64,000 bases of DNA from Aneurinibacillus soli. Lineage in GTDB: Bacteria > Bacillota > Bacilli > Aneurinibacillales > Aneurinibacillaceae. The notes below the pieces were generated by a model. The model was given only the letters and a program-made list of their open reading frames with translations. It had not been told where the DNA came from and searched no databases. Both the position numbers and the translations under genes were made by a program. The stretch is from assembly GCF_002355375.1 (NCBI RefSeq), contig NZ_AP017312.1, positions 1,505,001-1,569,000 on the forward strand, read 5' to 3'. Positions 1-64,000 of the stretch are shown piece after piece (the first letter of the stretch is position 1; each line of letters opens with the position of its first letter).

Positions 1-707
1 TCTCGGGAACACAGGGGATGATTCTTGTGGCGGGAGCGACTGGAAGCGGTAAAACAACGACGATGTATACGATGCTTCAGGAGTTGAGCCGCGAAGGACG
101 TAATATCGTGTCGCTGGAACAGCCAGTGGAATACCGAATTCCAGGAATCAATCAGGTGCAGATTCATCCGCGTTCGGGTTTGTCGTTTCATGAAGGGTTG
201 CGAGCAGTATTGCGGCAGGACCCGGATGTTATTTTGGTAGGCGAGATTCGGGACAAGCTGACGGCGGAGATTGCGGTCCGTGCTGCACTTACGGGCCACC
301 TGCTCATATCGACTATCCATACAAAAGACGCGGTTAGCACGATTGTTCGTCTGCTTGATATGGGAATTGAACCGTACTTGCTTACATCCGCGCTGGTAGG
401 TGTGATTGCCCAGCGGCTCGTACGTCGACCATGTCCGAGTTGCTACGGCCAGATGCCAGCGTGTTCGTCCTGCCATGGAGGCGGCCTGCGTGGTCGCACG
501 GGGATTTATGAAGTGCTGACAGTAGCAGATGACTTCCATCCATATATTCTTCATCGCTGTTCAGCAGATGAGATGAACCGTTATTTACGAGCGAATGGAT
601 TTGTTTCGTTGTCGGTATCTCTCGAACAAAAAATAGCCGAAAGAGAAGCGGAGCCAGATGCTCCAATATTGTATACGCCGTATGCGTCTGCGAATCAAGT
701 GGTCTGA
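1..707 (+). CDS. comGA: Competence traffic ATPase ComGA (3' part; 5' end outside window)
   Basis: C-terminal half of the GspE/PilB-family ATPase that powers assembly of the competence pseudopilus at the inner face of the membrane. The reading frame is already open at base 3. Visible are the P-loop [10 protein letters not shown], the Walker B/Asp-box region ([12 protein letters not shown]) and the HLLISTIHT stretch typical of secretion ATPases. A tetracysteine zinc module follows (CPSC...CSSC, about 420-470). It is the first gene of a comG operon and overlaps comGB by 50 bases. Identification is firm; only the start is missing. Confidence 0.95.
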
Positions 708-1713
708 TGTCCTGCTCTCCCGCCTGTGTGACAGTCTCTCTCATCTGCTAGAAGGTGGAATTCCCCTGCTTGATGCGCTTGATGTAACCACTTCTCATAT
801 GCCAGGCTTGTATAGAGCGCAGCTTCAGGCCGTCAGGAAGGAACTCGAAGCCGGTTATCCGCTATCCTGTGCACTTGAACAGATTCGGCCACCTGCATTT
901 TTTCTCTCGTTGCTTGCTGCAGGAGAAGCGCATGGCGATTATGCCCGTTGCTTCCGATTTGCGGCCATGCATTATCAAAAGCGCTTTGAATGGAAGCAGC
1001 GTCTCAGACAGCTTCTTAGTTATCCACTGCTGTTGCTTGTTCTTTCCTCTTGTAGTCTACTGTTTTTACTTCATACGATTCTACCTCAGATGCTTTCGAT
1101 GTATGCCTCCATGAATCTTCAGCTCCCTGTTTTTACTCGCTTATTTCTTCAGGCTGGTGGGACCGCTCTATCTGTTTTACCCGTTGTTATTATAGTTGTA
1201 TCAGGCATGATAGTTATGTTCCTGTGGGGACGGCATCGTGTACGTCTTGGTTTATTTTTGCTTCGGATTCCTGTTGTGCGGACCTTTTTCCGAATTGCGT
1301 ATACCCAGTATTTTGCACGTCAGGCAGGGCTCTTGTTTCAGGCAGGTGTATCCATTCTTGACATTTGTACGCTGTTTTGTGAGAAAGCTCCGTGGGCTGT
1401 GATGAGGCAGGAGATGCATTTTCTAATAGCTGAATTGCTGAAAGGACAGAGTCTGAGTGATACGATGCGGAACCGTACGTGCTTTACACCGGGTTTGATT
1501 CGCTGTCTCGAGCTTGGAGAACAGAGTGGGCGGATTGATGAATGTCTGCTTGTATATAGTGAACAGCTTGAAAGATATACTCGTCAGAAGATTGAGCAGA
1601 TGTTGCGCTGGATTGAGCCAGGACTTCTGCTTGGGATTGGACTGATTGTATGCGGCGTTGTTTTTTCGTTGTTTTTGCCTGTGCTATATATGATGAGCCA
1701 TATTTCACAGTAA
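658..1713 (+). CDS. comGB: Competence pseudopilus platform protein ComGB
   Basis: Polytopic GspF/PilC-type inner-membrane platform protein of the DNA-uptake pseudopilus. It has two T2SSF repeats: an N-terminal cytoplasmic helical part ([20 protein letters not shown]) followed by a hydrophobic segment near residues 120-140, and a second repeat ([21 protein letters not shown] ... [14 protein letters not shown]) with a final TM near the C-terminus. The start at 658 lies inside comGA and has a CGGAG site just upstream; ATG at 682 is an alternative. Length, 351 aa, is normal. Second gene of the operon, translationally coupled to comGA. Confidence 0.93.
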
Positions 1714-1735
1714 AGGAAGGAGCCGTATAGATCAG

Positions 1736-2098
1736 ATGAATCGTATAAGGAAAGAGAAGCGTAACGAACATGGATTTACCTTAATTGAAATGCTGATTGT
1801 AGTAGCGATTATCGGTGTGTTTTTGTCGCTTGCTCTGCCTGTTTATAAAGATACGGTTGTTAATGCACAAAATCAGAGCTGTGAGTTAAATAAGCGGATG
1901 CTGAAGGTAGCGATGGAAACGTATTATTTGAGCAATGGTAACATATATCCGGCAACAGGCAAAGAGATTGATGAATTGCTGGCTAAGCATTATCTGGAAG
2001 AACGTCCGAGGTGTTCAGGTAAAGGGGCGTATACGTTTACCGTGTCGACAGACGGCAAGTCGGTAGACGTATCCTGTACGGTACATCATGCACCGTAG
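1736..2098 (+). CDS. comGC: Major competence pseudopilin ComGC
   Basis: Major subunit of the transformation pseudopilus. A short basic leader precedes the class III prepilin motif HGFTLIEMLIVVAIIGVFLSLALP, with prepilin peptidase (ComC) cleavage expected after the Gly and Glu at +5 of the mature protein. The ~100-residue mature domain carries two cysteines. A GGAAGGAG site lies 13 bases before the ATG. The 3' end overlaps comGD by 11 bases. Confidence 0.93.
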   Translation: MNRIRKEKRNEHGFTLIEMLIVVAIIGVFLSLALPVYKDTVVNAQNQSCELNKRMLKVAMETYYLSNGNIYPATGKEIDELLAKHYLEERPRCSGKGAYTFTVSTDGKSVDVSCTVHHAP

Positions 2099-2540
2099 CC
2101 TGTCTGAACGGGGATTTACCTTGATTGAAATGTTGATTATAGTGGCGATTCTCACCTGCATGCTTGCCATTACTATGCCGGTTGTCCAGTACAGTGTACA
2201 GCGGATGCAGGAGCGGCAGTATATCGAACAGCTGACCGCAGATCTATACTGGGCAGCAAGCGAGGCGCGTTTTCGCCACAGTACTATTACAGTCGGTTTT
2301 GCGTCGGACTCTTCAGGTTACACGATTCGAACCGCATACGGACAACCGCTTAAAAGTGCGCCATTGCCCGTCGGATTTCGCCTTTACCATAACTTTCAAG
2401 GGCTGATGGTTTATTTTAATGAATTAGGACATATCAGTCGTGCGGGGACGATTCGGCTGATTAATCCGGAAGGGAAGGAACGAAAGGTTGTGTTGTATAT
2501 GGCAAGTGGACGGTTTCAAGTGGATGGGGGGAGTGGATGA
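2088..2540 (+). CDS. comGD: Minor competence pseudopilin ComGD
   Basis: GspH-like minor pseudopilin. Its N-terminus, SERGFTLIEMLIIVAILTCML, is a prepilin peptidase site followed by the hydrophobic polymerisation helix. The remaining ~120 residues form the beta-rich globular domain (SSGYTIRTAYGQPLKSAPLPVGFRLY). It overlaps comGC upstream and comGE downstream by 4 bases (ATGA), so the genes are tightly coupled. Length, 150 aa, is typical. Confidence 0.88.
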   Translation: MHRSLSERGFTLIEMLIIVAILTCMLAITMPVVQYSVQRMQERQYIEQLTADLYWAASEARFRHSTITVGFASDSSGYTIRTAYGQPLKSAPLPVGFRLYHNFQGLMVYFNELGHISRAGTIRLINPEGKERKVVLYMASGRFQVDGGSG

Positions 2541-2920
2541 AGAGTCAGGATGGCTTTTCGTATGTTGAGACGGTTATCAGTATTTTACTGGTGGCTTTAC
2601 TTGTAGGCGTGACGGGGCAGATGACGGCGCTAGCTGTGCAAATTCGACAGAAGCAAGCAGAGGAAACACAAGGATATTTGCTTGCTTATTCTATGGTGGA
2701 GCGATGGAAAATGGATGGAGTTGTCGGGACGTTTCAAAAAGAGGTAGAAGGCTGTCGTTACTACGTAGGGGTACAGAGTGGGCCGCTTACCGAGCGAGTG
2801 GAACAGTGCGAGGTGCTGGTGCAATGGGGAGAATCAGAAGCAGAGCGCAAGCAGGTCCAGGTAAAAGGGAGCCGTTTTTTGGGCAGGGCTCCTGTAAGAG
2901 GAGCCGGGAGTGGGGGATAA
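2537..2920 (+). CDS. comGE: Minor pseudopilin-like protein, ComGE position
   Basis: 127-aa protein whose start overlaps the comGD stop (ATGA). The N-terminus QDGFSYVETVISILLVALLVG has the Gly-Phe and Glu+5 pattern of prepilins but is more divergent than ComGC/ComGD. Position and size match ComGE; the sequence alone would only support 'prepilin-type N-terminal cleavage protein'. Its last ~97 bases overlap the proposed comGF start in another frame. Confidence 0.7.
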   Translation: MKSQDGFSYVETVISILLVALLVGVTGQMTALAVQIRQKQAEETQGYLLAYSMVERWKMDGVVGTFQKEVEGCRYYVGVQSGPLTERVEQCEVLVQWGESEAERKQVQVKGSRFLGRAPVRGAGSGG

Positions 2921-3348
2921 CGCTGTTAGAAAGTCTGATTTCGTCTCTGGTACTTTGCTTATTGGCTGCCGTTGTGCTGGTGATGTATGTGCAGGTGGAT
3001 CGGGAAATGCAGCAGGTGCAAGAGGCGAAGCGGCTGGAAGTAGAAGCTCGTTCTTTCTTCATGTATGTAGAAGAAGAACTTCGCCGCAGTGATCGATTTG
3101 AAACACCGACTCGATATGTGCTCTGTTTTCGGGATGATGCAGGGGGCACGATTATGTACTGGATGACAGGGAATCGTCTATGTCGGCAAGTAAACGGTAC
3201 GGGTTATGTAGTGATGTTGCAATATGTAAGTCGGGTGGAGTTTACTGTATTTCCGAATGGATGCCAGGTGTACATTGAGCTTACCAAAGGCGGTGCATCA
3301 TGGAAGGGGGAAGTGTTCATCGCCAAAAGAGTGGAACTGGCTGCATGA
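2824..3348 (+). CDS. comGF: Minor pseudopilin-like protein, ComGF position
   Basis: The prepilin-like hydrophobic helix WGITLLESLISSLVLCLLAAVVLVMYVQV is clear, followed by a ComGF-type globular region (FFMYVEEELRRSDRF ... GTGYVVMLQYVSRVEFT). Start choice is uncertain: the first in-frame ATG preceded by a plausible site (GAGGTG) is 2824, inside comGE. This gives about 50 residues before the helix, long for a prepilin leader, so a non-ATG start nearer 2890 is possible. The frame is open further upstream without support. Assigned by operon position. Confidence 0.7.
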   Translation: MGRIRSRAQAGPGKREPFFGQGSCKRSREWGITLLESLISSLVLCLLAAVVLVMYVQVDREMQQVQEAKRLEVEARSFFMYVEEELRRSDRFETPTRYVLCFRDDAGGTIMYWMTGNRLCRQVNGTGYVVMLQYVSRVEFTVFPNGCQVYIELTKGGASWKGEVFIAKRVELAA

Positions 3349-3359
3349 GAGGTGGTATA

Positions 3360-3734
3360 ATGCAGAAAAATCAGACGCGTTCCCGTGGGTCGGCTCTGCT
3401 CATTATTATTGTATATACTCATTTGGTGCTGCTGCTCATTTTGCATACAGCCGGGATTTTGTATACGCTTGGTCGGATTGCGGCAAATGATCGCGCACGC
3501 CTGGCGAATAAATATCGAGCAGAAGCTGCTGCATATATGGCAGTGGAATACTTGCTGCGAGAGGCGTCGTTGCCGAATACAAGCTGGTATCAGGTAGACG
3601 GAGAGCGGGTAAAAGTAGATGTGCTCAAGCGAAGCAGCACGTATGTGACGATCGGGGCGATGGCCGATCATGCGAATGTGTGCCTGACGGTAGAGACGCA
3701 AGCGGGACGTATTGTGAAGTGGAGTGAGAGTTGA
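3360..3734 (+). CDS. comGG: ComGG-like minor pseudopilin
   Basis: 124-aa protein. The N-terminus QTRSRGSALLIIIVYTHLVLLLILHTAGILY resembles the PilX/ComGG class, which lacks the canonical Glu+5 cleavage motif. A GAGAGGTGG Shine-Dalgarno site precedes the ATG at 3360. It is the last com gene and its TGA overlaps the aroK ATG (TGATG). Assignment rests on position, size and the N-terminal hydrophobic helix. Confidence 0.7.
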   Translation: MQKNQTRSRGSALLIIIVYTHLVLLLILHTAGILYTLGRIAANDRARLANKYRAEAAAYMAVEYLLREASLPNTSWYQVDGERVKVDVLKRSSTYVTIGAMADHANVCLTVETQAGRIVKWSES

Positions 3735-4258
3735 TGAAACATGTTATTTTGATCGGATTCATGGGGACAGGGAAAACAACGGTAGGAGAGGCGCTTGCTA
3801 GGCAGCTTGGCTGTACGCAGGCAGATCTGGATGACTGCATTGTAGAACAGGCAGGCCGAAGCATCCCGGATTTGTTCGAGACAGAAGGGGAAGCAGGATT
3901 TCGCCTGCGTGAGACGCAGGTGCTGCGCGATATGGTACAGCGTGTAGAACATCAGGTTATTACAACAGGGGGCGGCGTGGTGACGCAGCCGCGAAATATT
4001 GAGATTATGCAGGAGAGCGGAATTGTTGTCGCGCTGTTTGCGCGCCCGGAGACGATTGTCGAGCGCGTAAGCGGGGACGCTAATCGTCCCCTTCTGGCAG
4101 GAGATGTAGAAACGCGTGTGCGGAAGCTGTTGCATGAGCGAGATGGATTGTATGACTTTGCCCCGGTGCGTATACAAACAGATGGAAAAACGGTGCAGGA
4201 AGTAGTAGATGCTATTATCGAACATCCCGCATTTGTAACGGCATGCCTGTGTGATTGA
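3734..4258 (+). CDS. aroK: Shikimate kinase
   Basis: Phosphorylates shikimate to shikimate 3-phosphate (fifth step of the chorismate pathway) with ATP. The P-loop GFMGTGKTTVGEALA lies near the N-terminus. The shikimate-binding DLDD motif (QADLDDCIVEQAGRSIPDLFETEGEAGFR) and the GGGVV glycine motif (ITTGGGVV) follow, then the lid Arg (ANRPLL). The ATG overlaps the comGG stop, with GGAGTGAGAG upstream, so it is read from the comG transcript or a local promoter. At 174 aa it is normal length. Confidence 0.95.
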   Translation: MKHVILIGFMGTGKTTVGEALARQLGCTQADLDDCIVEQAGRSIPDLFETEGEAGFRLRETQVLRDMVQRVEHQVITTGGGVVTQPRNIEIMQESGIVVALFARPETIVERVSGDANRPLLAGDVETRVRKLLHERDGLYDFAPVRIQTDGKTVQEVVDAIIEHPAFVTACLCD

Positions 4259-4315
4259 AACCATGTGCAGATGGACACGCTAGAAACAGAACGAGCGTAT
4301 AGGAGGTAGAGGCGG

Positions 4316-4498
4316 ATGTCTTTCCAGGAATACGTCCGGTATTTAACGCAGCGTTTTGTGACATACGTGGAAACACCCAAGCAGGAGCGCCCCAGACGAG
4401 TGCGGGAGCCGTGGTCATACCGCTGGTTTGGTCTGCTTCCTCTGGCAATCGGCATGCTGTTTCATCGTCGTCCGAAGAGAAGAACCCGGAATTTATAA
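4316..4498 (+). CDS. yqzE: YqzE family small protein
   Basis: 60-aa basic protein MSFQEYVRYLTQRFVTYVETPKQER...WFGLLPLAIGMLFHRR. It matches the YqzE family, which follows comGG in B. subtilis: an N-terminal DYVxYLTQxFVxYxxTP pattern and a C-terminal hydrophobic WFGxLPLAI patch. A strong AGGAGG site lies upstream. Function is unknown in the family; location after comG/aroK is conserved. It ends inside the bidirectional terminator at 4478-4516. Confidence 0.85.
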   Translation: MSFQEYVRYLTQRFVTYVETPKQERPRRVREPWSYRWFGLLPLAIGMLFHRRPKRRTRNL

Positions 4499-4516
4499 CC
4501 CGGGTTCTTTTATTGT
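4478..4516. terminator. Bidirectional terminator, yqzE / yqhG
   Basis: AAGAACCCGG and CCGGGTTCTT arms with a short loop, followed by TTTTATTG on the plus strand. It separates two convergent transcription units. Confidence 0.85.
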
Positions 4517-5322
4517 TTTTTTAGATAAAACAATCCACCGTTGATAAGGGTAACGTCGATGCGCGGTTCATACTGCCAGCGTAGCTCTTCAATCCGTCGC
4601 GCACGGGATGTGGTACGGCCTGCTTCATCTTCATCTGATTCGGATGGTTGCGTATAAAACTGCTCGGCCATCTCAAGTTCAGCTGCAAGTCGTTCTTGTG
4701 CGAGATCCGCCCAGGAGGCATCTTCTGCTCCGATGCGCTCAGACAGGTGCGTTCGAAGGCGTGTCCGGGCTGATTCCAGGCTAAAGATGGGACGCATTGT
4801 ATACGCGTACGCGGGCAAGGCTGGTTGCAGGACGGGTTGCTCCATTCTTACATAAAAGTTTTCCTCGATATGACCATGGATAAGATTAAGACCGAGTGAG
4901 AATAGCAGATCTTTTTTGCGATCGCACACAAAGGAAACTTTGTAGTTGACGCCAAGCCAGGGAACAAGGGCAGTCTGTTGGCCTGATAAATCGGATGAGG
5001 TTTGTTCGTACAGGCGCACGTAACGCCCGTGCCGCTCAGATGAGGCAAAAAATTGTTGCAGCCGGGGCGAACCGAATGCGATGTCTTCTCCTCGTACATC
5101 TGGAGGAGCAGTCTGTCGGTCAAACACGAAGGTCATATTCATCGGCTGGGAAGTAAGTCCAAGTTGCTCCACATACGTCCAATAGAACGGGCGGTTGCCG
5201 AGATCTTTGTCTACTTTGACCGGAAGCTCGACTTGAAAATAGGCAGGATGCCGCTCGACATAATGGGTCTGATGTGCGTCGAAGTAACGTTCAAGAAAGG
5301 TGCGGACTTCCTGCTGATTCAC
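4510..5322 (-). CDS. yqhG: YqhG family protein
   Basis: 270-aa soluble protein of the YqhG family (N-terminus EVRTFLERYFDAHQ ... ELPVKVDKDLGNRPFYWTYVEQLG, the family signature). It contains FVFD, an acidic linker (SESDEDEAGRTTSRARRIEEL) and ends in GGLFYLKKQ. Its start overlaps the stop of the SNF2 helicase gene (ATGA), so the two are co-translated, as in B. subtilis yqhH-yqhG. Biochemical function is unknown. Confidence 0.88.
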   Translation of the reverse strand: MNQQEVRTFLERYFDAHQTHYVERHPAYFQVELPVKVDKDLGNRPFYWTYVEQLGLTSQPMNMTFVFDRQTAPPDVRGEDIAFGSPRLQQFFASSERHGRYVRLYEQTSSDLSGQQTALVPWLGVNYKVSFVCDRKKDLLFSLGLNLIHGHIEENFYVRMEQPVLQPALPAYAYTMRPIFSLESARTRLRTHLSERIGAEDASWADLAQERLAAELEMAEQFYTQPSESDEDEAGRTTSRARRIEELRWQYEPRIDVTLINGGLFYLKKQ

Positions 5323-7040
5323 GGCAGCACCGATCCTTCTAACGTCTGTGGTGTTTTTGGCTGTATTTGTTTGTGCGCAGACCGGATGATTTCGCCCAGG
5401 TTTTCCATCTTAATGCGAACCTCTCCTTCACTTTTGGATGCGAGCAGAATGTTAATAATATTTTGTTCCAGCGATTTTTGCAGATGAAGCCGGTCGATAA
5501 TCGTATCGAGCTCTCCGATGACCATTTCGAACAGATTGATTTTTTCATATAACAGATGCAAAATTTTTTCTTCAATTGTATTGGCCGTAGCGAGATTATA
5601 AATGTATACGTCCCGCTTCTGACCAAGTCGGTGCACGCGCCCAATGCGCTGTTCAACTCGCATCGGATTCCATGGCATGTCATAGTTAATGAGGCGGTTG
5701 CAAAACTGGAGGTTAATCCCTTCGCCGCCTGCTTCAGTCGCGATAAGCACCTGGGCACGCGTCTCAAATAGCTGGCTCATCCAGTCTTTTTTGCTGCGCT
5801 TGAAGCCGCCGCGAAACAGGACAGACGTAATGCCATGTTCGGCAAGCAAGTGCTGCAAATATTCTTGTGTCGCCCGGTATTCAGTAAAAATAATCAACTT
5901 ATCGTCAGACTCACGGATGATATCGACGGCTTTCTGCGCTTTTGTGTGGCGTTCAATTTTTTTGAGCATGTGTACTAGTTCAACAATACGGGCACGTACC
6001 GGAGAGTCTTCCGGTGCCCGGTTATGCATATTGACAAGTGTCATAAAAGCGGCGTCTCGGCTACTGCACACTTCCCGCTGGAGTGTGATGAGCGACAGGG
6101 CGCTGCTTGCCCCTTTCGCAGTCGCATATTGTTCCTGCACGAACTTGGTGACACCGTCATATAGCGCTTGTTCTTCTGCTGATAGTTCAATGGGCACTGT
6201 GATGACATGACGGGTTGTGAATTCTACATTGCTATCGGAGCGCCGATTGCGGACCATGACTTTGCGCAACTCCTGTTTGAGCGTGTCATTGTTTTTAACG
6301 TGCCGTTTGCCATGTGCATAACTTTGTTGGAAATGCACAGCTTGTCCGAGATGACCGGGTTTAAGCAATGTGATCAGGTTATACAGTTCATCGAGAGTAT
6401 TCTGAATGGGCGTAGCGGTCAGAAGCAGGCAGTATTTTTTCGTCAGTTGCTGAATGAACTGATAGTTTTTGGTCTGCTTGTTTTTAAGTTTGTGCGCTTC
6501 ATCAACAATGATCAGGTCATATGGTTGGTTCAGCACGATGTCGCGATGTGGCGGACGCTTGGCAGTGTCGATCGATGCGACGAGAATATCATGGCGTTCC
6601 CACATGTATTCTTTCGTCTGGGCCACCGCAGGAATGGAGAATTTTGTGTTCAACTCCCGCACCCACTGAATAACAAGAGAGGCGGGGACGAGGATGAGTG
6701 CTTTTTTCACGAGGCCGCGCACGATGTATTCTTTCAAGATTAAGCCCGCTTCGATCGTTTTGCCGAGGCCGACTTCATCGGCGAGCAGGGCGCGCCCGTG
6801 CATATCGCGAATAACAGTTTGCGCCGTAGCCAACTGGTGATCGAGCGGTGTGATATGAGGGAGATAGCGCAGGCACTGGAGTTGATCAAAATCTTCGACT
6901 GCATTGGCCCGTGCCGCCTCCCATGCCAGACGAAATAACTCACGGTGATCCCAGGGGCCATCGTCTGTTATGCGTGTCTGCAAGTCTTCAAACCAGTCGT
7001 CCTGGAAGGAAACAGGAATGTGTGTCACGATTATATCCAC
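5319..7040 (-). CDS. yqhH: SNF2-family DEAD/DEAH helicase YqhH
   Basis: 573-aa Swi2/Snf2-type ATPase, likely a DNA translocase or remodeller. Motifs in order: Q-like HQLATAQTVIRDMHGRALLADEVGLGKTIEAG (I), ALILVPASLVIQW (Ia), LIIVDEAHKLKNKQTKNYQF (II), LLLTATPIQN (III), then the helicase-C domain with IIFTEYRATQEYL, VLIATEAGGEGINLQFCNRLINYDMPWNPMRVEQRIGRVHRLGQ (V-VI). Together with yqhG it forms a minus-strand operon facing comG. Cellular role unknown. Confidence 0.93.
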   Translation of the reverse strand: MDIIVTHIPVSFQDDWFEDLQTRITDDGPWDHRELFRLAWEAARANAVEDFDQLQCLRYLPHITPLDHQLATAQTVIRDMHGRALLADEVGLGKTIEAGLILKEYIVRGLVKKALILVPASLVIQWVRELNTKFSIPAVAQTKEYMWERHDILVASIDTAKRPPHRDIVLNQPYDLIIVDEAHKLKNKQTKNYQFIQQLTKKYCLLLTATPIQNTLDELYNLITLLKPGHLGQAVHFQQSYAHGKRHVKNNDTLKQELRKVMVRNRRSDSNVEFTTRHVITVPIELSAEEQALYDGVTKFVQEQYATAKGASSALSLITLQREVCSSRDAAFMTLVNMHNRAPEDSPVRARIVELVHMLKKIERHTKAQKAVDIIRESDDKLIIFTEYRATQEYLQHLLAEHGITSVLFRGGFKRSKKDWMSQLFETRAQVLIATEAGGEGINLQFCNRLINYDMPWNPMRVEQRIGRVHRLGQKRDVYIYNLATANTIEEKILHLLYEKINLFEMVIGELDTIIDRLHLQKSLEQNIINILLASKSEGEVRIKMENLGEIIRSAHKQIQPKTPQTLEGSVLP

Positions 7041-7100
7041 CTTTGGTTTACTAGAGTTGTGACTAGTATGTGCGCTGTCTTAAAAACTATGTAAAAGGCC

Positions 7101-7140
7101 GTAGGGGCAAATAAAAAACGCCAATCCAGCAGATGGGCGT
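7101..7140. terminator. Bidirectional terminator
   Basis: Inverted repeat AAAACGCC...GGGCGTTTT with A/T runs on both sides, downstream (minus strand) of the K+ channel gene and upstream of yqhH. Confidence 0.7.
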
Positions 7141-7145
7141 TTTGA

Positions 7146-7520
7146 TTATTTATAAGGTTTTCGAAGCGGTTGCCGAAAGTGGCGGATAGGAGGAGTAAAC
7201 ACGTAACGGACGACCAGAGCACCAGGCAGAACATAGCCGATCAGCGCTTCTAAAATGGCGACACCGCGTGCCCATCCAAACGGGGAGAGGTCACCATAGC
7301 CGACGGAGAGGAGCGTAATGGCGCTGAAATAAACAGAGCGAGTAATGCGGTCGCTCCACTGCTGCTGGTGGGCAGATGATGCATAATGGTCGAGAATAAA
7401 GCCTAGCTTAGCCCATTCCACTACCCAGTATAGGAGAGCAAAAAACAGTACCAGATTTACATACAGAAAAAACAACGTTAAAAAGTTGTACCAGGTTTTT
7501 TGTTTGAAAATCTGATTCAT
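7146..7520 (-). CDS. Two-TM potassium channel family protein
   Basis: 124-aa Ion_trans_2-type pore module: TM1 (NFLTLFFLYVNLVLFFALLYWVVEW), a pore helix and filter with the selectivity sequence TLLSVGYGD, and TM2 (AILEALIGYVLPGALVVRYVF). There is no cytoplasmic RCK/TrkA-N domain, so it is a minimal channel or would need a partner subunit. AAGGAGTC lies just upstream of the ATG. Single gene bounded by a terminator on its 3' side. Confidence 0.88.
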   Translation of the reverse strand: MNQIFKQKTWYNFLTLFFLYVNLVLFFALLYWVVEWAKLGFILDHYASSAHQQQWSDRITRSVYFSAITLLSVGYGDLSPFGWARGVAILEALIGYVLPGALVVRYVFTPPIRHFRQPLRKPYK

Positions 7521-7596
7521 GGAAAGACTCCTTCATACAAGGGTTACATCCGTGTGAACATGATCTTGTACATATGTATGCCGGAGCCTATGATTT

Positions 7597-8013
7597 TTAT
7601 AATCGACTGCGGTAAAAATGATCGTCCCCGTCTTCTCCGTTGCCTGCTTTGCTAGTGTCAGATGTTGTAATGGTTTCCTTTGCCTGCTGAATTTCTTGTT
7701 GAAGTTCGTTTATGCAATTTATGCAGTATGCTCCCGTAGTAATGGCTGCGCCGCAGTTTCTGCAGCCATACATCATGCTCGGGTAGCGGGCAACATCAAA
7801 ATATTTTTCCTTAATTAAGTATTCTATATACGTAATAGAAATCTCAAGTTCTTTCGCAATATGAGCAATGGGGGTATTTCGTCGCTCTCTTGGTTTTAAG
7901 TATTCGCGGATTCGCTTAACGGTATCGAGCTCTTTACGCGCGCAATCCGGGCATATTGGTTTGGAAATTTTCATATAGATTTTTCCACAGACGGTGCAGT
8001 TGGAAGGTATCAT
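7597..8013 (-). CDS. YvyF-like flagellar-operon zinc-ribbon protein
   Basis: Protein of 138 aa starting MIPSNCTVCGKIYMKISKPICPDC; the start at 8013 is set by AAAGGAGTG upstream. It has an N-terminal zinc ribbon (CxxC ... CxxC), a central helix-turn-helix-like part (TPIAHIAKELEISITYIEYLIKEKYF) and a second ribbon (CRNCGAAITTGAYCINC). This architecture matches TIGR03826/YvyF-type proteins, usually found beside flgM in flagellar operons. Here it stands alone, away from flagellar genes. Function not established. Confidence 0.75.
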   Translation of the reverse strand: MIPSNCTVCGKIYMKISKPICPDCARKELDTVKRIREYLKPRERRNTPIAHIAKELEISITYIEYLIKEKYFDVARYPSMMYGCRNCGAAITTGAYCINCINELQQEIQQAKETITTSDTSKAGNGEDGDDHFYRSRL

Positions 8014-8291
8014 AGAGGCACTCCTTTCTTTAACGTACAATAAAAAACATCTTTACTTCTATAATAAGATGTTTTGGTCTGTTCCTCCTGTGTTTTCTTG
8101 TCTTTTTTAACAAAATGAGAAATTAGAACCTCCTTTGAAGCGTTGTTTTTGTATGAACTAGTCTTAAAATACTACTTGATTAGAAAGGAGATACAGTTTA
8201 ACGTAAAAGATATTGAATAAATAAAAAGGCAGTGAAATAATAGTAGAGAAGAGAAACAATTCCATACGGTACCAGGAGGAGAGTGTAGAGA

Positions 8292-8474
8292 ATGGATAAG
8301 AAGCCAGTAGTCTGTCACATGGATGAGAAAGGGAATATCCTACTTCCGGCGGAGTTTCAAGATGTTCTTGGTTATGGAGTCATTGAATTTGTCATTGAAA
8401 ATGATTGTATTGTACTAACGAAAGCAGAGCCGATCTATACGGGCACTTTGGATGTAAAGCGAAATCGGAAGTAA
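8292..8474 (+). CDS. AbrB/SpoVT-like N-terminal domain mini-protein
   Basis: 60-aa protein with a swapped-hairpin AbrB-like fold pattern: KPVVCHMDEKGNILLPAEFQDVLGYGVIEFVIENDCIVLTKAEP. AGGAGGAGAG lies ~12 bases upstream of the ATG. There is no partner toxin gene next to it, so it is more likely a small transition-state-type regulator than an antitoxin. It sits immediately upstream of the gcv riboswitch but is not part of that transcript's ORFs. Confidence 0.72.
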   Translation: MDKKPVVCHMDEKGNILLPAEFQDVLGYGVIEFVIENDCIVLTKAEPIYTGTLDVKRNRK

Positions 8475-8534
8475 TACATAGATAAAACACTTTTATTTTT
8501 CTGAATTTTTAGTATGATAAAATATAGATTCTAC

Positions 8535-8731
8535 ATATTGGCGGATGAGCGCAGAGGGAGAGAACGCGTGGTAGCACGTGTCGCCGAAGGAGCAAGGATG
8601 ACCTTACAATCTCTCAGGCAAAAGGACCTCTGCAGGACGCGGCTCTGGAGAGAGTCTGCATAAGGCAGGCCACCAAAGGGGAAACTGGCTTCTATAGGCG
8701 CTGGGTAACTCTCAGGTACAAGGGACAGAGA
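8535..8731 (+). ncRNA. Tandem glycine riboswitch (two aptamers)
   Basis: Leader of gcvT. Aptamer 1 shows GAGGGAGAG ... CGCCGAAGGAGCAAGG ... AATCTCTCAGGCAAAAGGAC; aptamer 2 shows CTGGAGAGA ... CCACCAAAGGGGAAA ... AACTCTCAGGTACAAGGGAC. These are the conserved glycine-riboswitch cores. The 3' part of aptamer 2 overlaps the 5' arm of the downstream terminator, fitting the known glycine-ON transcriptional control of gcv operons. An AT-rich -10-like TATGAT lies at 8513. Confidence 0.97.
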
Positions 8732-8764
8732 TGGGGAAAATTCCCTATCTCTGTCCTTTTTTAT
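8723..8764 (+). terminator. Riboswitch-controlled intrinsic terminator
   Basis: Perfect arms GGACAGAGAT and ATCTCTGTCC separated by a GGGGAAAATTCCC-type inner stem, then TTTTTTA. Its 5' arm is shared with the end of glycine aptamer 2, so ligand binding would block it. Confidence 0.93.
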
Positions 8765-8785
8765 ATAAAACATGGAGGTGGAAAC

Positions 8786-9886
8786 ATGACCGAACTGCGG
8801 CGAACATCGCTATATGCGCAATATGAGAAGTATGGGGCAAAAACGATTGATTTTGGGGGATGGGAACTTCCGGTTCAATTTGTGAGCATTCAGCACGAGC
8901 ATGAGCGAGTGCGGACAAAATCAGGGCTATTCGATGTTTCGCATATGGGAGAGATCGAAGTAAGTGGGTCAGATGCGCAAGCCTTTCTCCAGAAGATGAT
9001 GACCAATGATGTATCGCGTCTTGTGGCAGGCTGCGCTCAGTATACATTACTGTGTACCTCGGATGGTGGCACAGTGGATGACTTACTTGTGTATAAACGG
9101 GGTGAACAGGCGTACTTGCTTGTCGTCAATGCGGCCAATATTGAGAAAGATGAAGCATGGCTTAGACAACATGCAGAAGGTGATGTTGTCATTACGAATG
9201 TGTCTGACGAAACCGCTCAGCTTGCTTTGCAGGGTCCGCTTGCGGAGCGTATTCTCCAAAAGTTGACGGATGAGCCGCTTGCAGCGATCCAAACCTTCTG
9301 CTTCCGGGACAATGTGCAGATCGGTAATGTACGTGCACTCATCTCTCGTACCGGGTATACAGGAGAAGACGGGTTTGAGCTGTATGTAAAAACGGAAGAT
9401 GCCCCAAAACTGTGGACTCAAATTCTAGAAGCAGGTGGCGAAGATGTGGTGCCATGCGGTCTCGGTGCACGCGATACACTGCGATTTGAAGCACGGTTGC
9501 CGCTATATGGGCAAGAGCTCGATGAGAGCATTACACCGCTTGAGGCAGGTCTTGGATTCGCGGTGAAGCTTGATAGATCGGCTGCTTTTATTGGGCAGAA
9601 AGCGCTTCAGCATCAGAAGGAAGCGGGGGTTCCACGTAAGCTTGTAGGCATTGAGATGACCGGACGCGGCATTCCACGTACAGGATACGCTGTATATGCC
9701 GGGGATCAGGTAATTGGAGAAGTGACAACCGGCACTCAGTCTCCGACGTTCAAGAAGAACATTGGCTTAGCTCTTGTGCAGACTGCTTATAGTGAACCGG
9801 GGACAGAGGTAGAAGTTGAGATTCGCGGCAAAAAGGTGGCCGCTGTTGTTGTAAAGACACCGTTCTATAAGCGAACAAAACAATAA
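8786..9886 (+). CDS. gcvT: Aminomethyltransferase, glycine cleavage T protein
   Basis: 366-aa T protein. It releases ammonia from the aminomethyl-lipoyl H protein and forms 5,10-methylene-THF. The family pattern is seen throughout: [91 protein letters not shown] is placed 6 bases before the ATG. First gene of the glycine-induced gcvT-gcvPA-gcvPB operon; gcvH is not in this window. Confidence 0.97.
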
Positions 9887-9903
9887 TGGAGGAGGCGTAG
9901 CCT

Positions 9904-11256
9904 GTGTCTTACCGTTATCTGCCGATGACAGACCGTGACCGCAAAGAGATGCTCGATGTGCTCGGTATAGCGGATGTGGAGGAATTGTTTACCGACATTC
10001 CGGACGCCGTGCGTTTTCAAGAGGAGCTTGCGATTCCAGCTGCGCTGTCAGAGCCTGCGCTCATCGGACATATGGGACAACTGGCAGCGAAAAATGTGAA
10101 TGCAGCGAGCTGCATTTCATTTCTCGGAGCCGGGACATATGATCACTACATCCCGAGTGTAGTTAATCATGTGATTTCCCGCTCAGAGTTTTATACGGCC
10201 TATACACCGTATCAGCCGGAGATCAGTCAGGGCGAATTGCAGGCGATATTTGAGTTTCAGACGATGATTTGTGAGCTAACGGGCATGGATGTGGCGAATT
10301 CCTCGATGTATGACGGAGCGACAGCACTTGCAGAAGCCGCGGCGCTAGCAGTTGGGAAGACAGGACGGACGAAAGTGGTAGTGTCGGGCACGGTGCATCC
10401 AGAGGCACGCGATGTGCTTAAAACTAATGCAAAAGGGCATGGCTATCGTGTGGAAGAAGTCAGGTTTGCCGATGGTGTAACGGATGTGGCGGCACTTGCA
10501 GCGGCAGTGGACGAAGAGACAGCTGCTGTACTGGTGCAGTATCCGAACTTTTTTGGTGGGCTGGAAGATCTGGCCGCAGTAGAAGCAGTGGCACATGGAC
10601 AAAAAGCATTGTTTGTCGTGAGTGCCAATCCGCTTGCGCTCGGTATTTTGAAGCCTCCAGGTGCGTATGGAGCTGATATTGTGGTAGGGGATGCACAGCC
10701 GTTTGGCATTCCGATGTCGTATGGTGGGCCGCACTGCGGGTATTTTGCAGTGCGGAAGGAATGGATGCGCCAGATTCCGGGTCGAATTGTCGGCCAGACC
10801 CAGGATGATCAGGGGCGTCATGGCTTCGTGCTGACGCTACAGGCTCGGGAGCAGCACATTCGCCGGGAAAAGGCGACATCTAATATCTGCTCCAATCAGG
10901 CACTGAACGCGCTGGCTGCTGCTGTAGCGATGACGGCGCTCGGCAAGCAGGGCGTGCAGGAGATGGCACGCCTGAATATCCAGAAAACACAGTACGCGAA
11001 GCAGCGTATTCAAGCGCTTACCGGGTATGAAGTGGTTGGAAGTGCCTCGGTTTTCAATGAATTCGTGGTCAAGGTACCAGCTTCGGTCGCACAAGTAAAT
11101 CGCATGCTGCTTGCAGACAGCATCATCGGGGGGCTTGATCTGGGCCGCTTCTATCCAAAGCTTGCCGGACATATGCTGCTAGCTGTGACCGAGATGCGTA
11201 CGAAAGAAGACATTGACCGGCTTGTGGACCGATTGGGAGGGATTCACCATGCATAA
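9904..11256 (+). CDS. gcvPA: Glycine dehydrogenase (decarboxylating) subunit 1
   Basis: 450-aa N-terminal-half subunit of the split P protein, starting at GTG (GGAGGCG upstream). Typical stretches: [90 protein letters not shown]. It pairs with GcvPB to form the PLP enzyme; this subunit lacks the PLP lysine. Overlaps gcvPB by 8 bases. Confidence 0.97.
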
Positions 11257-12718
11257 TGATGGACACGAACGAGATCAGCCGCTTATTTTTGAGGTAAGTC
11301 AGCCAGGCCGCATTGCATGTGCACTTCCGGTGTGTGACGTTCCAGAAGTAGAGCTTGCCAATGTACTGCCAGCCAGTCACCTGCGCGAGGTAGCCGCCGA
11401 ACTGCCAGAAGTGAGTGAGTTGCAGCTGATGCGCCATTATACGGCGTTATCTCGCCGGAATCATGGGGTGGACACAGGCTTTTATCCGCTTGGTTCCTGT
11501 ACAATGAAATACAATCCGAAGATCAATGAAGATGTCGCTCGCTATCCGGGATTGGCCCGCATTCATCCGTATCAGCCAGAAGAGACAGTACAGGGAGCAC
11601 TCCAGCTGATGTATGAGCTCCAGCGTGATCTTGCGGCGATCACGGGCATGGATGCGGTGACGCTCCAGTCAGCGGCCGGTGCTCACGGTGAATGGACGGG
11701 ATTGATGATGATTCGTGCGTACCACGAGAGCCGAGGTGAGACGCGAACGAAGGTAATCGTGCCTGACTCTGCACATGGCACGAATCCAGCCTCCGCCAGT
11801 GTAGCGGGGCTTACAACGGTAACGATTCCGTCGGATGCGGACGGTTTTGTAGATGTGGAGGCACTGCGGCAGGCAGTCGGCTCGGATACAGCGGCGCTCA
11901 TGCTGACGAATCCAAATACGCTTGGTCTGTTTGAGAAAAACATCGCAGAGATTGCTCGCATCGTCCATGAAGCGGGCGGGTTATTGTACTACGATGGAGC
12001 GAATGCAAACGCGATTCTTGGCAAGGCACGTCCAGGTGATATGGGATTTGATGTGGTGCACCTCAATTTGCACAAAACGTTTACAACACCGCACGGCGGA
12101 GGCGGACCGGGCTCGGGTCCGGTTGGAGTGAAAAAAGAGCTCATTCCATTTTTACCAAAGCCTGTGGTCGTTAAAGATGGAGATCTGTACCGACTAGATG
12201 ACGATCGTCCGCAGTCAATTGGACGGGTCAAAGCGTACTATGGCAACTTTGGCATCAATGTGCGGGCGTATACGTACATTCGTACGATGGGACCAGAAGG
12301 GTTGCGTCTCGTCTCGGAGTATGCGGTGCTGAACGCGAACTATATGATGCGTCGTCTAGCCGAACAATATGATCTGCCTTTTGATACGGTATGCAAGCAT
12401 GAGTTTGTTCTTTCGGGACGCCGTCAGAAAAAGCTTGGCGTGCGCACGCTCGATATCGCGAAGAGACTGCTTGATTTTGGCTATCATCCGCCAACGATTT
12501 ATTTTCCGCTCATTGTGGAGGAGTGCATGATGATCGAGCCGACGGAAACCGAAACAAAGGAAACGTTGGATGCATTCATTGAGGTGATGATTCAGATTGC
12601 ACGTGAGGCGGAAGAGACACCGGAACTCGTGCAGGAAGCCCCTCACCATACGATAGTGGGGCGCTTAGATGAAGTGCTGGCAGCTCGTAAGCCGAAGCTG
12701 CGGTATACAAAAGAATAA
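11249..12718 (+). CDS. gcvPB: Glycine dehydrogenase (decarboxylating) subunit 2
   Basis: 489-aa catalytic subunit with the PLP-binding lysine in [21 protein letters not shown] and the family motif [20 protein letters not shown]. The ATG at 11249 has GGAGGG 8 bases upstream and overlaps the end of gcvPA. With GcvPA, GcvT and an unlinked GcvH and lipoamide dehydrogenase it oxidatively cleaves glycine. A terminator follows. Confidence 0.97.
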
Positions 12719-12732
12719 GCAAGAAAACCGTG

Positions 12733-12768
12733 ACCACCCGGCATCTGCATCCGGGTGGTATTTTGTAT
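12733..12768 (+). terminator. Terminator of the gcv operon
   Basis: CCACCCGG ... CCGGGTGG hairpin followed by TATTTTG. Confidence 0.85.
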
Positions 12769-12844
12769 GCACGGCTGCTGAATACTACAGGTAAGTATGC
12801 CGCTTGCGGTGTACATTTTGTGTTGGATCAAGGAGGGAGAACGA

Positions 12845-13588
12845 ATGCTGTCTTCTCAGGATCTTGCGTATTTTCGTGGACGTCTTACACGTCAGTTAAA
12901 TGACCTGAAAACACGCTTAGCCGACAATGATCATTATGGGACTGGACGTGCTGCCATGCAGGAGTCGATCGGAGAGCTTTCTAATTATGATAATCATCCA
13001 GCGGACATCGGAAGCGAAATGTTTGAACGGGAGAAGGACATTGCGTTAACGGAACGAACAGAACAGGATTTGTATGATACAGAGCAGGCGCTCACAGCGA
13101 TTCAGAACGGTACGTATGGCACGTGTGAGGTGTGCGGGGCAGATATCTCGCGCGAGCGTCTCGAAGCCGTACCGCAGGCGCTTCGCTGCGTGCAGCACGC
13201 GGAGCAGGAAGTGGGGAATCGCCGTCCGGTGGAAGAAGAGGTACTTGGGAATTCGTTTGGCACGTTTGATTATGACCATAAGGATGTAACGATGTATGAT
13301 GCGGAAGATGCGCTCCAGGATGTGACGCGATACGGCACATCAGATTCGCCAGCCGATCATCCAAGTCGGGATGGACTGAGCTATGATGATATGTATTTAG
13401 AGGCGGAGGAGCCAATCGGATATGTAGAGGATGTGGAAAGTCTGGCTCTCTCGGACATGGAGGGGAATTATATCGGCATTAATACCGATTCTCCGCTTCA
13501 TAAGGAATACGAGCGACGTCTGGACGGAGCAGATGATACAGATTGGATGACGACGCTTGCACAGGAGCGACATGTAAAGCAGGATTAA
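12845..13588 (+). CDS. YteA-type DksA/TraR zinc-finger protein
   Basis: 247-aa protein of the Bacillus yteA family (DksA/TraR-like, linked to sporulation). The helical N-terminus LAYFRGRLTRQLNDLKTRL and the coiled hairpin EREKDIALTERTEQDLYDTEQALTAIQNGTYGTCEVCG resemble DksA; the zinc site is CEVC ... CVQH. An acidic C-terminal extension follows, with NSFGTFDYDHKDVTMYDAEDALQDVTRYGTSDSP, a hallmark of this subfamily. AAGGAGGG precedes the ATG at 12845. It occupies the spot between gcvPB and lipM where B. subtilis has yqhL. Confidence 0.87.
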   Translation: MLSSQDLAYFRGRLTRQLNDLKTRLADNDHYGTGRAAMQESIGELSNYDNHPADIGSEMFEREKDIALTERTEQDLYDTEQALTAIQNGTYGTCEVCGADISRERLEAVPQALRCVQHAEQEVGNRRPVEEEVLGNSFGTFDYDHKDVTMYDAEDALQDVTRYGTSDSPADHPSRDGLSYDDMYLEAEEPIGYVEDVESLALSDMEGNYIGINTDSPLHKEYERRLDGADDTDWMTTLAQERHVKQD

Positions 13589-13607
13589 CAGAAAAGGATG
13601 AGGAGAC

Positions 13608-13702
13608 GAAAGGTGAGGAGAGAAAACATAAGAGCGATCAGGGGAAGGACAATGCATGCGCTTTTTCCCCCTCAATCGTTCTCGTGCGTTCTCTCTTTTT
13701 TC
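13608..13702 (+). terminator. Long imperfect hairpin ending in a T-run
   Basis: Left arm GAGAGAA...AGAGCGATCAGGGGAA (about 13615-13648) pairs with TTCCCCCTCAATCGTTCT...TTCTCTC, directly followed by TTTTTT. It is long for an intrinsic terminator but in the right place to end the yteA-like gene before lipM. Confidence 0.6.
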
Positions 13703-13833
13703 TCTTCACTCTTACCACTTGACCGTGTCGAAGCACCTTGTTCATGTTCGGGCTTGTGGCCAGGTGGTAGGCAGTCAGGAAGGTGTCCTATGTGGTACAA
13801 TGCAAAAGTAAGTTTGGTGAAAGGAGAGTCTAT

Positions 13834-14652
13834 ATGGAACAGTGGCGTTTTCTTGATACTGGCACAAATTCTCCAGCCGTCAATATGGCGATTGATGAAG
13901 CAGTTTTGACGATACATAGTGAGGGAAAGACAAAGCCTTCCGTTCGGTTTTATGACTGGAGTCCGGCTACAGTGTCCATTGGGTATTTTCAGAAGGCAGA
14001 GAAAGAAATTGATCTTGCTCGTGTGCAGAAGCATGGACTCGGATTTGTGCGTCGGGCAACAGGTGGACGGACGGTGCTGCACGATAAAGAGTTGACGTAC
14101 AGTGTGGTGGTATCTGAGAATCATCCGCTTATGCCATCAGGTGTGACCGATGCGTATCGGATTATTAGTCAGGGACTGCTGGAAGGATTTCGTCTGCTTG
14201 GCATGCAGGCAGACTTGATGAATCCAGAAGCGGCCAAATTCGTAGAACCGTCGTCTGCTGCTTGCTTCGATGCTCCTTCCTCATACGAGCTTGTCGTGGA
14301 AGGACGTAAGGTAGCGGGAAGTGCTCAGACGAGGCAGAAAGGCGTGGTTTTACAGCACGGCTCGATTCTGCTTGATATGGATGCGGAACTTCTATTTGAT
14401 ATTATACGATTTCCGAATGAGCGGGTGCGGGATCGACTTTTGCAGAGCTTCTATGAAAAGGCAGTTGCGATCAATGAACTGCGCAAGCAACCCGTCACAC
14501 TTGAAGATGTAAAACCGGCGTTCCGGGAAGGGTTTGCCCGTGGGTTTGCAGTTGAACTTATAGAGGATGGGTTAACACCGGAAGAGTTAGAGCTGGCGGA
14601 ACAACTTGCTCGTGAAAAGTATGGGGATGCAGACTGGAATTTCAGAAGGTAG
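13834..14652 (+). CDS. lipM: Octanoyl-[GcvH]:protein N-octanoyltransferase LipM
   Basis: 272-aa BPL/LPL-fold transferase that moves octanoate from ACP to the GcvH lipoyl domain, the first step of lipoate synthesis. Motifs: MAIDEAVL, RRATGGRTVLHDKELTYSVVV, the nucleophilic Cys in SAACFDAPSSYELVV, and KVAGSAQTR ... QHGSILLDMD. The start at 13834 has AAGGAGAG upstream. Proximity to gcvTPAPB matches function, since the P/H system needs lipoylated H protein. Confidence 0.93.
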   Translation: MEQWRFLDTGTNSPAVNMAIDEAVLTIHSEGKTKPSVRFYDWSPATVSIGYFQKAEKEIDLARVQKHGLGFVRRATGGRTVLHDKELTYSVVVSENHPLMPSGVTDAYRIISQGLLEGFRLLGMQADLMNPEAAKFVEPSSAACFDAPSSYELVVEGRKVAGSAQTRQKGVVLQHGSILLDMDAELLFDIIRFPNERVRDRLLQSFYEKAVAINELRKQPVTLEDVKPAFREGFARGFAVELIEDGLTPEELELAEQLAREKYGDADWNFRR

Positions 14653-14660
14653 AAAAAGGA

Positions 14661-14690
14661 AAGCGACCGTGCCCCGGTCGTTTTTGTCTT
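14661..14690 (+). terminator. Terminator of lipM
   Basis: CGACCG TGCCC CGGTCG followed by TTTTTG. Confidence 0.88.
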
Positions 14691-14716
14691 GGTTATAGTG
14701 GTGGTAAATGAGGAAT

Positions 14717-14787
14717 TATCTATATATTGTGTTTAAAATTTAAAGTGCATACAATATATTGACGCGCATCCAGCGCTGGGGTAGACT
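14717..14787 (+). promoter_or_regulatory. nrdJ promoter with two NrdR-type boxes
   Basis: Box 1 at 14717-14732 (tatCtAtATaTtGtgt) and box 2 at 14749-14764 (ataCaAtATaTtGacg) both fit the NrdR consensus core CwATATaTwG. Their centres are 32 bp apart, three helical turns. Box 2 overlaps a sigma-A -35 (TTGACG, 14759-14764), with 17 bp to a -10 TAGACT (14782-14787). This suggests nucleotide-sensing repression of nrdJ by NrdR; the nrdR gene is not in the window. Confidence 0.8.
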
Positions 14788-14863
14788 AATAAGACACTGA
14801 TTAACTGTATCAGACAGGCCGTCTTATGGTCAATTGGTACATAGTATAACTGGAGGGTGAAAA

Positions 14864-15541
14864 ATGGAGGCAGTAACTGAATCACAAGGAAAAATGAAGC
14901 TTGAAGGTTTAAGCGAGAAAATTTTCCTTGATCGGTATGCTCTGAAAGATACAGATCCGGACCACATTCAGGAAGGCGATACGGTTCTTGTTCTAACACA
15001 TGATGATCCGAAGTTTCCGAAGAAAGAAGTCGGGATTGTAACAAAACGGACAGGCAGTGAACTCGAGGTTGAATTGCAGAACGGTGAGACGGTGATATCG
15101 AGTGCTGAGAAAGCGCTTCGCACACTGGAGAAAACACCAGAAGAGATGTGGGATCGTCTGGCGAAGACGATTGCATCTGTTGAGACAACGCCTGAGAAGC
15201 AGCAGGAATGGCAAGAGAAGTTCCGTGGTCTGCTTGAGGACTGGAAGCTTGTACCAGGTGGGCGAATTGCGGCCGGTGCCGGTGCGAATGATGAATTGAC
15301 GCTGTATAACTGCTACGTAATTCCTTCTCCGCATGACAGCCGGGGCGGCATTATGGATACGCTCGGTCAGATGACGGAGATTATGTCTCGAGGCGGCGGG
15401 GTTGGAATTAACCTTTCGAGTCTTCGCCCGCGCCGTGCGCAAGTCAAAGGCGTGAACGGATCGTCAAGCGGTTCCGTTTCATGGGGTGGATTGTTTAGTC
15501 ATACGACCGGATTAATTGAGCAAGGTGGCTCAAGACGTGGT
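14864..15541 (+). CDS. nrdJ: Class II (B12-dependent) ribonucleotide reductase, exon 1
   Basis: First 226 codons of NrdJ, ending ...LIEQGGSRRG. Conserved NrdJ blocks are present: WDRLAKTIASVE, LVPGGRIAAGAG, LYNCYVIPSPHDSRGGIMDTLGQMTEIMSRGGGVGINLSSLRPR, with the Cys of the redox-active pair in LYNCYV. Reading past 15541 gives KTR and a stop, while the expected continuation ALMLMMNDWHPD resumes at 16068. The interruption is a group I intron. GGAGGGTG precedes the ATG. Spliced protein: 857 aa. Confidence 0.93.
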
Positions 15542-16067
15542 AAAACAAGGTAAATTAATCAAGTGTGCCACGTAACCCTGTGAACTGCTGGGAACTCTTT
15601 CGTTTGCATGTGTTACTTCAAAGATTAAGCATAATTGTGATTAAAATTTGAGGTGAATCACATGAAACAATATGATGCAAAAAGTGAACAGATTTGTGCA
15701 ATCTGCGAAGAAATATTTTCTCATAATAAGCAGGGAAGATGACATTTTGCACAGATTGAAGGAAGTAAAAAGCACAATTGCATCGTATTTGTCGCGTTAG
15801 CTACAACGTAACTGGAAACGGTAGGCGTGAATGCTTGAAAATAACACGGCGGTAAAGACAATCAGCAGCCAAGCCCCTACGTCTTTTTACGAAAAAAGAT
15901 ATGGGGAAGGTCCAACGACCATCAAAAGCACACACGAATGTGTGGAAGCGAGTAGAGTAGGATTCAAGCGAATCCGAAGTGCAGGGGCGCCGCAGAACGG
16001 CGTAAGATATGGTCTCATCTCTAGGGTGACTTAGAGAGTCGGAGTAGCGATCCGACGTAAGGAATTG
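15542..16067 (+). ncRNA. Group I self-splicing intron in nrdJ
   Basis: 526 nt. P1: exon end ACGTGGT (15535-15541) pairs with the internal guide GCCACGT (15567-15573), giving the canonical U-G at the 5' splice site. P10: exon-2 start GCACTT (16068-16073) pairs with the adjacent AAGTGT (15561-15566). The intron ends in G (16067). Core: Q-like AATCAGCAGCCAAGCC (15860-15875), R-like GTCCAACGACCA (15910-15921), S-like AAGATATGGTCT (16004-16015). P7 pairs GACCA with TGGTC, a covariant of the common GACTA/TAGTC. Hairpins between R and S and a P9-type hairpin (GTCGGA/TCCGAC) suggest subgroup IA. Confidence 0.95.
15662..15742 (+). pseudogene. HNH homing-endonuclease remnant inside the intron
   Basis: An ATG with a good GAGGTGA site 5 bases upstream opens a 26-codon frame, MKQYDAKSEQICAICEEIFSHNKQGR, ending in TGA. 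The CxxC and the context ICAICEEIFSHN resemble the zinc/HNH N-terminus of intron-encoded HNH endonucleases. The frame after the TGA is still readable for a short stretch and then stops again. The catalytic H-N-H part is absent, so the intron probably lost its own mobility. Family call is by pattern only. Confidence 0.6.
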
Positions 16068-17963
16068 GCACTTATGTTAATGATGAACGACTGGCATCCT
16101 GACCTGCTGGAGTTCATTACCGTTAAACAAAATATGGGCATGATTACGAATGCGAATCTATCTGTTTGCATCAGCAACGGCTTCATGAAAGCCGTAAAAG
16201 AAGACCTCGACTGGGAGCTGAAATTCCCAGATACGACAGACCCGGAATACGATGAAGTATGGGACGGAAACTTTGATAAATGGCTGTCGCTCGGCAAAGA
16301 AGTGCGCGTATACAAAACGGTTCGCGCACGCGACGTGTGGCACATGCTTATTGAATCGGCATGGAAATCGGCTGAACCGGGTGTTGTATTCATGGAATAC
16401 TACAACCAGATGTCGAACAGCTGGTATTTCAATCCGATTATTTGTACGAATCCGTGTGGGGAGCAAGGACTTCCAGGATGGGGCGTATGTAACCTGTCCG
16501 CTATTAATCTATCAAAATTCGTTACAGACGGTGAAGTCGATTGGGATAGCCTGTCTACAGCTGTCCGTTATTCTGTTCGTTTCCTCGATAACGTGGTCGA
16601 CGCAACACCGTACCATTTCGAAGAAAACAAAGCCAATCAGAAAAACGAGCGCCGCGTAGGTCTGGGTACGATGGGCCTTGCGGAAATGATGATCGATCTG
16701 AAAATCCGTTACGGCAGCCCAGAATCGCTTGAATTCCTGGACAAGCTGTATGCATTTATCGCTCGTGAATCATACCTTGCATCTTCCGAAATTGCGGCGG
16801 AAAAAGGCAGCTTCCCGGCGTTTATTGCAGATAAATTCCTGGAGAGCGGCTTCATGAAGCAGTTCGATGATGAGCTGCGCGAAACGATCCGTACACAAGG
16901 GATGCGCAACGTAACCGTTCTGACACAGGCTCCTACCGGGTCAACTGGAACCATGGTCGGCACGAGTACAGGAATTGAGCCTTTCTATGCATTTGAATAC
17001 TTCCGTCAGAGCCGCCTTGGCTTCGACAAGCAGTACGTGCCGATCGCGAAGCAATGGATGGAAGAGAATGATTCAGACACACTGCCGGATTACTTCGTAA
17101 GTGCGATGGACCTCCAAGCAGAAGATCACGTACGCGTACAGGGTGCAATCCAGAAATGGGTAGACAGCTCAATCAGTAAAACAGCGAACGCTCCAGCTGA
17201 CTTCACGGTAGAAGAAACAAAAGCGCTGTACGAACTCGCCTTTGATCTTGGCTGCAAAGGGGTTACCATTTACCGTGATGGTAGCCGCGACGTGCAAGTT
17301 CTGACAACGAAAAAGGACGAGAAAGACAGCAAGAAAGATCCGGCAAAAGCCGAAAAAATCGCGCAGTCAACGGACCTTGACGAAGCAGCTCCGACGAAAG
17401 ATTACCGTCGCCGCCCGCTTCGCCTCAAAGGCGCGACATACAAAATGAAAACACCGCTTGGCAAAGCGTATATTACGGTGAATGAAGCAGATGGCGCTCC
17501 GTTTGAAGTAATTGTAAATGTAGGAAAAGCGGGTAGTGACGTATTTGCGATGTCCGAAGCACTGGGTCGCGTATCGACACTGTTCCTTCGCTTCGGAGAA
17601 CTGCCGGATGGCAACAAAGCCCGCCTGCTGATTAAGCATCTCAAAGGTATCGGTGGCTCCGGCGCAGTCGGCTTCGGTGCTAAGCGTGTCGATTCGATTC
17701 CAGATGCGGTAGCCAAAGCGATTGAATTCTATCTCGATGGAGATGATGACAGCGCACCGGTTGCTTCGGCAAGTGAAGCCACTTATACAGATGCGTCTGC
17801 GCTAGCAACTCCGGCAGCTAATACGCACAAGCATGACCGTGATGAAGACGGGGATGTGTACCGTGAAGGACTTGATTTGTGTCCAGAATGCGGTGCGGCA
17901 GCTCTCGTTGCGGAAGAGGGTTGCAAACATTGTGAAGCATGCGGCTACTCTCGTTGTTCATAA
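16068..17963 (+). CDS. nrdJ: Class II (B12-dependent) ribonucleotide reductase, exon 2
   Basis: Codons 227-857 plus stop. Starts ALMLMMNDWHPDLLEFITVKQNMGMITNANLSV, directly continuing exon 1 in frame after splicing. Shows the thiyl/active-site region NPCGEQGLPGWGVCNLSAINLS, the substrate-binding loop QAPTGSTGTMVGTSTGIEPFYAFEY, and a C-terminal zinc ribbon CPECG ... CKHCEACGYSRC with the shuttle cysteines. Reduces ribonucleotides to deoxyribonucleotides with adenosylcobalamin. A TTG at 16065 could start a truncated product, but it belongs to the intron end and there is no ribosome site for it. Confidence 0.95.
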   Translation, partial: ALMLMMNDWHPDLLEFITVKQNMGMITNANLSVCISNGFMKAVKEDLDWELKFPDTTDPEYDEVWDGNFDKWLSLGKEVRVYKTVRARDVWHMLIESAWKSAEPGVVFMEYYNQMSNSWYFNPIICTNPCGEQGLPGWGVCNLSAINLSKFVTDGEVDWDSLSTAVRYSVRFLDNVVDATPYHFEENKANQKNERRVGLGTMGLAEMMIDLKIRYGSPESLEFLDKLYAFIARESYLASSEIAAEKGSFPAFIADKFLESGFMKQFDDELRETIRTQGMRNVTVLTQAPTGSTGTMVGTSTGIEPFYAFEYFRQSRLGFDKQYVPIAKQWMEENDSDTLPDYFVSAMDLQAEDHVRVQGAIQKWVDSSISKTANAPADFTVEETKALYELAFDLGCKGVTIYRDGSRDVQVLTTKKDEKDSKKDPAKAEKIAQSTDLDEAAPTKDYRRRPLRLKGATYKMKTPLGKAYITVNEADGAPFEVIVNVGKAGSDVFAMSEALGRVSTLFLRFGELPDGNKARLLIKHLKGIGGSGAVGFGAKRVDSIPDAVAKAIEFYLDGDDDSAPVASASEATYTDASALATPAANTHKHDRDEDGDVYREGLDLCPECGAAALVAEEGCKHCEACGYSRCS

Positions 17964-18029
17964 GAGGAGTTTTCGATAAGTAGCTGGATTTTCTGTGATT
18001 TTTCATTATAATGTTGATGAATAATTATT

Positions 18030-18066
18030 CAAAAAGGTGAAGACATACTTGTCTTCACCTTTTTAT
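18030..18066 (+). terminator. Terminator of nrdJ
   Basis: AAAAAGGTGAAGACA TACT TGTCTTCACCTTTTT, a perfect 15-bp-arm hairpin with a T-run on either strand. Confidence 0.93.
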
Positions 18067-18212
18067 TAAGAATTTAATAATTGAGGGATTCTGTGATAGG
18101 TGCCAAATTATGAGCTGTTTATAGATAGCTACATAACTAAAATTGCTTTTTGTAGATACAAAACCAAGATTTGTCCTTTGTGCATGAAAAGGTATGGGAG
18201 TATTCTATATTT

Positions 18213-18413
18213 ATGGTGTATCATACTCATTGTTGTTTATTCTTTTAAAATAGTAAAAAATATTTTCAATCTATAAATAATAGTGATACACTATGATAGG
18301 GTTATAATCGATACAGAAAAGGTGTGTGACTAGGTCGCACCTGGCGGCTTGCTGTAGCGCCTAAGCAGGAGCGCCTACATCCTTTCTGCAAATCTTAGGG
18401 TATAAAGGACGGT
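18213..18413 (+). promoter_or_regulatory. mqo upstream region: operator-like palindromes and structured leader
   Basis: The 454 bp between nrdJ and mqo holds no gene. A perfect palindrome ATAGTGATACACTAT (18280-18294) sits where the -35 would be for a TATAAT at 18303-18308; the same 8-mer appears inverted as GTGTATCA at 18216-18223. The leader can form a hairpin (AGGTGT..GAC / GTC.GCACCT, about 18321-18342) and a GGCG...CGCC hairpin containing two AGCGCCTA repeats. No known riboswitch class was recognised. Functional meaning is inferred. Confidence 0.4.
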
Positions 18414-18417
18414 AAAA

Positions 18418-19920
18418 ATGAGCAACAAACAAACTAGAACAGACGTTATCTTAATTGGTGCCGGAATCATGAGTGCCACTTTGGGGACACTTCTGAAAGA
18501 ATTAGTACCGGACTGGGAAATTACAGTATTTGAGAAGCTCGCAAACGCAGGAGAGGAAAGCTCTAACGAATGGAATAATGCGGGAACGGGGCATGCGGCA
18601 CTATGCGAGCTTAACTACACTGTCGAAAAACCGGACGGATCTATAGATATTAGCAAAGCTATAAAAATTAATGAACAGTTTCAGGTTTCAACGCAGTTTT
18701 GGTCTTATCTTGTAAACCGTAATCTGATACGTAATCCGCAGGACTTTATCATGCCATTGCCTCATATGAGTTTAGTACAAGGGGAACAAAATGTAACGTT
18801 TTTAAAGAAACGTTTTGAGGCGCTGTCAAACAATCCCCTATTCCAAGGGATGGAATTTTCCGATGACCCAGGAAAACTGATGGAATGGCTTCCGCTTATT
18901 ATGAAAGAGCGGACATCGAATGAACCTATAGCGGCAACAAAAATCGATTCTGGAACTGATGTCAACTTTGGCGCTTTAACGCGCATGTTGTTTGACCACT
19001 TAAAGAGTAAAAACGTCGATATAAAATTCAAACATAATATTGATGATATTAAACGTACTAGCGATGGCTCGTGGGAATTGAAAGTGCGGAATGTCGATAG
19101 CGGTAAAGTCGAACGCCATACTGCAAAATTCGTCTTTATCGGAGGCGGGGGAGGAAGTCTGCATTTACTGCAACAATCTGGTATTCCTGAAGGAAAACAC
19201 ATTGGAGGATTCCCGGTAAGCGGACTATTTATGGTGTGTAACAATCCGGATGTTGTAGCGCAGCATCATGCAAAAGTATACGGCAAAGCTAAGGTTGGTG
19301 CTCCGCCAATGTCTGTTCCACATCTTGACACAAGATTTATCGACAACAAAAAATCGTTGCTCTTTGGACCGTTTGCTGGCTTCTCACCAAAGTTTTTAAA
19401 AACCGGTTCAATGTTTGATTTGTTAGGTACCGTAAAACCGAATAATGTCTTAACTATGTTGTCGGCAGGCGCAAAAAACGTTCCGTTGACAAAATACCTG
19501 ATCGAGCAAGTTATGTTATCGAAAGAAAAACGCATGGAAGAGTTACGCGAGTTTATCCCGAACGCCAAAAGCGAGGATTGGGATATAGTGGTAGCTGGCC
19601 AACGTGTGCAAGTTATCAAAGATACTGCTGCCGGCAAAGGAACGCTTCAATTTGGTACGGAAGTTGTTAGTGCCGCTGATGGCTCGATAGCAGCATTGCT
19701 CGGCGCTTCTCCGGGTGCTTCTACCGCCGTTCACGTCATGCTTGAGGTAATAAAAAAATGCTTCCCGCAACATGTAAAAGCGTGGGAACCGAAAATAAAA
19801 GAAATGATTCCTTCTTATGGTATGTCACTAGTGGAAAACCCAGAGCTTATCGACGAAATTCATACTTCAACAGCGCAGACGCTTGGCTTAGAGGGTAAAA
19901 AACAGTACGCATACGCATAG
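18418..19920 (+). CDS. mqo: Malate:quinone oxidoreductase
   Basis: 500-aa peripheral membrane flavoprotein. It oxidises malate to oxaloacetate and passes electrons to quinone, bypassing NAD-dependent Mdh. The N-terminal Rossmann FAD motif [21 protein letters not shown] is followed by [46 protein letters not shown] and [14 protein letters not shown] at the C-terminus, all typical of Mqo. Starts at ATG with AAGGACGG upstream. Single-gene unit with its own terminator. Confidence 0.96.
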
Positions 19921-20096
19921 AGACGATCCTTATTTGTCACGACCATGCCGGATACAGGGGAACACGGTTCTACTGTATGTTCAGATATTTCCTTACGCTT
20001 ATATTTATTACGGAAACACTATGTTCATAGGAAGACAAATCAGCAATGCCATACCAGTAAAATTGGCAAATCTGGAATAACCGAAAAACCCGTATG

Positions 20097-20152
20097 TTAA
20101 AGGAAGCATAAATTGCCGTTTTGGCAAGTTTATGCTTCCTTTAGTTTTTTCA
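20097..20152 (+). terminator. Terminator of mqo
   Basis: TAAAGGAAGCATAAA paired with TTTATGCTTCCTTTA around a TTGCC/GGCAA inner stem, followed by GTTTTTT. The remainder of 19921-20248 shows nothing else recognisable. Confidence 0.92.
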
Positions 20153-20248
20153 TATATATTATATAAGATAAGCTGACTACATACCATGCATTCAATCTGG
20201 CTCTGCCAACGGTTTACCATTTCATTAAAGAGCTGAAAGGAAAGCAAA

Positions 20249-20833
20249 ATGAAAAGCATATTATTGAAGTATTTAGCCAGATTCACAACACTTAACGAAG
20301 AAGAACAACAGGCAATCGTTGAAGATATACTAGTTCAAGAATATAAAAAAGGAACAATGCTCCTTAGACAAGGAGATGTCCCCACTAAATGTTATTTCGT
20401 ATTGAAGGGATGTGTAAGGCAGTATTCGATAGATGAAACGGGAAAAGAAGTCACATCCAATTTCTACACAGAAGAGCAAGCGGTTTCGATTTTCAATCAT
20501 CATAAACAAAATAAGTCATCCGCGTACACATTAACTTGTCTAGAAGACTGTATATTGGTTGTTGGTGATCTTGATGCCGAAAAGGACATGTTTCACAAAT
20601 ATTCACAATTAGAAACCATGACACGCAAGATGGTAGAAGAAAACCTGGGTGAGGTACAAGATGAATTGGCTTCATTTATCGCTTCTACACCTGAAGAACG
20701 CTACAAAGCACTAGTACGAAAAAGACCTCATCTAGTCAATCGTGTACCTCAACATCAATTGGCGAGTTATCTTGGTATTACCCCAGAGTCATTAAGTAGA
20801 ATCAAGAAGCGGATCAATACAAGTGATTTTTAG
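20249..20833 (+). CDS. Crp/Fnr-family transcriptional regulator
   Basis: 194-aa protein with a cyclic-nucleotide-binding beta-barrel (LLRQGDVPTKCYFVLKGCVRQYSIDETGKEVTSNFYTEEQAVS) and a C-terminal helix-turn-helix (RVPQHQLASYLGITPESLSRIKKRI). No Fe-S cysteine cluster of the Fnr type is present, and the cAMP-binding Arg/Ser pair is not evident, so the ligand is unknown. GAAAGGAAAG lies before the ATG. It is convergent with the DUF4386 gene, 8 bp away. Confidence 0.9.
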   Translation: MKSILLKYLARFTTLNEEEQQAIVEDILVQEYKKGTMLLRQGDVPTKCYFVLKGCVRQYSIDETGKEVTSNFYTEEQAVSIFNHHKQNKSSAYTLTCLEDCILVVGDLDAEKDMFHKYSQLETMTRKMVEENLGEVQDELASFIASTPEERYKALVRKRPHLVNRVPQHQLASYLGITPESLSRIKKRINTSDF

Positions 20834-20841
20834 AAAGGTTG

Positions 20842-21561
20842 TCATGTATTTTTGGGGAGTTTTCCTCCTCTGAACAGCAGCCATATTCCAAAGCCTAGTT
20901 CTCCTACAATCATTGGTATAGTAAATGCAAGATTAAGTACTGAAATTACCCCATCATATTGTGGAAGAAACGTTTTGCTTAGGTGAATGGTAATATAGCC
21001 TATTGAAGCAAGCAACAATAAAATGCTGATAACTTTAGGAATGCTGTCTGATTTGAAAGCCACATAGCCCACAATCAACAGATGCCCACCAAAAATGATC
21101 AAACCAATAGACCAAATAGATTCGAATGCTTCAAAAAATAGCATCATAAGTGCTTGAATTTGTTCGATTTTAAATGAGGATAAATAGTTTGTATGTCTCG
21201 AGAGAAGCAGCACAAATATCAAGTTCAGTATGGCAATTCCCAATATAGTCGTATAAGTAAGACGGAGCCATGCGCCGAGCAATGAAAGGCTTTTATTAAT
21301 TGGCTCTAGAAACACATAGAAAGCCCAGGCGACCAGAATGTCAGTAATCATGATGATGACCCAACCAAAGATTTCACCTTTGAAAAGGTTATTTGATGAC
21401 ACGATGTTGTTATATGTGGCGCTGGCATCGCCTTGTACAACAAGGCTTCCATGAACAAAGCCATAGGAAAAAAATGCGGCAAGTGTCATGATGATAAGTG
21501 AAGTGCCAGCAGTTAAAGCAGATTTTCGCTGATATGATAGTTCTTTTACTGAGATAGCCAT
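20842..21561 (-). CDS. DUF4386-type integral membrane protein
   Basis: 239-aa protein with about six predicted TM segments (for example ALTAGTSLIIMTLAAFFSYGFVHGSLVV, WVIIMITDILVAWAFYVFLEPI, IGLIIFGGHLLIVGYVAF). The GWVIIMITDILVAWAFYVFLEPINKSLSLLGAWLRLTYT stretch is characteristic of DUF4386. AGGAGGTTATCTT lies directly before the ATG. Function unknown. Confidence 0.82.
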   Translation of the reverse strand: MAISVKELSYQRKSALTAGTSLIIMTLAAFFSYGFVHGSLVVQGDASATYNNIVSSNNLFKGEIFGWVIIMITDILVAWAFYVFLEPINKSLSLLGAWLRLTYTTILGIAILNLIFVLLLSRHTNYLSSFKIEQIQALMMLFFEAFESIWSIGLIIFGGHLLIVGYVAFKSDSIPKVISILLLLASIGYITIHLSKTFLPQYDGVISVLNLAFTIPMIVGELGFGIWLLFRGGKLPKNT

Positions 21562-21700
21562 AAGATAACCTCCTATATTACATTATTGATTTTCATTATA
21601 GTAGGAGATCTATGACTGGTCATTAACTTAAGTCAAGAGTGCAATCATTATTTTGGTAAATAAAGGATATAAAAAATATAAGGAATAGTTAAAGTAGCTA

Positions 21701-21908
21701 TTGTGGCTATCAGTTACTAACGATAGTCATTTTGTAGATGGGAATGGTCGTACTTCTGGCGCATTAGCAACATACACTTTATCTTTAAGAAGGATACGAT
21801 TTAAGAGGCTTTAACTCAATGGAGTATACTGAAGAAACAGAGAGATGAATCACTGTTTAACTTATTACGGTGAGTATTACCATAAGCGATCGAAAGCGGA
21901 AGTTTGAA
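21701..21908 (+). pseudogene. Remnant of a Fic-domain protein
   Basis: The frame from 21728 reads HFVDGNGRTSGALATYTLSLRRIRFKRL, then stop, LNGVY, stop, RNREMNHCLTYYGEYYHKRSKAEV. The Fic catalytic motif HPFxDGNGR is recognisable with the Pro lost, and RNREMNHCLTYYGEYY fits the following Fic helix. There is no start and several stops, so this is a decayed fragment of an AMPylase-type gene. Confidence 0.6.
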
Positions 21909-21957
21909 TAAAGACGTTCATTAAGCAGCAAAACTACCTTAATGAACGTCTTTTCTT
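21909..21957. terminator. Terminator-like hairpin
   Basis: AAGACGTTCATTAAG ... CTTAATGAACGTCTTTTC: 15-bp perfect stem with T-run on the plus strand and A-run on the other. Probably the surviving terminator of the decayed Fic gene. Confidence 0.85.
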
Positions 21958-22034
21958 TTCAATTATTCACTTTCATACGATTGTCTATTTTTGATAATAG
22001 AAACGATTTTGGTTCTGTTGCATTAAAACTCCAT

Positions 22035-22376
22035 CTATACCTTTTTAACAAATTCAGATTTTAATTTCATCGCTCCAAAACCATCAATTTTGCAATCAAT
22101 ATCATGATCTCCATCAACCAAACGTATGTTTTTTACTTTTGTACCTATCTTTACGACTGATGAACTTCCTTTTACTTTGAGGTCTTTGATTACTGTTACA
22201 GAATCACCATCGTTTAAGACATTTCCATTTGCATCTTTGATGATCTTTTTATCTTCACTATTTTCCGTTTCTAATTCTAACGTCCACTCATGAGCACATT
22301 CTGGGCAAATCAAAAGACTCCCATCTTCGTACGTGTATTCTGAGTTACATTTTGGGCAATTTGGCAAATTAGACAT
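22035..22376 (-). CDS. yjdM: YjdM/PhnA family zinc-ribbon protein
   Basis: 113-aa protein [31 protein letters not shown], an N-terminal CxxC/CxxC zinc ribbon, followed by the PhnA SH3-like domain ([66 protein letters not shown]). The start at 22376 is chosen for the GGAGG site; the frame continues 20 codons upstream without support. Family function is unclear; it is not itself a phosphonatase. Confidence 0.93.
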
Positions 22377-22466
22377 CGTTTCATTTCCTCCATTCGTCAA
22401 TGTTAATTCTAATCTATTCATTATACTAAAGTCCATTTTTTAATTTTTATCGTGATGTATAGCGTT

Positions 22467-23620
22467 CTAGAGTAGCTTTTCCTTTCGCAATGCGATCGTG
22501 ATCGTTGTCCTTGTCCCATAGGAACTTTCGACTTGCAGACGGCACTGATAGAAAGTTTGTAATCGTTTGTCCACACTTCTAAGCCCGACCCCTTTGTACT
22601 GACCTGAAACGATTTCTTTCATGCGAGATTCCGCGATTCCGACTCCATCATCTGCAACGGTAATATAAATCATATCTGTTGTCTGATAGACAGAGAGTGT
22701 AATCGTTCCACCCGAAAGTTTCGGGGCAATGCCATGCCGGACTGCGTTTTCAACGAGCGGTTGAATCGTAAGTGGAGGTAATAAACAAGCAATCTCCTCA
22801 TCGATCTCGAACATAACACGTAGTCGCGTCGAATAGCGTACTTGCTCGATTCCAAGGTAAGCTCGTACAAGTTCAAGTTCCCGAGTGAGCGGAATAAGTC
22901 GTTCCTGGTTATAGAAGTCAAACTTGGCCCGCAAATAATAAGTAAGATCATTAATGATATCGCGCATTTTCTCTACATCCTTGTAGGAAAGAGATACGAT
23001 TGTATTCAGTGTATTATATAAGAAATGCGGGGTAATCTGTGCCTGCAAAAAGTCCAATTCATGCTGCAAGGCTTCCTGGACAGATTTTTTCATCAGGAGC
23101 AATGATTCCACTCGTGCTTTCAACTCGGGAAGCTTAACAGGCTTCTGCAAGAAGTCATTAGCTCCAGCCTCAAAAGAAGCGACAATGTCGCCGATTTGTC
23201 CTGCCGCAGTTAGGATAAGAACTGGAATCTCAGTGAGCGTATGCGTGCTACGGATCGTGCGGCATACGTCCAACCCGGATATGCGAGGCATCATTAAATC
23301 AAGAATAACCAGATCAATCATCGGATGACTATGAATCATGTCCAATGCCTCTTGACCATTTTTGGCTGCAATGACGGAATAGCCCATAGAGTCAAGAGCG
23401 CCCAGCAGCACTTTTAGGTTTGATTCGGATAAAACTCCCATTCCCCCTTAAGAGGAACAGCTCCATCTTTCGTGAAATCCCATGTGGATAAATCGAGCAA
23501 TCCATGATGTGCCTGCGGAGATGTCTCGTGATTGAATTTATCAATCATCCGCCATGTTCCATAAAAAATCCCAATGAAAGCAAGGGTACAAAGAAAAAAA
23601 GTGATCAGTCGTGTCTTCAT
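22467..23620 (-). pseudogene. 7TMR-DISM hybrid sensor kinase with internal deletion and frameshift
   Basis: The first 68 codons (from 23620) encode a signal-anchor helix and the start of a periplasmic sensing domain (LLDLSTWDFTKDGAVPLKGEWEFYPNQ), then stop at 23414. Overlapping in another frame, SNLKVLLGALDSMGYSVIAAKNGQEAL...DLVILDLMMPRISG continues as a receiver domain with its phospho-Asp but without the N-terminal acidic pair, then a LytS-type His_kinase/HATPase_c (HFLYNTLNTIVSL, LVENAVRHGI, DDGVGI). The middle (rest of sensor, 7TM, first kinase module) is missing, as if deleted between about 23414 and 23440. Only the C-terminal part could be made, from a weak internal start. Confidence 0.82.
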
Positions 23621-23865
23621 GTATGCACCTCAATCAGATATAAACAAATAGCTATAGTACGGTAATTGTATCATGGACACCGGCTCGTGAATAAGAGTGA
23701 TTCACCCTATAATCCCATACACAGGGCACGAAATTAAGCATTCAACAGGCTGCTCTGTGCTATGTATAGTTGTTCTATATAGTACGCATTACTAAATATG
23801 CAGTAAAGAGGGGATGCGTCTCATCTTACCGAGTGATTTTATGTATAACTGAGGTGATATCGTTT

Positions 23866-24639
23866 ATGGGAAAAATAAGGGTACATGACGGTTCTTTGCA
23901 CTATACTGTTCAAGGGAGCGGAACTCCGCTTATTTTTATTCATCCTCCTATGCTTAGTGGTGCGAATTTTAAATATCAGCTCGATGAACTGTCAAACGAT
24001 TTCACTGTTATTGCTTTTGACATAAGAGGGCATGGGAAAAGTGAACCTTCTAGGCAGCCTCTGACCTATCCGCTTATTGTAGAAGATATGAAAGAAATCA
24101 TGAATCATCTCCAAGTGGAAAAAGCATTCGTATGTGGGTATTCAACAGGGGGTTCCATCGCCTTAGAATTTTTGTTAACGGCTCCTGAGCGGGCATTAGG
24201 TGGTATTCTTGTTGGTGGAATATCAGAGGTAAATACCTGGTGGTTAAAGAACAGAATTACAGTAGGAATGGTGCTTGCGAATGCCGGGGCGATTTCTCCG
24301 CTTGCTTTCTCGATTGCCTGGAGTAATTCTGACACACCATCCACGTTCCAAGCGTTAGTACGAGATGCTAAAAAAACCAACAAAAAAAATGTAGGAGAGT
24401 ACTATCGATACAGCTTGATGTATAACTGTACAAGTCGATTGCACAACATTTCCTTGCCTCTTTTACTGGTATACGGGGGGAAAGATAAAAAATTTCATCC
24501 GTATGGTAATGTTATACACAAAAATGTAACACATAGTGAATTCACATTGATATCCAATGTGAAACATCAGATCCCGACAAAAAAGCCTAAAGAATTAAAC
24601 CATCTGATTAAGAATTTTATTTTGGCTTCAAAACGATAA
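23866..24639 (+). CDS. Alpha/beta-hydrolase
   Basis: 257-aa alpha/beta-hydrolase fold protein from MGKIRVHDGSLHYTVQGSGTPLIFIHPP. The nucleophile elbow is GYSTGG (Ser), the oxyanion HP motif is FIHPPMLSG, the strand-6 Asp region is LLLVYGGKDKKF and the catalytic His is in NVKHQIP. GAGGTGAT lies before the ATG at 23866; the open frame extends upstream to 23770 but has no site. Substrate cannot be inferred. Confidence 0.88.
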   Translation: MGKIRVHDGSLHYTVQGSGTPLIFIHPPMLSGANFKYQLDELSNDFTVIAFDIRGHGKSEPSRQPLTYPLIVEDMKEIMNHLQVEKAFVCGYSTGGSIALEFLLTAPERALGGILVGGISEVNTWWLKNRITVGMVLANAGAISPLAFSIAWSNSDTPSTFQALVRDAKKTNKKNVGEYYRYSLMYNCTSRLHNISLPLLLVYGGKDKKFHPYGNVIHKNVTHSEFTLISNVKHQIPTKKPKELNHLIKNFILASKR

Positions 24640-24653
24640 ACCAGCTTTGTAAA

Positions 24654-24791
24654 ATGCCTGCGGACTTAAAGGCAGAAGTAGTCAAACAAATCAATGAAAA
24701 CTTTGATAGCAAACGTGCTGGCGCGATCGGATATATTAGCGAATTGCCGAATGTAAATGCAATCAAAGAGTCGAAGGATAGCCAAAAGTAA
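24654..24791 (+). pseudogene. Short orphan reading frame, probably a 3' gene fragment
   Basis: 45 codons, MPADLKAEVVKQINENFDSKRAGAIGYISELPNVNAIKESKDSQK, directly followed by a strong terminator but without a ribosome site. Composition looks like real protein rather than noise, so it may be the surviving C-terminus of a deleted gene. Family not recognised. Confidence 0.35.
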
Positions 24792-24792
24792 G

Positions 24793-24830
24793 AAAAAAAG
24801 CCAGGCAAAGTGATGCCTGGCTTTTACTTC
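24793..24830. terminator. Bidirectional terminator
   Basis: AAAAAAAGCCAGGCA ... TGCCTGGCTTTTA; serves the plus-strand fragment and the minus-strand chemoreceptor gene. Confidence 0.9.
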
Positions 24831-24846
24831 ATGATCTCGGACATGA

Positions 24847-26535
24847 TTACACCTTGAACTTTCCAATTAATGCTTGTAATTCTTCCGCCATTTTAGATAA
24901 AGAAGCAGCAGAGGAGGAAATTTCCTCAACAGAAGCTAACTGTTCTTCTGAAGCGGCGGATACATTTTGCGATCCTGCGATTACAGTTTTCGCTTCTTCT
25001 GAAATCAGGTCTACTAAATGAACCACCTGTGCTGTATTGGCAGATATCTGTTGAGAAGCAGCTGATACTTCCTGGGTCTGATTGGTCACTTCGCCTACGA
25101 AATGTGTAATTTCCTTAAAGAGTTCTCCTGCTGTATGGACAACTCGAATGCCTGCATCGACTTCTTTTGTGCCGACTGACATTGATTCAACGGCGTTATG
25201 CGTGTTCTTTTGGATCGTTGTAATCAACTGTGTAATCTGTTCAGCTGATTCAGATGATTTTTCTGCTAATTGACGAACTTCATCTGCAACCACGGCGAAG
25301 CCCCGACCATGTTCTCCGGCTCTTGCCGCTTCAATCGCTGCATTTAAAGCTAATAGGTTCGTTTGAGCAGCAATCTCTGACATCACTTTTACAATCTGTT
25401 CGATTTCTCCCGAATGTTCGTCCATTTCTTTTATAACATTGGCTAATTGATTCATTGTAGTATAAATGGAATCCATTTGTTTCGTCGTTACTTGAATAGC
25501 TTGATTTCCTTCTGCTGCTTTCTGAGAAGTTTGGATTGAAAGAGAAGAGGTCATTTGAGCATTTGCGGCAATCTGTTGTATCCCGGAGGACATTTCATTG
25601 ATGGCTTGTACGCTTTCTTCTACACCATGTGCTTGTTTTTCAGCCTTAATCGCTACTTCTTGAATGGTTAACGTAATCGTTTCAGATGCTTTGCTAGACT
25701 GTTCGGCACTAGCTGTCAATTCTTCTGAAGAAGCCGTTACATATCCGGCACTGATACTAATCTGTCGAATCAACTGACGAAGATTTTCCGTCATTTGATT
25801 AAAGGACTCAGCTAAAGCACCTATTTCATCTCTATTTTTCACGTGAATATCTTCTGTTGTTAAATCACCAAGTGCAATTTTCTTGGCGATTTTTGACATA
25901 TGCACAATCGGCCTTGAGATAATTCGCGAAGTAAAAAAGCCAATCAATAGGGCGGAAATAAAAGCAATTACACTTAATAGGACAATATGTGTGACAGCGG
26001 AATTTACTGTTTCTGTATTTTCTGTACTTCCTTCGTCCATTAACTTTTGTTGAGCGTTTACAATTTCATCTGCTACTGGTTCAAGCTGTTTTTCTATAGG
26101 CTGTATTTCTTTCTTAAAAAAATCGGTCAGTTCATTTGAATTTTGGTTGTTCGGGGAAATTTGTAATAACTGATCATATTTTTGTTTAAGCTGTTTATTT
26201 AGCTCCTCTAATTTTACTAATCGTTTCTTATCGTCAGCATGTTGAACTAATTGTGATGTTTTACCGATTAGATCGTCTATATTTTGGTGAGCTGTGTTTA
26301 AATCCTTCAAGGAGTTCTCATCTTCCGTTAAGAGATAACCTTGCAGGTTATTATTTTGTTTGGCGGCCTCCACTTGTATTTTTTGTGCATTAGATAAGAT
26401 TAGCGCCCGTCGATCAACTAAATCTGTATAAGAGCTATCTATTTTTTTGAGATAATAAAAAGATATACTGCTTGTGATCCCGAGAAGAATAGCAATCAGT
26501 AAAAACGATCCGATTAACTTCTTGCTGATAGTCAT
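24847..26535 (-). CDS. Methyl-accepting chemotaxis protein
   Basis: 562-aa transmembrane chemoreceptor. TM1 [27 protein letters not shown] is followed by a helical-bundle extracytoplasmic domain (4HB_MCP type, residues ~40-185), TM2 ([20 protein letters not shown]), HAMP ([23 protein letters not shown]) and a signalling domain with the hairpin [47 protein letters not shown] lies 12 bases before the ATG at 26535; TTG 26541 or GTG 26550 are alternatives. Ligand unknown. Confidence 0.94.
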
Positions 26536-26694
26536 AGTCAAGATAAGCACCCCATTTAAAATGTTTGAAGCTCCAAAATCATAGGTAGATGAAATTTATT
26601 ATTAGGAAAATATTTCTGTCCAAAATAAGATAATATATAAAAATTATCGAAAAGGCAAGGATGCTTGTAAACTGAGTTAGATTGCAATCCCATT

Positions 26695-26740
26695 TAAAAA
26701 GGCATTCCGGTATTGTACGTATACCAGAATGCCTTTTGTA
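26695..26740 (-). terminator. Terminator of the ABC permease gene
   Basis: AAAAGGCATTC(T/C)GGTAT ... ATACCGGAATGCCTTTTT read on the minus strand. The rest of 26551-26754 is promoter space for the chemoreceptor gene. Confidence 0.85.
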
Positions 26741-26754
26741 TGGTTGTTTTTGTA

Positions 26755-27414
26755 TTAATGTGTACCGCCAAACATTTTGCCGACGCCCTGGAGTTTCTCC
26801 AGAATCACGATGAGAATGATCGAGATGAAAATTACAACGCTTGAAATGGAAGCGACCAGCGGATCATATGCATCCTGCATATGCGAGAAAATCTCAATCG
26901 GCAGCGTACGCATATCTGGTGATACCATAAACAGCGACACCGTTACGTTGTCAAACGATGTCAAGAAAGCGAATAGACCTCCCGAAATAATCGCCGGGCG
27001 AATCAACGGCAGTGTTACTTTCCAAAATACTGTAGCCGGGCTCGCTCCGAGAATAGCTGCCGCTCGCTCCAGATTGTAATCAAAGCCACTTAATCCAGTC
27101 AGTACGAGCCGAATTACGTACGGAATACAGATGATAATATGGGCGATCAAGAAGCCCGTTCCCGTACCAGCTAGCATAAGCGGTGTGAAATAAATAAGAA
27201 GGGCAACGCCAAGTACAAGCTGTGGAACGCTTAAAGGTGACGTTAGCAACGCGGTAATAAATGCTTTGCCCGGAATGTCATACTTGGCAATCGCGAGCGC
27301 ACCGAGTGTACCGAACAGAACTGAGAAGAAAGCCGCAATCAGCGCGAACTTGGCGCTGTTCGCGAGTGCTGTCATAAATTCTGGACGTTCCAATATTTTC
27401 GTATACCACTGCAT
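26755..27414 (-). CDS. PotC-type ABC transporter permease, 5'-truncated
   Basis: Spermidine/putrescine-type (BPD_transp_1) permease with the EAA loop ERAAAILGASPATVFWKVTLPLIRPAI and several TM helices. From the ATG at 27414 it would be 219 aa. The frame is open to 27588, adding RYSLVFSPTKKRIAFTVITIIYILIPLLVVIPASFTSANYPSFPPQGFS, which is the expected first TM; no start codon exists in that extension. The true N-terminus and the partner ATPase, permease and binding-protein genes are absent, and the frame abuts a broken kinase. Probably non-functional. Confidence 0.75.
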   Translation of the reverse strand: MQWYTKILERPEFMTALANSAKFALIAAFFSVLFGTLGALAIAKYDIPGKAFITALLTSPLSVPQLVLGVALLIYFTPLMLAGTGTGFLIAHIIICIPYVIRLVLTGLSGFDYNLERAAAILGASPATVFWKVTLPLIRPAIISGGLFAFLTSFDNVTVSLFMVSPDMRTLPIEIFSHMQDAYDPLVASISSVVIFISIILIVILEKLQGVGKMFGGTH

Positions 27415-27559
27415 GGAAAATCCTTGCGGCGGGAAGCTTGGATAATTTGCACTTGTGAAGGAAGCCGGAATGACAACCAGCAGTGGAATTAAAATATAAA
27501 TGATCGTAATTACCGTAAAGGCGATCCGTTTTTTTGTGGGAGAGAATACGAGCGAGTAA

Positions 27560-28391
27560 CGGGGAATGCGAGAGTGGTAAGGAGGTGTCTACAGGCGAGC
27601 GGAGTATTTCTTCCGCACGCGAATTGTAGCTTGTAAGGGAAAAATTCAAATCAAATGTAACGATACCGGTATAAATGTTATTCAAAATCTGATCTTTAAA
27701 CGCGTCACGGTTGGCGACCTGTTGGCGCTCTTCTTGCAAGTGAGTATTTACTGTCAGAAGTTCTTCGGTTCGTTCCTGGACCGCTTTTTTTAGTCGGTAG
27801 TTCCAAATATAGATGAACAAAAGAATACAGCCCGTCGTGACCAAAATCACGGTTAATAGACGGACAAATTCTTGCAGTCGCGTAATCTGGAAAGCAGAAC
27901 CCGGATGTAGCCAGTGGGTAAGAAGTTCGTTGAGCTCTCCTTTCGCTTTCATCGTTGTTAGCGTCCGATTGATCATAGGAAGCAGTGCTGTGTCTCCTTT
28001 GCGGACCGCAATGGTAAAATCAGCTGGTTCAATGACGTCTTCTTGGATAATGAAGTTCTTCTGCTGTTTGAATGGCGTTTTTTTGGGCAATGGGTACAAT
28101 CAGTGCATCGGACATCGTAAAATAAGAGTCGGAAAAGTCGAACCGCTTGCTTTTTTCGGTGCTGTATGAAAGTCCGGCAATGGCATCGATATGTCCCGCA
28201 CGCAGCTCTCGTTCTGCTTCATTGAGATTCATGGGAACGTATTGGAATGTGACATGGTTATCCGCTGCAATTTTAAATGTTTTGGGTGCAAGGGAAGCAG
28301 GAGTCGGCTCGGCAGAAGCAGCCGACAGAGGAACGATCGAAAGGAAGAGCAAGAAAAAACATAGACAGATAAATCGGATATACATCTGCAA
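27560..28391 (-). pseudogene. Sensor kinase N-terminal half (SBP - TM - PAS) with internal deletion; 3' half lost
   Basis: From 28391: signal peptide (FICLCFFLLFLSIVPLSAASA) and an SBP_bac_3 lobe (FKIAADNHVTFQYVPMNLNEAERELRAGHIDAIAGLSYSTEKSKRFDFSDSYF), broken after AIQTAEEL. In another frame NFIIQEDVIEPADFTIAVRKGDTALLPMINRTLTTMKAKGELNELLTHWL gives the end of the binding domain, then TM (FVRLLTVILVTTGCILLFIYIW), coiled coil and the start of a PAS domain. The middle of the binding domain is missing. The PAS runs straight into the truncated permease (junction about 27530-27590), so kinase domains are gone. Confidence 0.75.
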
Positions 28392-28453
28392 GCCGGCTAC
28401 ACCTCCTTATGTCATAGTAACACTATGCTAAAATTATAAATGAATTTAATTAT

Positions 28454-28483
28454 TTGACAATTAACGATTGCATGACTTACATA
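28454..28483 (+). promoter_or_regulatory. Putative sigma-A promoter of glcDF
   Basis: Perfect -35 TTGACA (28454-28459), 18 bp, -10 TACATA (28478-28483); ATG follows 26 bp later with AGCAGGAGGA. Confidence 0.65.
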
Positions 28484-28508
28484 TCAGAACAGCAGGAGGA
28501 ATGAAACG

Positions 28509-29915
28509 ATGGCACTGAATAGGAAGCAAATCGAGGAGATTAGAGCGATTATAAAGAGCGGGCAGGTGCTAACAGAAGAGAGTGATCGCTATAGCTATTC
28601 ATTTGATGCATCATTCGGTACCTATTTGCCGGATGCGGTTGTACAGACGAAAAGCGTTGAGGAGCTAGTGGCGCTCGTAAAGCTGGCCAATCGGGAGTTG
28701 ATTCCGCTGTATCCACGCGGTCAGTCGACTAGCTTAAGCGGAGGACCGCTGCCGGTACAAGGCGGGATTGTTCTCGATTTATCTGTGATGAATCACATAC
28801 TGGAAATTGATGAAGAAGATTTGGTAGCGGTTGTCTCGCCCGGCGTGCTGACCGCAGCGATTCACAAGGCGGCGGAGGAAAAAGGATTGTTATATCCGCC
28901 TGATCCGAGCAGTTCACACGTATCGACGATTGGCGGGAATCTCGCGGAGAATTCCGGCGGACCACGCGGGCTTAAATACGGCGTGACGAAAGATTACGTC
29001 ATTGGCCTTGAAGTTATTACGCCGGAAGGAGAGCTGATTCGAACGGGTGGGCGCACCGTGAAAAATGTGACCGGCTATGATTTGACGAAGCTCATTGTCG
29101 GTTCAGAAGGTACGCTTGGTATTATTACCAAGGCGATTTTGCGCTTGCTGCCAAAGCCGCCTGCTTCTGAAACGGTGATGATCACGTTTGATAGTCTGGT
29201 GGACGCCGGGCGTGCGATCTCCCGGATTTTATCCTCGGGCATCCTGCCAGCGAAGATGGAATTGATGGATCAGGCATCGATTGTGGCGGTAGAAAACTAT
29301 GAACCGTCCAACCTGCCGATCGATGCGGAAGCCATTATTCTAATGGAGCTTGACGGCCATCCGGTGGCGATTAAAGATGAGGTAGAAAAAGTAGCGGCTC
29401 TATGTGAAGCGGTCGGGGCGCGAAATGTCCGCATCCCAAAGAATGCGGTCGAAAAAGCGGACATCTGGCGGGCACGTAAGCTTGTTTCTCCAGCTATTGT
29501 ACGAATTAAGCCGACTAAAATCTCAGAAGATGCGACCGTTCCGCGCAGTAAGATCCCGGATATGTGCGCACGTCTACAGGAGATTCGCAAGAAATATAAT
29601 ATTCATCTCGTCGTATTCGGTCATGCTGGAGACGGCAATCTCCATCCGAATATTATTGCGGACAAACGTGATAAAGAAGAGATGCAGCGGGTAGAGCAAG
29701 CGGTTGCGGAGATTTTTACAGCCGCGCTTGAGCTTGGTGGCACATTGTCAGGAGAACATGGCATTGGCACGATGAAAGCACCGTTTATGGAGATGGAGCT
29801 TGGAGCTGTTGGACTCGATATGATGAAGCGCATTAAGCAAGTATGGGACCCGAATAACATCATGAACCCTGGTAAAATCTTTCCGGAGCCGGGGCAAAAA
29901 CTGGAGTTGACGTAA
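28509..29915 (+). CDS. glcD: Glycolate oxidase FAD subunit
   Basis: 468-aa FAD-linked oxidase (PCMH FAD-binding domain plus FAD-oxidase C). Seen: LIPLYPRGQSTSLSGGPLPVQGGIVLDLSVMN, YPPDPSSSHVSTIGGNLAENSGGPRGLKYGVTKDYV, GSEGTLGIITKAILRLLPKP and the C-terminal GHAGDGNLHPNII ... SGEHGIGTMKAPFME with ligand histidines. Oxidises glycolate (or a related 2-hydroxyacid such as D-lactate) with GlcF. Its TAA shares a base with the glcF ATG. Confidence 0.92.
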   Translation: MALNRKQIEEIRAIIKSGQVLTEESDRYSYSFDASFGTYLPDAVVQTKSVEELVALVKLANRELIPLYPRGQSTSLSGGPLPVQGGIVLDLSVMNHILEIDEEDLVAVVSPGVLTAAIHKAAEEKGLLYPPDPSSSHVSTIGGNLAENSGGPRGLKYGVTKDYVIGLEVITPEGELIRTGGRTVKNVTGYDLTKLIVGSEGTLGIITKAILRLLPKPPASETVMITFDSLVDAGRAISRILSSGILPAKMELMDQASIVAVENYEPSNLPIDAEAIILMELDGHPVAIKDEVEKVAALCEAVGARNVRIPKNAVEKADIWRARKLVSPAIVRIKPTKISEDATVPRSKIPDMCARLQEIRKKYNIHLVVFGHAGDGNLHPNIIADKRDKEEMQRVEQAVAEIFTAALELGGTLSGEHGIGTMKAPFMEMELGAVGLDMMKRIKQVWDPNNIMNPGKIFPEPGQKLELT

Positions 29916-31216
29916 TGAAGGAATCTCTTGAAACGTTACGTGCCGAATTTGCTTACGAGAAAACGAATAGCTGTGTCCAGTGCGGCTACTGTCTCCCGGT
30001 TTGTCCGACATATGCGTCGATGGGCAAGGAGACGCATTCACCACGCGGCCGCATCAATCTGGTGAAAATGGTTGGAGAAGGACGCATTACCGATCTGTCT
30101 GTACTTGAGGAGCCGCTTGATTTATGCCTTGGATGCCGCAACTGTGAGACTGCCTGTCCAACCGGGGTGGAATATGGAGTCATTCTTGAAGCTGCCCGCG
30201 CCGCACTCGTTCGGCGCAAGACGTTCTCGGCCCCGGTGCGGATGTTGCGGAATACGATGTTTACGAAGGTGTTTCCGAGCAAAAAGATGATGAGGCTGGC
30301 GGGGAATGCACTCTGGCTGTATGAAAGAACCGGATTGCAAACGGCTATCCGGAAGTCTGGTTTACTAAATAAACTTCCGTATCACGTAGGAGCGTTTGAA
30401 GCGATTACCCCGGGAGCGGCATCGCCTGCTGAACGGAAACAGATGCCACAACGTATACAGGCAAAGGGACAAGCAAAGTACACGGTCGCTTTTTTTACCG
30501 GATGTATTATGGATGCCATGTTTCAGCGGATTAATCGTCTGTCGGTACAGCTGCTGACAGAAGCGGGTTGTAGTGTAGTAGTTGTCCCGGAGCAGACATG
30601 CTGCGGGGCACTGCATGCACATGCTGGAGAGATGGATGAAGCAAGGAAGCTAGCGGAGCGAAACATTGCCGCTTTTGAAAAGGAATCGGTTGATTTTATT
30701 GTCAATAACGCAGGAGGATGTGGCGCAGCACTGTATGAGTATGCTCATCTTCTGGCAGACGAGCCGGAATGGAGCGAACGGGCGCAGGCATTCACGGAGA
30801 AATCTAGAGATATCAGTCAGGTTCTCACTGCCTGCGGCGGACTGCATCTTCAGCCTCGCCCGGGTGAGCGGGTTACGTATCAGCCTTCCTGTCACCTGAC
30901 CAACGTGCAGAAGGTGACACGCGAACCGATCGAACTCATTCGCAGTGTGCCGGGTATTGAATTCATCGGGATGGAACAGGCGCATATGTGCTGCGGTTCG
31001 GCTGGCATTTATAATCTGGTGCATTATGAACAGTCGATGGATATTCTGGATGAAAAAATGAAGCATACGAAGGCAACTAAAGCTGATGTCGTGATCACAA
31101 CGAATCCGGGCTGTCTGCTGCAAATGAAAATGGGCATTGAAAGAGAAGGACAAGCTGTCTCAATGCGAGCCGTACATCTTGTTGAATACTTAGCAGAAGC
31201 GGCAGGAATATCGTAG
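29915..31216 (+). CDS. glcF: Glycolate oxidase iron-sulfur subunit
   Basis: 433-aa electron-transfer subunit. Two 4Fe-4S ferredoxin motifs, CVQCGYCLPVCPTY and CLGCRNCETACPTGVEYG, are followed by two CCG (DUF224) domains (QTCCGALHAHAG; AHMCCGSAGIYNL). The start overlaps the glcD stop (TAATG). A glcE homologue is absent, as in many Firmicute glcDF operons. Terminator directly downstream. Confidence 0.92.
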   Translation: MKESLETLRAEFAYEKTNSCVQCGYCLPVCPTYASMGKETHSPRGRINLVKMVGEGRITDLSVLEEPLDLCLGCRNCETACPTGVEYGVILEAARAALVRRKTFSAPVRMLRNTMFTKVFPSKKMMRLAGNALWLYERTGLQTAIRKSGLLNKLPYHVGAFEAITPGAASPAERKQMPQRIQAKGQAKYTVAFFTGCIMDAMFQRINRLSVQLLTEAGCSVVVVPEQTCCGALHAHAGEMDEARKLAERNIAAFEKESVDFIVNNAGGCGAALYEYAHLLADEPEWSERAQAFTEKSRDISQVLTACGGLHLQPRPGERVTYQPSCHLTNVQKVTREPIELIRSVPGIEFIGMEQAHMCCGSAGIYNLVHYEQSMDILDEKMKHTKATKADVVITTNPGCLLQMKMGIEREGQAVSMRAVHLVEYLAEAAGIS

Positions 31217-31237
31217 GAAATTCCCATCCGATTATCA

Positions 31238-31291
31238 TAAGAGCCTCCTGTGCAATGATATGGATTCATTGCACAGGAGTTTTTTTGTTGG
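31238..31291 (+). terminator. Terminator of glcDF
   Basis: CTCCTGTGCAATGA TATGGA TTCATTGCACAGGAG followed by TTTTTTTG. Confidence 0.93.
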
Positions 31292-31302
31292 CTCTTCCCT
31301 AG

Positions 31303-31333
31303 TTGACTTAGAGTGCGCTCTAAGATGTAAGAT
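31303..31333 (+). promoter_or_regulatory. MerR-type promoter/operator
   Basis: -35 TTGACT (31303-31308) and -10 TAAGAT (31328-31333) are separated by 19 bp, the overlong spacer typical of MerR-activated promoters. The spacer holds the palindrome CTTAGAG TGCG CTCTAAG (31307-31324), like AdhR-class operators. The predicted transcript start falls at or next to the ATG at 31340. Confidence 0.85.
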
Positions 31334-31339
31334 TACTCC

Positions 31340-31732
31340 ATGGAACAATATTTGAGCATTCGAGCCATATCTGATCTTACTGGCATTAGCACATACACTC
31401 TACGTTATTATGAGAAAAATGGACTGATTCATGCTATAGCTAGAGGTTCAAACGGTCGCCGTCAATATTCCGCGAATGACCTGGAATGGATTCGTTTTTT
31501 AGTAAAACTTCGAACTACAGGAATGTCCATCCGACAAATGCAGCAAGTCGCCAACTTGAGAAGGCAAGGTCCAGCTACGATTAAAGAAAGGAGAATATTA
31601 CTGGAGGCCCATCAAAAAGAGGTAACGGAACGAATTAAAAAACTGCAAGAAAACATGGAATCCATCCATGCAAAAGTAGAGTTTTACCGTCAATGGGAAT
31701 TAGAAAACAACGAACAGGAGAGAAAGAAATGA
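31340..31732 (+). CDS. MerR-family transcriptional regulator
   Basis: 130-aa regulator. The N-terminal winged HTH YLSIRAISDLTGISTYTLRYYEKNGLIHAIARGSNGRRQYSANDLEWIRFLVKLRTTGMSIRQMQQVANLRRQG is followed by a long coiled-coil dimer helix. No cysteines suited to metal binding are present, so it resembles the AdhR/aldehyde-responsive class rather than metal sensors. No Shine-Dalgarno precedes the ATG; translation may be leaderless. Its stop overlaps the next gene (ATGA), so it controls itself and the CMD gene. Confidence 0.9.
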   Translation: MEQYLSIRAISDLTGISTYTLRYYEKNGLIHAIARGSNGRRQYSANDLEWIRFLVKLRTTGMSIRQMQQVANLRRQGPATIKERRILLEAHQKEVTERIKKLQENMESIHAKVEFYRQWELENNEQERKK

Positions 31733-32493
31733 ACTCATCATACGCAATCGGAAAGAAACTTTTATATGAAACTTATGAGGAAGGGATTCAAGGAGTGCTC
31801 GATCATTTACATGATATATCTCCACACATCGGTAGATACATTATCGAATTTTACGGGCAAGCTTTTAGTAATCCACTACTTACACATCAACAAAGACAGA
31901 TGATCACGATCTCCGCATTAACTTCACTAGGAGATTGTCCAAATCAACTAAAATGGCACATCAACTTTGGTTTGAAAGTAGGGCTAACTCCGAACGAAAT
32001 AGTAGAAATCATCACCCATTGTATTCCGTTTTGTGGCTTCCCTCGTGCTCTAAATGCCATTGCCATTACGAAGCAAGTTTTTGAAGAACAAAATATCAAA
32101 GTAAACATAAAGGATGAACTAGAGAATGGAGGAAGAAGGCGGGAGAGGGGATTGGAAAAGCTCCAGGAAATCGATGGAGAACACGGAGAAGCAGTTGTTC
32201 GTTCACTTACCGAGATTTCTCCTGCTTTAGCAGAACAAATCATCGAATTTGCGTTTGGTGAAATCTATAGCCGCCAGGTACTGAACTCTAAGCAACGACA
32301 GCTCATCACTTTAGGAGCTTTAACGGCACAGGGAGGATGTGAGCCGCAATTGCACGTTCATATCAATGCCGCGATTCGTGTAGGTCTAACGAGACAAGAA
32401 ATAATCGAAGCACTGCTACAATGTTCGTCGTATACGGGCTTTCCTAAGGTATTAAACGCCATAAATGTCGCGAAAAAGGTCTTCTTACCCTAG
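31729..32493 (+). CDS. Tandem carboxymuconolactone-decarboxylase-like protein
   Basis: 254-aa protein made of two CMD (AhpD-fold) repeats: residues ~30-115 (QRQMITISALTSLGDCPNQLKWHINFGLKVGLTPNEIVEIITHCIPFCGFPRALNAI) and ~170-250 (QRQLITLGALTAQGGCEPQLHVHINAAIRVGLTRQEIIEALLQCSSYTGFPKVLNAI). Each repeat has a single Cys in the C-x(6)-H region rather than the CxxC of AhpD. The ATG overlaps the merR stop. With an AdhR-type regulator it may deal with reactive carbonyls or aromatic lactones; substrate unknown. Confidence 0.85.
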   Translation: MNSSYAIGKKLLYETYEEGIQGVLDHLHDISPHIGRYIIEFYGQAFSNPLLTHQQRQMITISALTSLGDCPNQLKWHINFGLKVGLTPNEIVEIITHCIPFCGFPRALNAIAITKQVFEEQNIKVNIKDELENGGRRRERGLEKLQEIDGEHGEAVVRSLTEISPALAEQIIEFAFGEIYSRQVLNSKQRQLITLGALTAQGGCEPQLHVHINAAIRVGLTRQEIIEALLQCSSYTGFPKVLNAINVAKKVFLP

Positions 32494-32558
32494 TAAATTT
32501 GGGTCTGATGTTCAAGAGTGTAAGTGTGGTTCTCCGACTTTGCACAGAGCTGATGTCC

Positions 32559-33170
32559 TTACTCTAGATGAATATAATCAAGGAACGGAGCGTTTCCGAC
32601 AATCATTTTTTGTTCAGGATGCTTCCTGTTTTTAAAAACAAATGGACCGTTTGTACTTTGTAACTCGTAGTCTGAAATATTATCGACTAAATTTCCGAGT
32701 ATGTCCGTAATGTATTTTGTTCGTGCTTCCTCTGATGCAAATGAAGGAACAGGATAGGATATACCCGTAATGCTTGTTATCTTGCCTGTCGTAGCGTCAA
32801 TGTCTATAATAGCTCGATTTGATTTTGGATTATTTATATCCTTAAAGAGTGCTATACTCCATGAATCATTCGGTTTAGTTTGTCCTCTCCATACAGCTGC
32901 AATCTTATAATTTTTCGTATCAGGTAAAGCGTTATGTAATTTTTTGAACGCATGCTGAGTGATGTTTTGGTCCAATTGCTCAATCGGTACCTCATTAAAT
33001 GCTGGAGATGCTTGAATATCAGCTGCTGCAGGTTTTCGATACCCGGTGTCATTCGTGTTTTTATGTTCTTGCTGAATATTGACAGAAGAAGAGGGAGTCT
33101 CGTCTCCACAGGCGGACAAAAAAAGTAAAAGTGCAACTGTGGTATATCCTCTAATGAATGGCCAACTCAT
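32559..33170 (-). CDS. Hypothetical lipoprotein
   Basis: 203-aa exported protein. Type II signal peptide SWPFIRGYTTVALLLFLSAC with lipobox LSAC, then a Ser/Asn-rich linker and a domain with NYKIAAVWRGQTKPNDSWSIALFKDINNPKSNRAIIDIDATTGKITSITGISYP, resembling PepSY-like beta-strand repeats (a guess). AAGGATG lies before the ATG at 33170. A decayed copy of its 5' end lies at 34578-34738. Confidence 0.78.
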   Translation of the reverse strand: MSWPFIRGYTTVALLLFLSACGDETPSSSVNIQQEHKNTNDTGYRKPAAADIQASPAFNEVPIEQLDQNITQHAFKKLHNALPDTKNYKIAAVWRGQTKPNDSWSIALFKDINNPKSNRAIIDIDATTGKITSITGISYPVPSFASEEARTKYITDILGNLVDNISDYELQSTNGPFVFKNRKHPEQKMIVGNAPFLDYIHLE

Positions 33171-33280
33171 TATTATCATCCTTTTTATTATTTTACTTAT
33201 TTTAACATTTGTTAGGCGTTTGTCTATGCTCTTTTGTGTAGGAAATAGGCTGCCGATAGCATAGTTGAGCTAGAAACAGG

Positions 33281-33560
33281 AATGTTTGGTTTTTTTGAAT
33301 CTCAACTTTGCTGGGAGGAGAGAAGAGAGAAGCAAGAGAGCGACTGTACGCGACTACCCAGCGGAAGGAGACCGACGAACGGGATCTTGTCCGCAACCGT
33401 TCCATGAAAAAACATCGTGGGTCCTCTTTTGCGGACACGTTCGGCGGGCTTCTGGAGCGGACAGCCTACACTTCCCTGCAACGCGTATCGAAGCGAATGG
33501 CTTCTCTCTTCTCTTCCTCCCACCACCAAAGTTGCTCAATTCCACAAAAATACAAACATA
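33281..33560 (+). repeat. Structured palindromic repeat, copy 1 (subfamily A, plus)
   Basis: Outer arms ATGTTTG (33282-33288) / CAAACAT (33553-33559); basal stem at 33313-33333 with 33500-33521 (GAGAAGAGAGAAGC / GCTTCTCTCTTCTC). Inner stem TGTCCGCAA / TTGCGGACA. The conserved core includes TACGCG, CAGCGGAAGG, CGAACGGG, TCCATGAA...ACATC and GAGCGGACAG. About 95% like copy 2. Intergenic between two minus-strand genes; no coding capacity accepted. Confidence 0.85.
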
Positions 33561-33748
33561 CTTTTTTACAATTAAAGACCATAAAAAATATATGGTTTTG
33601 GTCGTCTACCTTTTTACGCTGAGCCAGAATTTGCTGGCGGGGCGCGATCCAAGGCAAAGGCGCATAACCAAGAAAACTTACGTCAAAGCCGAATTGGATT
33701 CGCTCCCGTACCGCGACAGTCCGCATTGCTGACCATGTTTTCTGTAAG
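33561..33748. other. Unassigned stretch next to repeat copy 1
   Basis: Contains a minus-strand reading frame ending near 33561 whose first part reads MRTVAVRERIQFGFDVSFLGYAPLPWIAPRQQILAQRKKVDDQ. It looks protein-like but has no recognised family, no ribosome site and runs into the repeat. It may be a gene fragment; not annotated as a gene. Confidence 0.3.
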
Positions 33749-33781
33749 TAAAAAAGCGAGGGAAGTGACTCCCTCGCTATA
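33747..33781. terminator. Terminator hairpin
   Basis: AGCGAGGGA AGTGAC TCCCTCGCT with A-run on its left, consistent with terminating the minus-strand membrane gene 33828-34532. Confidence 0.75.
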
Positions 33782-33827
33782 CATACGAAAGTTTATGATT
33801 CAGTTTGTACAGGTTCAGGGTATACTT

Positions 33828-34532
33828 TCATTTTCTCGCATAAAAACCATAATAAATTCCACACACTGTCAAAGTAATACACGTTCCTATTAAAAAGGTA
33901 TAAATATTAAAATATAGTATATTAGTATATTGATTAAACCAACCTAAGTTGAAAATCTGTGAGGTAAGAATGGAAGGCCCCCCCAATTGTATCAACCGAT
34001 GTTTAACCAAGTGAGCTTCTCCTACTATACTTATGCCTAGTAATGAAAAATTCATAAGTATAAATAGTATATTAATTTTTTGGCTATATTTTTTGAATAA
34101 TGCATGTGAATACACAGCTAAGGAAACCAGAAAATATACGAAAATAAATAGTGTTAGATAAATAAAAGTTGCTCCGTGATTTATCACTTTAGAATTTATA
34201 TAAAGATCTTTAGTAAAAGATGCGATAAGAAAAAATGAGATGATACTAAGCATTAATCCCAAACATACATGTAGCAGACCTTTCTGATTAAAATTTAAGG
34301 GTTTCCTCCACTTCCAGTGATTAAAAATCAAAAACACGGAAAATAAAATATAGCAGAAACAAATTCCCATTATAAGAATGGTACTTGGATAATGCTTTGC
34401 TACATAACCAAGCTCATCTAACCTTCCATTGGGTACTGTCATATCACTTGCTTGCCAACGAGCCATAGCATAAATGGTTGTAAATATTGTTATAGAAAAA
34501 ACGAACTGAATAGCATATAAAAAACCACGCAA
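33828..34532 (-). CDS. Hypothetical polytopic membrane protein
   Basis: 234 aa from a TTG start at 34532 with AGGGGGA 9 bases upstream; an in-frame ATG at 34577 exists but belongs to the fused lipoprotein remnant. About six hydrophobic segments (FLYAIQFVFSITIFTTIYAMA, TILIMGICFCYILFSVFLIFN, LLHVCLGLMLSIISFFLIASF, FIYLTLFIFVYFLVSLAVY, INILFILMNFSLLGISIVG, ILYFNIYTFLIGTCITLTVCGIYYGF). Markedly AT-richer than its neighbours, suggesting transfer. Family not recognised. Confidence 0.65.
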   Translation of the reverse strand: MRGFLYAIQFVFSITIFTTIYAMARWQASDMTVPNGRLDELGYVAKHYPSTILIMGICFCYILFSVFLIFNHWKWRKPLNFNQKGLLHVCLGLMLSIISFFLIASFTKDLYINSKVINHGATFIYLTLFIFVYFLVSLAVYSHALFKKYSQKINILFILMNFSLLGISIVGEAHLVKHRLIQLGGPSILTSQIFNLGWFNQYTNILYFNIYTFLIGTCITLTVCGIYYGFYARK

Positions 34533-34577
34533 GGTTATCACTCCCCCTAAATATTTTGAAGATATTCTAACATTCAT

Positions 34578-34738
34578 ATTGTTATGTTCTTGCTGAATAT
34601 TGACAGAAGAAGGGGAGGTCTCGTCTCCACAGGCAGATAAAAAAGTAAAAGTGCAACGCGGTACATCCTTTAATGAATGTCCAACTCATTATAATCATCT
34701 TTTTTTAGTATTTTAATATTCGTTGGGCGTTTGTCTAT
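34578..34738 (-). pseudogene. Decayed 5' copy of the lipoprotein gene
   Basis: About 160 bp nearly identical to 33059-33235, covering the lipoprotein gene's 5' end (signal peptide, lipobox, start region) and upstream DNA. An A-run one base shorter (6 instead of 7) shifts the frame. Similarity stops where the membrane-protein gene begins, so a duplication or insertion joined them. The rest of the 34533-34889 gap holds only a GGTAGGAAAAGG...CCTTTTCCTACC hairpin (34791-34820). Confidence 0.8.
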
Positions 34739-34889
34739 GAAATAAGATAAGGGGAGAAATGATAAGGGAGAAGACACAAGAATGATCTAGGGTAGGAAAA
34801 GGTGTTTGCCTTTTCCTACCTTATAATCGGTTTCGTGTTTTCTCTCGGGCTTCTCTTTATTTCCTTCTATAATTATACCATAATATACT

Positions 34890-36278
34890 TTATTTTCCTT
34901 GATAAACCGCAAAAGATGCGGGCAGAAAACTCCCGTAATAACCAATTTCACAGTCCACTCCTCGCACCCACTCTACAGGTTTAGAAGCCGTAAAAGATTG
35001 ATAATACACGGAACCGAACGGTTGTTTATCTAGTGTCACGCGCAAAAATATGACTCCTTTTCCGTTCACTTGTGAGACAGCATTATAATCGCTCGTACGA
35101 GTCGAAGCAGATGTAAACGCTTTTTCCTGTCCGTCCTGTGTTCTGATCCAAATACGCCGGTTTTGAAGTGGACTCCAATCTTTTTTACCAAAAAGATCAC
35201 TCGCTGGGCCGCGTGTAAACAACAATTTGGATGAAGCTTCTGTTGTCCATACAGGGTGTGTATCTGCCTGTCCTTTTTGATCCGCATGAACAATGGTTTC
35301 CTCTGCCTTCACGTCAAACAAATACAGTCGTTTATTCTCGGTGGCTTCTCTTCCCTCGCCGTCAATGTAAGCTAGTTTCATGCTATCCGGTGACCATGCG
35401 AACCATTCTGCATACTTTAACCCTGAACCAAGGCGAATTCGTTTTTTCGTCTGCATGTTGATCACCTCAATCGTATTGAGATCGGCAGAGGTAGAACCGG
35501 AGTTGGGATGTAAGAAATAGGCGAGATAGCGACCATCTGGTGACCACTTCATACCAACGACAGATCTTTGTTCCATCCCTTCGATTCCTGGCACTTCCTC
35601 CTTAGGGATACTGAATAACAGCGTACTCTCCCCATCCAATGCCACATTTTCTACCTTCATCGGATTGTTTTCTGTTCGTGCATACGATACAGTCAAACTT
35701 TTCCCATCTGGTGTCCACGCAAAATCCTCCATATTCTCTTTCTCGATCAGTACTGGACTTATTACGGATCTTTCCTGTTCCATCGTTGCGATTTTTAGCG
35801 AGATGCGATCTTCACTGGCTTTCTCCATGTTTTTCTGTCCGCGATAAGAGGTCATGTAGGCGAGCGTATCGCTTGTAGTGGACCACGCCGGGAGCTCGGA
35901 ACGGTGGGCATCAATTACATTAACTCGTTTTTCAATGAGGTATGATTTGTTTGTTTTTGGGTTTACGACCCATAACTCTTTTACGTTTTCATAGTCTTCT
36001 TTCTCACTAAATAAATACGCCAGCCACTTTCCTGAAGGGGACCAGCCAACAATTTGAGCAAATCCGTTTTTGGTGAGTTGAGCGGGTGCAGCTCCTGCTT
36101 GATTCCCATTGATAAACCAGAGATGATGGTCATGTAGAAACACAATTTTAGCCGGGAACGCTTCCTTGTAGACCCGAATCGGCTTACTTGCAGACGCCGC
36201 CGAGGCAGAAGAGGAAGGGAGTACATATAGCACAGACAAAATAAACAACAGGAAAATGCGAAAATGGCGCACAGTCAT
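34890..36278 (-). CDS. Secreted TolB-like beta-propeller protein
   Basis: 462 aa with a Sec signal peptide (FRIFLLFILSVLYVLPSSSASAASA) and a run of WD40/TolB-like blades: AQIVGWSPSGKWLAYLFS, LPAWSTTSDTLAYMTSYRG, DFAWTPDGKSLTVSYA, GMKWSPDGRYLAYFLHP, WFAWSPDSMKLAYIDGEG, HPVWTTEASSKLLFTRG. No catalytic domain attached. Probably an extracytoplasmic binding or scaffold protein; specific role unknown. Confidence 0.82.
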   Translation of the reverse strand: MTVRHFRIFLLFILSVLYVLPSSSASAASASKPIRVYKEAFPAKIVFLHDHHLWFINGNQAGAAPAQLTKNGFAQIVGWSPSGKWLAYLFSEKEDYENVKELWVVNPKTNKSYLIEKRVNVIDAHRSELPAWSTTSDTLAYMTSYRGQKNMEKASEDRISLKIATMEQERSVISPVLIEKENMEDFAWTPDGKSLTVSYARTENNPMKVENVALDGESTLLFSIPKEEVPGIEGMEQRSVVGMKWSPDGRYLAYFLHPNSGSTSADLNTIEVINMQTKKRIRLGSGLKYAEWFAWSPDSMKLAYIDGEGREATENKRLYLFDVKAEETIVHADQKGQADTHPVWTTEASSKLLFTRGPASDLFGKKDWSPLQNRRIWIRTQDGQEKAFTSASTRTSDYNAVSQVNGKGVIFLRVTLDKQPFGSVYYQSFTASKPVEWVRGVDCEIGYYGSFLPASFAVYQGK

Positions 36279-36361
36279 AGCATCCTCTCTTTTTTTGTTT
36301 CCATATATTTCATAGACGCAAATTCTTTCCTTCGAGTTGCAAAAAAATGTAAGGCATAAAT

Positions 36362-36477
36362 GAAGAAGTACGTGGCATCAACAATTGTCGGGATAAAGTA
36401 GAGAAACGGATGGGTTCATTAGAAAACGAAGTAAAAGAATTCCGCGAAGAAACGAAAGCGGATATGCAGGTACTGTT
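36362..36477 (+). pseudogene. Coiled-coil gene fragment interrupted by repeat copy 2
   Basis: An open frame reads INEEVRGINNCRDKVEKRMGSLENEVKEFREETKADMQVLFGFLN, a typical C-terminal coiled coil of small Bacillales proteins. It has no start and continues straight into the left arm of repeat copy 2. Probably a residual 3' gene end. Confidence 0.45.
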
Positions 36478-36759
36478 TGGTTTTTTGAATCCAAATTTTG
36501 CTTGGGAGGAGAGAAGAGAGAAGCAAGAGAGCGCCTGTACGCGACTTCCCTAGCGGAAGGAGACCGACGAACGGGATCTTGTCCGCAACCCTTCCATGAA
36601 AAAACATCGTGGGTCCTCTTTTGCGGACACGTTCGGCGGGCTCCTGAAGCGGACAGTCTACACTTCCCCGTAAAGCGTACCGAAGCGAACGGCTTCTCTC
36701 TTCTCTTCCTCCCACCACCAAAGTTGCTCGATTCCACAAACCATCCAAACAAACAGTAT
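36471..36759 (+). repeat. Structured palindromic repeat, copy 2 (subfamily A, plus)
   Basis: Outer arms TACTGTTTG (36471-36479) / CAAACAGTA (36750-36758). Basal stem GAGAAGAGAGAAGC / GCTTCTCTCTTCTC; inner stem TGTCCGCAA / TTGCGGACA. Nearly identical to copy 1 in the core, but the outer arms differ and are still self-complementary. Lies between the divergent TolB-like and htrA genes. Confidence 0.85.
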
Positions 36760-36877
36760 GATGGTCTCCTATTTTTACAATTTCCCTCAATTCCCCGACA
36801 TTCTTTCCGCATTCTTTCGCTATCATAATGGCTATCAACCGAATGCTTGGAGAGAAGAAACGAATGGGGGGATCCTG

Positions 36878-38056
36878 ATGTTTAAAAATCTCACAGACTA
36901 TCCAATTAAACTAAAGCATGCCATTGTCGCAGGAGGGATTGCTGTTCTCCTTGTGCTGGCTGGCTTCTGGTTGGGGCTAAAGAATGCAGGTTATCTTTCT
37001 ACCAATCAGACTGTAGATGATACATTGAAAGCTTCGGCTACAAGTCAGACGACTCCGGTTGTAGCTACGCCAACGATTGCGGGCACAAGCGATAATTCAA
37101 TTACAAGCGTAGTCAAAAAAGTCGGTCCGGCCGTTGTTGCCATTGAAACAAAATCAACGCGTAACATTGAATCATCAAATAACAGAAGATTTAACCGAAA
37201 TTTCAGTGCGACTCCATATTCACAACAAGAGCAAACTGAACAGGGGCTTGGCTCTGGTTTTATCATCTCCAAAGATGGATATATATTAACCAACAATCAC
37301 GTAATTGAAGGAGCCGATTCGATTAATGTTAGGCTGCAAGGAGAAACGACGACAAAAGAAGCCAAAATCGTCGGAACAGATGAAGCGCTCGATGTCGCGC
37401 TCTTAAAAATTGATGCGGGCAAAGATTTACCGGTTGTGGCGATGGGAGATTCGGATGCCATCCAGGCAGGTGACGGGGCAGTTGCCATCGGCAATCCTTT
37501 TGGTCTCGATCATACGGTAACAGCAGGAGTTATTAGCGCAAAAGGCAGACCGCTGACAATCGGAACGCAAAATTTTAAAAACTTATTGCAGACGGATGCC
37601 TCTATTAATCCAGGTAATAGCGGTGGACCGCTTCTGAATCTGAAGGGCGAAGTAATTGGGATTAATACCGCGATTAACGCGGAGGGCCAGGGACTTGGAT
37701 TTGCGATTCCGATCAACACCGTACAAGAAGTTCTTACTGATTTGATCAAAAAGGGCAAAGTATCCCGTCCGTGGGTTGGTGTGTCCATTGAAGACATGAC
37801 TCCGGAACTTGCTGCCTATGCAGGAGTGGACAATGAAGAAGGTGCGGTTATTGCTCAGGTCGTGTCGGGAAGTCCGGCTGAAAAAGCAGGGCTCAAACAA
37901 GGTGATATTATTGTGGAAGTCGATAAACAAAAAATAACGGATAGTCAAAGTTTTTCTGAGAAAATCAGCAGTTTCAAAGCAGGGGCAAAAATCCAGCTTC
38001 AGGTATCACGGCAGGGTGTGCTGAAAACCATTGACGTTCTCCTGGCTGAGAAATAG
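36878..38056 (+). CDS. HtrA/DegP-type serine protease with PDZ domain
   Basis: 392-aa membrane-anchored protease. Cytoplasmic N-terminus and one TM (HAIVAGGIAVLLVLAGFWLGL), a linker, and a trypsin-like domain with His (YILTNNHVIEG), Asp (DEALDVALLKID) and Ser (INPGNSGGPLLN). The C-terminal PDZ is PWVGVSIEDMTPELAAY...GAVIAQVVSGSPAEKAGLKQGDIIVEVDKQKI. GGGGGGATCC lies before the ATG at 36878. A quality-control protease of the HtrA/HtrB/YyxA group; which paralogue cannot be told. Confidence 0.93.
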   Translation: MFKNLTDYPIKLKHAIVAGGIAVLLVLAGFWLGLKNAGYLSTNQTVDDTLKASATSQTTPVVATPTIAGTSDNSITSVVKKVGPAVVAIETKSTRNIESSNNRRFNRNFSATPYSQQEQTEQGLGSGFIISKDGYILTNNHVIEGADSINVRLQGETTTKEAKIVGTDEALDVALLKIDAGKDLPVVAMGDSDAIQAGDGAVAIGNPFGLDHTVTAGVISAKGRPLTIGTQNFKNLLQTDASINPGNSGGPLLNLKGEVIGINTAINAEGQGLGFAIPINTVQEVLTDLIKKGKVSRPWVGVSIEDMTPELAAYAGVDNEEGAVIAQVVSGSPAEKAGLKQGDIIVEVDKQKITDSQSFSEKISSFKAGAKIQLQVSRQGVLKTIDVLLAEK

Positions 38057-38059
38057 AAG

Positions 38060-38110
38060 GAGAAGAGGCTGTCTCAAGCCAGAACATGGCGAAAGGGCAG
38101 CTTTTTTTCG
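38060..38110 (+). terminator. Terminator of htrA (GAGGCTGTCTC module, copy a)
   Basis: GAGGCTGTCTC...CCAGAACATGGCGAAAGGGCAGC then TTTTTTT; GCTGTC pairs with GGCAGC. The sequence is shared, inverted, with the hairpin at 38744-38792. Confidence 0.65.
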
Positions 38111-38376
38111 TGGTATCGACAACGTGTGGTGGTGAGGGAGTGGAAGAAGGGAGGAGCCGTTCGCTTCGGTACGCTTGCGGGGAAGCTTATACTGTCCGCT
38201 CCGGGAGCCCGGCGAACGTGCCCGCAAAGAAAATCCTAAGATGTTGATTCACTGAAGGATTGCGGACAAAGGCTCGTTCGCCGTTCTCCCGGAGCTGAGT
38301 AGGCGCGTAAAGGCATTCTCTTGCTCATCCCTTCTCCCACTCCCCGCACAACGTTTCGGCTTACAAAAATACTCTC
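38101..38376 (-). repeat. Structured palindromic repeat, copy 3 (A-like, minus)
   Basis: Minus-strand reading: basal stem GGGAGTGGGAGAAGGGATGAGC with GCTCCTCCCTTCTTCCACTCCC (one G-U, one U-C), different in sequence from copies 1/2 but still paired. P4 GGCGAAC / GTTCGCC, P5 TGTCCGCAA / TTGCGGGCA (one U-G). Core TTTACGCG, CTCCCGGAGCGGACAGT, CTTCCCCGCAAGCGTA. Forms an inverted pair with copy 4. Confidence 0.82.
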
Positions 38377-38480
38377 GCCGCCAGTATGGATTTGTGTGGA
38401 TTGCGACTGGCTTTTCGAAAAAATATTTACTTTATTTTACAGATGTGTAACAAAGCTCAGCTTCTTGATATTGCTTGATG

Positions 38481-38736
38481 GTGTTTAACCAAAGCGTGCT
38501 AGGAGCGGGATCGGGCGGGGCAACGGAACGCCTGTACGTGACTCCCCAGCGGAAGGGGACGGGCGAACGGGCTTTTGCCCACAATGCTTCGATGCAAATA
38601 CATCATGGGCATGTTTTGTGGGCGAGTTCGTCTGGCACCTTGAGCGGACAGCCCCCACTTCGTAGCGAGCGTACCGAAGTGACGAGGTCCCGCCCAATCC
38701 CGCTTCTCCACCACACTTTGGAGAAAGTCTGTACCA
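38481..38736 (+). repeat. Structured palindromic repeat, copy 4 (subfamily B, plus)
   Basis: Basal stem GGAGCGGGATCGGGCGGGGC pairs with the arm at about 38677-38699 (two G-U, one C-A). P4 GGCGAAC / GTTCGTC, P5 GCCCACAA / TTGTGGGC. B hallmarks: CAACGGAACGCC, CACCTTGAGCGGACAG, GTGACGAGG. Lies 105 bp from inverted copy 3, between convergent genes. Confidence 0.82.
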
Positions 38737-38743
38737 AGAAAAA

Positions 38744-38792
38744 AGAGGCTGTCTCAGTCGCCATGTTCTGGCTTTCGAGACAGCCTCCCTTG
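38744..38792 (-). terminator. Terminator (GAGGCTGTCTC module, copy b)
   Basis: Minus strand: GAGGCTGTCTC - AAAGCCAGAACATGGCGACT - GAGACAGCCTC, then TTTTTTC. It ends the minus-strand gene 38812-39294. Confidence 0.88.
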
Positions 38793-38811
38793 CAATCGTT
38801 CAGCTTATTTC

Positions 38812-39294
38812 TTATCTTGGCATCGGTCCGGGTCCCGGATGCCCTGGTCCATGCCCCGGCCCTGGTGCTGGACGGAGAAACTGGAATGATACACGTAGTA
38901 TCGTATCCAGCACACGCGCCTGTGTGGCAGGAGATACTGCATACAGACTCATAATGTCAAAAATCCAGGCGCGCTGGCGTCGCAGAGCGCGTTCGGCCTG
39001 CGTAATTTTTTGATCGATCGTACCTGTGTATCGATCATACGTCTCATCAACAAACACGACAATCGAACGGAATAAATAATTGACGAGCCGATAGTCCATG
39101 CCAAGCCGTGTCAGCTCTTGATACAAATGCCCGTAGTGGGTGTGTAAAATATTCATAACTCGTGTTACGTCTTGCGTATTGCGATCTTCCTCTTCAGACT
39201 CGCTATACGCTCGTTCACCATACGGGTATTCCCATCCTGCATAGGAAGGATAAGCAGCATAGCCGTATGTGTACGGATAATAGGATTGATACAT
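38812..39294 (-). CDS. Hypothetical Tyr-rich / Pro-Gly-tailed protein
   Basis: 160 aa. The N-terminus is tyrosine-rich and low complexity (YQSYYPYTYGYAAYPSYAGWEYPYG), the middle is a helical domain (MNILHTHYGHLYQELTRLGMDYRLVNYLFRSIVVFVDETYDRYTGTIDQKI) and the tail is Pro/Gly/His (APGPGHGPGHPGPGPMPR). There are no cysteines or signal peptide. AAGGAGGCG precedes the ATG. The composition recalls spore-coat or crust proteins, which is inference; no family recognised. Confidence 0.75.
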   Translation of the reverse strand: MYQSYYPYTYGYAAYPSYAGWEYPYGERAYSESEEEDRNTQDVTRVMNILHTHYGHLYQELTRLGMDYRLVNYLFRSIVVFVDETYDRYTGTIDQKITQAERALRRQRAWIFDIMSLYAVSPATQARVLDTILRVSFQFLRPAPGPGHGPGHPGPGPMPR

Positions 39295-39435
39295 CCAATC
39301 GCCTCCTTATCAATGTTCACCCTATCCTATGTAGGCGGGGGTTGAATGATCGGAATTTGGGCTTGTTCTTTTCTTTTTCGTGTAAAATCTGGTACGATAG
39401 AAGATAAAACCGGATGATACATAAGGAGGAAAAGA

Positions 39436-39927
39436 ATGAGTAAAGATAATTCATTTGATATTGTATCGAAAGTAGAACTGTCTGAAGTAACGAATGCGAT
39501 CACGCAGGCAACGAAAGAAATTGCTCAGCGTTATGACTTTAAGGGCAGCAAAAGCTCCATTTCGCTTGAGAAAGAAGAGCTTGTCCTCGTATCTGACGAC
39601 GAGTACAAACTGGAGCAGGTGAAGGATGTGTTAAGCGGCAAGCTTATTAAGCGAGACATCTCTTTGCGCAGCATTGATTTCGGTAAAATTGAGCAGGCGA
39701 GCGGTGGAACGGTCCGCCAGCGCGGCAAAATCGCACAAGGAATTGATGCGGATAACGCCAAGAAAATCAATAAGCTGATTAAAGACAGTAAGCTGAAGGT
39801 CAAAAGCCAGATTCAAGACGACCAGATTCGAGTTACTGGCAAAAGCCGTGACGATCTTCAGCAAATCATCGCGCTTCTCAAAGGCGCTGATCTCCCGCTT
39901 GATCTACAGTTTCTTAACTTCCGCTAA
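39436..39927 (+). CDS. yajQ: YajQ family nucleotide-binding protein
   Basis: 163-aa UPF0234 protein [42 protein letters not shown] ... [31 protein letters not shown]. The two ferredoxin-like halves and the C-terminal DLQFxNFR are diagnostic. Members bind RNA/nucleotides and, in some bacteria, cyclic di-GMP. AAGGAGGAAAAGA precedes the ATG. Single gene with its own terminator. Confidence 0.95.
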
Positions 39928-39933
39928 ACACGG

Positions 39934-39967
39934 TATGCCCTGGCGTTTCTGTCAGGGTTTTTTCTTG
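39934..39967 (+). terminator. Terminator of yajQ
   Basis: CCCTG...CAGGG hairpin followed by TTTTTTCTT. Confidence 0.8.
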
Positions 39968-40061
39968 ATTATGTTGCATCACTTTTTCATAGTGCGTTAT
40001 CATAAATGAGACAGCGGACCAGAGAGGAACGGGGAGTTCGTATGAAGGATGGGGGATATGC

Positions 40062-40487
40062 ATGGCAACTCCGAGTATGGAAGACTATTTGGAACGGATT
40101 TATACACTGATTGAAGGAAAAGGATATGCACGCGTCTCTGATATTGCGGAAGCGCTGAATGTTCATCCATCATCTGTTACGAAGATGGTACAGAAGCTCG
40201 ATAAAAGCGAGTATCTCATATATGAGAAATACCGGGGACTGGTGCTGACCAGCAAAGGCAAAAAGATGGGCAAGCGTCTGGTTGATCGGCATGCACTGCT
40301 CGAAGACTTCCTGCGGGTAATTGGGGTGTCGGAAGACGTCATTTATAATGATGTAGAGGGAATTGAGCATCATCTAAGCTGGGATTCGATTACGTGTATT
40401 GAATATCTAGTTCAATATTTGCAACAAAATCCTGAGCGAGCAGCGGAGTTGATCCGCCTGCGAGAAACAGGAGAAGTGAACGAATAG
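40062..40487 (+). CDS. mntR: Manganese-responsive regulator MntR
   Basis: 141-aa DtxR/MntR-family repressor. N-terminal winged HTH ([47 protein letters not shown]) with metal ligands Asp/Glu in the first helix, then [13 protein letters not shown] and [13 protein letters not shown] supplying His/Glu ligands. No SH3 domain, as in MntR. Starts conserved block mntR-yqhO. A promoter-like TTGCAT (39974) with TTATCA 17 bp downstream is possible. No mntABCD/mntH nearby. Confidence 0.95.
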
Positions 40488-40490
40488 CAG

Positions 40491-40527
40491 ACGAGACGGG
40501 CTTTTGACCCCGTCTTTTTTTATTCTG
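40491..40527 (+). terminator. Terminator of mntR
   Basis: GACGGG CTTTTGAC CCCGTC followed by TTTTTTTAT. Confidence 0.88.
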
Positions 40528-40575
40528 AAAAAAGCGGGGGGTGAGTACATTGTAGCAGTAGAGGAGGGGAGCAAT

Positions 40576-41490
40576 ATGGTCAAAATTGACGCCGTATTTG
40601 AAGGTGGTGGAGTCAAAGGGATTGCATTTGTAGGGGCTGTTACGGAATTCGAACGATGCGGCTACACGTTTTGCCGGGTGGCGGGAACGTCGGCGGGTTC
40701 GATTATTGCCAGTCTGATTGCGGCCGGGTATCGTGCGCCTGAGCTTGCGAAATTGATGCAGTCCTTTGACTATCGAGCGCTTCAACAGAAGCAGGGGCTA
40801 GCTCGCATTCCGGTCGTTGGAACATGGCTGAATTTGTGTGTGAAAAAAGGGATGTACTCAGCGGACTATTTGCAAAATTGGATGCAGGAGGTGCTGGCAA
40901 AGCAGGGGATTTACACGTTCGGAGATTTGCCGGAAGGCAAGCTGAAAGTTATTGTCTCTGATATTACGGATGCGAAATTGTTAGTGCTGCCGGATGATGC
41001 GCACCGGATTGGCTACAAGCCAGATGAACTTCCGATTCCGCTGGCAGTCCGAATGAGCGCGAGCATCCCGATTTATTTTGAGCCGGTCATTGTGTATGAC
41101 AGGTTGATGCCGGTTTATGTGGTTGATGGCGGCATTTTGAGTAATTTTCCGCTCTGGATTTTTGGAGATGATGAAGCGAATCCGTATCCGACGATTGGCT
41201 TTCGTCTGCACGCTGATTCAAAAGTGAAGCCCTATCCGATTGACAACTTGCGCAGTTATATACATGCGATCCTCCGCACGATGATTCAGGCGCATGATCA
41301 GCGCTATGTTGAGCAACAGCATGCGGCGCGAACCGTGTTCATTCCGACGAACAGCATTGCATCGACCCAGTTTGATCTGTCCAAAGAGGAACAGACGTGG
41401 CTGTATGAATCCGGTGTAGAAGCGGCGAAGCGCTTCATGACTCGGATGCCTGGGCTTCGTCGTCAGATCAAAAAAGAAAAAACCTCTTGA
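40576..41490 (+). CDS. yqhO: Patatin-like phospholipase family protein YqhO
   Basis: 304-aa patatin-fold hydrolase: oxyanion GGGVKG (VFEGGGVKGIAFVGAV), nucleophile GTSAGS and Asp in VVDGGILSNFP complete the Ser-Asp dyad. The start at 40576 has GAGGGGAG; the frame is open to 40504 through the mntR terminator. Matches B. subtilis yqhO by position and sequence. Lipid or ester substrate unknown. Confidence 0.92.
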   Translation: MVKIDAVFEGGGVKGIAFVGAVTEFERCGYTFCRVAGTSAGSIIASLIAAGYRAPELAKLMQSFDYRALQQKQGLARIPVVGTWLNLCVKKGMYSADYLQNWMQEVLAKQGIYTFGDLPEGKLKVIVSDITDAKLLVLPDDAHRIGYKPDELPIPLAVRMSASIPIYFEPVIVYDRLMPVYVVDGGILSNFPLWIFGDDEANPYPTIGFRLHADSKVKPYPIDNLRSYIHAILRTMIQAHDQRYVEQQHAARTVFIPTNSIASTQFDLSKEEQTWLYESGVEAAKRFMTRMPGLRRQIKKEKTS

Positions 41491-41511
41491 GTATGTCTCA
41501 AGAGGTTTTGG
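41478..41511. terminator. Bidirectional terminator, yqhO / yqhP
   Basis: AAAACCTCTTGAG TATGT CTCAAGAGGTTTT; overlaps the 3' ends of both genes. Confidence 0.92.
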
Positions 41512-41893
41512 ATCGATTGCCTGATTTGTTTTTTTTGCCTTCGATCACTTTGAACGGATGATCGCGGCGAGTCAGTGATTTCAGACGGTTCGTTTTTTTG
41601 AGTTTGTTACTTGAGCCGGCAGATTCAGAGCTTACTGACTGCTGCAGGCTTTTTTTGTTGCGCTGTTTCTGCTGGCGCAGCGCCCGCTCGTAGCCTTTGT
41701 CCGTGCTGCTGGACATACCAGCTCCGCGCGAAGCCATGAAGCGTGTGAACAGAAAATACAGGACACCTGCAATGGCGACCGTAATTAGAATGGAGCGAAT
41801 TAAGCCTGCTGGATTGTTATACAGCTCACTGGCAAAACCCACTCCGACCAGGGCAAGAAGTGCAACTGAGAACAAGGAAAACTTTCGTGCCAT
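41498..41893 (-). CDS. yqhP: YqhP family membrane protein
   Basis: 131 aa. Two TM helices at the N-terminus (FSLFSVALLALVGVGFAS and SILITVAIAGVLYFLFTRFM), then a strongly basic, Gln/Lys/Ser-rich cytoplasmic tail (ALRQQKQRNKKSLQQSVS...KKTNRLKSLTRRDHPFKVIEGKK). Position between yqhO and yqhQ matches YqhP. Function unknown. Confidence 0.85.
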   Translation of the reverse strand: MARKFSLFSVALLALVGVGFASELYNNPAGLIRSILITVAIAGVLYFLFTRFMASRGAGMSSSTDKGYERALRQQKQRNKKSLQQSVSSESAGSSNKLKKTNRLKSLTRRDHPFKVIEGKKNKSGNRSKTS

Positions 41894-41932
41894 CTTAACA
41901 CCCCATTCCGAAAGATGGTAAACACAAAACGG

Positions 41933-42883
41933 TTACGAATGAACGGAAACAGTTGTACTTGCAGTGTTTCCTTCTTCTAGCTCGCGCATGCGTTTGAAAG
42001 AAGCAAGTGCTACTTCTACCTGTGCATCATCCGGTTCGCGTGTTGTCAGCTTCTGTAACCACAACCCCGGATATCCGAGAAAGCGGAGTAACGGAATGTC
42101 GCGCACCTTATTGGTAGCCTGAAGTGTTTCGTAGGAAACACCGATGACGACCGGTAGAAGCAGGATGCGCTGATACACGCGCTCCCAGAGCGAATCGTAG
42201 TGGAAGAAAGAGTAGATGACTACGCCGGTGAGAACGGTGAAAATCAAAAAACTACTCCCGCAACGATAGTGAAGCGTAGAAAACTGCTGTACATTCTTTA
42301 CTGTTAATTCTACCCCTGCTTCATACGCATTAATCACTTTATGTTCAGCACCATGGTACTGAAACAGGCGCTTGATCATTGGGGTGCGTGCAATGAGCGC
42401 GATGTAAGTAAAAAGAAGTATAAGCTTGATGCCGCCTTCAATGAGATTTTGCAAAATATTATTGGTAACCCAGTGCTTGAATAGCACATCTGCAAGAATC
42501 GCGGGAACCACGGTGAAAATCAATTTGCCGAATAGAAAAGACAGGACACCGATGACGGCAACGCCAAGGATCATCGTAAGTTTGGATGGGGTATCCTCAG
42601 CCGCTGTTTCTTCTCCTGGTTCGGTATCGTAGCGATCGGTTGAAAAATTCAAGTGTCTTGATCCGTTAGCACTTGCGGAAATAAGGGAGACAATACCTCG
42701 AATGAACGGAATGCGTTTGAACGGTCTAGCCCAGGCTTCTTCCTTCTTAGGCTCCTCCAAATATTCAATCGTATCATCTTTGCGACGAATGGCCGTCACC
42801 GTATAACGGTGTCCGCCGAACATTACGCCTTCGACAACAGCCTGACCTCCGTAAGCGGGTAATTGTTTTGACAAGTTAAACAC
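41933..42883 (-). CDS. yqhQ: DUF1385 family protein YqhQ
   Basis: 316-aa membrane protein. Diagnostic N-terminus YGGQAVVEGVMFGGHRYTVTAIRR, a middle with RGIVSLI, several TM segments (KLTMILGVAVIGVLSFLFGKLIF; LILLFTYIALIAR), and FQYHGAEHKVINAYE ... STLHYRCGSSFL with conserved His/Cys. Known in some species to act as a membrane partner of ribosomal/translocation functions, but no firm role can be read here. Followed on the minus strand by yqhP. Confidence 0.92.
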   Translation of the reverse strand: MFNLSKQLPAYGGQAVVEGVMFGGHRYTVTAIRRKDDTIEYLEEPKKEEAWARPFKRIPFIRGIVSLISASANGSRHLNFSTDRYDTEPGEETAAEDTPSKLTMILGVAVIGVLSFLFGKLIFTVVPAILADVLFKHWVTNNILQNLIEGGIKLILLFTYIALIARTPMIKRLFQYHGAEHKVINAYEAGVELTVKNVQQFSTLHYRCGSSFLIFTVLTGVVIYSFFHYDSLWERVYQRILLLPVVIGVSYETLQATNKVRDIPLLRFLGYPGLWLQKLTTREPDDAQVEVALASFKRMRELEEGNTASTTVSVHS

Positions 42884-43016
42884 CTTCCTTATTCCTTATT
42901 GTAGCGGATTGGGGAAAGAGATTCTAGCAAAAAAGTCAGCATGATGTAACTTTGTGCATTGCATCTTGAAAAGGGGGAGAGGAGGTGGGAAAATTGGAAG
43001 CACGGAGGTGAAATTA

Positions 43017-43331
43017 ATGAAAAAAATGGCAACAGCAGGTGTTCTGCTCATGCTTGCACTCGGTATGACCGCGTGCGGCGGTCAGACAGCAAAAAAGCCA
43101 ATATCAAGCGATGATGAGGTAAAAGCTGCGCTTCAGTCGCGATGTGTGATGTGTCACGGCGCGGAATTGAAAGGCACCGGCCCAAATCCAGATCTGACTA
43201 CGGTAGGCAGCCGTTTGAGCAAGGAGCAGATTAAAGAAGTGTTGCAAAAAGGACGGAACGGCATGCCGGGTGGCCTGGTTAAACCGGAGGAGCTTGAGGT
43301 AGTGGCATCGTATCTTGCCAAGCAAAAATAA
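43017..43331 (+). CDS. Membrane-anchored c-type cytochrome (c551-like lipoprotein)
   Basis: 104 aa. Lipoprotein signal peptide MKKMATAGVLLMLALGMTAC with lipobox, a short spacer and one small cytochrome c domain: heme site CVMCHG and the axial Met in NGMPGG. Resembles CccB/c551 of Bacillus, delivering electrons to cytochrome c oxidase at the outer membrane face. GGAGGTGA precedes the ATG at 43017; the frame is open further upstream without a site. Confidence 0.93.
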   Translation: MKKMATAGVLLMLALGMTACGGQTAKKPISSDDEVKAALQSRCVMCHGAELKGTGPNPDLTTVGSRLSKEQIKEVLQKGRNGMPGGLVKPEELEVVASYLAKQK

Positions 43332-43357
43332 GTACGTACGATACATAGTCGAAATAG

Positions 43358-43397
43358 AAAAGCATCCTGCATGTGAAGGGTGCTTTTTCTTTGTTTT
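43358..43397. terminator. Terminator of the cytochrome gene
   Basis: AAAAGCATCC TGCATGTGAA GGGTGCTTTTTCT. Confidence 0.8.
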
Positions 43398-43460
43398 CTG
43401 AATGGTTATGATACAATAACAGAGAGAGAAACAAAACGGAAAAATAAGGAGGAAACGCAC

Positions 43461-43913
43461 ATGCCACGTATTCTTGTGTTGAATGGCCCGAACTTAAATA
43501 TGCTTGGCAGACGTGAGCCGTCTGTATACGGATATGAAACGCTGGCTGATATTGAAGCGAAGCTTGAGAAGATAGCAGCCGAGCTGGGAGTAGAGCTTGC
43601 TTTTTTTCAATCTAATCATGAGGGAGCACTGATTGACCGCCTGCATGAAGCGTTTGAGCAGTGTGAAGGTATTGTAATCAATCCGGGAGCCTTTACACAT
43701 TATAGTTATGCACTGCGGGATGCATTTGCGAGTGTGAATATTCCATTTGTTGAAGTTCATATTTCTAACATTCATGCCAGGGAGTCGTTCCGCCATCATT
43801 CAGTGCTGGCAGCCATTGCTGTCGGGCAAATCTGCGGGCTTGGCACATACGGTTATGAGCTGGCGCTGCGGGCGATTGTGCGGCATATCTCAACACAAGG
43901 AGGAGAGGCGTGA
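43461..43913 (+). CDS. aroQ: Type II 3-dehydroquinate dehydratase
   Basis: 150-aa dodecameric dehydroquinase, third step of the shikimate pathway. [18 protein letters not shown] carries the catalytic Tyr, with [49 protein letters not shown] completing the active site. AAGGAGGAAACGC precedes the ATG at 43461. Its TGA overlaps the yqhT ATG by one base. In B. subtilis this is yqhS. Confidence 0.97.
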
Positions 43914-44974
43914 TGAACCGCATCTCAGAACAATTGCAGGCAAGAGGGCTTGATGCTCTGCTCGTAACGAATGCGTACAATCGTCGCTACGTATCCGGCT
44001 TCACGGGCACATCAGGCTGCTGCTTGCTGACAACTTCGGTGTGTGAGCTTCTGACAGATTTTCGATATGTAGAGCAGGCAACCGAGCAGACGAAAGCAAG
44101 TGGCTTTAGCGTTGTACGTCATGAAGCGGATATGATGGCGACTGCTGCAGAGCGGGCGGCCAGGTATAGGGTAAAAAGGCTCGGGTTTGAGAAAGATGAT
44201 GTTTCTTATTCGTTGTATGAAAAATTGCAAGCTTTGTTTACAAATGTAGAGCTTGTGCCGGTATCGGGCATCGTTGAGGAGATGCGCCTGATTAAGACCG
44301 CGAACGAGATTGCGATCATTCAGGAAGCGGCTACCATTGCTGATCGGGCGTTTACACATATTCTTGATTTTATTAAGCCGGGACGCACAGAGCTTGAGGT
44401 GTCCAATGAGCTGGAGTTTTTCATGCGCAGACAGGGGGCGACGTCTTCCTCCTTCGATACGATCGTCGCATCCGGTGTGCGGTCCGCGCTCCCGCACGGC
44501 GTGGCATCTAATAAAACAATCGAGACAGGTGACATGGTTACGCTTGATTTTGGGGCATACTACAACGGATATTGCTCGGATATTACTCGCACGATTGCAG
44601 TCGGGGAACCGGGTGAGAAGCTGCGCGAGATTTATGAAATTGTCCTGCGGGCACAGCTTCACGGCGTAGCACATGTAAAGGCCGGGATGACCGGGAAGGA
44701 AGCGGATGCGCTGACACGTGACATCATTGCTGCCGCTGGATACGGACCGCAGTTCGGGCATAGTACGGGACATGGCATTGGACTTGAGATTCACGAGGCG
44801 CCAGGTCTGTCCTTCCGCAATGATGCTGTGTTGCGCCGAGGAATGGTCGTAACAGTCGAGCCAGGGATTTATCTGGAGGGTGTCGGCGGGGTGCGAATCG
44901 AGGATGATGTCGTTCTTACAGAGAGTGGCTGCGACCTTCTGACAAATTCTCCGAAGGAATTGCTTGTTCTTTAG
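43913..44974 (+). CDS. yqhT: M24-family aminopeptidase (Xaa-Pro dipeptidase-like) YqhT
   Basis: 353 aa. An N-terminal creatinase-like domain (LLVTNAYNRRYVSGFTGTSGCCLLT) and a pita-bread metallopeptidase domain with dimetal ligands: DFGAYYNGYCSDITRT (two Asp), GHSTGHGIGLEIHE (His), VEPGIYLEG (Glu) and RIEDDV (Glu). The ATG at 43913 has GGAGGAG upstream. Cleaves N-terminal residues before proline; the aroQ-yqhT-efp order is conserved. Confidence 0.95.
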   Translation: MNRISEQLQARGLDALLVTNAYNRRYVSGFTGTSGCCLLTTSVCELLTDFRYVEQATEQTKASGFSVVRHEADMMATAAERAARYRVKRLGFEKDDVSYSLYEKLQALFTNVELVPVSGIVEEMRLIKTANEIAIIQEAATIADRAFTHILDFIKPGRTELEVSNELEFFMRRQGATSSSFDTIVASGVRSALPHGVASNKTIETGDMVTLDFGAYYNGYCSDITRTIAVGEPGEKLREIYEIVLRAQLHGVAHVKAGMTGKEADALTRDIIAAAGYGPQFGHSTGHGIGLEIHEAPGLSFRNDAVLRRGMVVTVEPGIYLEGVGGVRIEDDVVLTESGCDLLTNSPKELLVL

Positions 44975-44994
44975 GGCAGGTTTTATGTTATAAT
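44964..44994 (+). promoter_or_regulatory. Putative efp promoter (extended -10)
   Basis: TGTTATAAT (TG at 44986-44987, TATAAT 44989-44994) with a weak TTGTTC -35 19 bp upstream, overlapping the end of yqhT. Confidence 0.5.
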
Positions 44995-45040
44995 TTGAAA
45001 GTTAAAATACATGAAGCACACGTTTGTAGGAGGTTTATTC

Positions 45041-45598
45041 ATGATTTCAGTTAACGATCTGCGTCCGGGTATTACGATAGAGTATGACGGAGCCATCTAT
45101 TCCGTAATCGAATTCCAACACGTAAAACCGGGAAAAGGCGCGGCATTCGTCCGCACAAAACTGCGCAATCTGCGCAACGGTTCCATTAAAGAAACAACAT
45201 TCCGTGCGGGTGAAAAAGTATCCCGTGCTCTGATCGAAACAAAAGAAATGCAATACCTGTATGCGTCTGGCGATGAGCATGTATTCATGGATACAGAAAC
45301 ATACGACCAGCTGAGCCTGCCGACTGCTCAGATTGAGCATGAGCTTAAGTTCCTGCTTGAGAACATGACCGTAAGCATCGTAATGTTCCAGGGCGAAATT
45401 CTTGGCGTACAGGTGCCAAACTCTGTTCAGCTCGAAGTAGCAGAAACAGAACCAGGCATCAAAGGCGACACACAATCCGGTGGTACAAAACCGGCAAAAA
45501 TGGAAACAGGACTCGTTGTTCAAGTTCCATTCTTCATTAACGTGGGTGAAAAGTTGATCATCGATACACGTAACGAAGCATACGTATCCCGCGCATAA
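45041..45598 (+). CDS. efp: Translation elongation factor P
   Basis: 185-aa three-domain EF-P that rescues ribosomes stalled on polyproline. Domain I ([43 protein letters not shown]) carries the loop Lys (PGKGAA) that is post-translationally modified in Bacillus; domains II-III end EAYVSRA. GGAGG is 8 bases before the ATG at 45041. The downstream terminator separates it from repeat copies 5/6. Confidence 0.97.
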
Positions 45599-45611
45599 GA
45601 ATAGTGCGCTG

Positions 45612-45675
45612 GCTTTAAAAGAGGCTGTCTTACACGTCATACTATGGCGGGTGAGGCTAGCCTCTTTTTTGCGTA
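45612..45675 (+). terminator. Terminator of efp (GAGGCTGTCT module, copy c)
   Basis: AAAAGAGGCT(GTCTTACACGTCATACTATGGCGGGTG)AGGCTAGCCTCTTTTTT; shares GAGGCTGTCT and the ATGGCG loop with the modules at 38060 and 38744. Confidence 0.8.
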
Positions 45676-45681
45676 TTGGAT

Positions 45682-45930
45682 GTGGTTCTCCCCAAAAGTG
45701 TAGTGGAGGAGCGGAGAAGGCAGGCGCCTTGTCACTTGGTTACGCTTACGGGGAAGTAAGAACTGTCCGCTCCAGGTGCCAGACGAACTCGCCCACAAAC
45801 GAGAAGAGGAGATGCTTATTCACAGAAGTATTGTGGGCAAAGGCCCGTTCGTCTGCCCCCTTCCGCTGGGTATTCGCGTAAAGGTGTTCCATAGCGCCTG
45901 CCTTCTCCACTCCTAACACAGTTTGGATAG
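45682..45930 (-). repeat. Structured palindromic repeat, copy 5 (subfamily B, minus)
   Basis: Minus-strand reading: basal stem AGGAGTGGAGAAGGCAGGCG with its complement (single U-G). P4 AGACGAAC / GTTCGTCT, P5 GCCCACAA / TTGTGGGC. B hallmarks GGAACACC, CACCTGGAGCGGACAGT, AAGTGACAAG. Forms an inverted pair with copy 6, about 100 bp away. Confidence 0.83.
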
Positions 45931-46030
45931 ACCATTCAAGCAAAAGCTTTATGGAGCGTTGCTATGCAGTTAAAAAAGCGGATCTTTCGGAAAACTATTA
46001 CGTGTTGAATAACTCCATTCTTACGTCGAG

Positions 46031-46299
46031 CAGGCTTTTTTAAAAACCAAAGCGTTGTTGGGAGGGAGGACGAGAGAAGCAAGAGAGTGCTTTTACGCGA
46101 CACCCTAGCGGAGGGAGAACGGCGAACGGGCTCTTGCCCGCAATGCTTCCATGAAAAATACATCGAGGGATTTTTTTGCGGGCGAGTTCGCCGGGCTCAC
46201 GGAGCGGACAGTACCGACATCACTGTAAGCGTAATGAAGCGAACGGCTTCTCTCGTCTTCCCTTCCACCACCACGCCATCGGTTCATAAAAAAAGCCGC
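46031..46299 (+). repeat. Structured palindromic repeat, copy 6 (subfamily A, plus)
   Basis: Outer arms GGCTTTTTT (46033-46041) / AAAAAAGCC (46289-46297). Basal stem GGGAGGGAGGACGAGAGAAG with its complement (two G-U). P4 CGGCGAAC / GTTCGCCG, P5 GCCCGCAA / TTGCGGGC. Core TTTACGCG, TTCCATGAA, GAGCGGACAGT. Confidence 0.84.
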
Positions 46300-46318
46300 C
46301 CCACCGACATAAGGGACA
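46286..46318 (-). terminator. Terminator of the soluble chemoreceptor gene
   Basis: Minus strand GCTGTCCC TTATGTCGGT GGGGCGGC followed by TTTTTTT; it shares bases with the right outer arm of repeat copy 6. Confidence 0.65.
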
Positions 46319-46333
46319 GCCATTCCTACCTGA

Positions 46334-47131
46334 TTATAAATTTTCACGAGCAAATTGATTAATGTGATCCACAGAAGATGCCATCTGCTCCATCGAAGCC
46401 GCAATTTCCTGAACGGCTGTTTCGTGCTGAGCGCTTGCTGCTGTACTTTCCTCGATCTTATGCTTGATCTTCTCCATCTCATTCTGAATATGCTTAATGC
46501 GTTGTAAAATCTGGCCTGCGGAATCATTGGTCTGATTCGCAAGCTTCCGCATCTCCTGCGCTACGACGCCGAATGCACGGCCTTCATCTCCAAGGCGAGC
46601 TGATTCAATGGCGGCGTTAAGTGAAAGCAGGTGCGTTTGATCTGCGACATAGGAGATCAGTTTGTTCATTTCCATAATGGATGTAAAACTTTCATTCATC
46701 TGCACGATTTCGTCCGCCATCTCATTGAAGTTATTCCGCATACGTTGGGACATCTTACCAAGCTCCCCTACTGAACTACCGACATGCTCAACGACCCCGT
46801 ACACACTCTCCATAGAAGATTTGAGCGTATGTTGGATGGATGTGTCGACGAGTATGCCTACAATCCCATCATCAAGCGGCATAACAAACGCCTGTAGCGG
46901 TTTTCCGTATACATCTTCCGGAATGATGAACTCCTCTGTGTTCCGGCGTTCAATCGCTCGATACATTGGGCTGTCGTGTCGGATCGTATCCCCTATCTGA
47001 AATGGCTTGAGCGTTCCGAATACAGATAAAATCTTTCCATTGAAATCTGCTGCTACGATTCCCCAGTTTTTTGCGCGGATCATCTTCTGGATGATTGGTA
47101 CCCACTGTTTAACGTCATGAATTGATGGCAT
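46334..47131 (-). CDS. Soluble methyl-accepting chemotaxis-like protein
   Basis: 265 aa, no TM segment. An N-terminal ~110-residue sensory domain (MIRAKNWGIVAADFNGKILSVFGTLKPFQIGDTIRHDSPMYRAIERRNTEEFIIPEDVYGKPLQAFVMPL), PAS/GAF-like in pattern, is followed by a short MCP signalling domain (YVADQTHLLSLNAAIESARLGDEGRAFGVVAQEMRKLANQTNDSAGQI). A cytoplasmic receptor; signal unknown. No cognate chemotaxis genes nearby. The gap to spoIIIAA (47132-47420) shows no further feature. Confidence 0.9.
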   Translation of the reverse strand: MPSIHDVKQWVPIIQKMIRAKNWGIVAADFNGKILSVFGTLKPFQIGDTIRHDSPMYRAIERRNTEEFIIPEDVYGKPLQAFVMPLDDGIVGILVDTSIQHTLKSSMESVYGVVEHVGSSVGELGKMSQRMRNNFNEMADEIVQMNESFTSIMEMNKLISYVADQTHLLSLNAAIESARLGDEGRAFGVVAQEMRKLANQTNDSAGQILQRIKHIQNEMEKIKHKIEESTAASAQHETAVQEIAASMEQMASSVDHINQFARENL

Positions 47132-47420
47132 GGTATCGCCCTCCCCTTTTCTCTCTTCATTATGAGAGGAGAAAAACAGAGATTCAACCTATTTTGAAAT
47201 TTTTTCTAGTATTTATTTTTTGTCCCGTTTCCCTACAGGGATGGGATACAGGACGGTACGGGTGTATCTGAATTTGTTCTGGATACGGCTTGGTCGATGC
47301 AGGGTAAAAAGTACAACACCGGCAAGCATAGTATAACCAGTTTGTCCAAACGTGTCATAAAGCGGCCAGGCTCCCCATAAGATGTGATAAGTAGATTTGG
47401 ACAAAGGGGGGGGGAGGCCG

Positions 47421-48377
47421 GTGATTACAGATGCTTGCACGATCTTGCCTGACCGGGTACGTCGATATTTTGAGACGCTTGCGCAAGGGGAGCAGGAACA
47501 AATTGAGGAAATTCGTCTCCGAGTTGGCCGACCGATTGAGTATGGAGCGGGTGGTACGCTCACATTCATCAAACAGACCGGGGGACGCACGTCACGGATC
47601 GAAGAAGCAGCGCTGTTTACAGCGGAAGAAGGTGTGCAGTTATTGACCAGGCTGAGCCAGCATTCGCTGTACACACTGGAGGAAGAGATGCGGCGTGGCT
47701 ATGTGACGATTCGGGGCGGGCACCGTGTCGGACTCGCCGGGCGCGTTGTGCTTGAGCAGGGAAAGGTCAAGCTGATCCGGGATGTGACAAGCTTTAATAT
47801 TCGCATTGCCCGCGAGCAGAAGGGGGCGGCCAATGCGGTGCTTCCGCTAATTACGCCGGGCGGTCACATACGAAACACGCTGATTATCTCCCCGCCGCAG
47901 TGCGGAAAAACGACGCTTTTGCGTGATTTGGCCCGTCAGCTTAGTACAGGAGTTGCTCGTATTGGCCCGTATAAGGTGGCAGTTGTAGATGAGCGATCGG
48001 AGCTTGCTGGATGTGTCGCTGGTATCCCGCAGAAGGATATCGGACCGCGAACAGATATTCTTGATGCGTGTCCGAAAGCAGAAGGCATGATGATGATGAT
48101 TCGTTCCATGGCGCCCGATGTGCTTATAACGGACGAGATTGGACGGCCCGAAGACGCCCTGGCGCTTGAAGAAGCCATTCATGCAGGCATTACGGTGTTA
48201 ACAAGCGCGCATGGCAAAGATTTGAAAGACATTATGCGTCGTCCGGTACTGTCACGTTTGCTGCAATCTGGAATTTTTGAGCGTTATCTTGTGCTCAGTC
48301 GCACCCCGCGTATCGGCACGATTGCCGGGGTATATGATGGAACCTTTGCGGAATGCCGGGAGAGGTTGCGATGCTGA
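47421..48377 (+). CDS. spoIIIAA: Stage III sporulation protein AA
   Basis: 318-aa GspE/VirB11-like ATPase of the mother cell-forespore channel. P-loop SPPQCGKTTLLRDLARQL; Walker B region PDVLITDEIGRPEDALALEEAIHAGITVLTSAHG. Start taken as GTG at 47421 behind GGGGGGGAG; an upstream in-frame start is within that purine run. First of eight spoIIIA genes, expected to be SigE-dependent, needed for late forespore gene expression. Confidence 0.95.
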   Translation: MITDACTILPDRVRRYFETLAQGEQEQIEEIRLRVGRPIEYGAGGTLTFIKQTGGRTSRIEEAALFTAEEGVQLLTRLSQHSLYTLEEEMRRGYVTIRGGHRVGLAGRVVLEQGKVKLIRDVTSFNIRIAREQKGAANAVLPLITPGGHIRNTLIISPPQCGKTTLLRDLARQLSTGVARIGPYKVAVVDERSELAGCVAGIPQKDIGPRTDILDACPKAEGMMMMIRSMAPDVLITDEIGRPEDALALEEAIHAGITVLTSAHGKDLKDIMRRPVLSRLLQSGIFERYLVLSRTPRIGTIAGVYDGTFAECRERLRC

Positions 48378-48892
48378 AGCTGATGGGAGCCGCCCTTATC
48401 ATCGCGGCCAGTACGTTGATCGGAATGCTGCTTGCCAGGCGAATCGCCAAGCGGCCCACTCACATTCGTCAGCTTCGTGCCGCCCTTACCTTGCTTGAGA
48501 CTGAGATTGTGTATGGAGCGACCCCACTGCAAGAAGCACTTGGCACAATTGCACAGCGGGTGGGGGGAGAGGCGGCTGGTCCCTTATTCCGCCGAGCAGC
48601 CTCTCTGCTTGCAGAAGAGCCGGAACTTTCCACAGCGGAATGCTGGCGGCAGGCGGTACAGGAGAGCTGGTCTGCAACAGCGATGCACGATGCGGAGCGA
48701 GATGTGACACTGCAGCTTGGTGCTATGCTTGGACGCAGCGACCGGGAAGATCAGCGTAAGCATATCCAGCTCGCGGTGATCAATCTGGAGAATGAGGAGC
48801 AGACGGCGCGTGATAACCAGCGGCGCTATGAGAAGATGTACCGCAGTCTTGGTGTGCTCGGCGGGCTTCTGCTCGTCATTTTACTCTATTGA
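48371..48892 (+). CDS. spoIIIAB: Stage III sporulation protein AB
   Basis: 173 aa, GspF-like. N-terminal TM (LMGAALIIAASTLIGMLLARRIA), a cytoplasmic helical domain (RQLRAALTLLETEIVYGATPLQEALGTIAQRVGG) and a C-terminal TM (LGVLGGLLLVILLY). Start overlaps spoIIIAA by 7 bases. Part of the feeding-tube complex. Confidence 0.94.
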   Translation: MLKLMGAALIIAASTLIGMLLARRIAKRPTHIRQLRAALTLLETEIVYGATPLQEALGTIAQRVGGEAAGPLFRRAASLLAEEPELSTAECWRQAVQESWSATAMHDAERDVTLQLGAMLGRSDREDQRKHIQLAVINLENEEQTARDNQRRYEKMYRSLGVLGGLLLVILLY

Positions 48893-48903
48893 GAGGTGGA
48901 GAC

Positions 48904-49107
48904 ATGGGATATGACGTAAACGCCATTTTTCAGATTGCGGGCATCGGAATTATCGTCGCGATGATTCATACGGTGCTTAAACAATCGGGCAAGGATGACT
49001 GGGCGCAGTGGGTGACGCTGATCGGCTTTATCGTCGTGCTGTTCATGGTGGCGTCTTTCATAAGCAAGCTGTTTGTGGAAATCAAGCGTGTTTTCTTGTT
49101 CCAGTAG
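48904..49107 (+). CDS. spoIIIAC: Stage III sporulation protein AC
   Basis: 67-aa protein with two TM helices (IFQIAGIGIIVAMIHTVL and WVTLIGFIVVLFMVASFISKLF) separated by GKDDWAQ. Homologous to the start of SpoIIIAD. GAGAGGTGGA precedes the ATG at 48904. Confidence 0.94.
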   Translation: MGYDVNAIFQIAGIGIIVAMIHTVLKQSGKDDWAQWVTLIGFIVVLFMVASFISKLFVEIKRVFLFQ

Positions 49108-49119
49108 GAGGGGTTGGCG

Positions 49120-49509
49120 GTGGACATTTTACAAATCGTCGGACTCGGGATCATCGCTACCATTTTAAGTCTGGTCGTGAAGGAACAGAAGCCGATGTTT
49201 TCCTTTATCCTTGCCACATTCACCGGCGTCATGATTTTTCTGTTCTTGATTGGGAAAATTTCGGATGTGATTCATGTGCTTGAAGGGCTGGCGATGAAGG
49301 CGAATCTCAACATTGTGTATCTCGATACGATACTCAAAATCATTGGCATTGCCTATATTGCGGAATTCGGAGCACAAGTGACGCGGGATGCCGGGCAGGG
49401 CGCGATTGCCTCTAAAATCGAGCTGGCAGGCAAAGTGCTGATCATGGTGCTGGCGATTCCGATTCTGTCGGTCATGATCGAAACGATTATCCAGCTACTT
49501 CCTTCGTAA
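49120..49509 (+). CDS. spoIIIAD: Stage III sporulation protein AD
   Basis: 129-aa polytopic protein (DILQIVGLGIIATILSLVVKEQKPMFSFILATFTGVMIFLFLIGKI ... YIAEFGAQVTRDAGQGAIASKIELAGKVLIMVLAIPILSVMIETII). Start GTG at 49120 with AGGAGGGG; TTG 49114 is possible. Predicted membrane component of the SpoIIIA channel. Confidence 0.94.
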   Translation: MDILQIVGLGIIATILSLVVKEQKPMFSFILATFTGVMIFLFLIGKISDVIHVLEGLAMKANLNIVYLDTILKIIGIAYIAEFGAQVTRDAGQGAIASKIELAGKVLIMVLAIPILSVMIETIIQLLPS

Positions 49510-49524
49510 AAAGGTTGGGATTCT

Positions 49525-50709
49525 ATGAAGCAGAAACGATTGCAGCACTGGTTGGCTGGCATTGTACTATGTGTGCTTGTCTGCATCCGGCTGCCTGCTG
49601 TAACAGAGGCGGCCGGACCCGAAGACAAGCTCGTTCAGACACAGCTTGCCCGATTGGATACAACAGACATTGAAGTGTTTTGGCGGGGGCTGCTTGATAA
49701 ATACGGGGGCTATCTGCCCGAGATGCAAAGCAAAAGCCTATTTGAAATGCTAACGGGTGAAAACGCACTTAGTATTGGAGGGGTCGCAAAAGGGCTGGGC
49801 GCTTTTTTGTTCCATGAATTGCTCGCAAATGGTAAGCTGCTCGGTGCGATCCTCCTGATTACGGTATTTGCGATGATTCTTGAGACGATGCAGAACGCAT
49901 TTGAGAAGCACGCAGTAAGCACCGTCGCGTATGCGATTTCATATCTGGTGCTCATCATTCTGGCGATCAGCAGCTTCCGACTCGCTGTCGAATTCGCCCA
50001 GGGCGCGATTGGTGATATGGTGGGCTTCATGACAGCACTGATGCCGCTTGTACTGGCACTTCTCGCGTCAACAGGCGGACTGGCGTCAGCCGCACTTTTT
50101 CATCCGATGGTCATTTTTTTGGTGAATACAAGCGGTACACTCATTGCCAATATCGTATTCCCGCTTTTATTTCTATCTGCGCTGCTTAGTCTGGTGAGCA
50201 CCTTTTCAACGAAATACCAGCTCACAAAGCTAGCAGGCATTTTGCGCACGGTAAGCCTTGGGGTGCTGGGCAGTTTCTTTACGATCTTTCTTGGTGTTCT
50301 CTCGCTTCAGGGGGCATCAGCCGCCGTAGCAGACGGGGTTGCGCTTCGGACGGCAAAGTACATTGCAGGCAATTTCGTCCCGGTTGTCGGTCGGATGTTC
50401 GCGGATGCAACCGATACGGTTGTCGGCGCCTCATTGCTTGTGAAAAACAGCATTGGCCTCGCAGGTGTGGTCATTCTGCTGTTTCTGGCCGCGTTTCCGG
50501 CGTTTAAAATTTTCATTCTCGCTTTTGTATACAATTTGTCATCTGCTGTGATGCAGCCACTTGGCAACAGTCCGATCATTGCATGTCTCGGAATTATTGG
50601 CAAAAATCTGCTGTATGTATTTGCAGCACTGGCAACAGTCTGCCTCATGTTTTTTCTGGCAATCACCATCGTCATTTCAGCGGCCAATGTGTCGGTGATG
50701 ATGCGATGA
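49525..50709 (+). CDS. spoIIIAE: Stage III sporulation protein AE
   Basis: 394 aa with a cleavable signal peptide (HWLAGIVLCVLVCIRLPAVTEAAG), a periplasmic-side domain (LDTTDIEVFWRGLLDKYGGYLPEM) and about seven TM segments in the C-terminal two thirds (LLGAILLITVFAMILETMQNAF; YAISYLVLIILAISSFRLAVE). Central membrane component of the SpoIIIA complex. Confidence 0.95.
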   Translation: MKQKRLQHWLAGIVLCVLVCIRLPAVTEAAGPEDKLVQTQLARLDTTDIEVFWRGLLDKYGGYLPEMQSKSLFEMLTGENALSIGGVAKGLGAFLFHELLANGKLLGAILLITVFAMILETMQNAFEKHAVSTVAYAISYLVLIILAISSFRLAVEFAQGAIGDMVGFMTALMPLVLALLASTGGLASAALFHPMVIFLVNTSGTLIANIVFPLLFLSALLSLVSTFSTKYQLTKLAGILRTVSLGVLGSFFTIFLGVLSLQGASAAVADGVALRTAKYIAGNFVPVVGRMFADATDTVVGASLLVKNSIGLAGVVILLFLAAFPAFKIFILAFVYNLSSAVMQPLGNSPIIACLGIIGKNLLYVFAALATVCLMFFLAITIVISAANVSVMMR

Positions 50710-50722
50710 GGAGGGAAGAACG

Positions 50723-51424
50723 ATGATGGCATTTCTTGTACTGTGGCTCAAAAAAATTATTCTTCTTGTCCTGCTGGCGACGTTTCTTGATCTGCTTCTG
50801 CCCGGTAATACGTATAGCAAATACGTCAAGCTTGTGATGGGACTCGTCATTCTGCTAACGATGCTCTCGCCCGTAATGGAGTTGTTCAAGAAAGACTGGC
50901 CCGCTGAATTGTCTGGCTTAAGCGGCAATACAGCAGCTGGTACAGCACTTGATATGTCGAGGGTGGACGCGCTTACCAAACAGCTCGCATCGCATCAGGA
51001 CGAGACAGCTGCTACGTATGTGCGTACCCAAATGAGTGAATTGATCAAAAAACAGGTGGAAAAACAATACGCTGTCACAGTTGAAAACGTAGCAGTCAAG
51101 CTTGTACCAGAGGGAGGGAAGGCAGAACAGCCGATAGAGAGCATCCAGGTTACAGTCAGCCCGGAAAAGACAGAGCGATCTGAGGTGGCTGCTTCTGGAA
51201 GTGGTGCAGGCATGAAACCAGTTGAGCCGGTCAAGCCCGTCCAGATTGAAGTCGGGGCGAACGGACAGACGGAGCATACAAAACCAGCAAAGGAATCAGT
51301 GGCAGCTATGGCGACACGCACCCGGATGGAGAAAGACATTCAGTCGTCTCTGTCACTTGCCTGGAACGTGCCGGATCATGCGGTAGCTGTTCAATGGAAA
51401 AGCGATAGAGAGGGGGGATCGTAG
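50723..51424 (+). CDS. spoIIIAF: Stage III sporulation protein AF
   Basis: 233 aa. Two N-terminal TM helices (FLVLWLKKIILLVLLATFLDLLLPGNTYSKYVKLVMGLVILLTMLSPVMELF), then a soluble ring-building-like domain (RTQMSELIKKQVEKQYAVTVENVAVKLV) and a Pro/Lys-rich insertion. GAGGAGGG precedes tandem ATGs. Stop overlaps the spoIIIAG GTG by one base. Confidence 0.92.
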   Translation: MMAFLVLWLKKIILLVLLATFLDLLLPGNTYSKYVKLVMGLVILLTMLSPVMELFKKDWPAELSGLSGNTAAGTALDMSRVDALTKQLASHQDETAATYVRTQMSELIKKQVEKQYAVTVENVAVKLVPEGGKAEQPIESIQVTVSPEKTERSEVAASGSGAGMKPVEPVKPVQIEVGANGQTEHTKPAKESVAAMATRTRMEKDIQSSLSLAWNVPDHAVAVQWKSDREGGS

Positions 51425-52014
51425 TGGCAGATAAAGGAGACGGGAAAAAATTCGGCAAATTGCAGTGGCTTCTCGTCCTGGGTGCGCTTGGTGTCGCCAG
51501 CATGCTCGCTAATTCATTCATGCAGTTTGAGCCGAATCAGAAGGCTACGCCGACATCGACCGCATCCGACAGCGACGTTCCAGCGTTCTCCGGTAAAAAA
51601 GCGGGATCGAACAGTATGGGGCAGTATGAAGAGCAGTACGAAGCCAAGCTCAAAGAAGTGCTCCAGACGATTAATGGTGTTGGTCAGGTCGAGGTGATGG
51701 TGAATCTCGAATCGACAGAAGAAGTCGTAGTCGAGAAAAATAGGAACAGCTCGACACAAACAACGAAGGAAGCAGATAAAGGAGCGACCCGCGACATTAC
51801 GAATGAGACCAATCAAGAGCAGATCGTGCTTGCCAAAAGCAATACGGGCGATGCACCTGTTGTCACCAAAACCATCAAGCCAAAAGTGCGTGGTGTGGTC
51901 ATTGTGGCGACTGGAGCTGGCAACCTACAAGTAAAAGCATGGATTCTCGAAGCCGTTCAGCGCTCGCTGGGCGTGCCTTCCTATAAAATTTCGATTTTGC
52001 CGAAAAAGGCATAA
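51424..52014 (+). CDS. spoIIIAG: Stage III sporulation protein AG
   Basis: 196 aa. One N-terminal TM (LQWLLVLGALGVASMLANSFM), a linker, and a ring-building domain split by a beta insertion (YEAKLKEVLQTINGVGQVEVMVNLESTEEVVVEKNRNSSTQTTKEADKGATRDITNETNQEQIVL...VRGVVIVATGAGNLQVKAWILEAVQRSLGVPSYKISI). Forms the large oligomeric ring in the intermembrane space. GTG start with GGGGG upstream. Confidence 0.95.
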   Translation: MADKGDGKKFGKLQWLLVLGALGVASMLANSFMQFEPNQKATPTSTASDSDVPAFSGKKAGSNSMGQYEEQYEAKLKEVLQTINGVGQVEVMVNLESTEEVVVEKNRNSSTQTTKEADKGATRDITNETNQEQIVLAKSNTGDAPVVTKTIKPKVRGVVIVATGAGNLQVKAWILEAVQRSLGVPSYKISILPKKA

Positions 52015-52026
52015 GGAGGCTGAAGC

Positions 52027-52605
52027 ATGGTGTTAAAAAAACAAACCGTATGGCTGTTGTCGATGCTTGCGATTCTTGTGGTTCTGTCCGCGTACTATCT
52101 CGTACAGGGCCCGACCCAGCAGGTTCCGATGGCGACAGGGCAGATGAATGATCAGGGAGTATTGCCCGCAGGTGATGGGAAAGACAAGGGAATAAAAGTC
52201 AGCACGAAGCAAGTGACGCCACACACAGACGGTGTTCCGGTCGCAAGTCCGTCGGATGATTATTTCATCGGCTATAAAATGCAGCGGGATGCCCAGCAAG
52301 AACAGGAACTTGGTCGTTACATGGAAGCGATGACGAATGCCAATACAAAGCCTGCGGCGAAGGCAGATGCGAAGAAGAATTATGACGAGCTGTCCGCACG
52401 TAAGGATAATCAAGATCAGGTAGAAGAACTGGTCAAGGCAATCGGCAGCTATAAAGACGTCGTAGTCATTGCCAAAGACGACATGGTACGTGTGCTTGTG
52501 CAGACAGACAATCTGAAAAAAGATAAAGCCGTTGAAATCATCAACCTTGTCAAACAGCAAATGAAAGTTCCGGGGAATAACATTGTGGTAAACTACAAGC
52601 CGTAA
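52027..52605 (+). CDS. spoIIIAH: Stage III sporulation protein AH
   Basis: 192 aa. N-terminal TM (TVWLLSMLAILVVLSAYYLV), a charged linker, and a C-terminal YscJ/FliF-like ring-building domain (QVEELVKAIGSYKDVVVIAKDDMVRVLVQTDNLKKDKAVEIINLVKQQMKVPGNNIVVNYKP) that binds forespore SpoIIQ. Last gene of the operon, followed by a terminator. Confidence 0.95.
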   Translation: MVLKKQTVWLLSMLAILVVLSAYYLVQGPTQQVPMATGQMNDQGVLPAGDGKDKGIKVSTKQVTPHTDGVPVASPSDDYFIGYKMQRDAQQEQELGRYMEAMTNANTKPAAKADAKKNYDELSARKDNQDQVEELVKAIGSYKDVVVIAKDDMVRVLVQTDNLKKDKAVEIINLVKQQMKVPGNNIVVNYKP

Positions 52606-52609
52606 TTGT

Positions 52610-52650
52610 ACGGGGCCAGCTTCCAACTCAGGGGGCTGGCTGCTTTTTTG
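52610..52650 (+). terminator. Terminator of the spoIIIA operon
   Basis: GGGCCAGC ... GGGGCTGGC then TGCTTTTTT. Confidence 0.85.
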
Positions 52651-52912
52651 TGATGCGGAGGCTCTCAAACTGTAGTGAGGGAGCGGGACAGGAAGACACC
52701 TCGTCACCTGGTTACGCTTGCGGGGATGCTGGGACTGTCCGCTCCAGGTGTCCGGCGAACTCTGTCCACAAAAGAAGCCCACGATGTATAAGCACAGAAG
52801 CATTGTGGACAAAGGCCCATTCGCCTGCCACCTTCCGCTAGGTGATCGCGTAAAGGCGTTCCGTTGTGTCTTCCTGCCCCGCTCCTGCCCCAGTTTGATG
52901 TATACGCAAGCA
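52650..52912 (-). repeat. Structured palindromic repeat, copy 7 (subfamily B, minus)
   Basis: Minus-strand reading: basal stem GGAGCGGGGCAGGAAGACAC with GTGTCTTCCTGTCCCGCTCC (20 bp, one G-U). P4 GGCGAAT / GTTCGCC, P5 TGTCCACAA / TTGTGGACA. B hallmarks AACGGAACGCC, CACCTGGAGCGGACAGT, GGTGACGAG. Inverted pair with copy 8, about 40 bp away. Confidence 0.84.
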
Positions 52913-52950
52913 AAAAAGAACGACTTCTTTGAATAATCCCTAAAACATAA

Positions 52951-53226
52951 GAGGGTTTTTGTGTAAACCCAAACTTTGTTGGGAGGGGGGAGAAGAGAGG
53001 GGCAAGAGAGCGTCTTTACGCGTCTACCCAGCGAAGGGAGACTAGCGAACGGGCCTTTGCCCGCAACCCTTCCATGAACCTACATCGTAGGACCTCTTTT
53101 GCGGGCGAGTTCGCCGGGCTCCCGGAGTGGCCAGCCTCAACATCCCTGCAAGCGTAACCCAGCGAACGGCCCCTCTCTTCTCCACCATCCCCCACCAAAC
53201 CTTCGGTTTACACAAACAAGCTCCCT
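52951..53226 (+). repeat. Structured palindromic repeat, copy 8 (subfamily A, plus)
   Basis: Clearest fold. Outer arms TTTGTGTAAACC (52958-52969) / GGTTTACACAAA (53205-53216). P1 52989-53003 / 53169-53183, perfect 15 bp. P2 TTACGC (53116-53121) / GCGTAA (53152-53157). P3 AGGGA (53035-53039) / TCCCT (53143-53147). P4 GCGAAC (53045-53050) / GTTCGC (53109-53114). P5 GCCCGCAA (53059-53066) / TTGCGGGC (53099-53106). An apical CCTAC/GTAGG lies within the conserved CATGAA..ACATC region. Confidence 0.87.
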
Positions 53227-53264
53227 GTATGAATTGATAAATAATTCAGTACATACTAGTAACA

Positions 53265-53288
53265 CTCTGGCGGAGAATGTGTTATAAT
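53265..53288 (+). promoter_or_regulatory. Putative accB promoter (extended -10)
   Basis: TGTTATAAT (TATAAT 53283-53288) with only a weak -35; about 70 bp before accB. Confidence 0.45.
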
Positions 53289-53356
53289 ACATCTGTAACT
53301 TTCCTATCACTTTATATAAAAAATATAGAAAAATTGAGTTAGGAGTGGACCATGCA

Positions 53357-53875
53357 ATGTTAAAAGTTCATGAAATTCGCGAGATCATCAAGCTGATTGA
53401 CCAGACAAGCATCACAGAATTTAAGATGGAAGAAGACGGCGTAAAGCTGGCTATTAAGAAAGGTAACAGCGCTGTTGCGTATGTAGCAGCAGAACCGGTA
53501 GTAGCACCAGCTCTGCAAGCAGCTCCTGCACCAGTAGCAGCACCAGCTCCACAAGCAGCTCCTGCACCAGTGGCAGCACCAGCTCCACAAGCAGCGGCAG
53601 CACCGGCTCCGGTAGCTGATATTGACGAAGCAGGTCTTCATAAAATCACATCCCCGATGGTCGGAACATTCTACAAGTCTGCTGAACCAAGCGCGCCAGC
53701 ATACGTGCAAGCAGGCAGCAAAGTAGGCAATGATTCCATCGTCTGCATCGTAGAAGCGATGAAGCTGTTCAACGAGATCGAAGCAGAAGTATCAGGCGAA
53801 ATCGTAAAAGTCCTCGTAGAAGACGGACAGCTTGTTGAGTACGGACAACCTCTCTTCCTTGTGAAGCCGGAATAG
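53357..53875 (+). CDS. accB: Acetyl-CoA carboxylase biotin carboxyl carrier protein
   Basis: 172-aa BCCP. An N-terminal helical region ([36 protein letters not shown]), a long Ala/Pro linker made of repeated [13 protein letters not shown] units, and a C-terminal biotinyl domain with the biotinylated Lys in [16 protein letters not shown] is 11 bases before the ATG at 53357. Operon with accC. Confidence 0.96.
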
Positions 53876-53890
53876 TGGGAGGTAGCGTCC

Positions 53891-55246
53891 ATGTTTAAAA
53901 AAGTATTAATTGCGAATCGTGGAGAGATTGCAGTTCGTGTTATTCGTGCGTGTCGCGAACTAGGAATTCAAACGGTAGCGGTTTATTCCGAGGCGGATCG
54001 TGAGGCCCTTCATGTGCGTCTTGCAGATGAAGCATACTGTATTGGACCGACACCATCAAAAGACAGCTATTTGAATATGACTAACCTGATGAGCGTAGCG
54101 ACCAAAGCGGGCGTAGATGCGATTCACCCAGGCTATGGATTCCTTGCTGAGAATGCAGATTTTGCCGAGATTTGTGCGGCGTGCAACATCACATTTATCG
54201 GGCCAAAACCGGAAGCCATTATCAAGATGGGCGACAAGAATGAAGCCCGTGACACGATGAAAAACGCAGGTGTACCGATCGTACCAGGTACGGACGGTCT
54301 GATTGAAGACATCGATGAGGCGATCCGCATTGCAGAAGATGCTGGTTATCCGGTTATCATCAAGGCGACAGCTGGCGGTGGCGGTAAAGGGATGCGCGTA
54401 GCGCGTTCTCAGGAAGAACTTGTTGCTTCCGTGCGCCAGGCACAGAGCGAAGCGAAGAATGCATTCGGTAACCCTGGTGTTTATCTTGAGAAATATCTCG
54501 AAGATACACGCCACATCGAGATTCAGGTCATTGCGGACAAGCATGGCAACGTCTGTCACTTAGGCGAGCGCGATTGCTCGATTCAGCGTCGTCACCAGAA
54601 GCTCGTAGAAGAAGCTCCGTCTCCGGCGCTTGATCCGGAAACACGCGAACAGATGGGAAGTGCCGCAGTAGCTGCAGCTCGTGCAGTTAACTACCATGGC
54701 GCAGGTACCGTCGAATTCCTGCTCGATAAAGATGGCCGTTTCTACTTCATGGAGATGAACACACGTATCCAGGTAGAGCATCCGGTTACAGAATTGATTA
54801 CCGGGATTGACCTGATTAAAGAACAACTCATGGTAGCGGCAGATTATCCGCTTTCTTTCAGTCAGGAAGAGGTTCGGATTAACGGCTGGGCTCTTGAGTG
54901 CCGGATCAATGCAGAGAATCCGGCGAAGAAATTCATGCCGTCTCCGGGCAAAATCCAGGAATACTTACCGCCAGGTGGCTTTGGTGTGCGCGTAGACAGT
55001 GCTGCTTACCAGGGCTATCAGATTTCACCGTTTTATGATTCGATGATTGCCAAAATCATCGTCTGGGGCAAAGATCGCAATGATGCGATTGCCCGCATGA
55101 AGCGTGCGCTGTCTGAGATGGTAGTAGACGGTGTTCATACAACGATCCCGTTCCACCTCAAGCTTCTCGAACATGAGATGTTCGTAGAAGGCAACTTCAA
55201 TACGAAGTTCCTTGAGATGTACGATTTGAAACTTGAAGAGAAATAA
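53891..55246 (+). CDS. accC: Acetyl-CoA carboxylase biotin carboxylase subunit
   Basis: 451-aa ATP-grasp enzyme that carboxylates biotin on Acc[34 protein letters not shown], the glycine loop [65 protein letters not shown] and a C-terminal lid are all present. GGGAGG upstream; 15 bp after accB. The transferase subunits accDA are not in the window. Confidence 0.97.
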
Positions 55247-55277
55247 ATGAACGAAGCACCTCTTTCAGAGACGTAAA

Positions 55278-55307
55278 TTGTCTTATCGCGTATTCCTTTG
55301 GTATAAT
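55278..55307 (+). promoter_or_regulatory. Putative sigma-A promoter of yqhY
   Basis: -35 TTGTCT (55278-55283), 18 bp, -10 TATAAT (55302-55307). Confidence 0.65.
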
Positions 55308-55342
55308 AGGCGAGAGACATAATCTGAAGGAGGTGCTATTTT

Positions 55343-55747
55343 TTGGATACAAATGTAGAATTCGCACAGGCAGAGATCGGAAAAATCGAGATCGCGCCTG
55401 AAGTATTAGAAGTAATTGCGCATATGGCATCCGCGGAAGTATCGGGGGTAGCGGAAGTAAGCAGTGGCATTGTCGGGGATTTCGTAGAGCGGCTTGGTCG
55501 CAAATCTGGACGAGGTGTACGCGTTGAAGTAAAAGAACGGGAAGCCGTTATTGATTTGTATATGATCGTTGAATACGGCCATCAAATCCCGGATGTCGCA
55601 CATCGCGTGCAGGAAAATGTGCGTACATCCATCGAGCAAATGACCGGGCTTACCGTTGCGCAGGTGAACGTACATATTGTGGACGTTCAGCTTAAACAGG
55701 AGAAGAAAGCTGCTGTCGTGGTAGAAGAAGCGCATCGGGTTCGGTAG
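55343..55747 (+). CDS. yqhY: Asp23/Gls24 family envelope stress protein YqhY
   Basis: 134-aa Asp23 protein: EIGKIEIAPEVLEVIAHMASAEVSGVAEVSSGIVGDFVERLGRKSGRGVRVEVKEREAVIDLYMIVEYGHQIPDVAHRVQENVRTSIEQMTGLTVAQVNVHIVDV. Starts at TTG 55343 behind AAGGAGGTG. In B. subtilis the homologue lies next to accBC and its loss perturbs acetyl-CoA carboxylase activity; the same neighbourhood is seen here. Confidence 0.93.
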   Translation: MDTNVEFAQAEIGKIEIAPEVLEVIAHMASAEVSGVAEVSSGIVGDFVERLGRKSGRGVRVEVKEREAVIDLYMIVEYGHQIPDVAHRVQENVRTSIEQMTGLTVAQVNVHIVDVQLKQEKKAAVVVEEAHRVR

Positions 55748-55770
55748 TTAGACCGGTTAGGAGGACAACT

Positions 55771-56340
55771 GTGAACTTATTTGATCGTTTCATCTTAACT
55801 TTGTACAGCTTAGCGCTTGTTGTAATCTCGCTGTTCGTTATGGCAGCGGGCCTGAACCTGATTTCATCTGTGTACATTGAGACAGCGATTGCTGAGATGT
55901 ACACATCGTCCCAGGTGGGCATGATTTATTTCGCAGCGGCGGCGGTTTTCTTTTTAATCAGCTTGAAATTTTTATTCGGTAGTATGCGTGGGGGCGCATC
56001 TCGCCCGCATACAGCGCCTTCCGTACAGCGTTCGAACGAATATGGCAATGTGCAGATTACTGTAGAGACGCTTGAGAGTCTGGCGACTCATGCGGCCCGG
56101 CGCATTCGAGGTGTGCGAGATCTAAAGGCACGTATCGCTGCCCATGAGAATGGGACAGCTGTGCATATGAAGGTAGCGGTGGACGGTGAGACCCCGATTC
56201 CGGATTTGACCCAGCAAATCCAGCAGGCAGTCAAGGAACGTATTGAAACGATTGCCGGTGTAGAGCTGACCGAAGTAACGGTGCTCGTCTCGGAAGTGGC
56301 GCAGCCAGGGTCTGGCTCACGCGTCCGGCGGGTCGAGTAA
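55771..56340 (+). CDS. amaP: Alkaline-shock response membrane anchor protein AmaP
   Basis: 189 aa. Two N-terminal TM helices (FILTLYSLALVVISLFVMAAGLNL and VGMIYFAAAAVFFLISLKFLF), then an Asp23-like cytoplasmic domain (NVQITVETLESLATHAARRIRGVRDLKARIAAHENGTAVHMKVAVDGETPIPDL). GTG start with GGAGGAC upstream. Expected to tether Asp23-type proteins such as YqhY to the membrane. Confidence 0.9.
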   Translation: MNLFDRFILTLYSLALVVISLFVMAAGLNLISSVYIETAIAEMYTSSQVGMIYFAAAAVFFLISLKFLFGSMRGGASRPHTAPSVQRSNEYGNVQITVETLESLATHAARRIRGVRDLKARIAAHENGTAVHMKVAVDGETPIPDLTQQIQQAVKERIETIAGVELTEVTVLVSEVAQPGSGSRVRRVE

Positions 56341-56343
56341 CAC

Positions 56344-56568
56344 ATGGCCGCATTCTGGCAGTTAGTGTTGGAGAACCGGGGCAAAGCGCTGGGGATCGCA
56401 GGTGGACTTTTGTTCGGGCTGCTGTTTTTGACCGTCGGGTTTTTCAAGACGATTGCATTCTCTGTATTTGTCGCCACAGGGTATTATATTGGCCGCAAAT
56501 TTGACAATGAAGAAGACATCGGTGAAGTGCTGGATCGAATTCTGCCCGGCAAATTCACCAAACGGTAA
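56344..56568 (+). CDS. DUF2273 small membrane protein
   Basis: 74 aa with two TM stretches (ALGIAGGLLFGLLFLTVGFFKTIAFSVFVATGYYIGRKFD) and a short acidic tail with DRILPGKF. DUF2273 proteins regularly accompany AmaP/Asp23, as here (3 bp after amaP). Probably part of the same envelope-stress membrane assembly. Confidence 0.9.
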   Translation: MAAFWQLVLENRGKALGIAGGLLFGLLFLTVGFFKTIAFSVFVATGYYIGRKFDNEEDIGEVLDRILPGKFTKR

Positions 56569-56572
56569 ACGT

Positions 56573-56614
56573 TAGCGTCGATCTCTGTCAATGGGGATCG
56601 GCGCTTTTTTCATA
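56573..56614 (+). terminator. Terminator of yqhY-amaP-DUF2273
   Basis: AGCGTCGATC ... GATCGGCGCT followed by TTTTT. Confidence 0.88.
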
Positions 56615-56701
56615 CGCCTAGCTATTTTACTTAAAACGAAAGTTTGATAAACTGAGGAAATGGCTAGAGTAGTTAATACGGAAAATTAAAGGTGGTAGCA
56701 C

Positions 56702-57136
56702 ATGAATCGACGTAAATCCCGCGAAAAAGCGGTACAAATTTTATTTTCCATGGATATGACCGAGGCAACCGCACAGGAAGCGCTTGTGAATCTGATGGAG
56801 GAAGACGACGAGGACGTACACGAGAAAGCAGCTGAAAATATGGAGTTCCTGACTGAGCTGGTGAAGGGCACATTTGCGCACCAGACAGAAATCGATAGCA
56901 AGATCAGTCAGTATTTGCGTGGCTGGACGATTGGACGAATCGCCAATGTAGACCGGGCGATTTTGCGCCTGGCTGGCTATGAGATGATGTACCGGGAAGA
57001 TATTCCAGTTCGTGTTACATTGAATGAAGCGGTTGAGCTGGCGAAAGTATTCGGAACAGATGATTCGCCGAAGTTCATCAATGGCGTGCTCTCCAGCATG
57101 TCACGTGATCTGGAGCAGGCGGAGCATAAGGAGTAG
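56702..57136 (+). CDS. nusB: Transcription antitermination factor NusB
   Basis: 144-aa all-helical protein: RRKSREKAVQILFSMDMT...FLTELVKGTFAHQTEIDSKISQYLRGWTIGRIANVDRAILRLAGYEMMYREDIPVRVTLNEAVELAKVFGTDDSPKFINGVLSSM. Binds boxA RNA with NusE in rRNA antitermination. AAAGGTGG lies before the ATG. First gene of the next block. Confidence 0.96.
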   Translation: MNRRKSREKAVQILFSMDMTEATAQEALVNLMEEDDEDVHEKAAENMEFLTELVKGTFAHQTEIDSKISQYLRGWTIGRIANVDRAILRLAGYEMMYREDIPVRVTLNEAVELAKVFGTDDSPKFINGVLSSMSRDLEQAEHKE

Positions 57137-57140
57137 TCGT

Positions 57141-58115
57141 ATGGATGTTGTTCTCGGTATCGATACGAGCAACTACCGCACGTCGCTCTGTCTGGTAGAT
57201 AGGCAAGGACAGATTGTGGCGGAAGAGAAGGAACTGCTTACAGTTGAAGCGGGAGAGCGTGGTTTGCAGCAGTCCGCGGCGTTATTCCAGCATGTGAAGC
57301 GCTTGCCTGAGTTGGCTCGCCGCATGGTCGTAGACGGTTCGCGTGTTGTCGCCGTTGCGGTGAGCCGGACGCCGCGCCCGGCGGAAGGAAGCTATATGCC
57401 GGTCTTTCTGGCCGGAGAGCTGGCAGCAGAATTGATGGCGAGCTTCTTCCATGTTCCGCTGTATGGCACCTCGCATCAGGAGGGACATATTGCGGCCGGG
57501 GAATATACGGCAGATCGTCCGCTTGAAGTGGAGCAATTCCTAGCCGTTCATCTGTCGGGTGGCACAAGCGAGTTGCTGGCCTGTACACGCACAGAATCGG
57601 GCTATGCGATTGAACTGCTTGGCGGCACGAACGACCTGCATTCTGGCCAGTTGATTGACCGCGTCGGTGTAGCACTTGGTCTCCCATTTCCAGCCGGTCC
57701 TTATCTGGAGAAGCTGGCACAGCAGGCTGACGAGATGGACGAAGTCTTTACTGTTCCGTCTTCTGTCAAAGCATACGACTTTAGCTTCTCTGGTCCAGAG
57801 TCGGCTCTGCTTCGAGCGATTGAGCAGGGAGCCCCAGCACCGCTTGTAGCACGTGCGGCTGAAGTGTGCATTGCAGCTACGCTGGAGAAAGTGCTGCGTC
57901 GTGCTGTGGAGAGTGGCTGTGCGAAGGATATTATGATTGTCGGCGGCGTGTCGGCGAATACGTATATTCGGGAACGTCTGCGCCGCAGGCTGGAGCATCC
58001 GGCTGTCAAAGCACGTCTTTATTTTGCTGATCCAGCATATGCGGGAGACAATGCATTTGGCGTGGCACGCATCGGATTGATGCAGTATGAAAAGACGAAC
58101 AATAATAAGAAATAA
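57141..58115 (+). CDS. TsaD/Kae1-like (M22) paralogue
   Basis: 324-aa ASKHA-fold protein: VVLGIDTSNYRTSLCLVD at the N-terminus, the metal motif HQEGHIAAG (HxxxH), VHLSGGTSELLACTR, GGTNDLHSGQLIDRVGVALGLPFPAGPYLEKLA, SFSGPESALLRA and GGVSANTYIRERL. It resembles TsaD but is more divergent, so probably an accessory M22 paralogue rather than the t6A synthase. AAGGAG is 7 bases before the ATG at 57141, just after nusB. Function unknown. Confidence 0.85.
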   Translation: MDVVLGIDTSNYRTSLCLVDRQGQIVAEEKELLTVEAGERGLQQSAALFQHVKRLPELARRMVVDGSRVVAVAVSRTPRPAEGSYMPVFLAGELAAELMASFFHVPLYGTSHQEGHIAAGEYTADRPLEVEQFLAVHLSGGTSELLACTRTESGYAIELLGGTNDLHSGQLIDRVGVALGLPFPAGPYLEKLAQQADEMDEVFTVPSSVKAYDFSFSGPESALLRAIEQGAPAPLVARAAEVCIAATLEKVLRRAVESGCAKDIMIVGGVSANTYIRERLRRRLEHPAVKARLYFADPAYAGDNAFGVARIGLMQYEKTNNNKK

Positions 58116-58139
58116 CTAAATATCTTTCGTAGATTATCT

Positions 58140-58184
58140 TTGCAATCTCCTGTCCGATTCGCTACACTGATACTGAGAGTATCA
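58140..58184 (+). promoter_or_regulatory. Putative folD promoter and leader hairpin
   Basis: -35 TTGCAA (58140-58145), 17 bp, -10 TACACT (58163-58168), then the hairpin GATACT GAG AGTATC at the predicted 5' end of the RNA. No PurR box recognised. Confidence 0.55.
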
Positions 58185-58211
58185 ACTACCAATCGGCAGG
58201 AGGTTTTTTAT

Positions 58212-59063
58212 ATGTCAGCACATGTTATTGTAGGAACGGAAGTAGCGGCAGATATTCGCGCTGCATTAAAAGAAGAAGTCGCACAGTTAAAAGAACAGGG
58301 CATTCACCCGGGGCTTGCTGTTATTCTCGTCGGGGATGATCCGGCTTCGCACTCGTATGTAAAAGGAAAAGAAAAAGGCTGTGAGGAAGTCGGCATTTAT
58401 TCTGAGGTCGTGCGTCGCGACACTTCGATTACAGAAGAAGAGTTATTGAATCTGGTACGTGGATTTAATGAGAACCCGAACATTCATGGTATTCTTGTTC
58501 AACTCCCGCTGCCAAAACATATCTCCGAAAAGGCTGTCATTGACACAATCAGTCCAGCCAAAGATGTGGATGGTTTTACCCCGATTAATGTCGGCAATAT
58601 GATGATCGGTGACGAATGCTTCCTTCCGTGCACGCCGCATGGTGTTATTGAACTCATCAAGCGTTCCGGTCAGGAAATTGCGGGTAAACATGCGGTTGTC
58701 GTAGGCCGAAGCAATATTGTAGGAAAGCCGGTTTCTATGTTATTATTGCAAGAAAATGCGACGGTTACGATCGCGCACTCACGCACGAAAGATCTGGCTT
58801 CCATTACGAAGCAGGCAGACATTCTCGTCGTGGCAGTCGGACGAGCTGGCATGATCGGACCTGAGCATGTACGGGACGGCGCAATCGTGATCGATGTCGG
58901 TGTAAACCGTAATGAAGCAGGCAAGCTGGTTGGCGATGTGAAATTCGATGAAGTGAAAGAAGTTGCTAGCTACATTACACCAGTGCCACGCGGCGTTGGA
59001 CCGATGACGATTACGATGCTGTTGAAAAATACAGTCGAGTCAGCGAAGCGTCTGGCGAACTAG
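58212..59063 (+). CDS. folD: Bifunctional methylene-THF dehydrogenase/cyclohydrolase
   Basis: 283 aa converting 5,10-methylene-THF (the gcv product among others) to 10-formyl-THF. Catalytic Lys region ASHSYVKGKEKGCEEVGI, QLPLPKHI, PAKDVDGFTPINVG, the Rossmann part AVVVGRSNIVGKPVSMLLLQ and the C-terminus YITPVPRGVGPMTITMLLKNT. GCAGGAGG precedes the ATG at 58212. Confidence 0.97.
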   Translation: MSAHVIVGTEVAADIRAALKEEVAQLKEQGIHPGLAVILVGDDPASHSYVKGKEKGCEEVGIYSEVVRRDTSITEEELLNLVRGFNENPNIHGILVQLPLPKHISEKAVIDTISPAKDVDGFTPINVGNMMIGDECFLPCTPHGVIELIKRSGQEIAGKHAVVVGRSNIVGKPVSMLLLQENATVTIAHSRTKDLASITKQADILVVAVGRAGMIGPEHVRDGAIVIDVGVNRNEAGKLVGDVKFDEVKEVASYITPVPRGVGPMTITMLLKNTVESAKRLAN

Positions 59064-59095
59064 AAATAAAAGCAGGTAGAAGAGGGGACGGACAG

Positions 59096-60460
59096 GTGAA
59101 CGAGAGCCGGGAGATTTTTTCAGTCAAGCAGCTTACACGCTATATTAAAGACCGGATTGAATTCGATGATGTACTGCAGAATGTGTGGGTGCAGGGTGAG
59201 CTTTCCAACTTTGTGCACCATTCACGCGGGCATATGTATTTTACGGTCAAAGATGAAGAAAGCAAAATCAAAGGCGTGATGTTTGCCGGACATAACCGGT
59301 ATCTCAAGTTCCTTCCGAAAAACGGAACCCGGGTATTACTCCGTGGTTCCGTCTCTGTGTATGAGAGAGACGGGCAGTATCAGCTATATGTGAAAGAAAT
59401 GCAGCCGGACGGAATCGGCAGTCTGTACCTGGCGTATGAGCAGCTCAAAGAACGGCTTGCGCAGGAAGGGTTGTTTGACCCTACACATAAACGTCCGCTT
59501 CCGGCTTATCCGCATACAGTTGGGGTCATTACATCTCCAACCGGGGCTGCGGTACGCGATATTATGACGACTATTCGGCGCAGGTATCCGCTTGCCCGCG
59601 TGCTGTTATTTCCAGTGGCTGTCCAGGGCGAGAGGGCAGTGCCATCGATTTGTCACGCTATTGAGGAAATGAACGTGCGCGGGGATGCGGATGTGTTAAT
59701 TGTTGGACGTGGAGGCGGCTCGATTGAAGAATTATGGGCTTTTAATGAAGAAGCGGTAGCGCGTAGCATATATCGCTCCCATATTCCGGTTATTTCGGCT
59801 GTCGGACACGAAACGGATGTGACGATTGCGGATTTTGTAGCGGATGTGCGGGCTGCTACGCCGACAGCGGCGGCTGAACTGGCGGTTCCTCATATGGATG
59901 AGCTACGCGATCGGGTTGTGGTGCTGACCAGACGATTAGGAAGTGCGCTGCGCGGAGAAGTGCGGCAGATGCGTGTCCGACTTGACAAAGTGCAGCGTTC
60001 ATACGTGCTGCGCCAGCCCGCCCGTCAGCTGATACAGCATGAGCAGCGGCTCGACCGGATGTGTGAGCGGCTTACGAATGCGATGGTTCGTACAGCGGAA
60101 CGTCGAAAAGCCAGGCTTGAGAGGGTGCAGGAGAGGCTTGCGGCATACAGCCCTGCTACTGCTGTGCGTCGAAATCAGGATGGGGTGGCGATGTTATCTG
60201 CCCGTCTTGTTCGGGCGATGCAGGCTTGCTTACATACGAGAGAGCAGCAGCTTGACCGCAATCTTGCCAAACTTGATGCGCTCAGTCCGCTTAAAGTTAT
60301 GCGGCGTGGCTATTCGCTTGTTTTCCGTCAGGATAAGAAAGATGCGAAGTTAGTGACAACGATTGATGGCGTACAGACAGGCGATGCGCTGACGGTTCGG
60401 CTTGCAGATGGATCGTTATCGTGTCGCGTAGAAGGAACGGAAAAGAGGGAGAACACATGA
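59096..60460 (+). CDS. xseA: Exodeoxyribonuclease VII large subunit
   Basis: 454 aa: N-terminal OB fold (FSVKQLTRYIKDRIEFDDVLQNVWVQGELSNFVHHSRGHMYFTVKDEESKIKGVMF), a catalytic core (GVITSPTGAAVRDIMTTIRRRYP, GGGSIEELWAFNEEAVAR, ISAVGHETDVTIADFVADVRAATPTAAAE) and a long coiled coil. GTG start. It overlaps xseB by four bases (ATGA). Confidence 0.97.
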   Translation: MNESREIFSVKQLTRYIKDRIEFDDVLQNVWVQGELSNFVHHSRGHMYFTVKDEESKIKGVMFAGHNRYLKFLPKNGTRVLLRGSVSVYERDGQYQLYVKEMQPDGIGSLYLAYEQLKERLAQEGLFDPTHKRPLPAYPHTVGVITSPTGAAVRDIMTTIRRRYPLARVLLFPVAVQGERAVPSICHAIEEMNVRGDADVLIVGRGGGSIEELWAFNEEAVARSIYRSHIPVISAVGHETDVTIADFVADVRAATPTAAAELAVPHMDELRDRVVVLTRRLGSALRGEVRQMRVRLDKVQRSYVLRQPARQLIQHEQRLDRMCERLTNAMVRTAERRKARLERVQERLAAYSPATAVRRNQDGVAMLSARLVRAMQACLHTREQQLDRNLAKLDALSPLKVMRRGYSLVFRQDKKDAKLVTTIDGVQTGDALTVRLADGSLSCRVEGTEKRENT

Positions 60461-60705
60461 GCAAACGGAAGCAGGCGGAAGTGCCTTTTGAAGAAGCAAT
60501 GCAAAAACTAGAAGAAGTTGTGGGGCAGCTCGAAGCAGGCGATGTACCGCTTGAGACGGCAATTGCCTTGTTCCAGGAAGGAATGGAGCTCTCGAAGCTG
60601 TGCAGCCGGAAATTATCTGATGTTGAACAAAAAATCGAGATGCTGCTTGAGCAGGAAGGCGAAACGACTGTCGTTCCGTTCGTACTGGAGGGAGAAGACA
60701 AGTGA
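60457..60705 (+). CDS. xseB: Exodeoxyribonuclease VII small subunit
   Basis: 82 aa: VPFEEAMQKLEEVVGQLEAGDVPLETAIALFQEGMELSKLCSRKLSDVEQKIEML, the complete XseB helical hairpin. AGGGAG precedes the ATG at 60457; the stop overlaps the ispA GTG. Activates the large subunit. Confidence 0.96.
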   Translation: MSKRKQAEVPFEEAMQKLEEVVGQLEAGDVPLETAIALFQEGMELSKLCSRKLSDVEQKIEMLLEQEGETTVVPFVLEGEDK

Positions 60706-61598
60706 GTGCAGCCGATTTTGAGTTATATATGAGAGAACGTGCCGAACTCGTAGGAGCACGGCTGATCGAGGAGATTACAAACGATGCCATTCCAGCTACG
60801 CTGCAAGAGGCGATGCTGTATTCACTGGCTGCAGGTGGCAAGCGACTGCGCCCCATTCTTTTATTAGCGGTGCTAGAAGCATTCGGCAAACCGCAGGTGT
60901 TAGGAATGCCTGCTGCTTGTGCGATCGAAATGATTCATACGTATTCGCTCATTCATGACGATTTGCCGGGGATGGATAATGATGATTTGCGTCGGGGACG
61001 TCCGACGAATCATAAAGTGTACGGGGAAGCGACAGCTATTCTTGCAGGAGATGCCCTGCTTACACATGCGTTTGAAACCGTGTGCCGAACAATGGAAGCA
61101 GGTGTGCCTGCTGCGCGTGTTGTCCAGATCGTACAGGAATTGTCTGTTTTTGCGGGTGCCCAGGGCATGGTCGGTGGTCAGTGCGCTGATATGGAAGGAG
61201 AAAATCGGTCACTGACACTCGAAGAACTTCAGTACATTCATCGTCATAAAACCGGAGATCTCCTCGTGTTCTGTGTGCGGGCGGGTGCTTTGCTTGGGGA
61301 TGCTTCTGCAGAGCAACTCGATGCTTTAACAACGTATGCGGAGCGAATCGGTCTGGCCTTTCAAATTCAGGATGACATTCTGGATGTGGTTGGAGATGAG
61401 GCGAAGATTGGCAAGCCGGTCGGAAGTGATGAAGAACGGCAGAAGTCCACGTATCCGGGCTTGCTCGGTCTTGATGAGTCTCGCCGTCTACTTGTTTGTG
61501 CGATTGCAGAAGCTCACGAAGCGCTCTCGGTAGCCGGATTGCCGAATGATGCCATGCTGCGTGCCCTTGCGGATTTCATTATGAATCGGGATCATTAA
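60702..61598 (+). CDS. ispA: Farnesyl diphosphate synthase (polyprenyl synthetase)
   Basis: 298-aa all-helical prenyltransferase with the first Asp-rich motif HDDLPGMDNDDLRRGRPTNHKVYGE and the second FQIQDDILDVVGDEAKIGKPVGSD; LAAGGKRLRP is also present. The short-chain (FPP) type is inferred from size and the xseB-ispA-dxs order. GTG start overlapping xseB. Supplies FPP for undecaprenol and quinone side chains. Confidence 0.95.
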   Translation: MSAADFELYMRERAELVGARLIEEITNDAIPATLQEAMLYSLAAGGKRLRPILLLAVLEAFGKPQVLGMPAACAIEMIHTYSLIHDDLPGMDNDDLRRGRPTNHKVYGEATAILAGDALLTHAFETVCRTMEAGVPAARVVQIVQELSVFAGAQGMVGGQCADMEGENRSLTLEELQYIHRHKTGDLLVFCVRAGALLGDASAEQLDALTTYAERIGLAFQIQDDILDVVGDEAKIGKPVGSDEERQKSTYPGLLGLDESRRLLVCAIAEAHEALSVAGLPNDAMLRALADFIMNRDH

Positions 61599-61632
61599 AA
61601 AAAAGCCGCAACTTTATGTTGCGGCTTCTCGT
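61599..61632 (+). terminator. Terminator of nusB...ispA unit
   Basis: AAGCCGCAAC TTTAT GTTGCGGCTT followed by CTCGT; an A-run is on the other side. Confidence 0.75.
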
Positions 61633-61718
61633 ATTGGTGTTTATAACAGGTTTGTGATACTATGTTTTTAATTTGAAAATGAAATTATAGATGAACGTGG
61701 GAAAGTGAGGAGTTTTAC

Positions 61719-63599
61719 TTGTTAGCAACTATCAACTCCCCTCAAGATGTAAAAAAACTTGCACTTCCTCAGCTTTCTAAGCTGGCAGGGGAGATTCGTG
61801 AATTTTTGATAAAAAATTTATCGGCAACAGGCGGACATCTCGCACCGAACCTAGGGGTTGTAGAATTGACGCTTGCCCTGCATTATGTGTATAACAGTCC
61901 AGAAGATAAGCTTATTTGGGATGTCGGACATCAGGCATACGTACATAAAATGCTGACCGGTCGTATGGGTCAGTTCGATACGTTGCGCCAGTACAAAGGC
62001 TTATGTGGGTATCCGAAGCGAAATGAAAGCGAGCATGACGTATGGGAGACGGGGCATAGCAGTACATCACTATCAGCGGCTATGGGGATGGCCATTGCCC
62101 GTGACCTCAAGAAAGAAAAGAGTCATGTTGTGGCGATTATCGGGGATGGAGCATTAACGGGCGGCATGGCGTTCGAAGCGATGAATCATATGGGGCATGA
62201 TGGCCGAAATGTAACGGTCATCCTTAATGACAATGAAATGTCCATCGCACCGAATGTAGGGGCAATGCACAATTATCTTAGCAAAATCCGTACGAACGAT
62301 GGTTATAAACGGGCTAAGGAAGAAGTTGAATACTTGCTTAAGCGCATCCCGGCAGTGGGCGGCACGATGGCCAAAATTGCTGAGCGGTTAAAAGACGGCT
62401 TAAAGTATTTACTTGTCTCCGGTATATTGTTCGAAGAGCTTGGCTTTACGTATCTCGGTCCAGTCGATGGTCATGATTTCAAGGCGTTGATGGAGGCGAT
62501 GAATCAGGCGAAGCAGACAAAAGGTCCGGTGCTTATCCATGTGATTACGAAAAAAGGTAAAGGGTATGCACCGGCCGAGGATGATTCGGATACGTTCCAT
62601 GGTGTGGGCATGTACAAAATCGAAAGCGGTGAAACTCTCAAGTCTGAGGGACCGCCGAGCTATACAAGTGTATTTGGGAACACCATTACGAAGCTGGCGG
62701 CAGACGATAAGCGAATCGTGGCCATTACGGCTGCCATGCCAGGTGGAACCGGACTTAAGAAGTTCGCACAGACATTCCCTGATCGTTTCTTCGATGTGGG
62801 GATTGCTGAGCAGCATGCGACCACGCTTGCTGCAGGCATTGCGACACAGGGGTTGAAGCCGGTATTTGCTGTGTACTCCACATTCCTGCAGCGCGGCTAC
62901 GACCAGTTGGTGCATGATGTGTGCCGCCAGAATTTGAATGTTGTATTTGCGATCGACCGGGCTGGATTGGTCGGAGCAGACGGGGAAACACATCAAGGTG
63001 TGTTTGATATTGCGTACATGCGCAGTATACCTAATATGACAATTATGATGCCAAAAGATGAAAACGAACTGCAGCACATGCTCTATACAGCCACCTGTTA
63101 CGACGGTCCGGTTGCGGTCCGTTATCCACGCGGCAATGGGGTTGGTGTGCCGTTGGATGATGTATATAAACAATTGCCGATCGGAAAAGCAGAAGTGCTG
63201 CGTGAAGGCAAGGGTGTAGCGATACTGGCGTTTGGTAACATGGTGCCGCTTGCGGAAAAAGCAGCGGACATGTTGGAAGCTGAAGGGCACAAACCGATGC
63301 TTGTGAATGCACGTTTTGCCAAGCCGCTTGATGAAGAGCTTTTGCTCAGATTGGCAAAAGAAGGCTACCATGTCGTCACAGTCGAGGAAGGCGCTGTGCA
63401 GGGAGGCTTCGGCAGTGCGGTTCTCGAATGGTATGCAGAGCACGGCTGCCATGATGTAGTGGTAGAACTGATGGGGATTCCTGATTTCTATGTAGAACAT
63501 GGTAGTGTAAATGAACAGCGACAGGAAGTTGGTCTGACAGCGGAAGACATTGCTAAGAAAGCACATACGCTCTGGCCAGCAGGGAGGAAACAGGCATAA
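61719..63599 (+). CDS. dxs: 1-deoxy-D-xylulose-5-phosphate synthase
   Basis: 626-aa TPP enzyme, first step of the MEP isoprenoid pathway. N-terminal [35 protein letters not shown], the TPP motif [43 protein letters not shown], then the transketolase centre [25 protein letters not shown] and [26 protein letters not shown] start at 61719 with GAGGAG. Next to ispA, which uses MEP products. Confidence 0.97.
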
Positions 63600-63602
63600 C
63601 GA

Positions 63603-64000
63603 ATGAGTAAAAAAGAACGAATTGATGTCCGGCTTGTGCAAGAAGGATTCTTCCCGAGTCGGGAAAAGGCAAGGGCGGCAATTATGGCCGGTCTCGTCTA
63701 TGTGGGGACGGAACGCTATGATAAGCCCGGTACGAAAGTAGAAACGGATAAAGAACTAAAGGTAAAAGGACAGGTTCATCCGTACGTCAGTCGTGGCGGT
63801 CTGAAGCTGGAGAAAGCCATCCGTACATTCGGCATTGACTTGACAGATGCAGTTGTTATGGACATAGGAGCTTCCACGGGTGGTTTTACGGACTGTGCCT
63901 TGCAGCACGGCGCACGGCTCGTGTATGCGATTGATGTCGGCTACGGACAGCTCGACTGGTCGCTGCGCCAGGATGAACGGGTTATCGTGATGGAGCGGAC
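63603..64000 (+). CDS. yqxC: TlyA-type rRNA methyltransferase YqxC (5' part; runs off window)
   Basis: 132 codons present: MSKKERIDVRLVQEGFFPSREKARAAIMAGLVYVG is an S4 RNA-binding domain and VSRGGLKLEKAIRTFGIDLTDAVVMDIGASTGGFTDCALQHGARLVYAIDVGYGQLDWSLR is a FtsJ/RrmJ-like SAM domain start with the GASTGG motif I. Starts 4 bp after dxs, with GGGAGG inside the dxs end. Homologues methylate rRNA 2'-OH; TlyA is also called haemolysin A in databases. Confidence 0.93.
   Translation, partial: MSKKERIDVRLVQEGFFPSREKARAAIMAGLVYVGTERYDKPGTKVETDKELKVKGQVHPYVSRGGLKLEKAIRTFGIDLTDAVVMDIGASTGGFTDCALQHGARLVYAIDVGYGQLDWSLRQDERVIVMER

What the first reader, a model, noticed from the sequence alone, without database searches (positions are those of the whole stretch)
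15542..16067. Group I intron splits a class II ribonucleotide reductase gene at SRRG|ALM
Both splice sites are fixed by base pairing visible in the sequence: P1 with terminal U-G, P10 immediately adjacent in the guide, 3'-terminal G, and P7 GACCA/TGGTC, which covaries relative to the usual GACTA/TAGTC. Splicing restores R-G-A-L in frame. Group I introns are known in phage and bacterial nrdE/nrdF; an insertion in a B12-dependent nrdJ at this conserved site is less familiar to me and makes dNTP supply depend on RNA splicing.
Basis: partly seen in the sequence, partly recalled or inferred. Interest (0 to 1): 0.72.

Follow-up and report, generated by a model that had tools for sequence, protein, structure and literature searches.

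The report
Group I intron in nrdJ gene
[quoted passage not shown] it is a new example of a known kind, with the twist that the cell's only other gene of this sort is interrupted the same way.

Summary
Confirmed. Window 15542-16067 is a group I intron, probably subgroup IA1/IA2, inserted after codon 226 (SRRG|ALM) of a class II (B12-dependent) ribonucleotide reductase gene. Rfam RF00028 scores 57 bits, E 1.2e-13. P1 (7 bp, terminal U-G), P10 (6 bp), P3-P9.1 and the 3'-terminal G are all present. Joining the exons gives an intact 857-aa NrdJ. Five species carry the same intron at the same codon; 15 of 68 pairs change on both sides with pairing kept (0-3 when partners are slid), including P1, where the exon half changes by synonymous arginine codons. 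The sister species has an intronless gene (96% identical protein). The window intron has lost its homing-endonuclease gene: relatives have an intact 294-310 aa DUF559/Vsr-type ORF, of which only the two ends remain here. nrdJ is a repeated target in Bacilli (codons 224, 226, 358, 517). This genome's other RNR gene, nrdE, also has a group I intron (GIY-YIG), and no class III gene was found, so every de novo dNTP route appears to need splicing. Splicing is inferred, not observed. Precedent: the Nostoc punctiforme RIR group I intron. New member of a known kind.

The parts
14864..15541 (+). nrdJ exon 1 (codons 1-226, ends SRRG)
   Evidence: matches intact NrdJ of relatives
15542..16067 (+). group I intron, 526 nt
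   Evidence: RF00028 57.0 bits E 1.2e-13; covariation
16068..17963 (+). nrdJ exon 2 (ALMLMM... to stop; cysteine-rich C-terminal tail)
   Evidence: spliced protein TIGR02504 NrdJ_Z 573.5 bits, cut-off 399.95
15535..15541 (+). P1 5' strand ACGTGGT (exon), last U pairs with G
15551..15553 (+). in-frame stop (4th intron codon) that ends exon-1 translation before the ribozyme core
   Evidence: early in-frame stop in all ten nrdJ introns compared (codons 1-4 in nine, 13 in one)
15561..15566 (+). P10 guide AAGTGT (pairs with 16068-16073 GCACTT)
   Evidence: 5-6 of 6 pairs in five species, with compensating changes
15567..15573 (+). P1 guide (IGS) GCCACGT
15576..15582 (+). P3 5' strand (3' strand 15980-15986)
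   Evidence: two pairs changed on both sides
15586..15591 (+). P4 5' strand TGCTGG (3' strand 15862-15867)
15596..15600 (+). P5 5' strand TCTTT (3' strand 15854-15858); the L5 insertion holds the endonuclease remnant
15662..15735 (+). remnant of the N-terminus of a DUF559/Vsr-type homing endonuclease gene (MKQYDAKSEQICAICEEIFSHNKQG)
   Evidence: alignment to the introns of G007/G002 with intact ORFs
15733..15800 (+). remnant of the C-terminus of the same gene in another frame (DDILHRLKEVKSTIASYLSR*); joint at GGG, about 737-740 nt lost
15874..15906 (+). P6a hairpin (CCCC 15874-15877 / GGGG 15903-15906)
15917..15922 (+). P7 5' strand GACCAT (guanosine-binding helix; 3' strand 16009-16014)
15931..15944 (+). 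P7.1 hairpin
   Evidence: three pairs changed on both sides
15960..15975 (+). P7.2 hairpin
   Evidence: two pairs changed on both sides
15988..16002 (+). P8 hairpin
   Evidence: one pair changed on both sides
16019..16036 (+). P9 hairpin with GUGA tetraloop
   Evidence: two pairs changed on both sides
16038..16056 (+). P9.1 hairpin
   Evidence: three pairs changed on both sides
16067..16067 (+). 3'-terminal intron G (omega G)
   Evidence: G in every nrdJ intron compared

Best explanation
A group I ribozyme intron lies in nrdJ after codon 226. Shown: the complete core fold, P1 and P10 guides that fix both splice sites, an in-frame stop 12 nt into the intron, exons under purifying selection, empty sites in relatives, and the two ends of a deleted homing-endonuclease gene. 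Inferred: in the transcript an exogenous guanosine bound in P7 attacks after U15541, the freed exon-1 3'-OH attacks after G16067, the exons join in frame and NrdJ is made. The ancestral intron spread by endonuclease homing into intronless nrdJ alleles; this copy has lost its endonuclease gene by an internal deletion of about 740 nt and can now only be inherited or moved by a helper.
For: RF00028 57 bits, E 1.2e-13. Splicing gives an 857-aa NrdJ, TIGR02504 over cut-off. Same-codon introns in G001, G002, G007 (family) and G043 (same order); 15 of 68 pairs changed on both sides, 98.5% of cells paired, 0 of 500 shuffles. The exon half of P1 covaries with the guide through synonymous Arg codons (CGT, AGA); P10 covaries with the guide. 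dN 0.027, dS 0.56 against the sister species, low dN in both exons. Empty sites in five genomes. Endonuclease remnant with a clean deletion joint. The endonuclease family was found in 6 of 399 Bacilli genomes, each time in nrdJ at SRRG|A, including a NrdJ only about 39-45% identical.
Against: No RNA data: splicing is not observed here. The endonuclease gene is dead, so loss of ribozyme activity as well cannot be excluded from sequence alone; however all core helices are intact and P1 and P10 are at full length.
Confidence: 0.95

Rival explanations
1. The intron is dead and nrdJ is broken; the cell lives on NrdEF.
For: The endonuclease gene is degenerate; a class I nrdE/nrdF operon exists.
Against: Both exons are under strong purifying selection (dN/dS about 0.05); every core helix and P1/P10 is kept with compensating changes; nrdE is itself interrupted by a group I intron, so NrdEF would need splicing too.
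Confidence: 0.02
2. Gene in pieces: both exons are translated separately and the two NrdJ halves assemble, as in the endonuclease-split NrdA of phage Aeh1.
For: AAGGA at 16059-16063 lies about 10 nt before ATG 16074, so exon 2 could be translated alone; Aeh1 is a precedent (PMC3653736).
Against: The AAGGA is not conserved in the four other same-site introns (and, for G043), while P10 and the ribozyme core are.
Confidence: 0.02
3. Splicing is a regulatory checkpoint (for example tied to translation, temperature or guanosine) rather than a neutral burden.
For: Early in-frame stop in all ten nrdJ introns compared; both RNR genes carry group I introns in this genome; a temperature-dependent flagellin intron is cited in PMC4853749.
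Against: Patchy presence (the sister species has neither intron), homing endonucleases and their decay are what a selfish element predicts.
Confidence: 0.08

Closest known systems
[quoted passage not shown] 2007, J Bacteriol 189:2150; not held, read through PMC12702839 and PMC1995217)
   Same: Group I intron in a chromosomal RNR gene of a bacterium; cyanobacterial RNR is B12-dependent in Anabaena (Gleason and Olszewski 2002, cited in PMC12702839).
   Different: That intron is associated with an insertion-sequence element (title of the paper); this one carries an endonuclease remnant. Whether the insertion codon is the same could not be checked.
nrdE/nrdF introns of Bacillus anthracis, phage SPbeta and phage Twort (PMC1995217, PMC3984707)
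   Same: Group I introns with homing endonucleases in RNR genes.
   Different: Class I genes, mostly phage or prophage; GIY-YIG or HNH endonucleases.
EDxHD homing endonucleases (I-Bth0305I; PMC3943268) and VSR-type intron ORFs of Bastillevirinae (PMC11878797)
   Same: Intact relatives of this intron encode a DUF559/Vsr-like C-terminal nuclease domain.
   Different: Only weak similarity (Vsr below its Pfam cut-off); EDxHD catalytic residues were not tested; the window copy is deleted.

Membership tests
Group I intron (RF00028) | Covariance-model match over the whole core | tested here: met
   57.0 bits, gathering 50, model 1-253
Group I intron (RF00028) | P1 with U-G at the 5' splice site and P10 next to it | tested here: met
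   7 bp P1, 6 bp P10, covarying in five species
Group I intron (RF00028) | P3-P8/P4-P6 core with guanosine-binding P7 | tested here: met
Group I intron (RF00028) | Terminal G and frame-restoring exon joint | tested here: met
   G16067; 857-aa ORF
Group I intron (RF00028) | Guanosine-dependent self-splicing | not testable with these tools
   needs RNA
Subgroup IA1/IA2 | P7.1 and P7.2 hairpins between the P7 5' strand and the P3 3' strand | tested here: met
   15931-15944 and 15960-15975, both with compensating changes; IA1 versus IA2 not separated; the criterion itself is from general knowledge
Mobile (homing) group I intron | Intact homing-endonuclease gene | tested here: not met
   only the two ends remain in the window copy; intact in G002, G007, G043
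Class II RNR (NrdJ) | Match to a NrdJ equivalog model | tested here: met
   TIGR02504 573.5 bits, cut-off 399.95; B12 dependence itself not tested
IStron | Group I intron joined to an IS605-type transposase | tested here: not met
   no such ORF in 15542-16067; one IStron-like element lies elsewhere in the genome

The most novel reading that the evidence does not exclude
In this lineage all de novo dNTP synthesis passes through ribozyme splicing and that step limits or regulates DNA synthesis: with B12 present a cobalamin riboswitch would shut nrdEF and leave only intron-split nrdJ, and without B12 only intron-split nrdE would work; in a relative (G007) nrdJ, with two group I introns, is the only RNR gene found.
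Probability: 0.12. Interest if true: 0.6.

Novelty: new member of a known kind. Interest (0 to 1): 0.36.

Why it matters
It adds a well-resolved homing-cycle series (intact endonuclease, two independent deletions, empty sites) at one codon of an essential bacterial chromosomal gene, outside phages. It shows that class II RNR genes of Bacilli are repeated targets of group I introns with site-specific endonucleases, as class I genes of phages are. In this genome both RNR routes carry introns, which makes the cost or regulatory use of splicing directly testable by growth with and without B12.

Tried and rejected
The 64-kb Rfam gathering scan missed the intron; the permissive scan of 1 kb found it. 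Meng 2007 is not held, so the Nostoc insertion codon could not be compared. Co-conversion of exon flanks: the 31 nt around the splice site differ from the sister species at 13 positions, against 10.6% elsewhere (Fisher p 8e-6), and match G007 at 28, but another 31-nt window of the gene reaches 13 too, so this is suggestive only. A longer direct repeat at the endonuclease deletion was considered and rejected; only a 3-bp overlap (GGG) is shared. No relative of the endonuclease was confirmed in viral contigs, and phage records hold only distant ones (22-35% identity among those listed), so a phage vector was not shown. Phage DNA matches to the intron cover only part of the core. MAFFT misplaced the 3' end of G043 in A1, so P10 was counted by hand. 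The automatic guide finder picked wrong guides for G003/G004 and G125; those rows are not used.

Full report
OBSERVATION. Exon 1 (14864-15541) ends after codon 226 with TCAAGACGTGGT, the insert is 15542-16067 (526 nt, stops in every frame), and exon 2 starts at 16068 with GCACTTATG. Joined, they give an 857-aa protein that passes the NCBI model TIGR02504 for adenosylcobalamin-dependent RNR (573.5 bits, cut-off 399.95). Infernal matches RF00028 over 15521-16036 at 57.0 bits, E 1.2e-13. The fast 64-kb scan missed it and the whole-genome search scored it 48.2; I attribute this to the large loop insertion (inference).

ANATOMY. P1 is ACGTGGT/GCCACGT with the terminal U-G; directly 5' of the guide lies the P10 guide (AAGTGT, with exon GCACTT); P3, P4, P5, P6, P7 (GACCAT/ATGGTC), P7.1, P7.2, P8, P9 (GUGA loop) and P9.1 follow, and the last intron base is G. 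P7.1/P7.2 place it with the IA1/IA2 introns (general knowledge of the subgroups). An in-frame TAA ends 12 nt into the intron and stops exon-1 translation before the core; all ten nrdJ introns compared have an in-frame stop early in the intron, within the first four codons in nine, a feature that the review PMC3984707 links to intron folding and splicing.

RELATIVES. The window lies in a 4.117-Mb single-contig genome. Contig lengths tie family members G005, G008 and G009 to Aneurinibacillus records, so the host is most likely an Aneurinibacillus (inference). All 11 genomes of the family have nrdJ; it is uninterrupted in G005, G006, G008, G009 and G010, and G006 is 96% identical in protein. Introns at codon 226 occur in the window, G001 (475 nt), G002 (1262 nt), G007 (1257 nt) and G043 of another family of the order (1261 nt); all splice in frame. 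On their alignment, with the loop ORFs cut out, 98.5% of 340 pair cells are standard and 15 of 68 pairs change on both sides; slid structures give 33-45% and 0-3. The structure was drawn with these sequences in view, which favours it, but the size of the gap and the compensating changes in P1, P3, P7.1, P7.2, P8, P9 and P9.1 leave little doubt. In P1 the exon side changes between CGT and AGA, both arginine, and the guide follows; in P10 the guide follows exon changes as well.

ENDONUCLEASE LOSS. G007, G002 and G043 encode, in L5, an ORF of 294-310 aa with a cysteine-rich N-terminus and a DUF559/Vsr-like C-terminal domain. The window keeps only its first 25 or so and last 20 or so codons, in different frames, joined at a shared GGG; 737-740 nt are missing. 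G001 lost the ORF with different breakpoints. So the window intron is a homing-dead derivative. A profile of this endonuclease found it in 6 of 399 Bacilli genomes at E<=1e-25, always in nrdJ at SRRG|A, three times in a NrdJ only about 39-45% identical to this one: a site-specific nrdJ specialist.

OTHER nrdJ INTRONS. Codon 224 (SR|RG) holds related introns in G003 (no intact ORF) and G004 (LAGLIDADG); codon 358 (NPCG|EQ) in G001 and G002 (ORF with weak TnsA/HsdR-like similarity in G002); codon 517 (APTG|ST) in G007 (HNH). In a sample of 399 Bacilli, 10 of about 64 close NrdJ genes (54 intact) are interrupted at codons 224-226 (counted by hand).

DEPENDENCE ON SPLICING. The genome has one other RNR large-subunit gene, nrdE, with nrdF, at 1.926 Mb. 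It too is split by a 1200-nt group I intron with a GIY-YIG/NUMOD3 endonuclease; splicing restores GGGIGV-YIGKVRARG, matching intronless nrdE of four congeners. The RF00028 score there is weak (24 bits) because of the ORF; the P1, P10 and P7 (GACTAT/ATAGTC) pairings read from the sequence support it. No NrdD was found in any of the 11 genomes. A cobalamin riboswitch precedes nrdE (117.5 bits). So both de novo routes appear to need splicing; in G007 nrdJ, with two introns, was the only RNR gene found (this assembly is in about 130 contigs with 8% contamination).

VERDICT. The finding is real and correctly read. Splicing itself is inferred. A class II precedent exists in Nostoc punctiforme (PMC12702839, PMC1995217) and RNR genes are a known refuge of such introns (PMC3653736, PMC2795772), so this is a new member of a known kind; the dependence of both RNR genes and the nrdJ-specialist endonuclease raise the interest somewhat.

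Noticed in passing
L050:1726-2925 (G000:C1, about 1.9262-1.9274 Mb): nrdE of the same genome is split by a 1200-nt group I intron with a GIY-YIG/NUMOD3 homing endonuclease; intronless in congeners.
   Followed up: yes
L050:602-793: Cobalamin riboswitch (117.5 bits) directly upstream of the class I nrdEF operon, in a genome with a B12-dependent NrdJ.
   Followed up: partly
L051:1860-3779 (G000:C1, about 2.513 Mb): IStron-like element: group I intron (86.6 bits) followed by an IS605-type TnpB ORF and a RAGATH-18 RNA.
   Followed up: partly
L042, L043, L133, L134, L135 (codon 224 of nrdJ): A neighbouring insertion site six bases upstream (SR|RG) holds a related intron; LAGLIDADG ORF identified in L043.
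   Followed up: partly
L040:2025-2331, L041:2839-4076, L044:3365-4535: Further nrdJ introns at NPCG|EQ (codon 358) and APTG|ST (codon 517), with different endonuclease types.
   Followed up: partly
L145, L146 (codon 358 equivalent): A divergent Bacilli NrdJ carries both the 226-site and the 358-site insertions, the latter with an ORF resembling that of G002.
   Followed up: partly
window 8545-8738: Tandem glycine riboswitch aptamers (69.1 and 38.3 bits).
   Followed up: no
window 16059-16074: AAGGA about 10 nt before an ATG of exon 2; not conserved in the other same-site introns.
   Followed up: yes
L137:1544-1553: NrdJ of G058 is in two overlapping frames around residue 415, perhaps a frameshift or sequencing error.
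   Followed up: no
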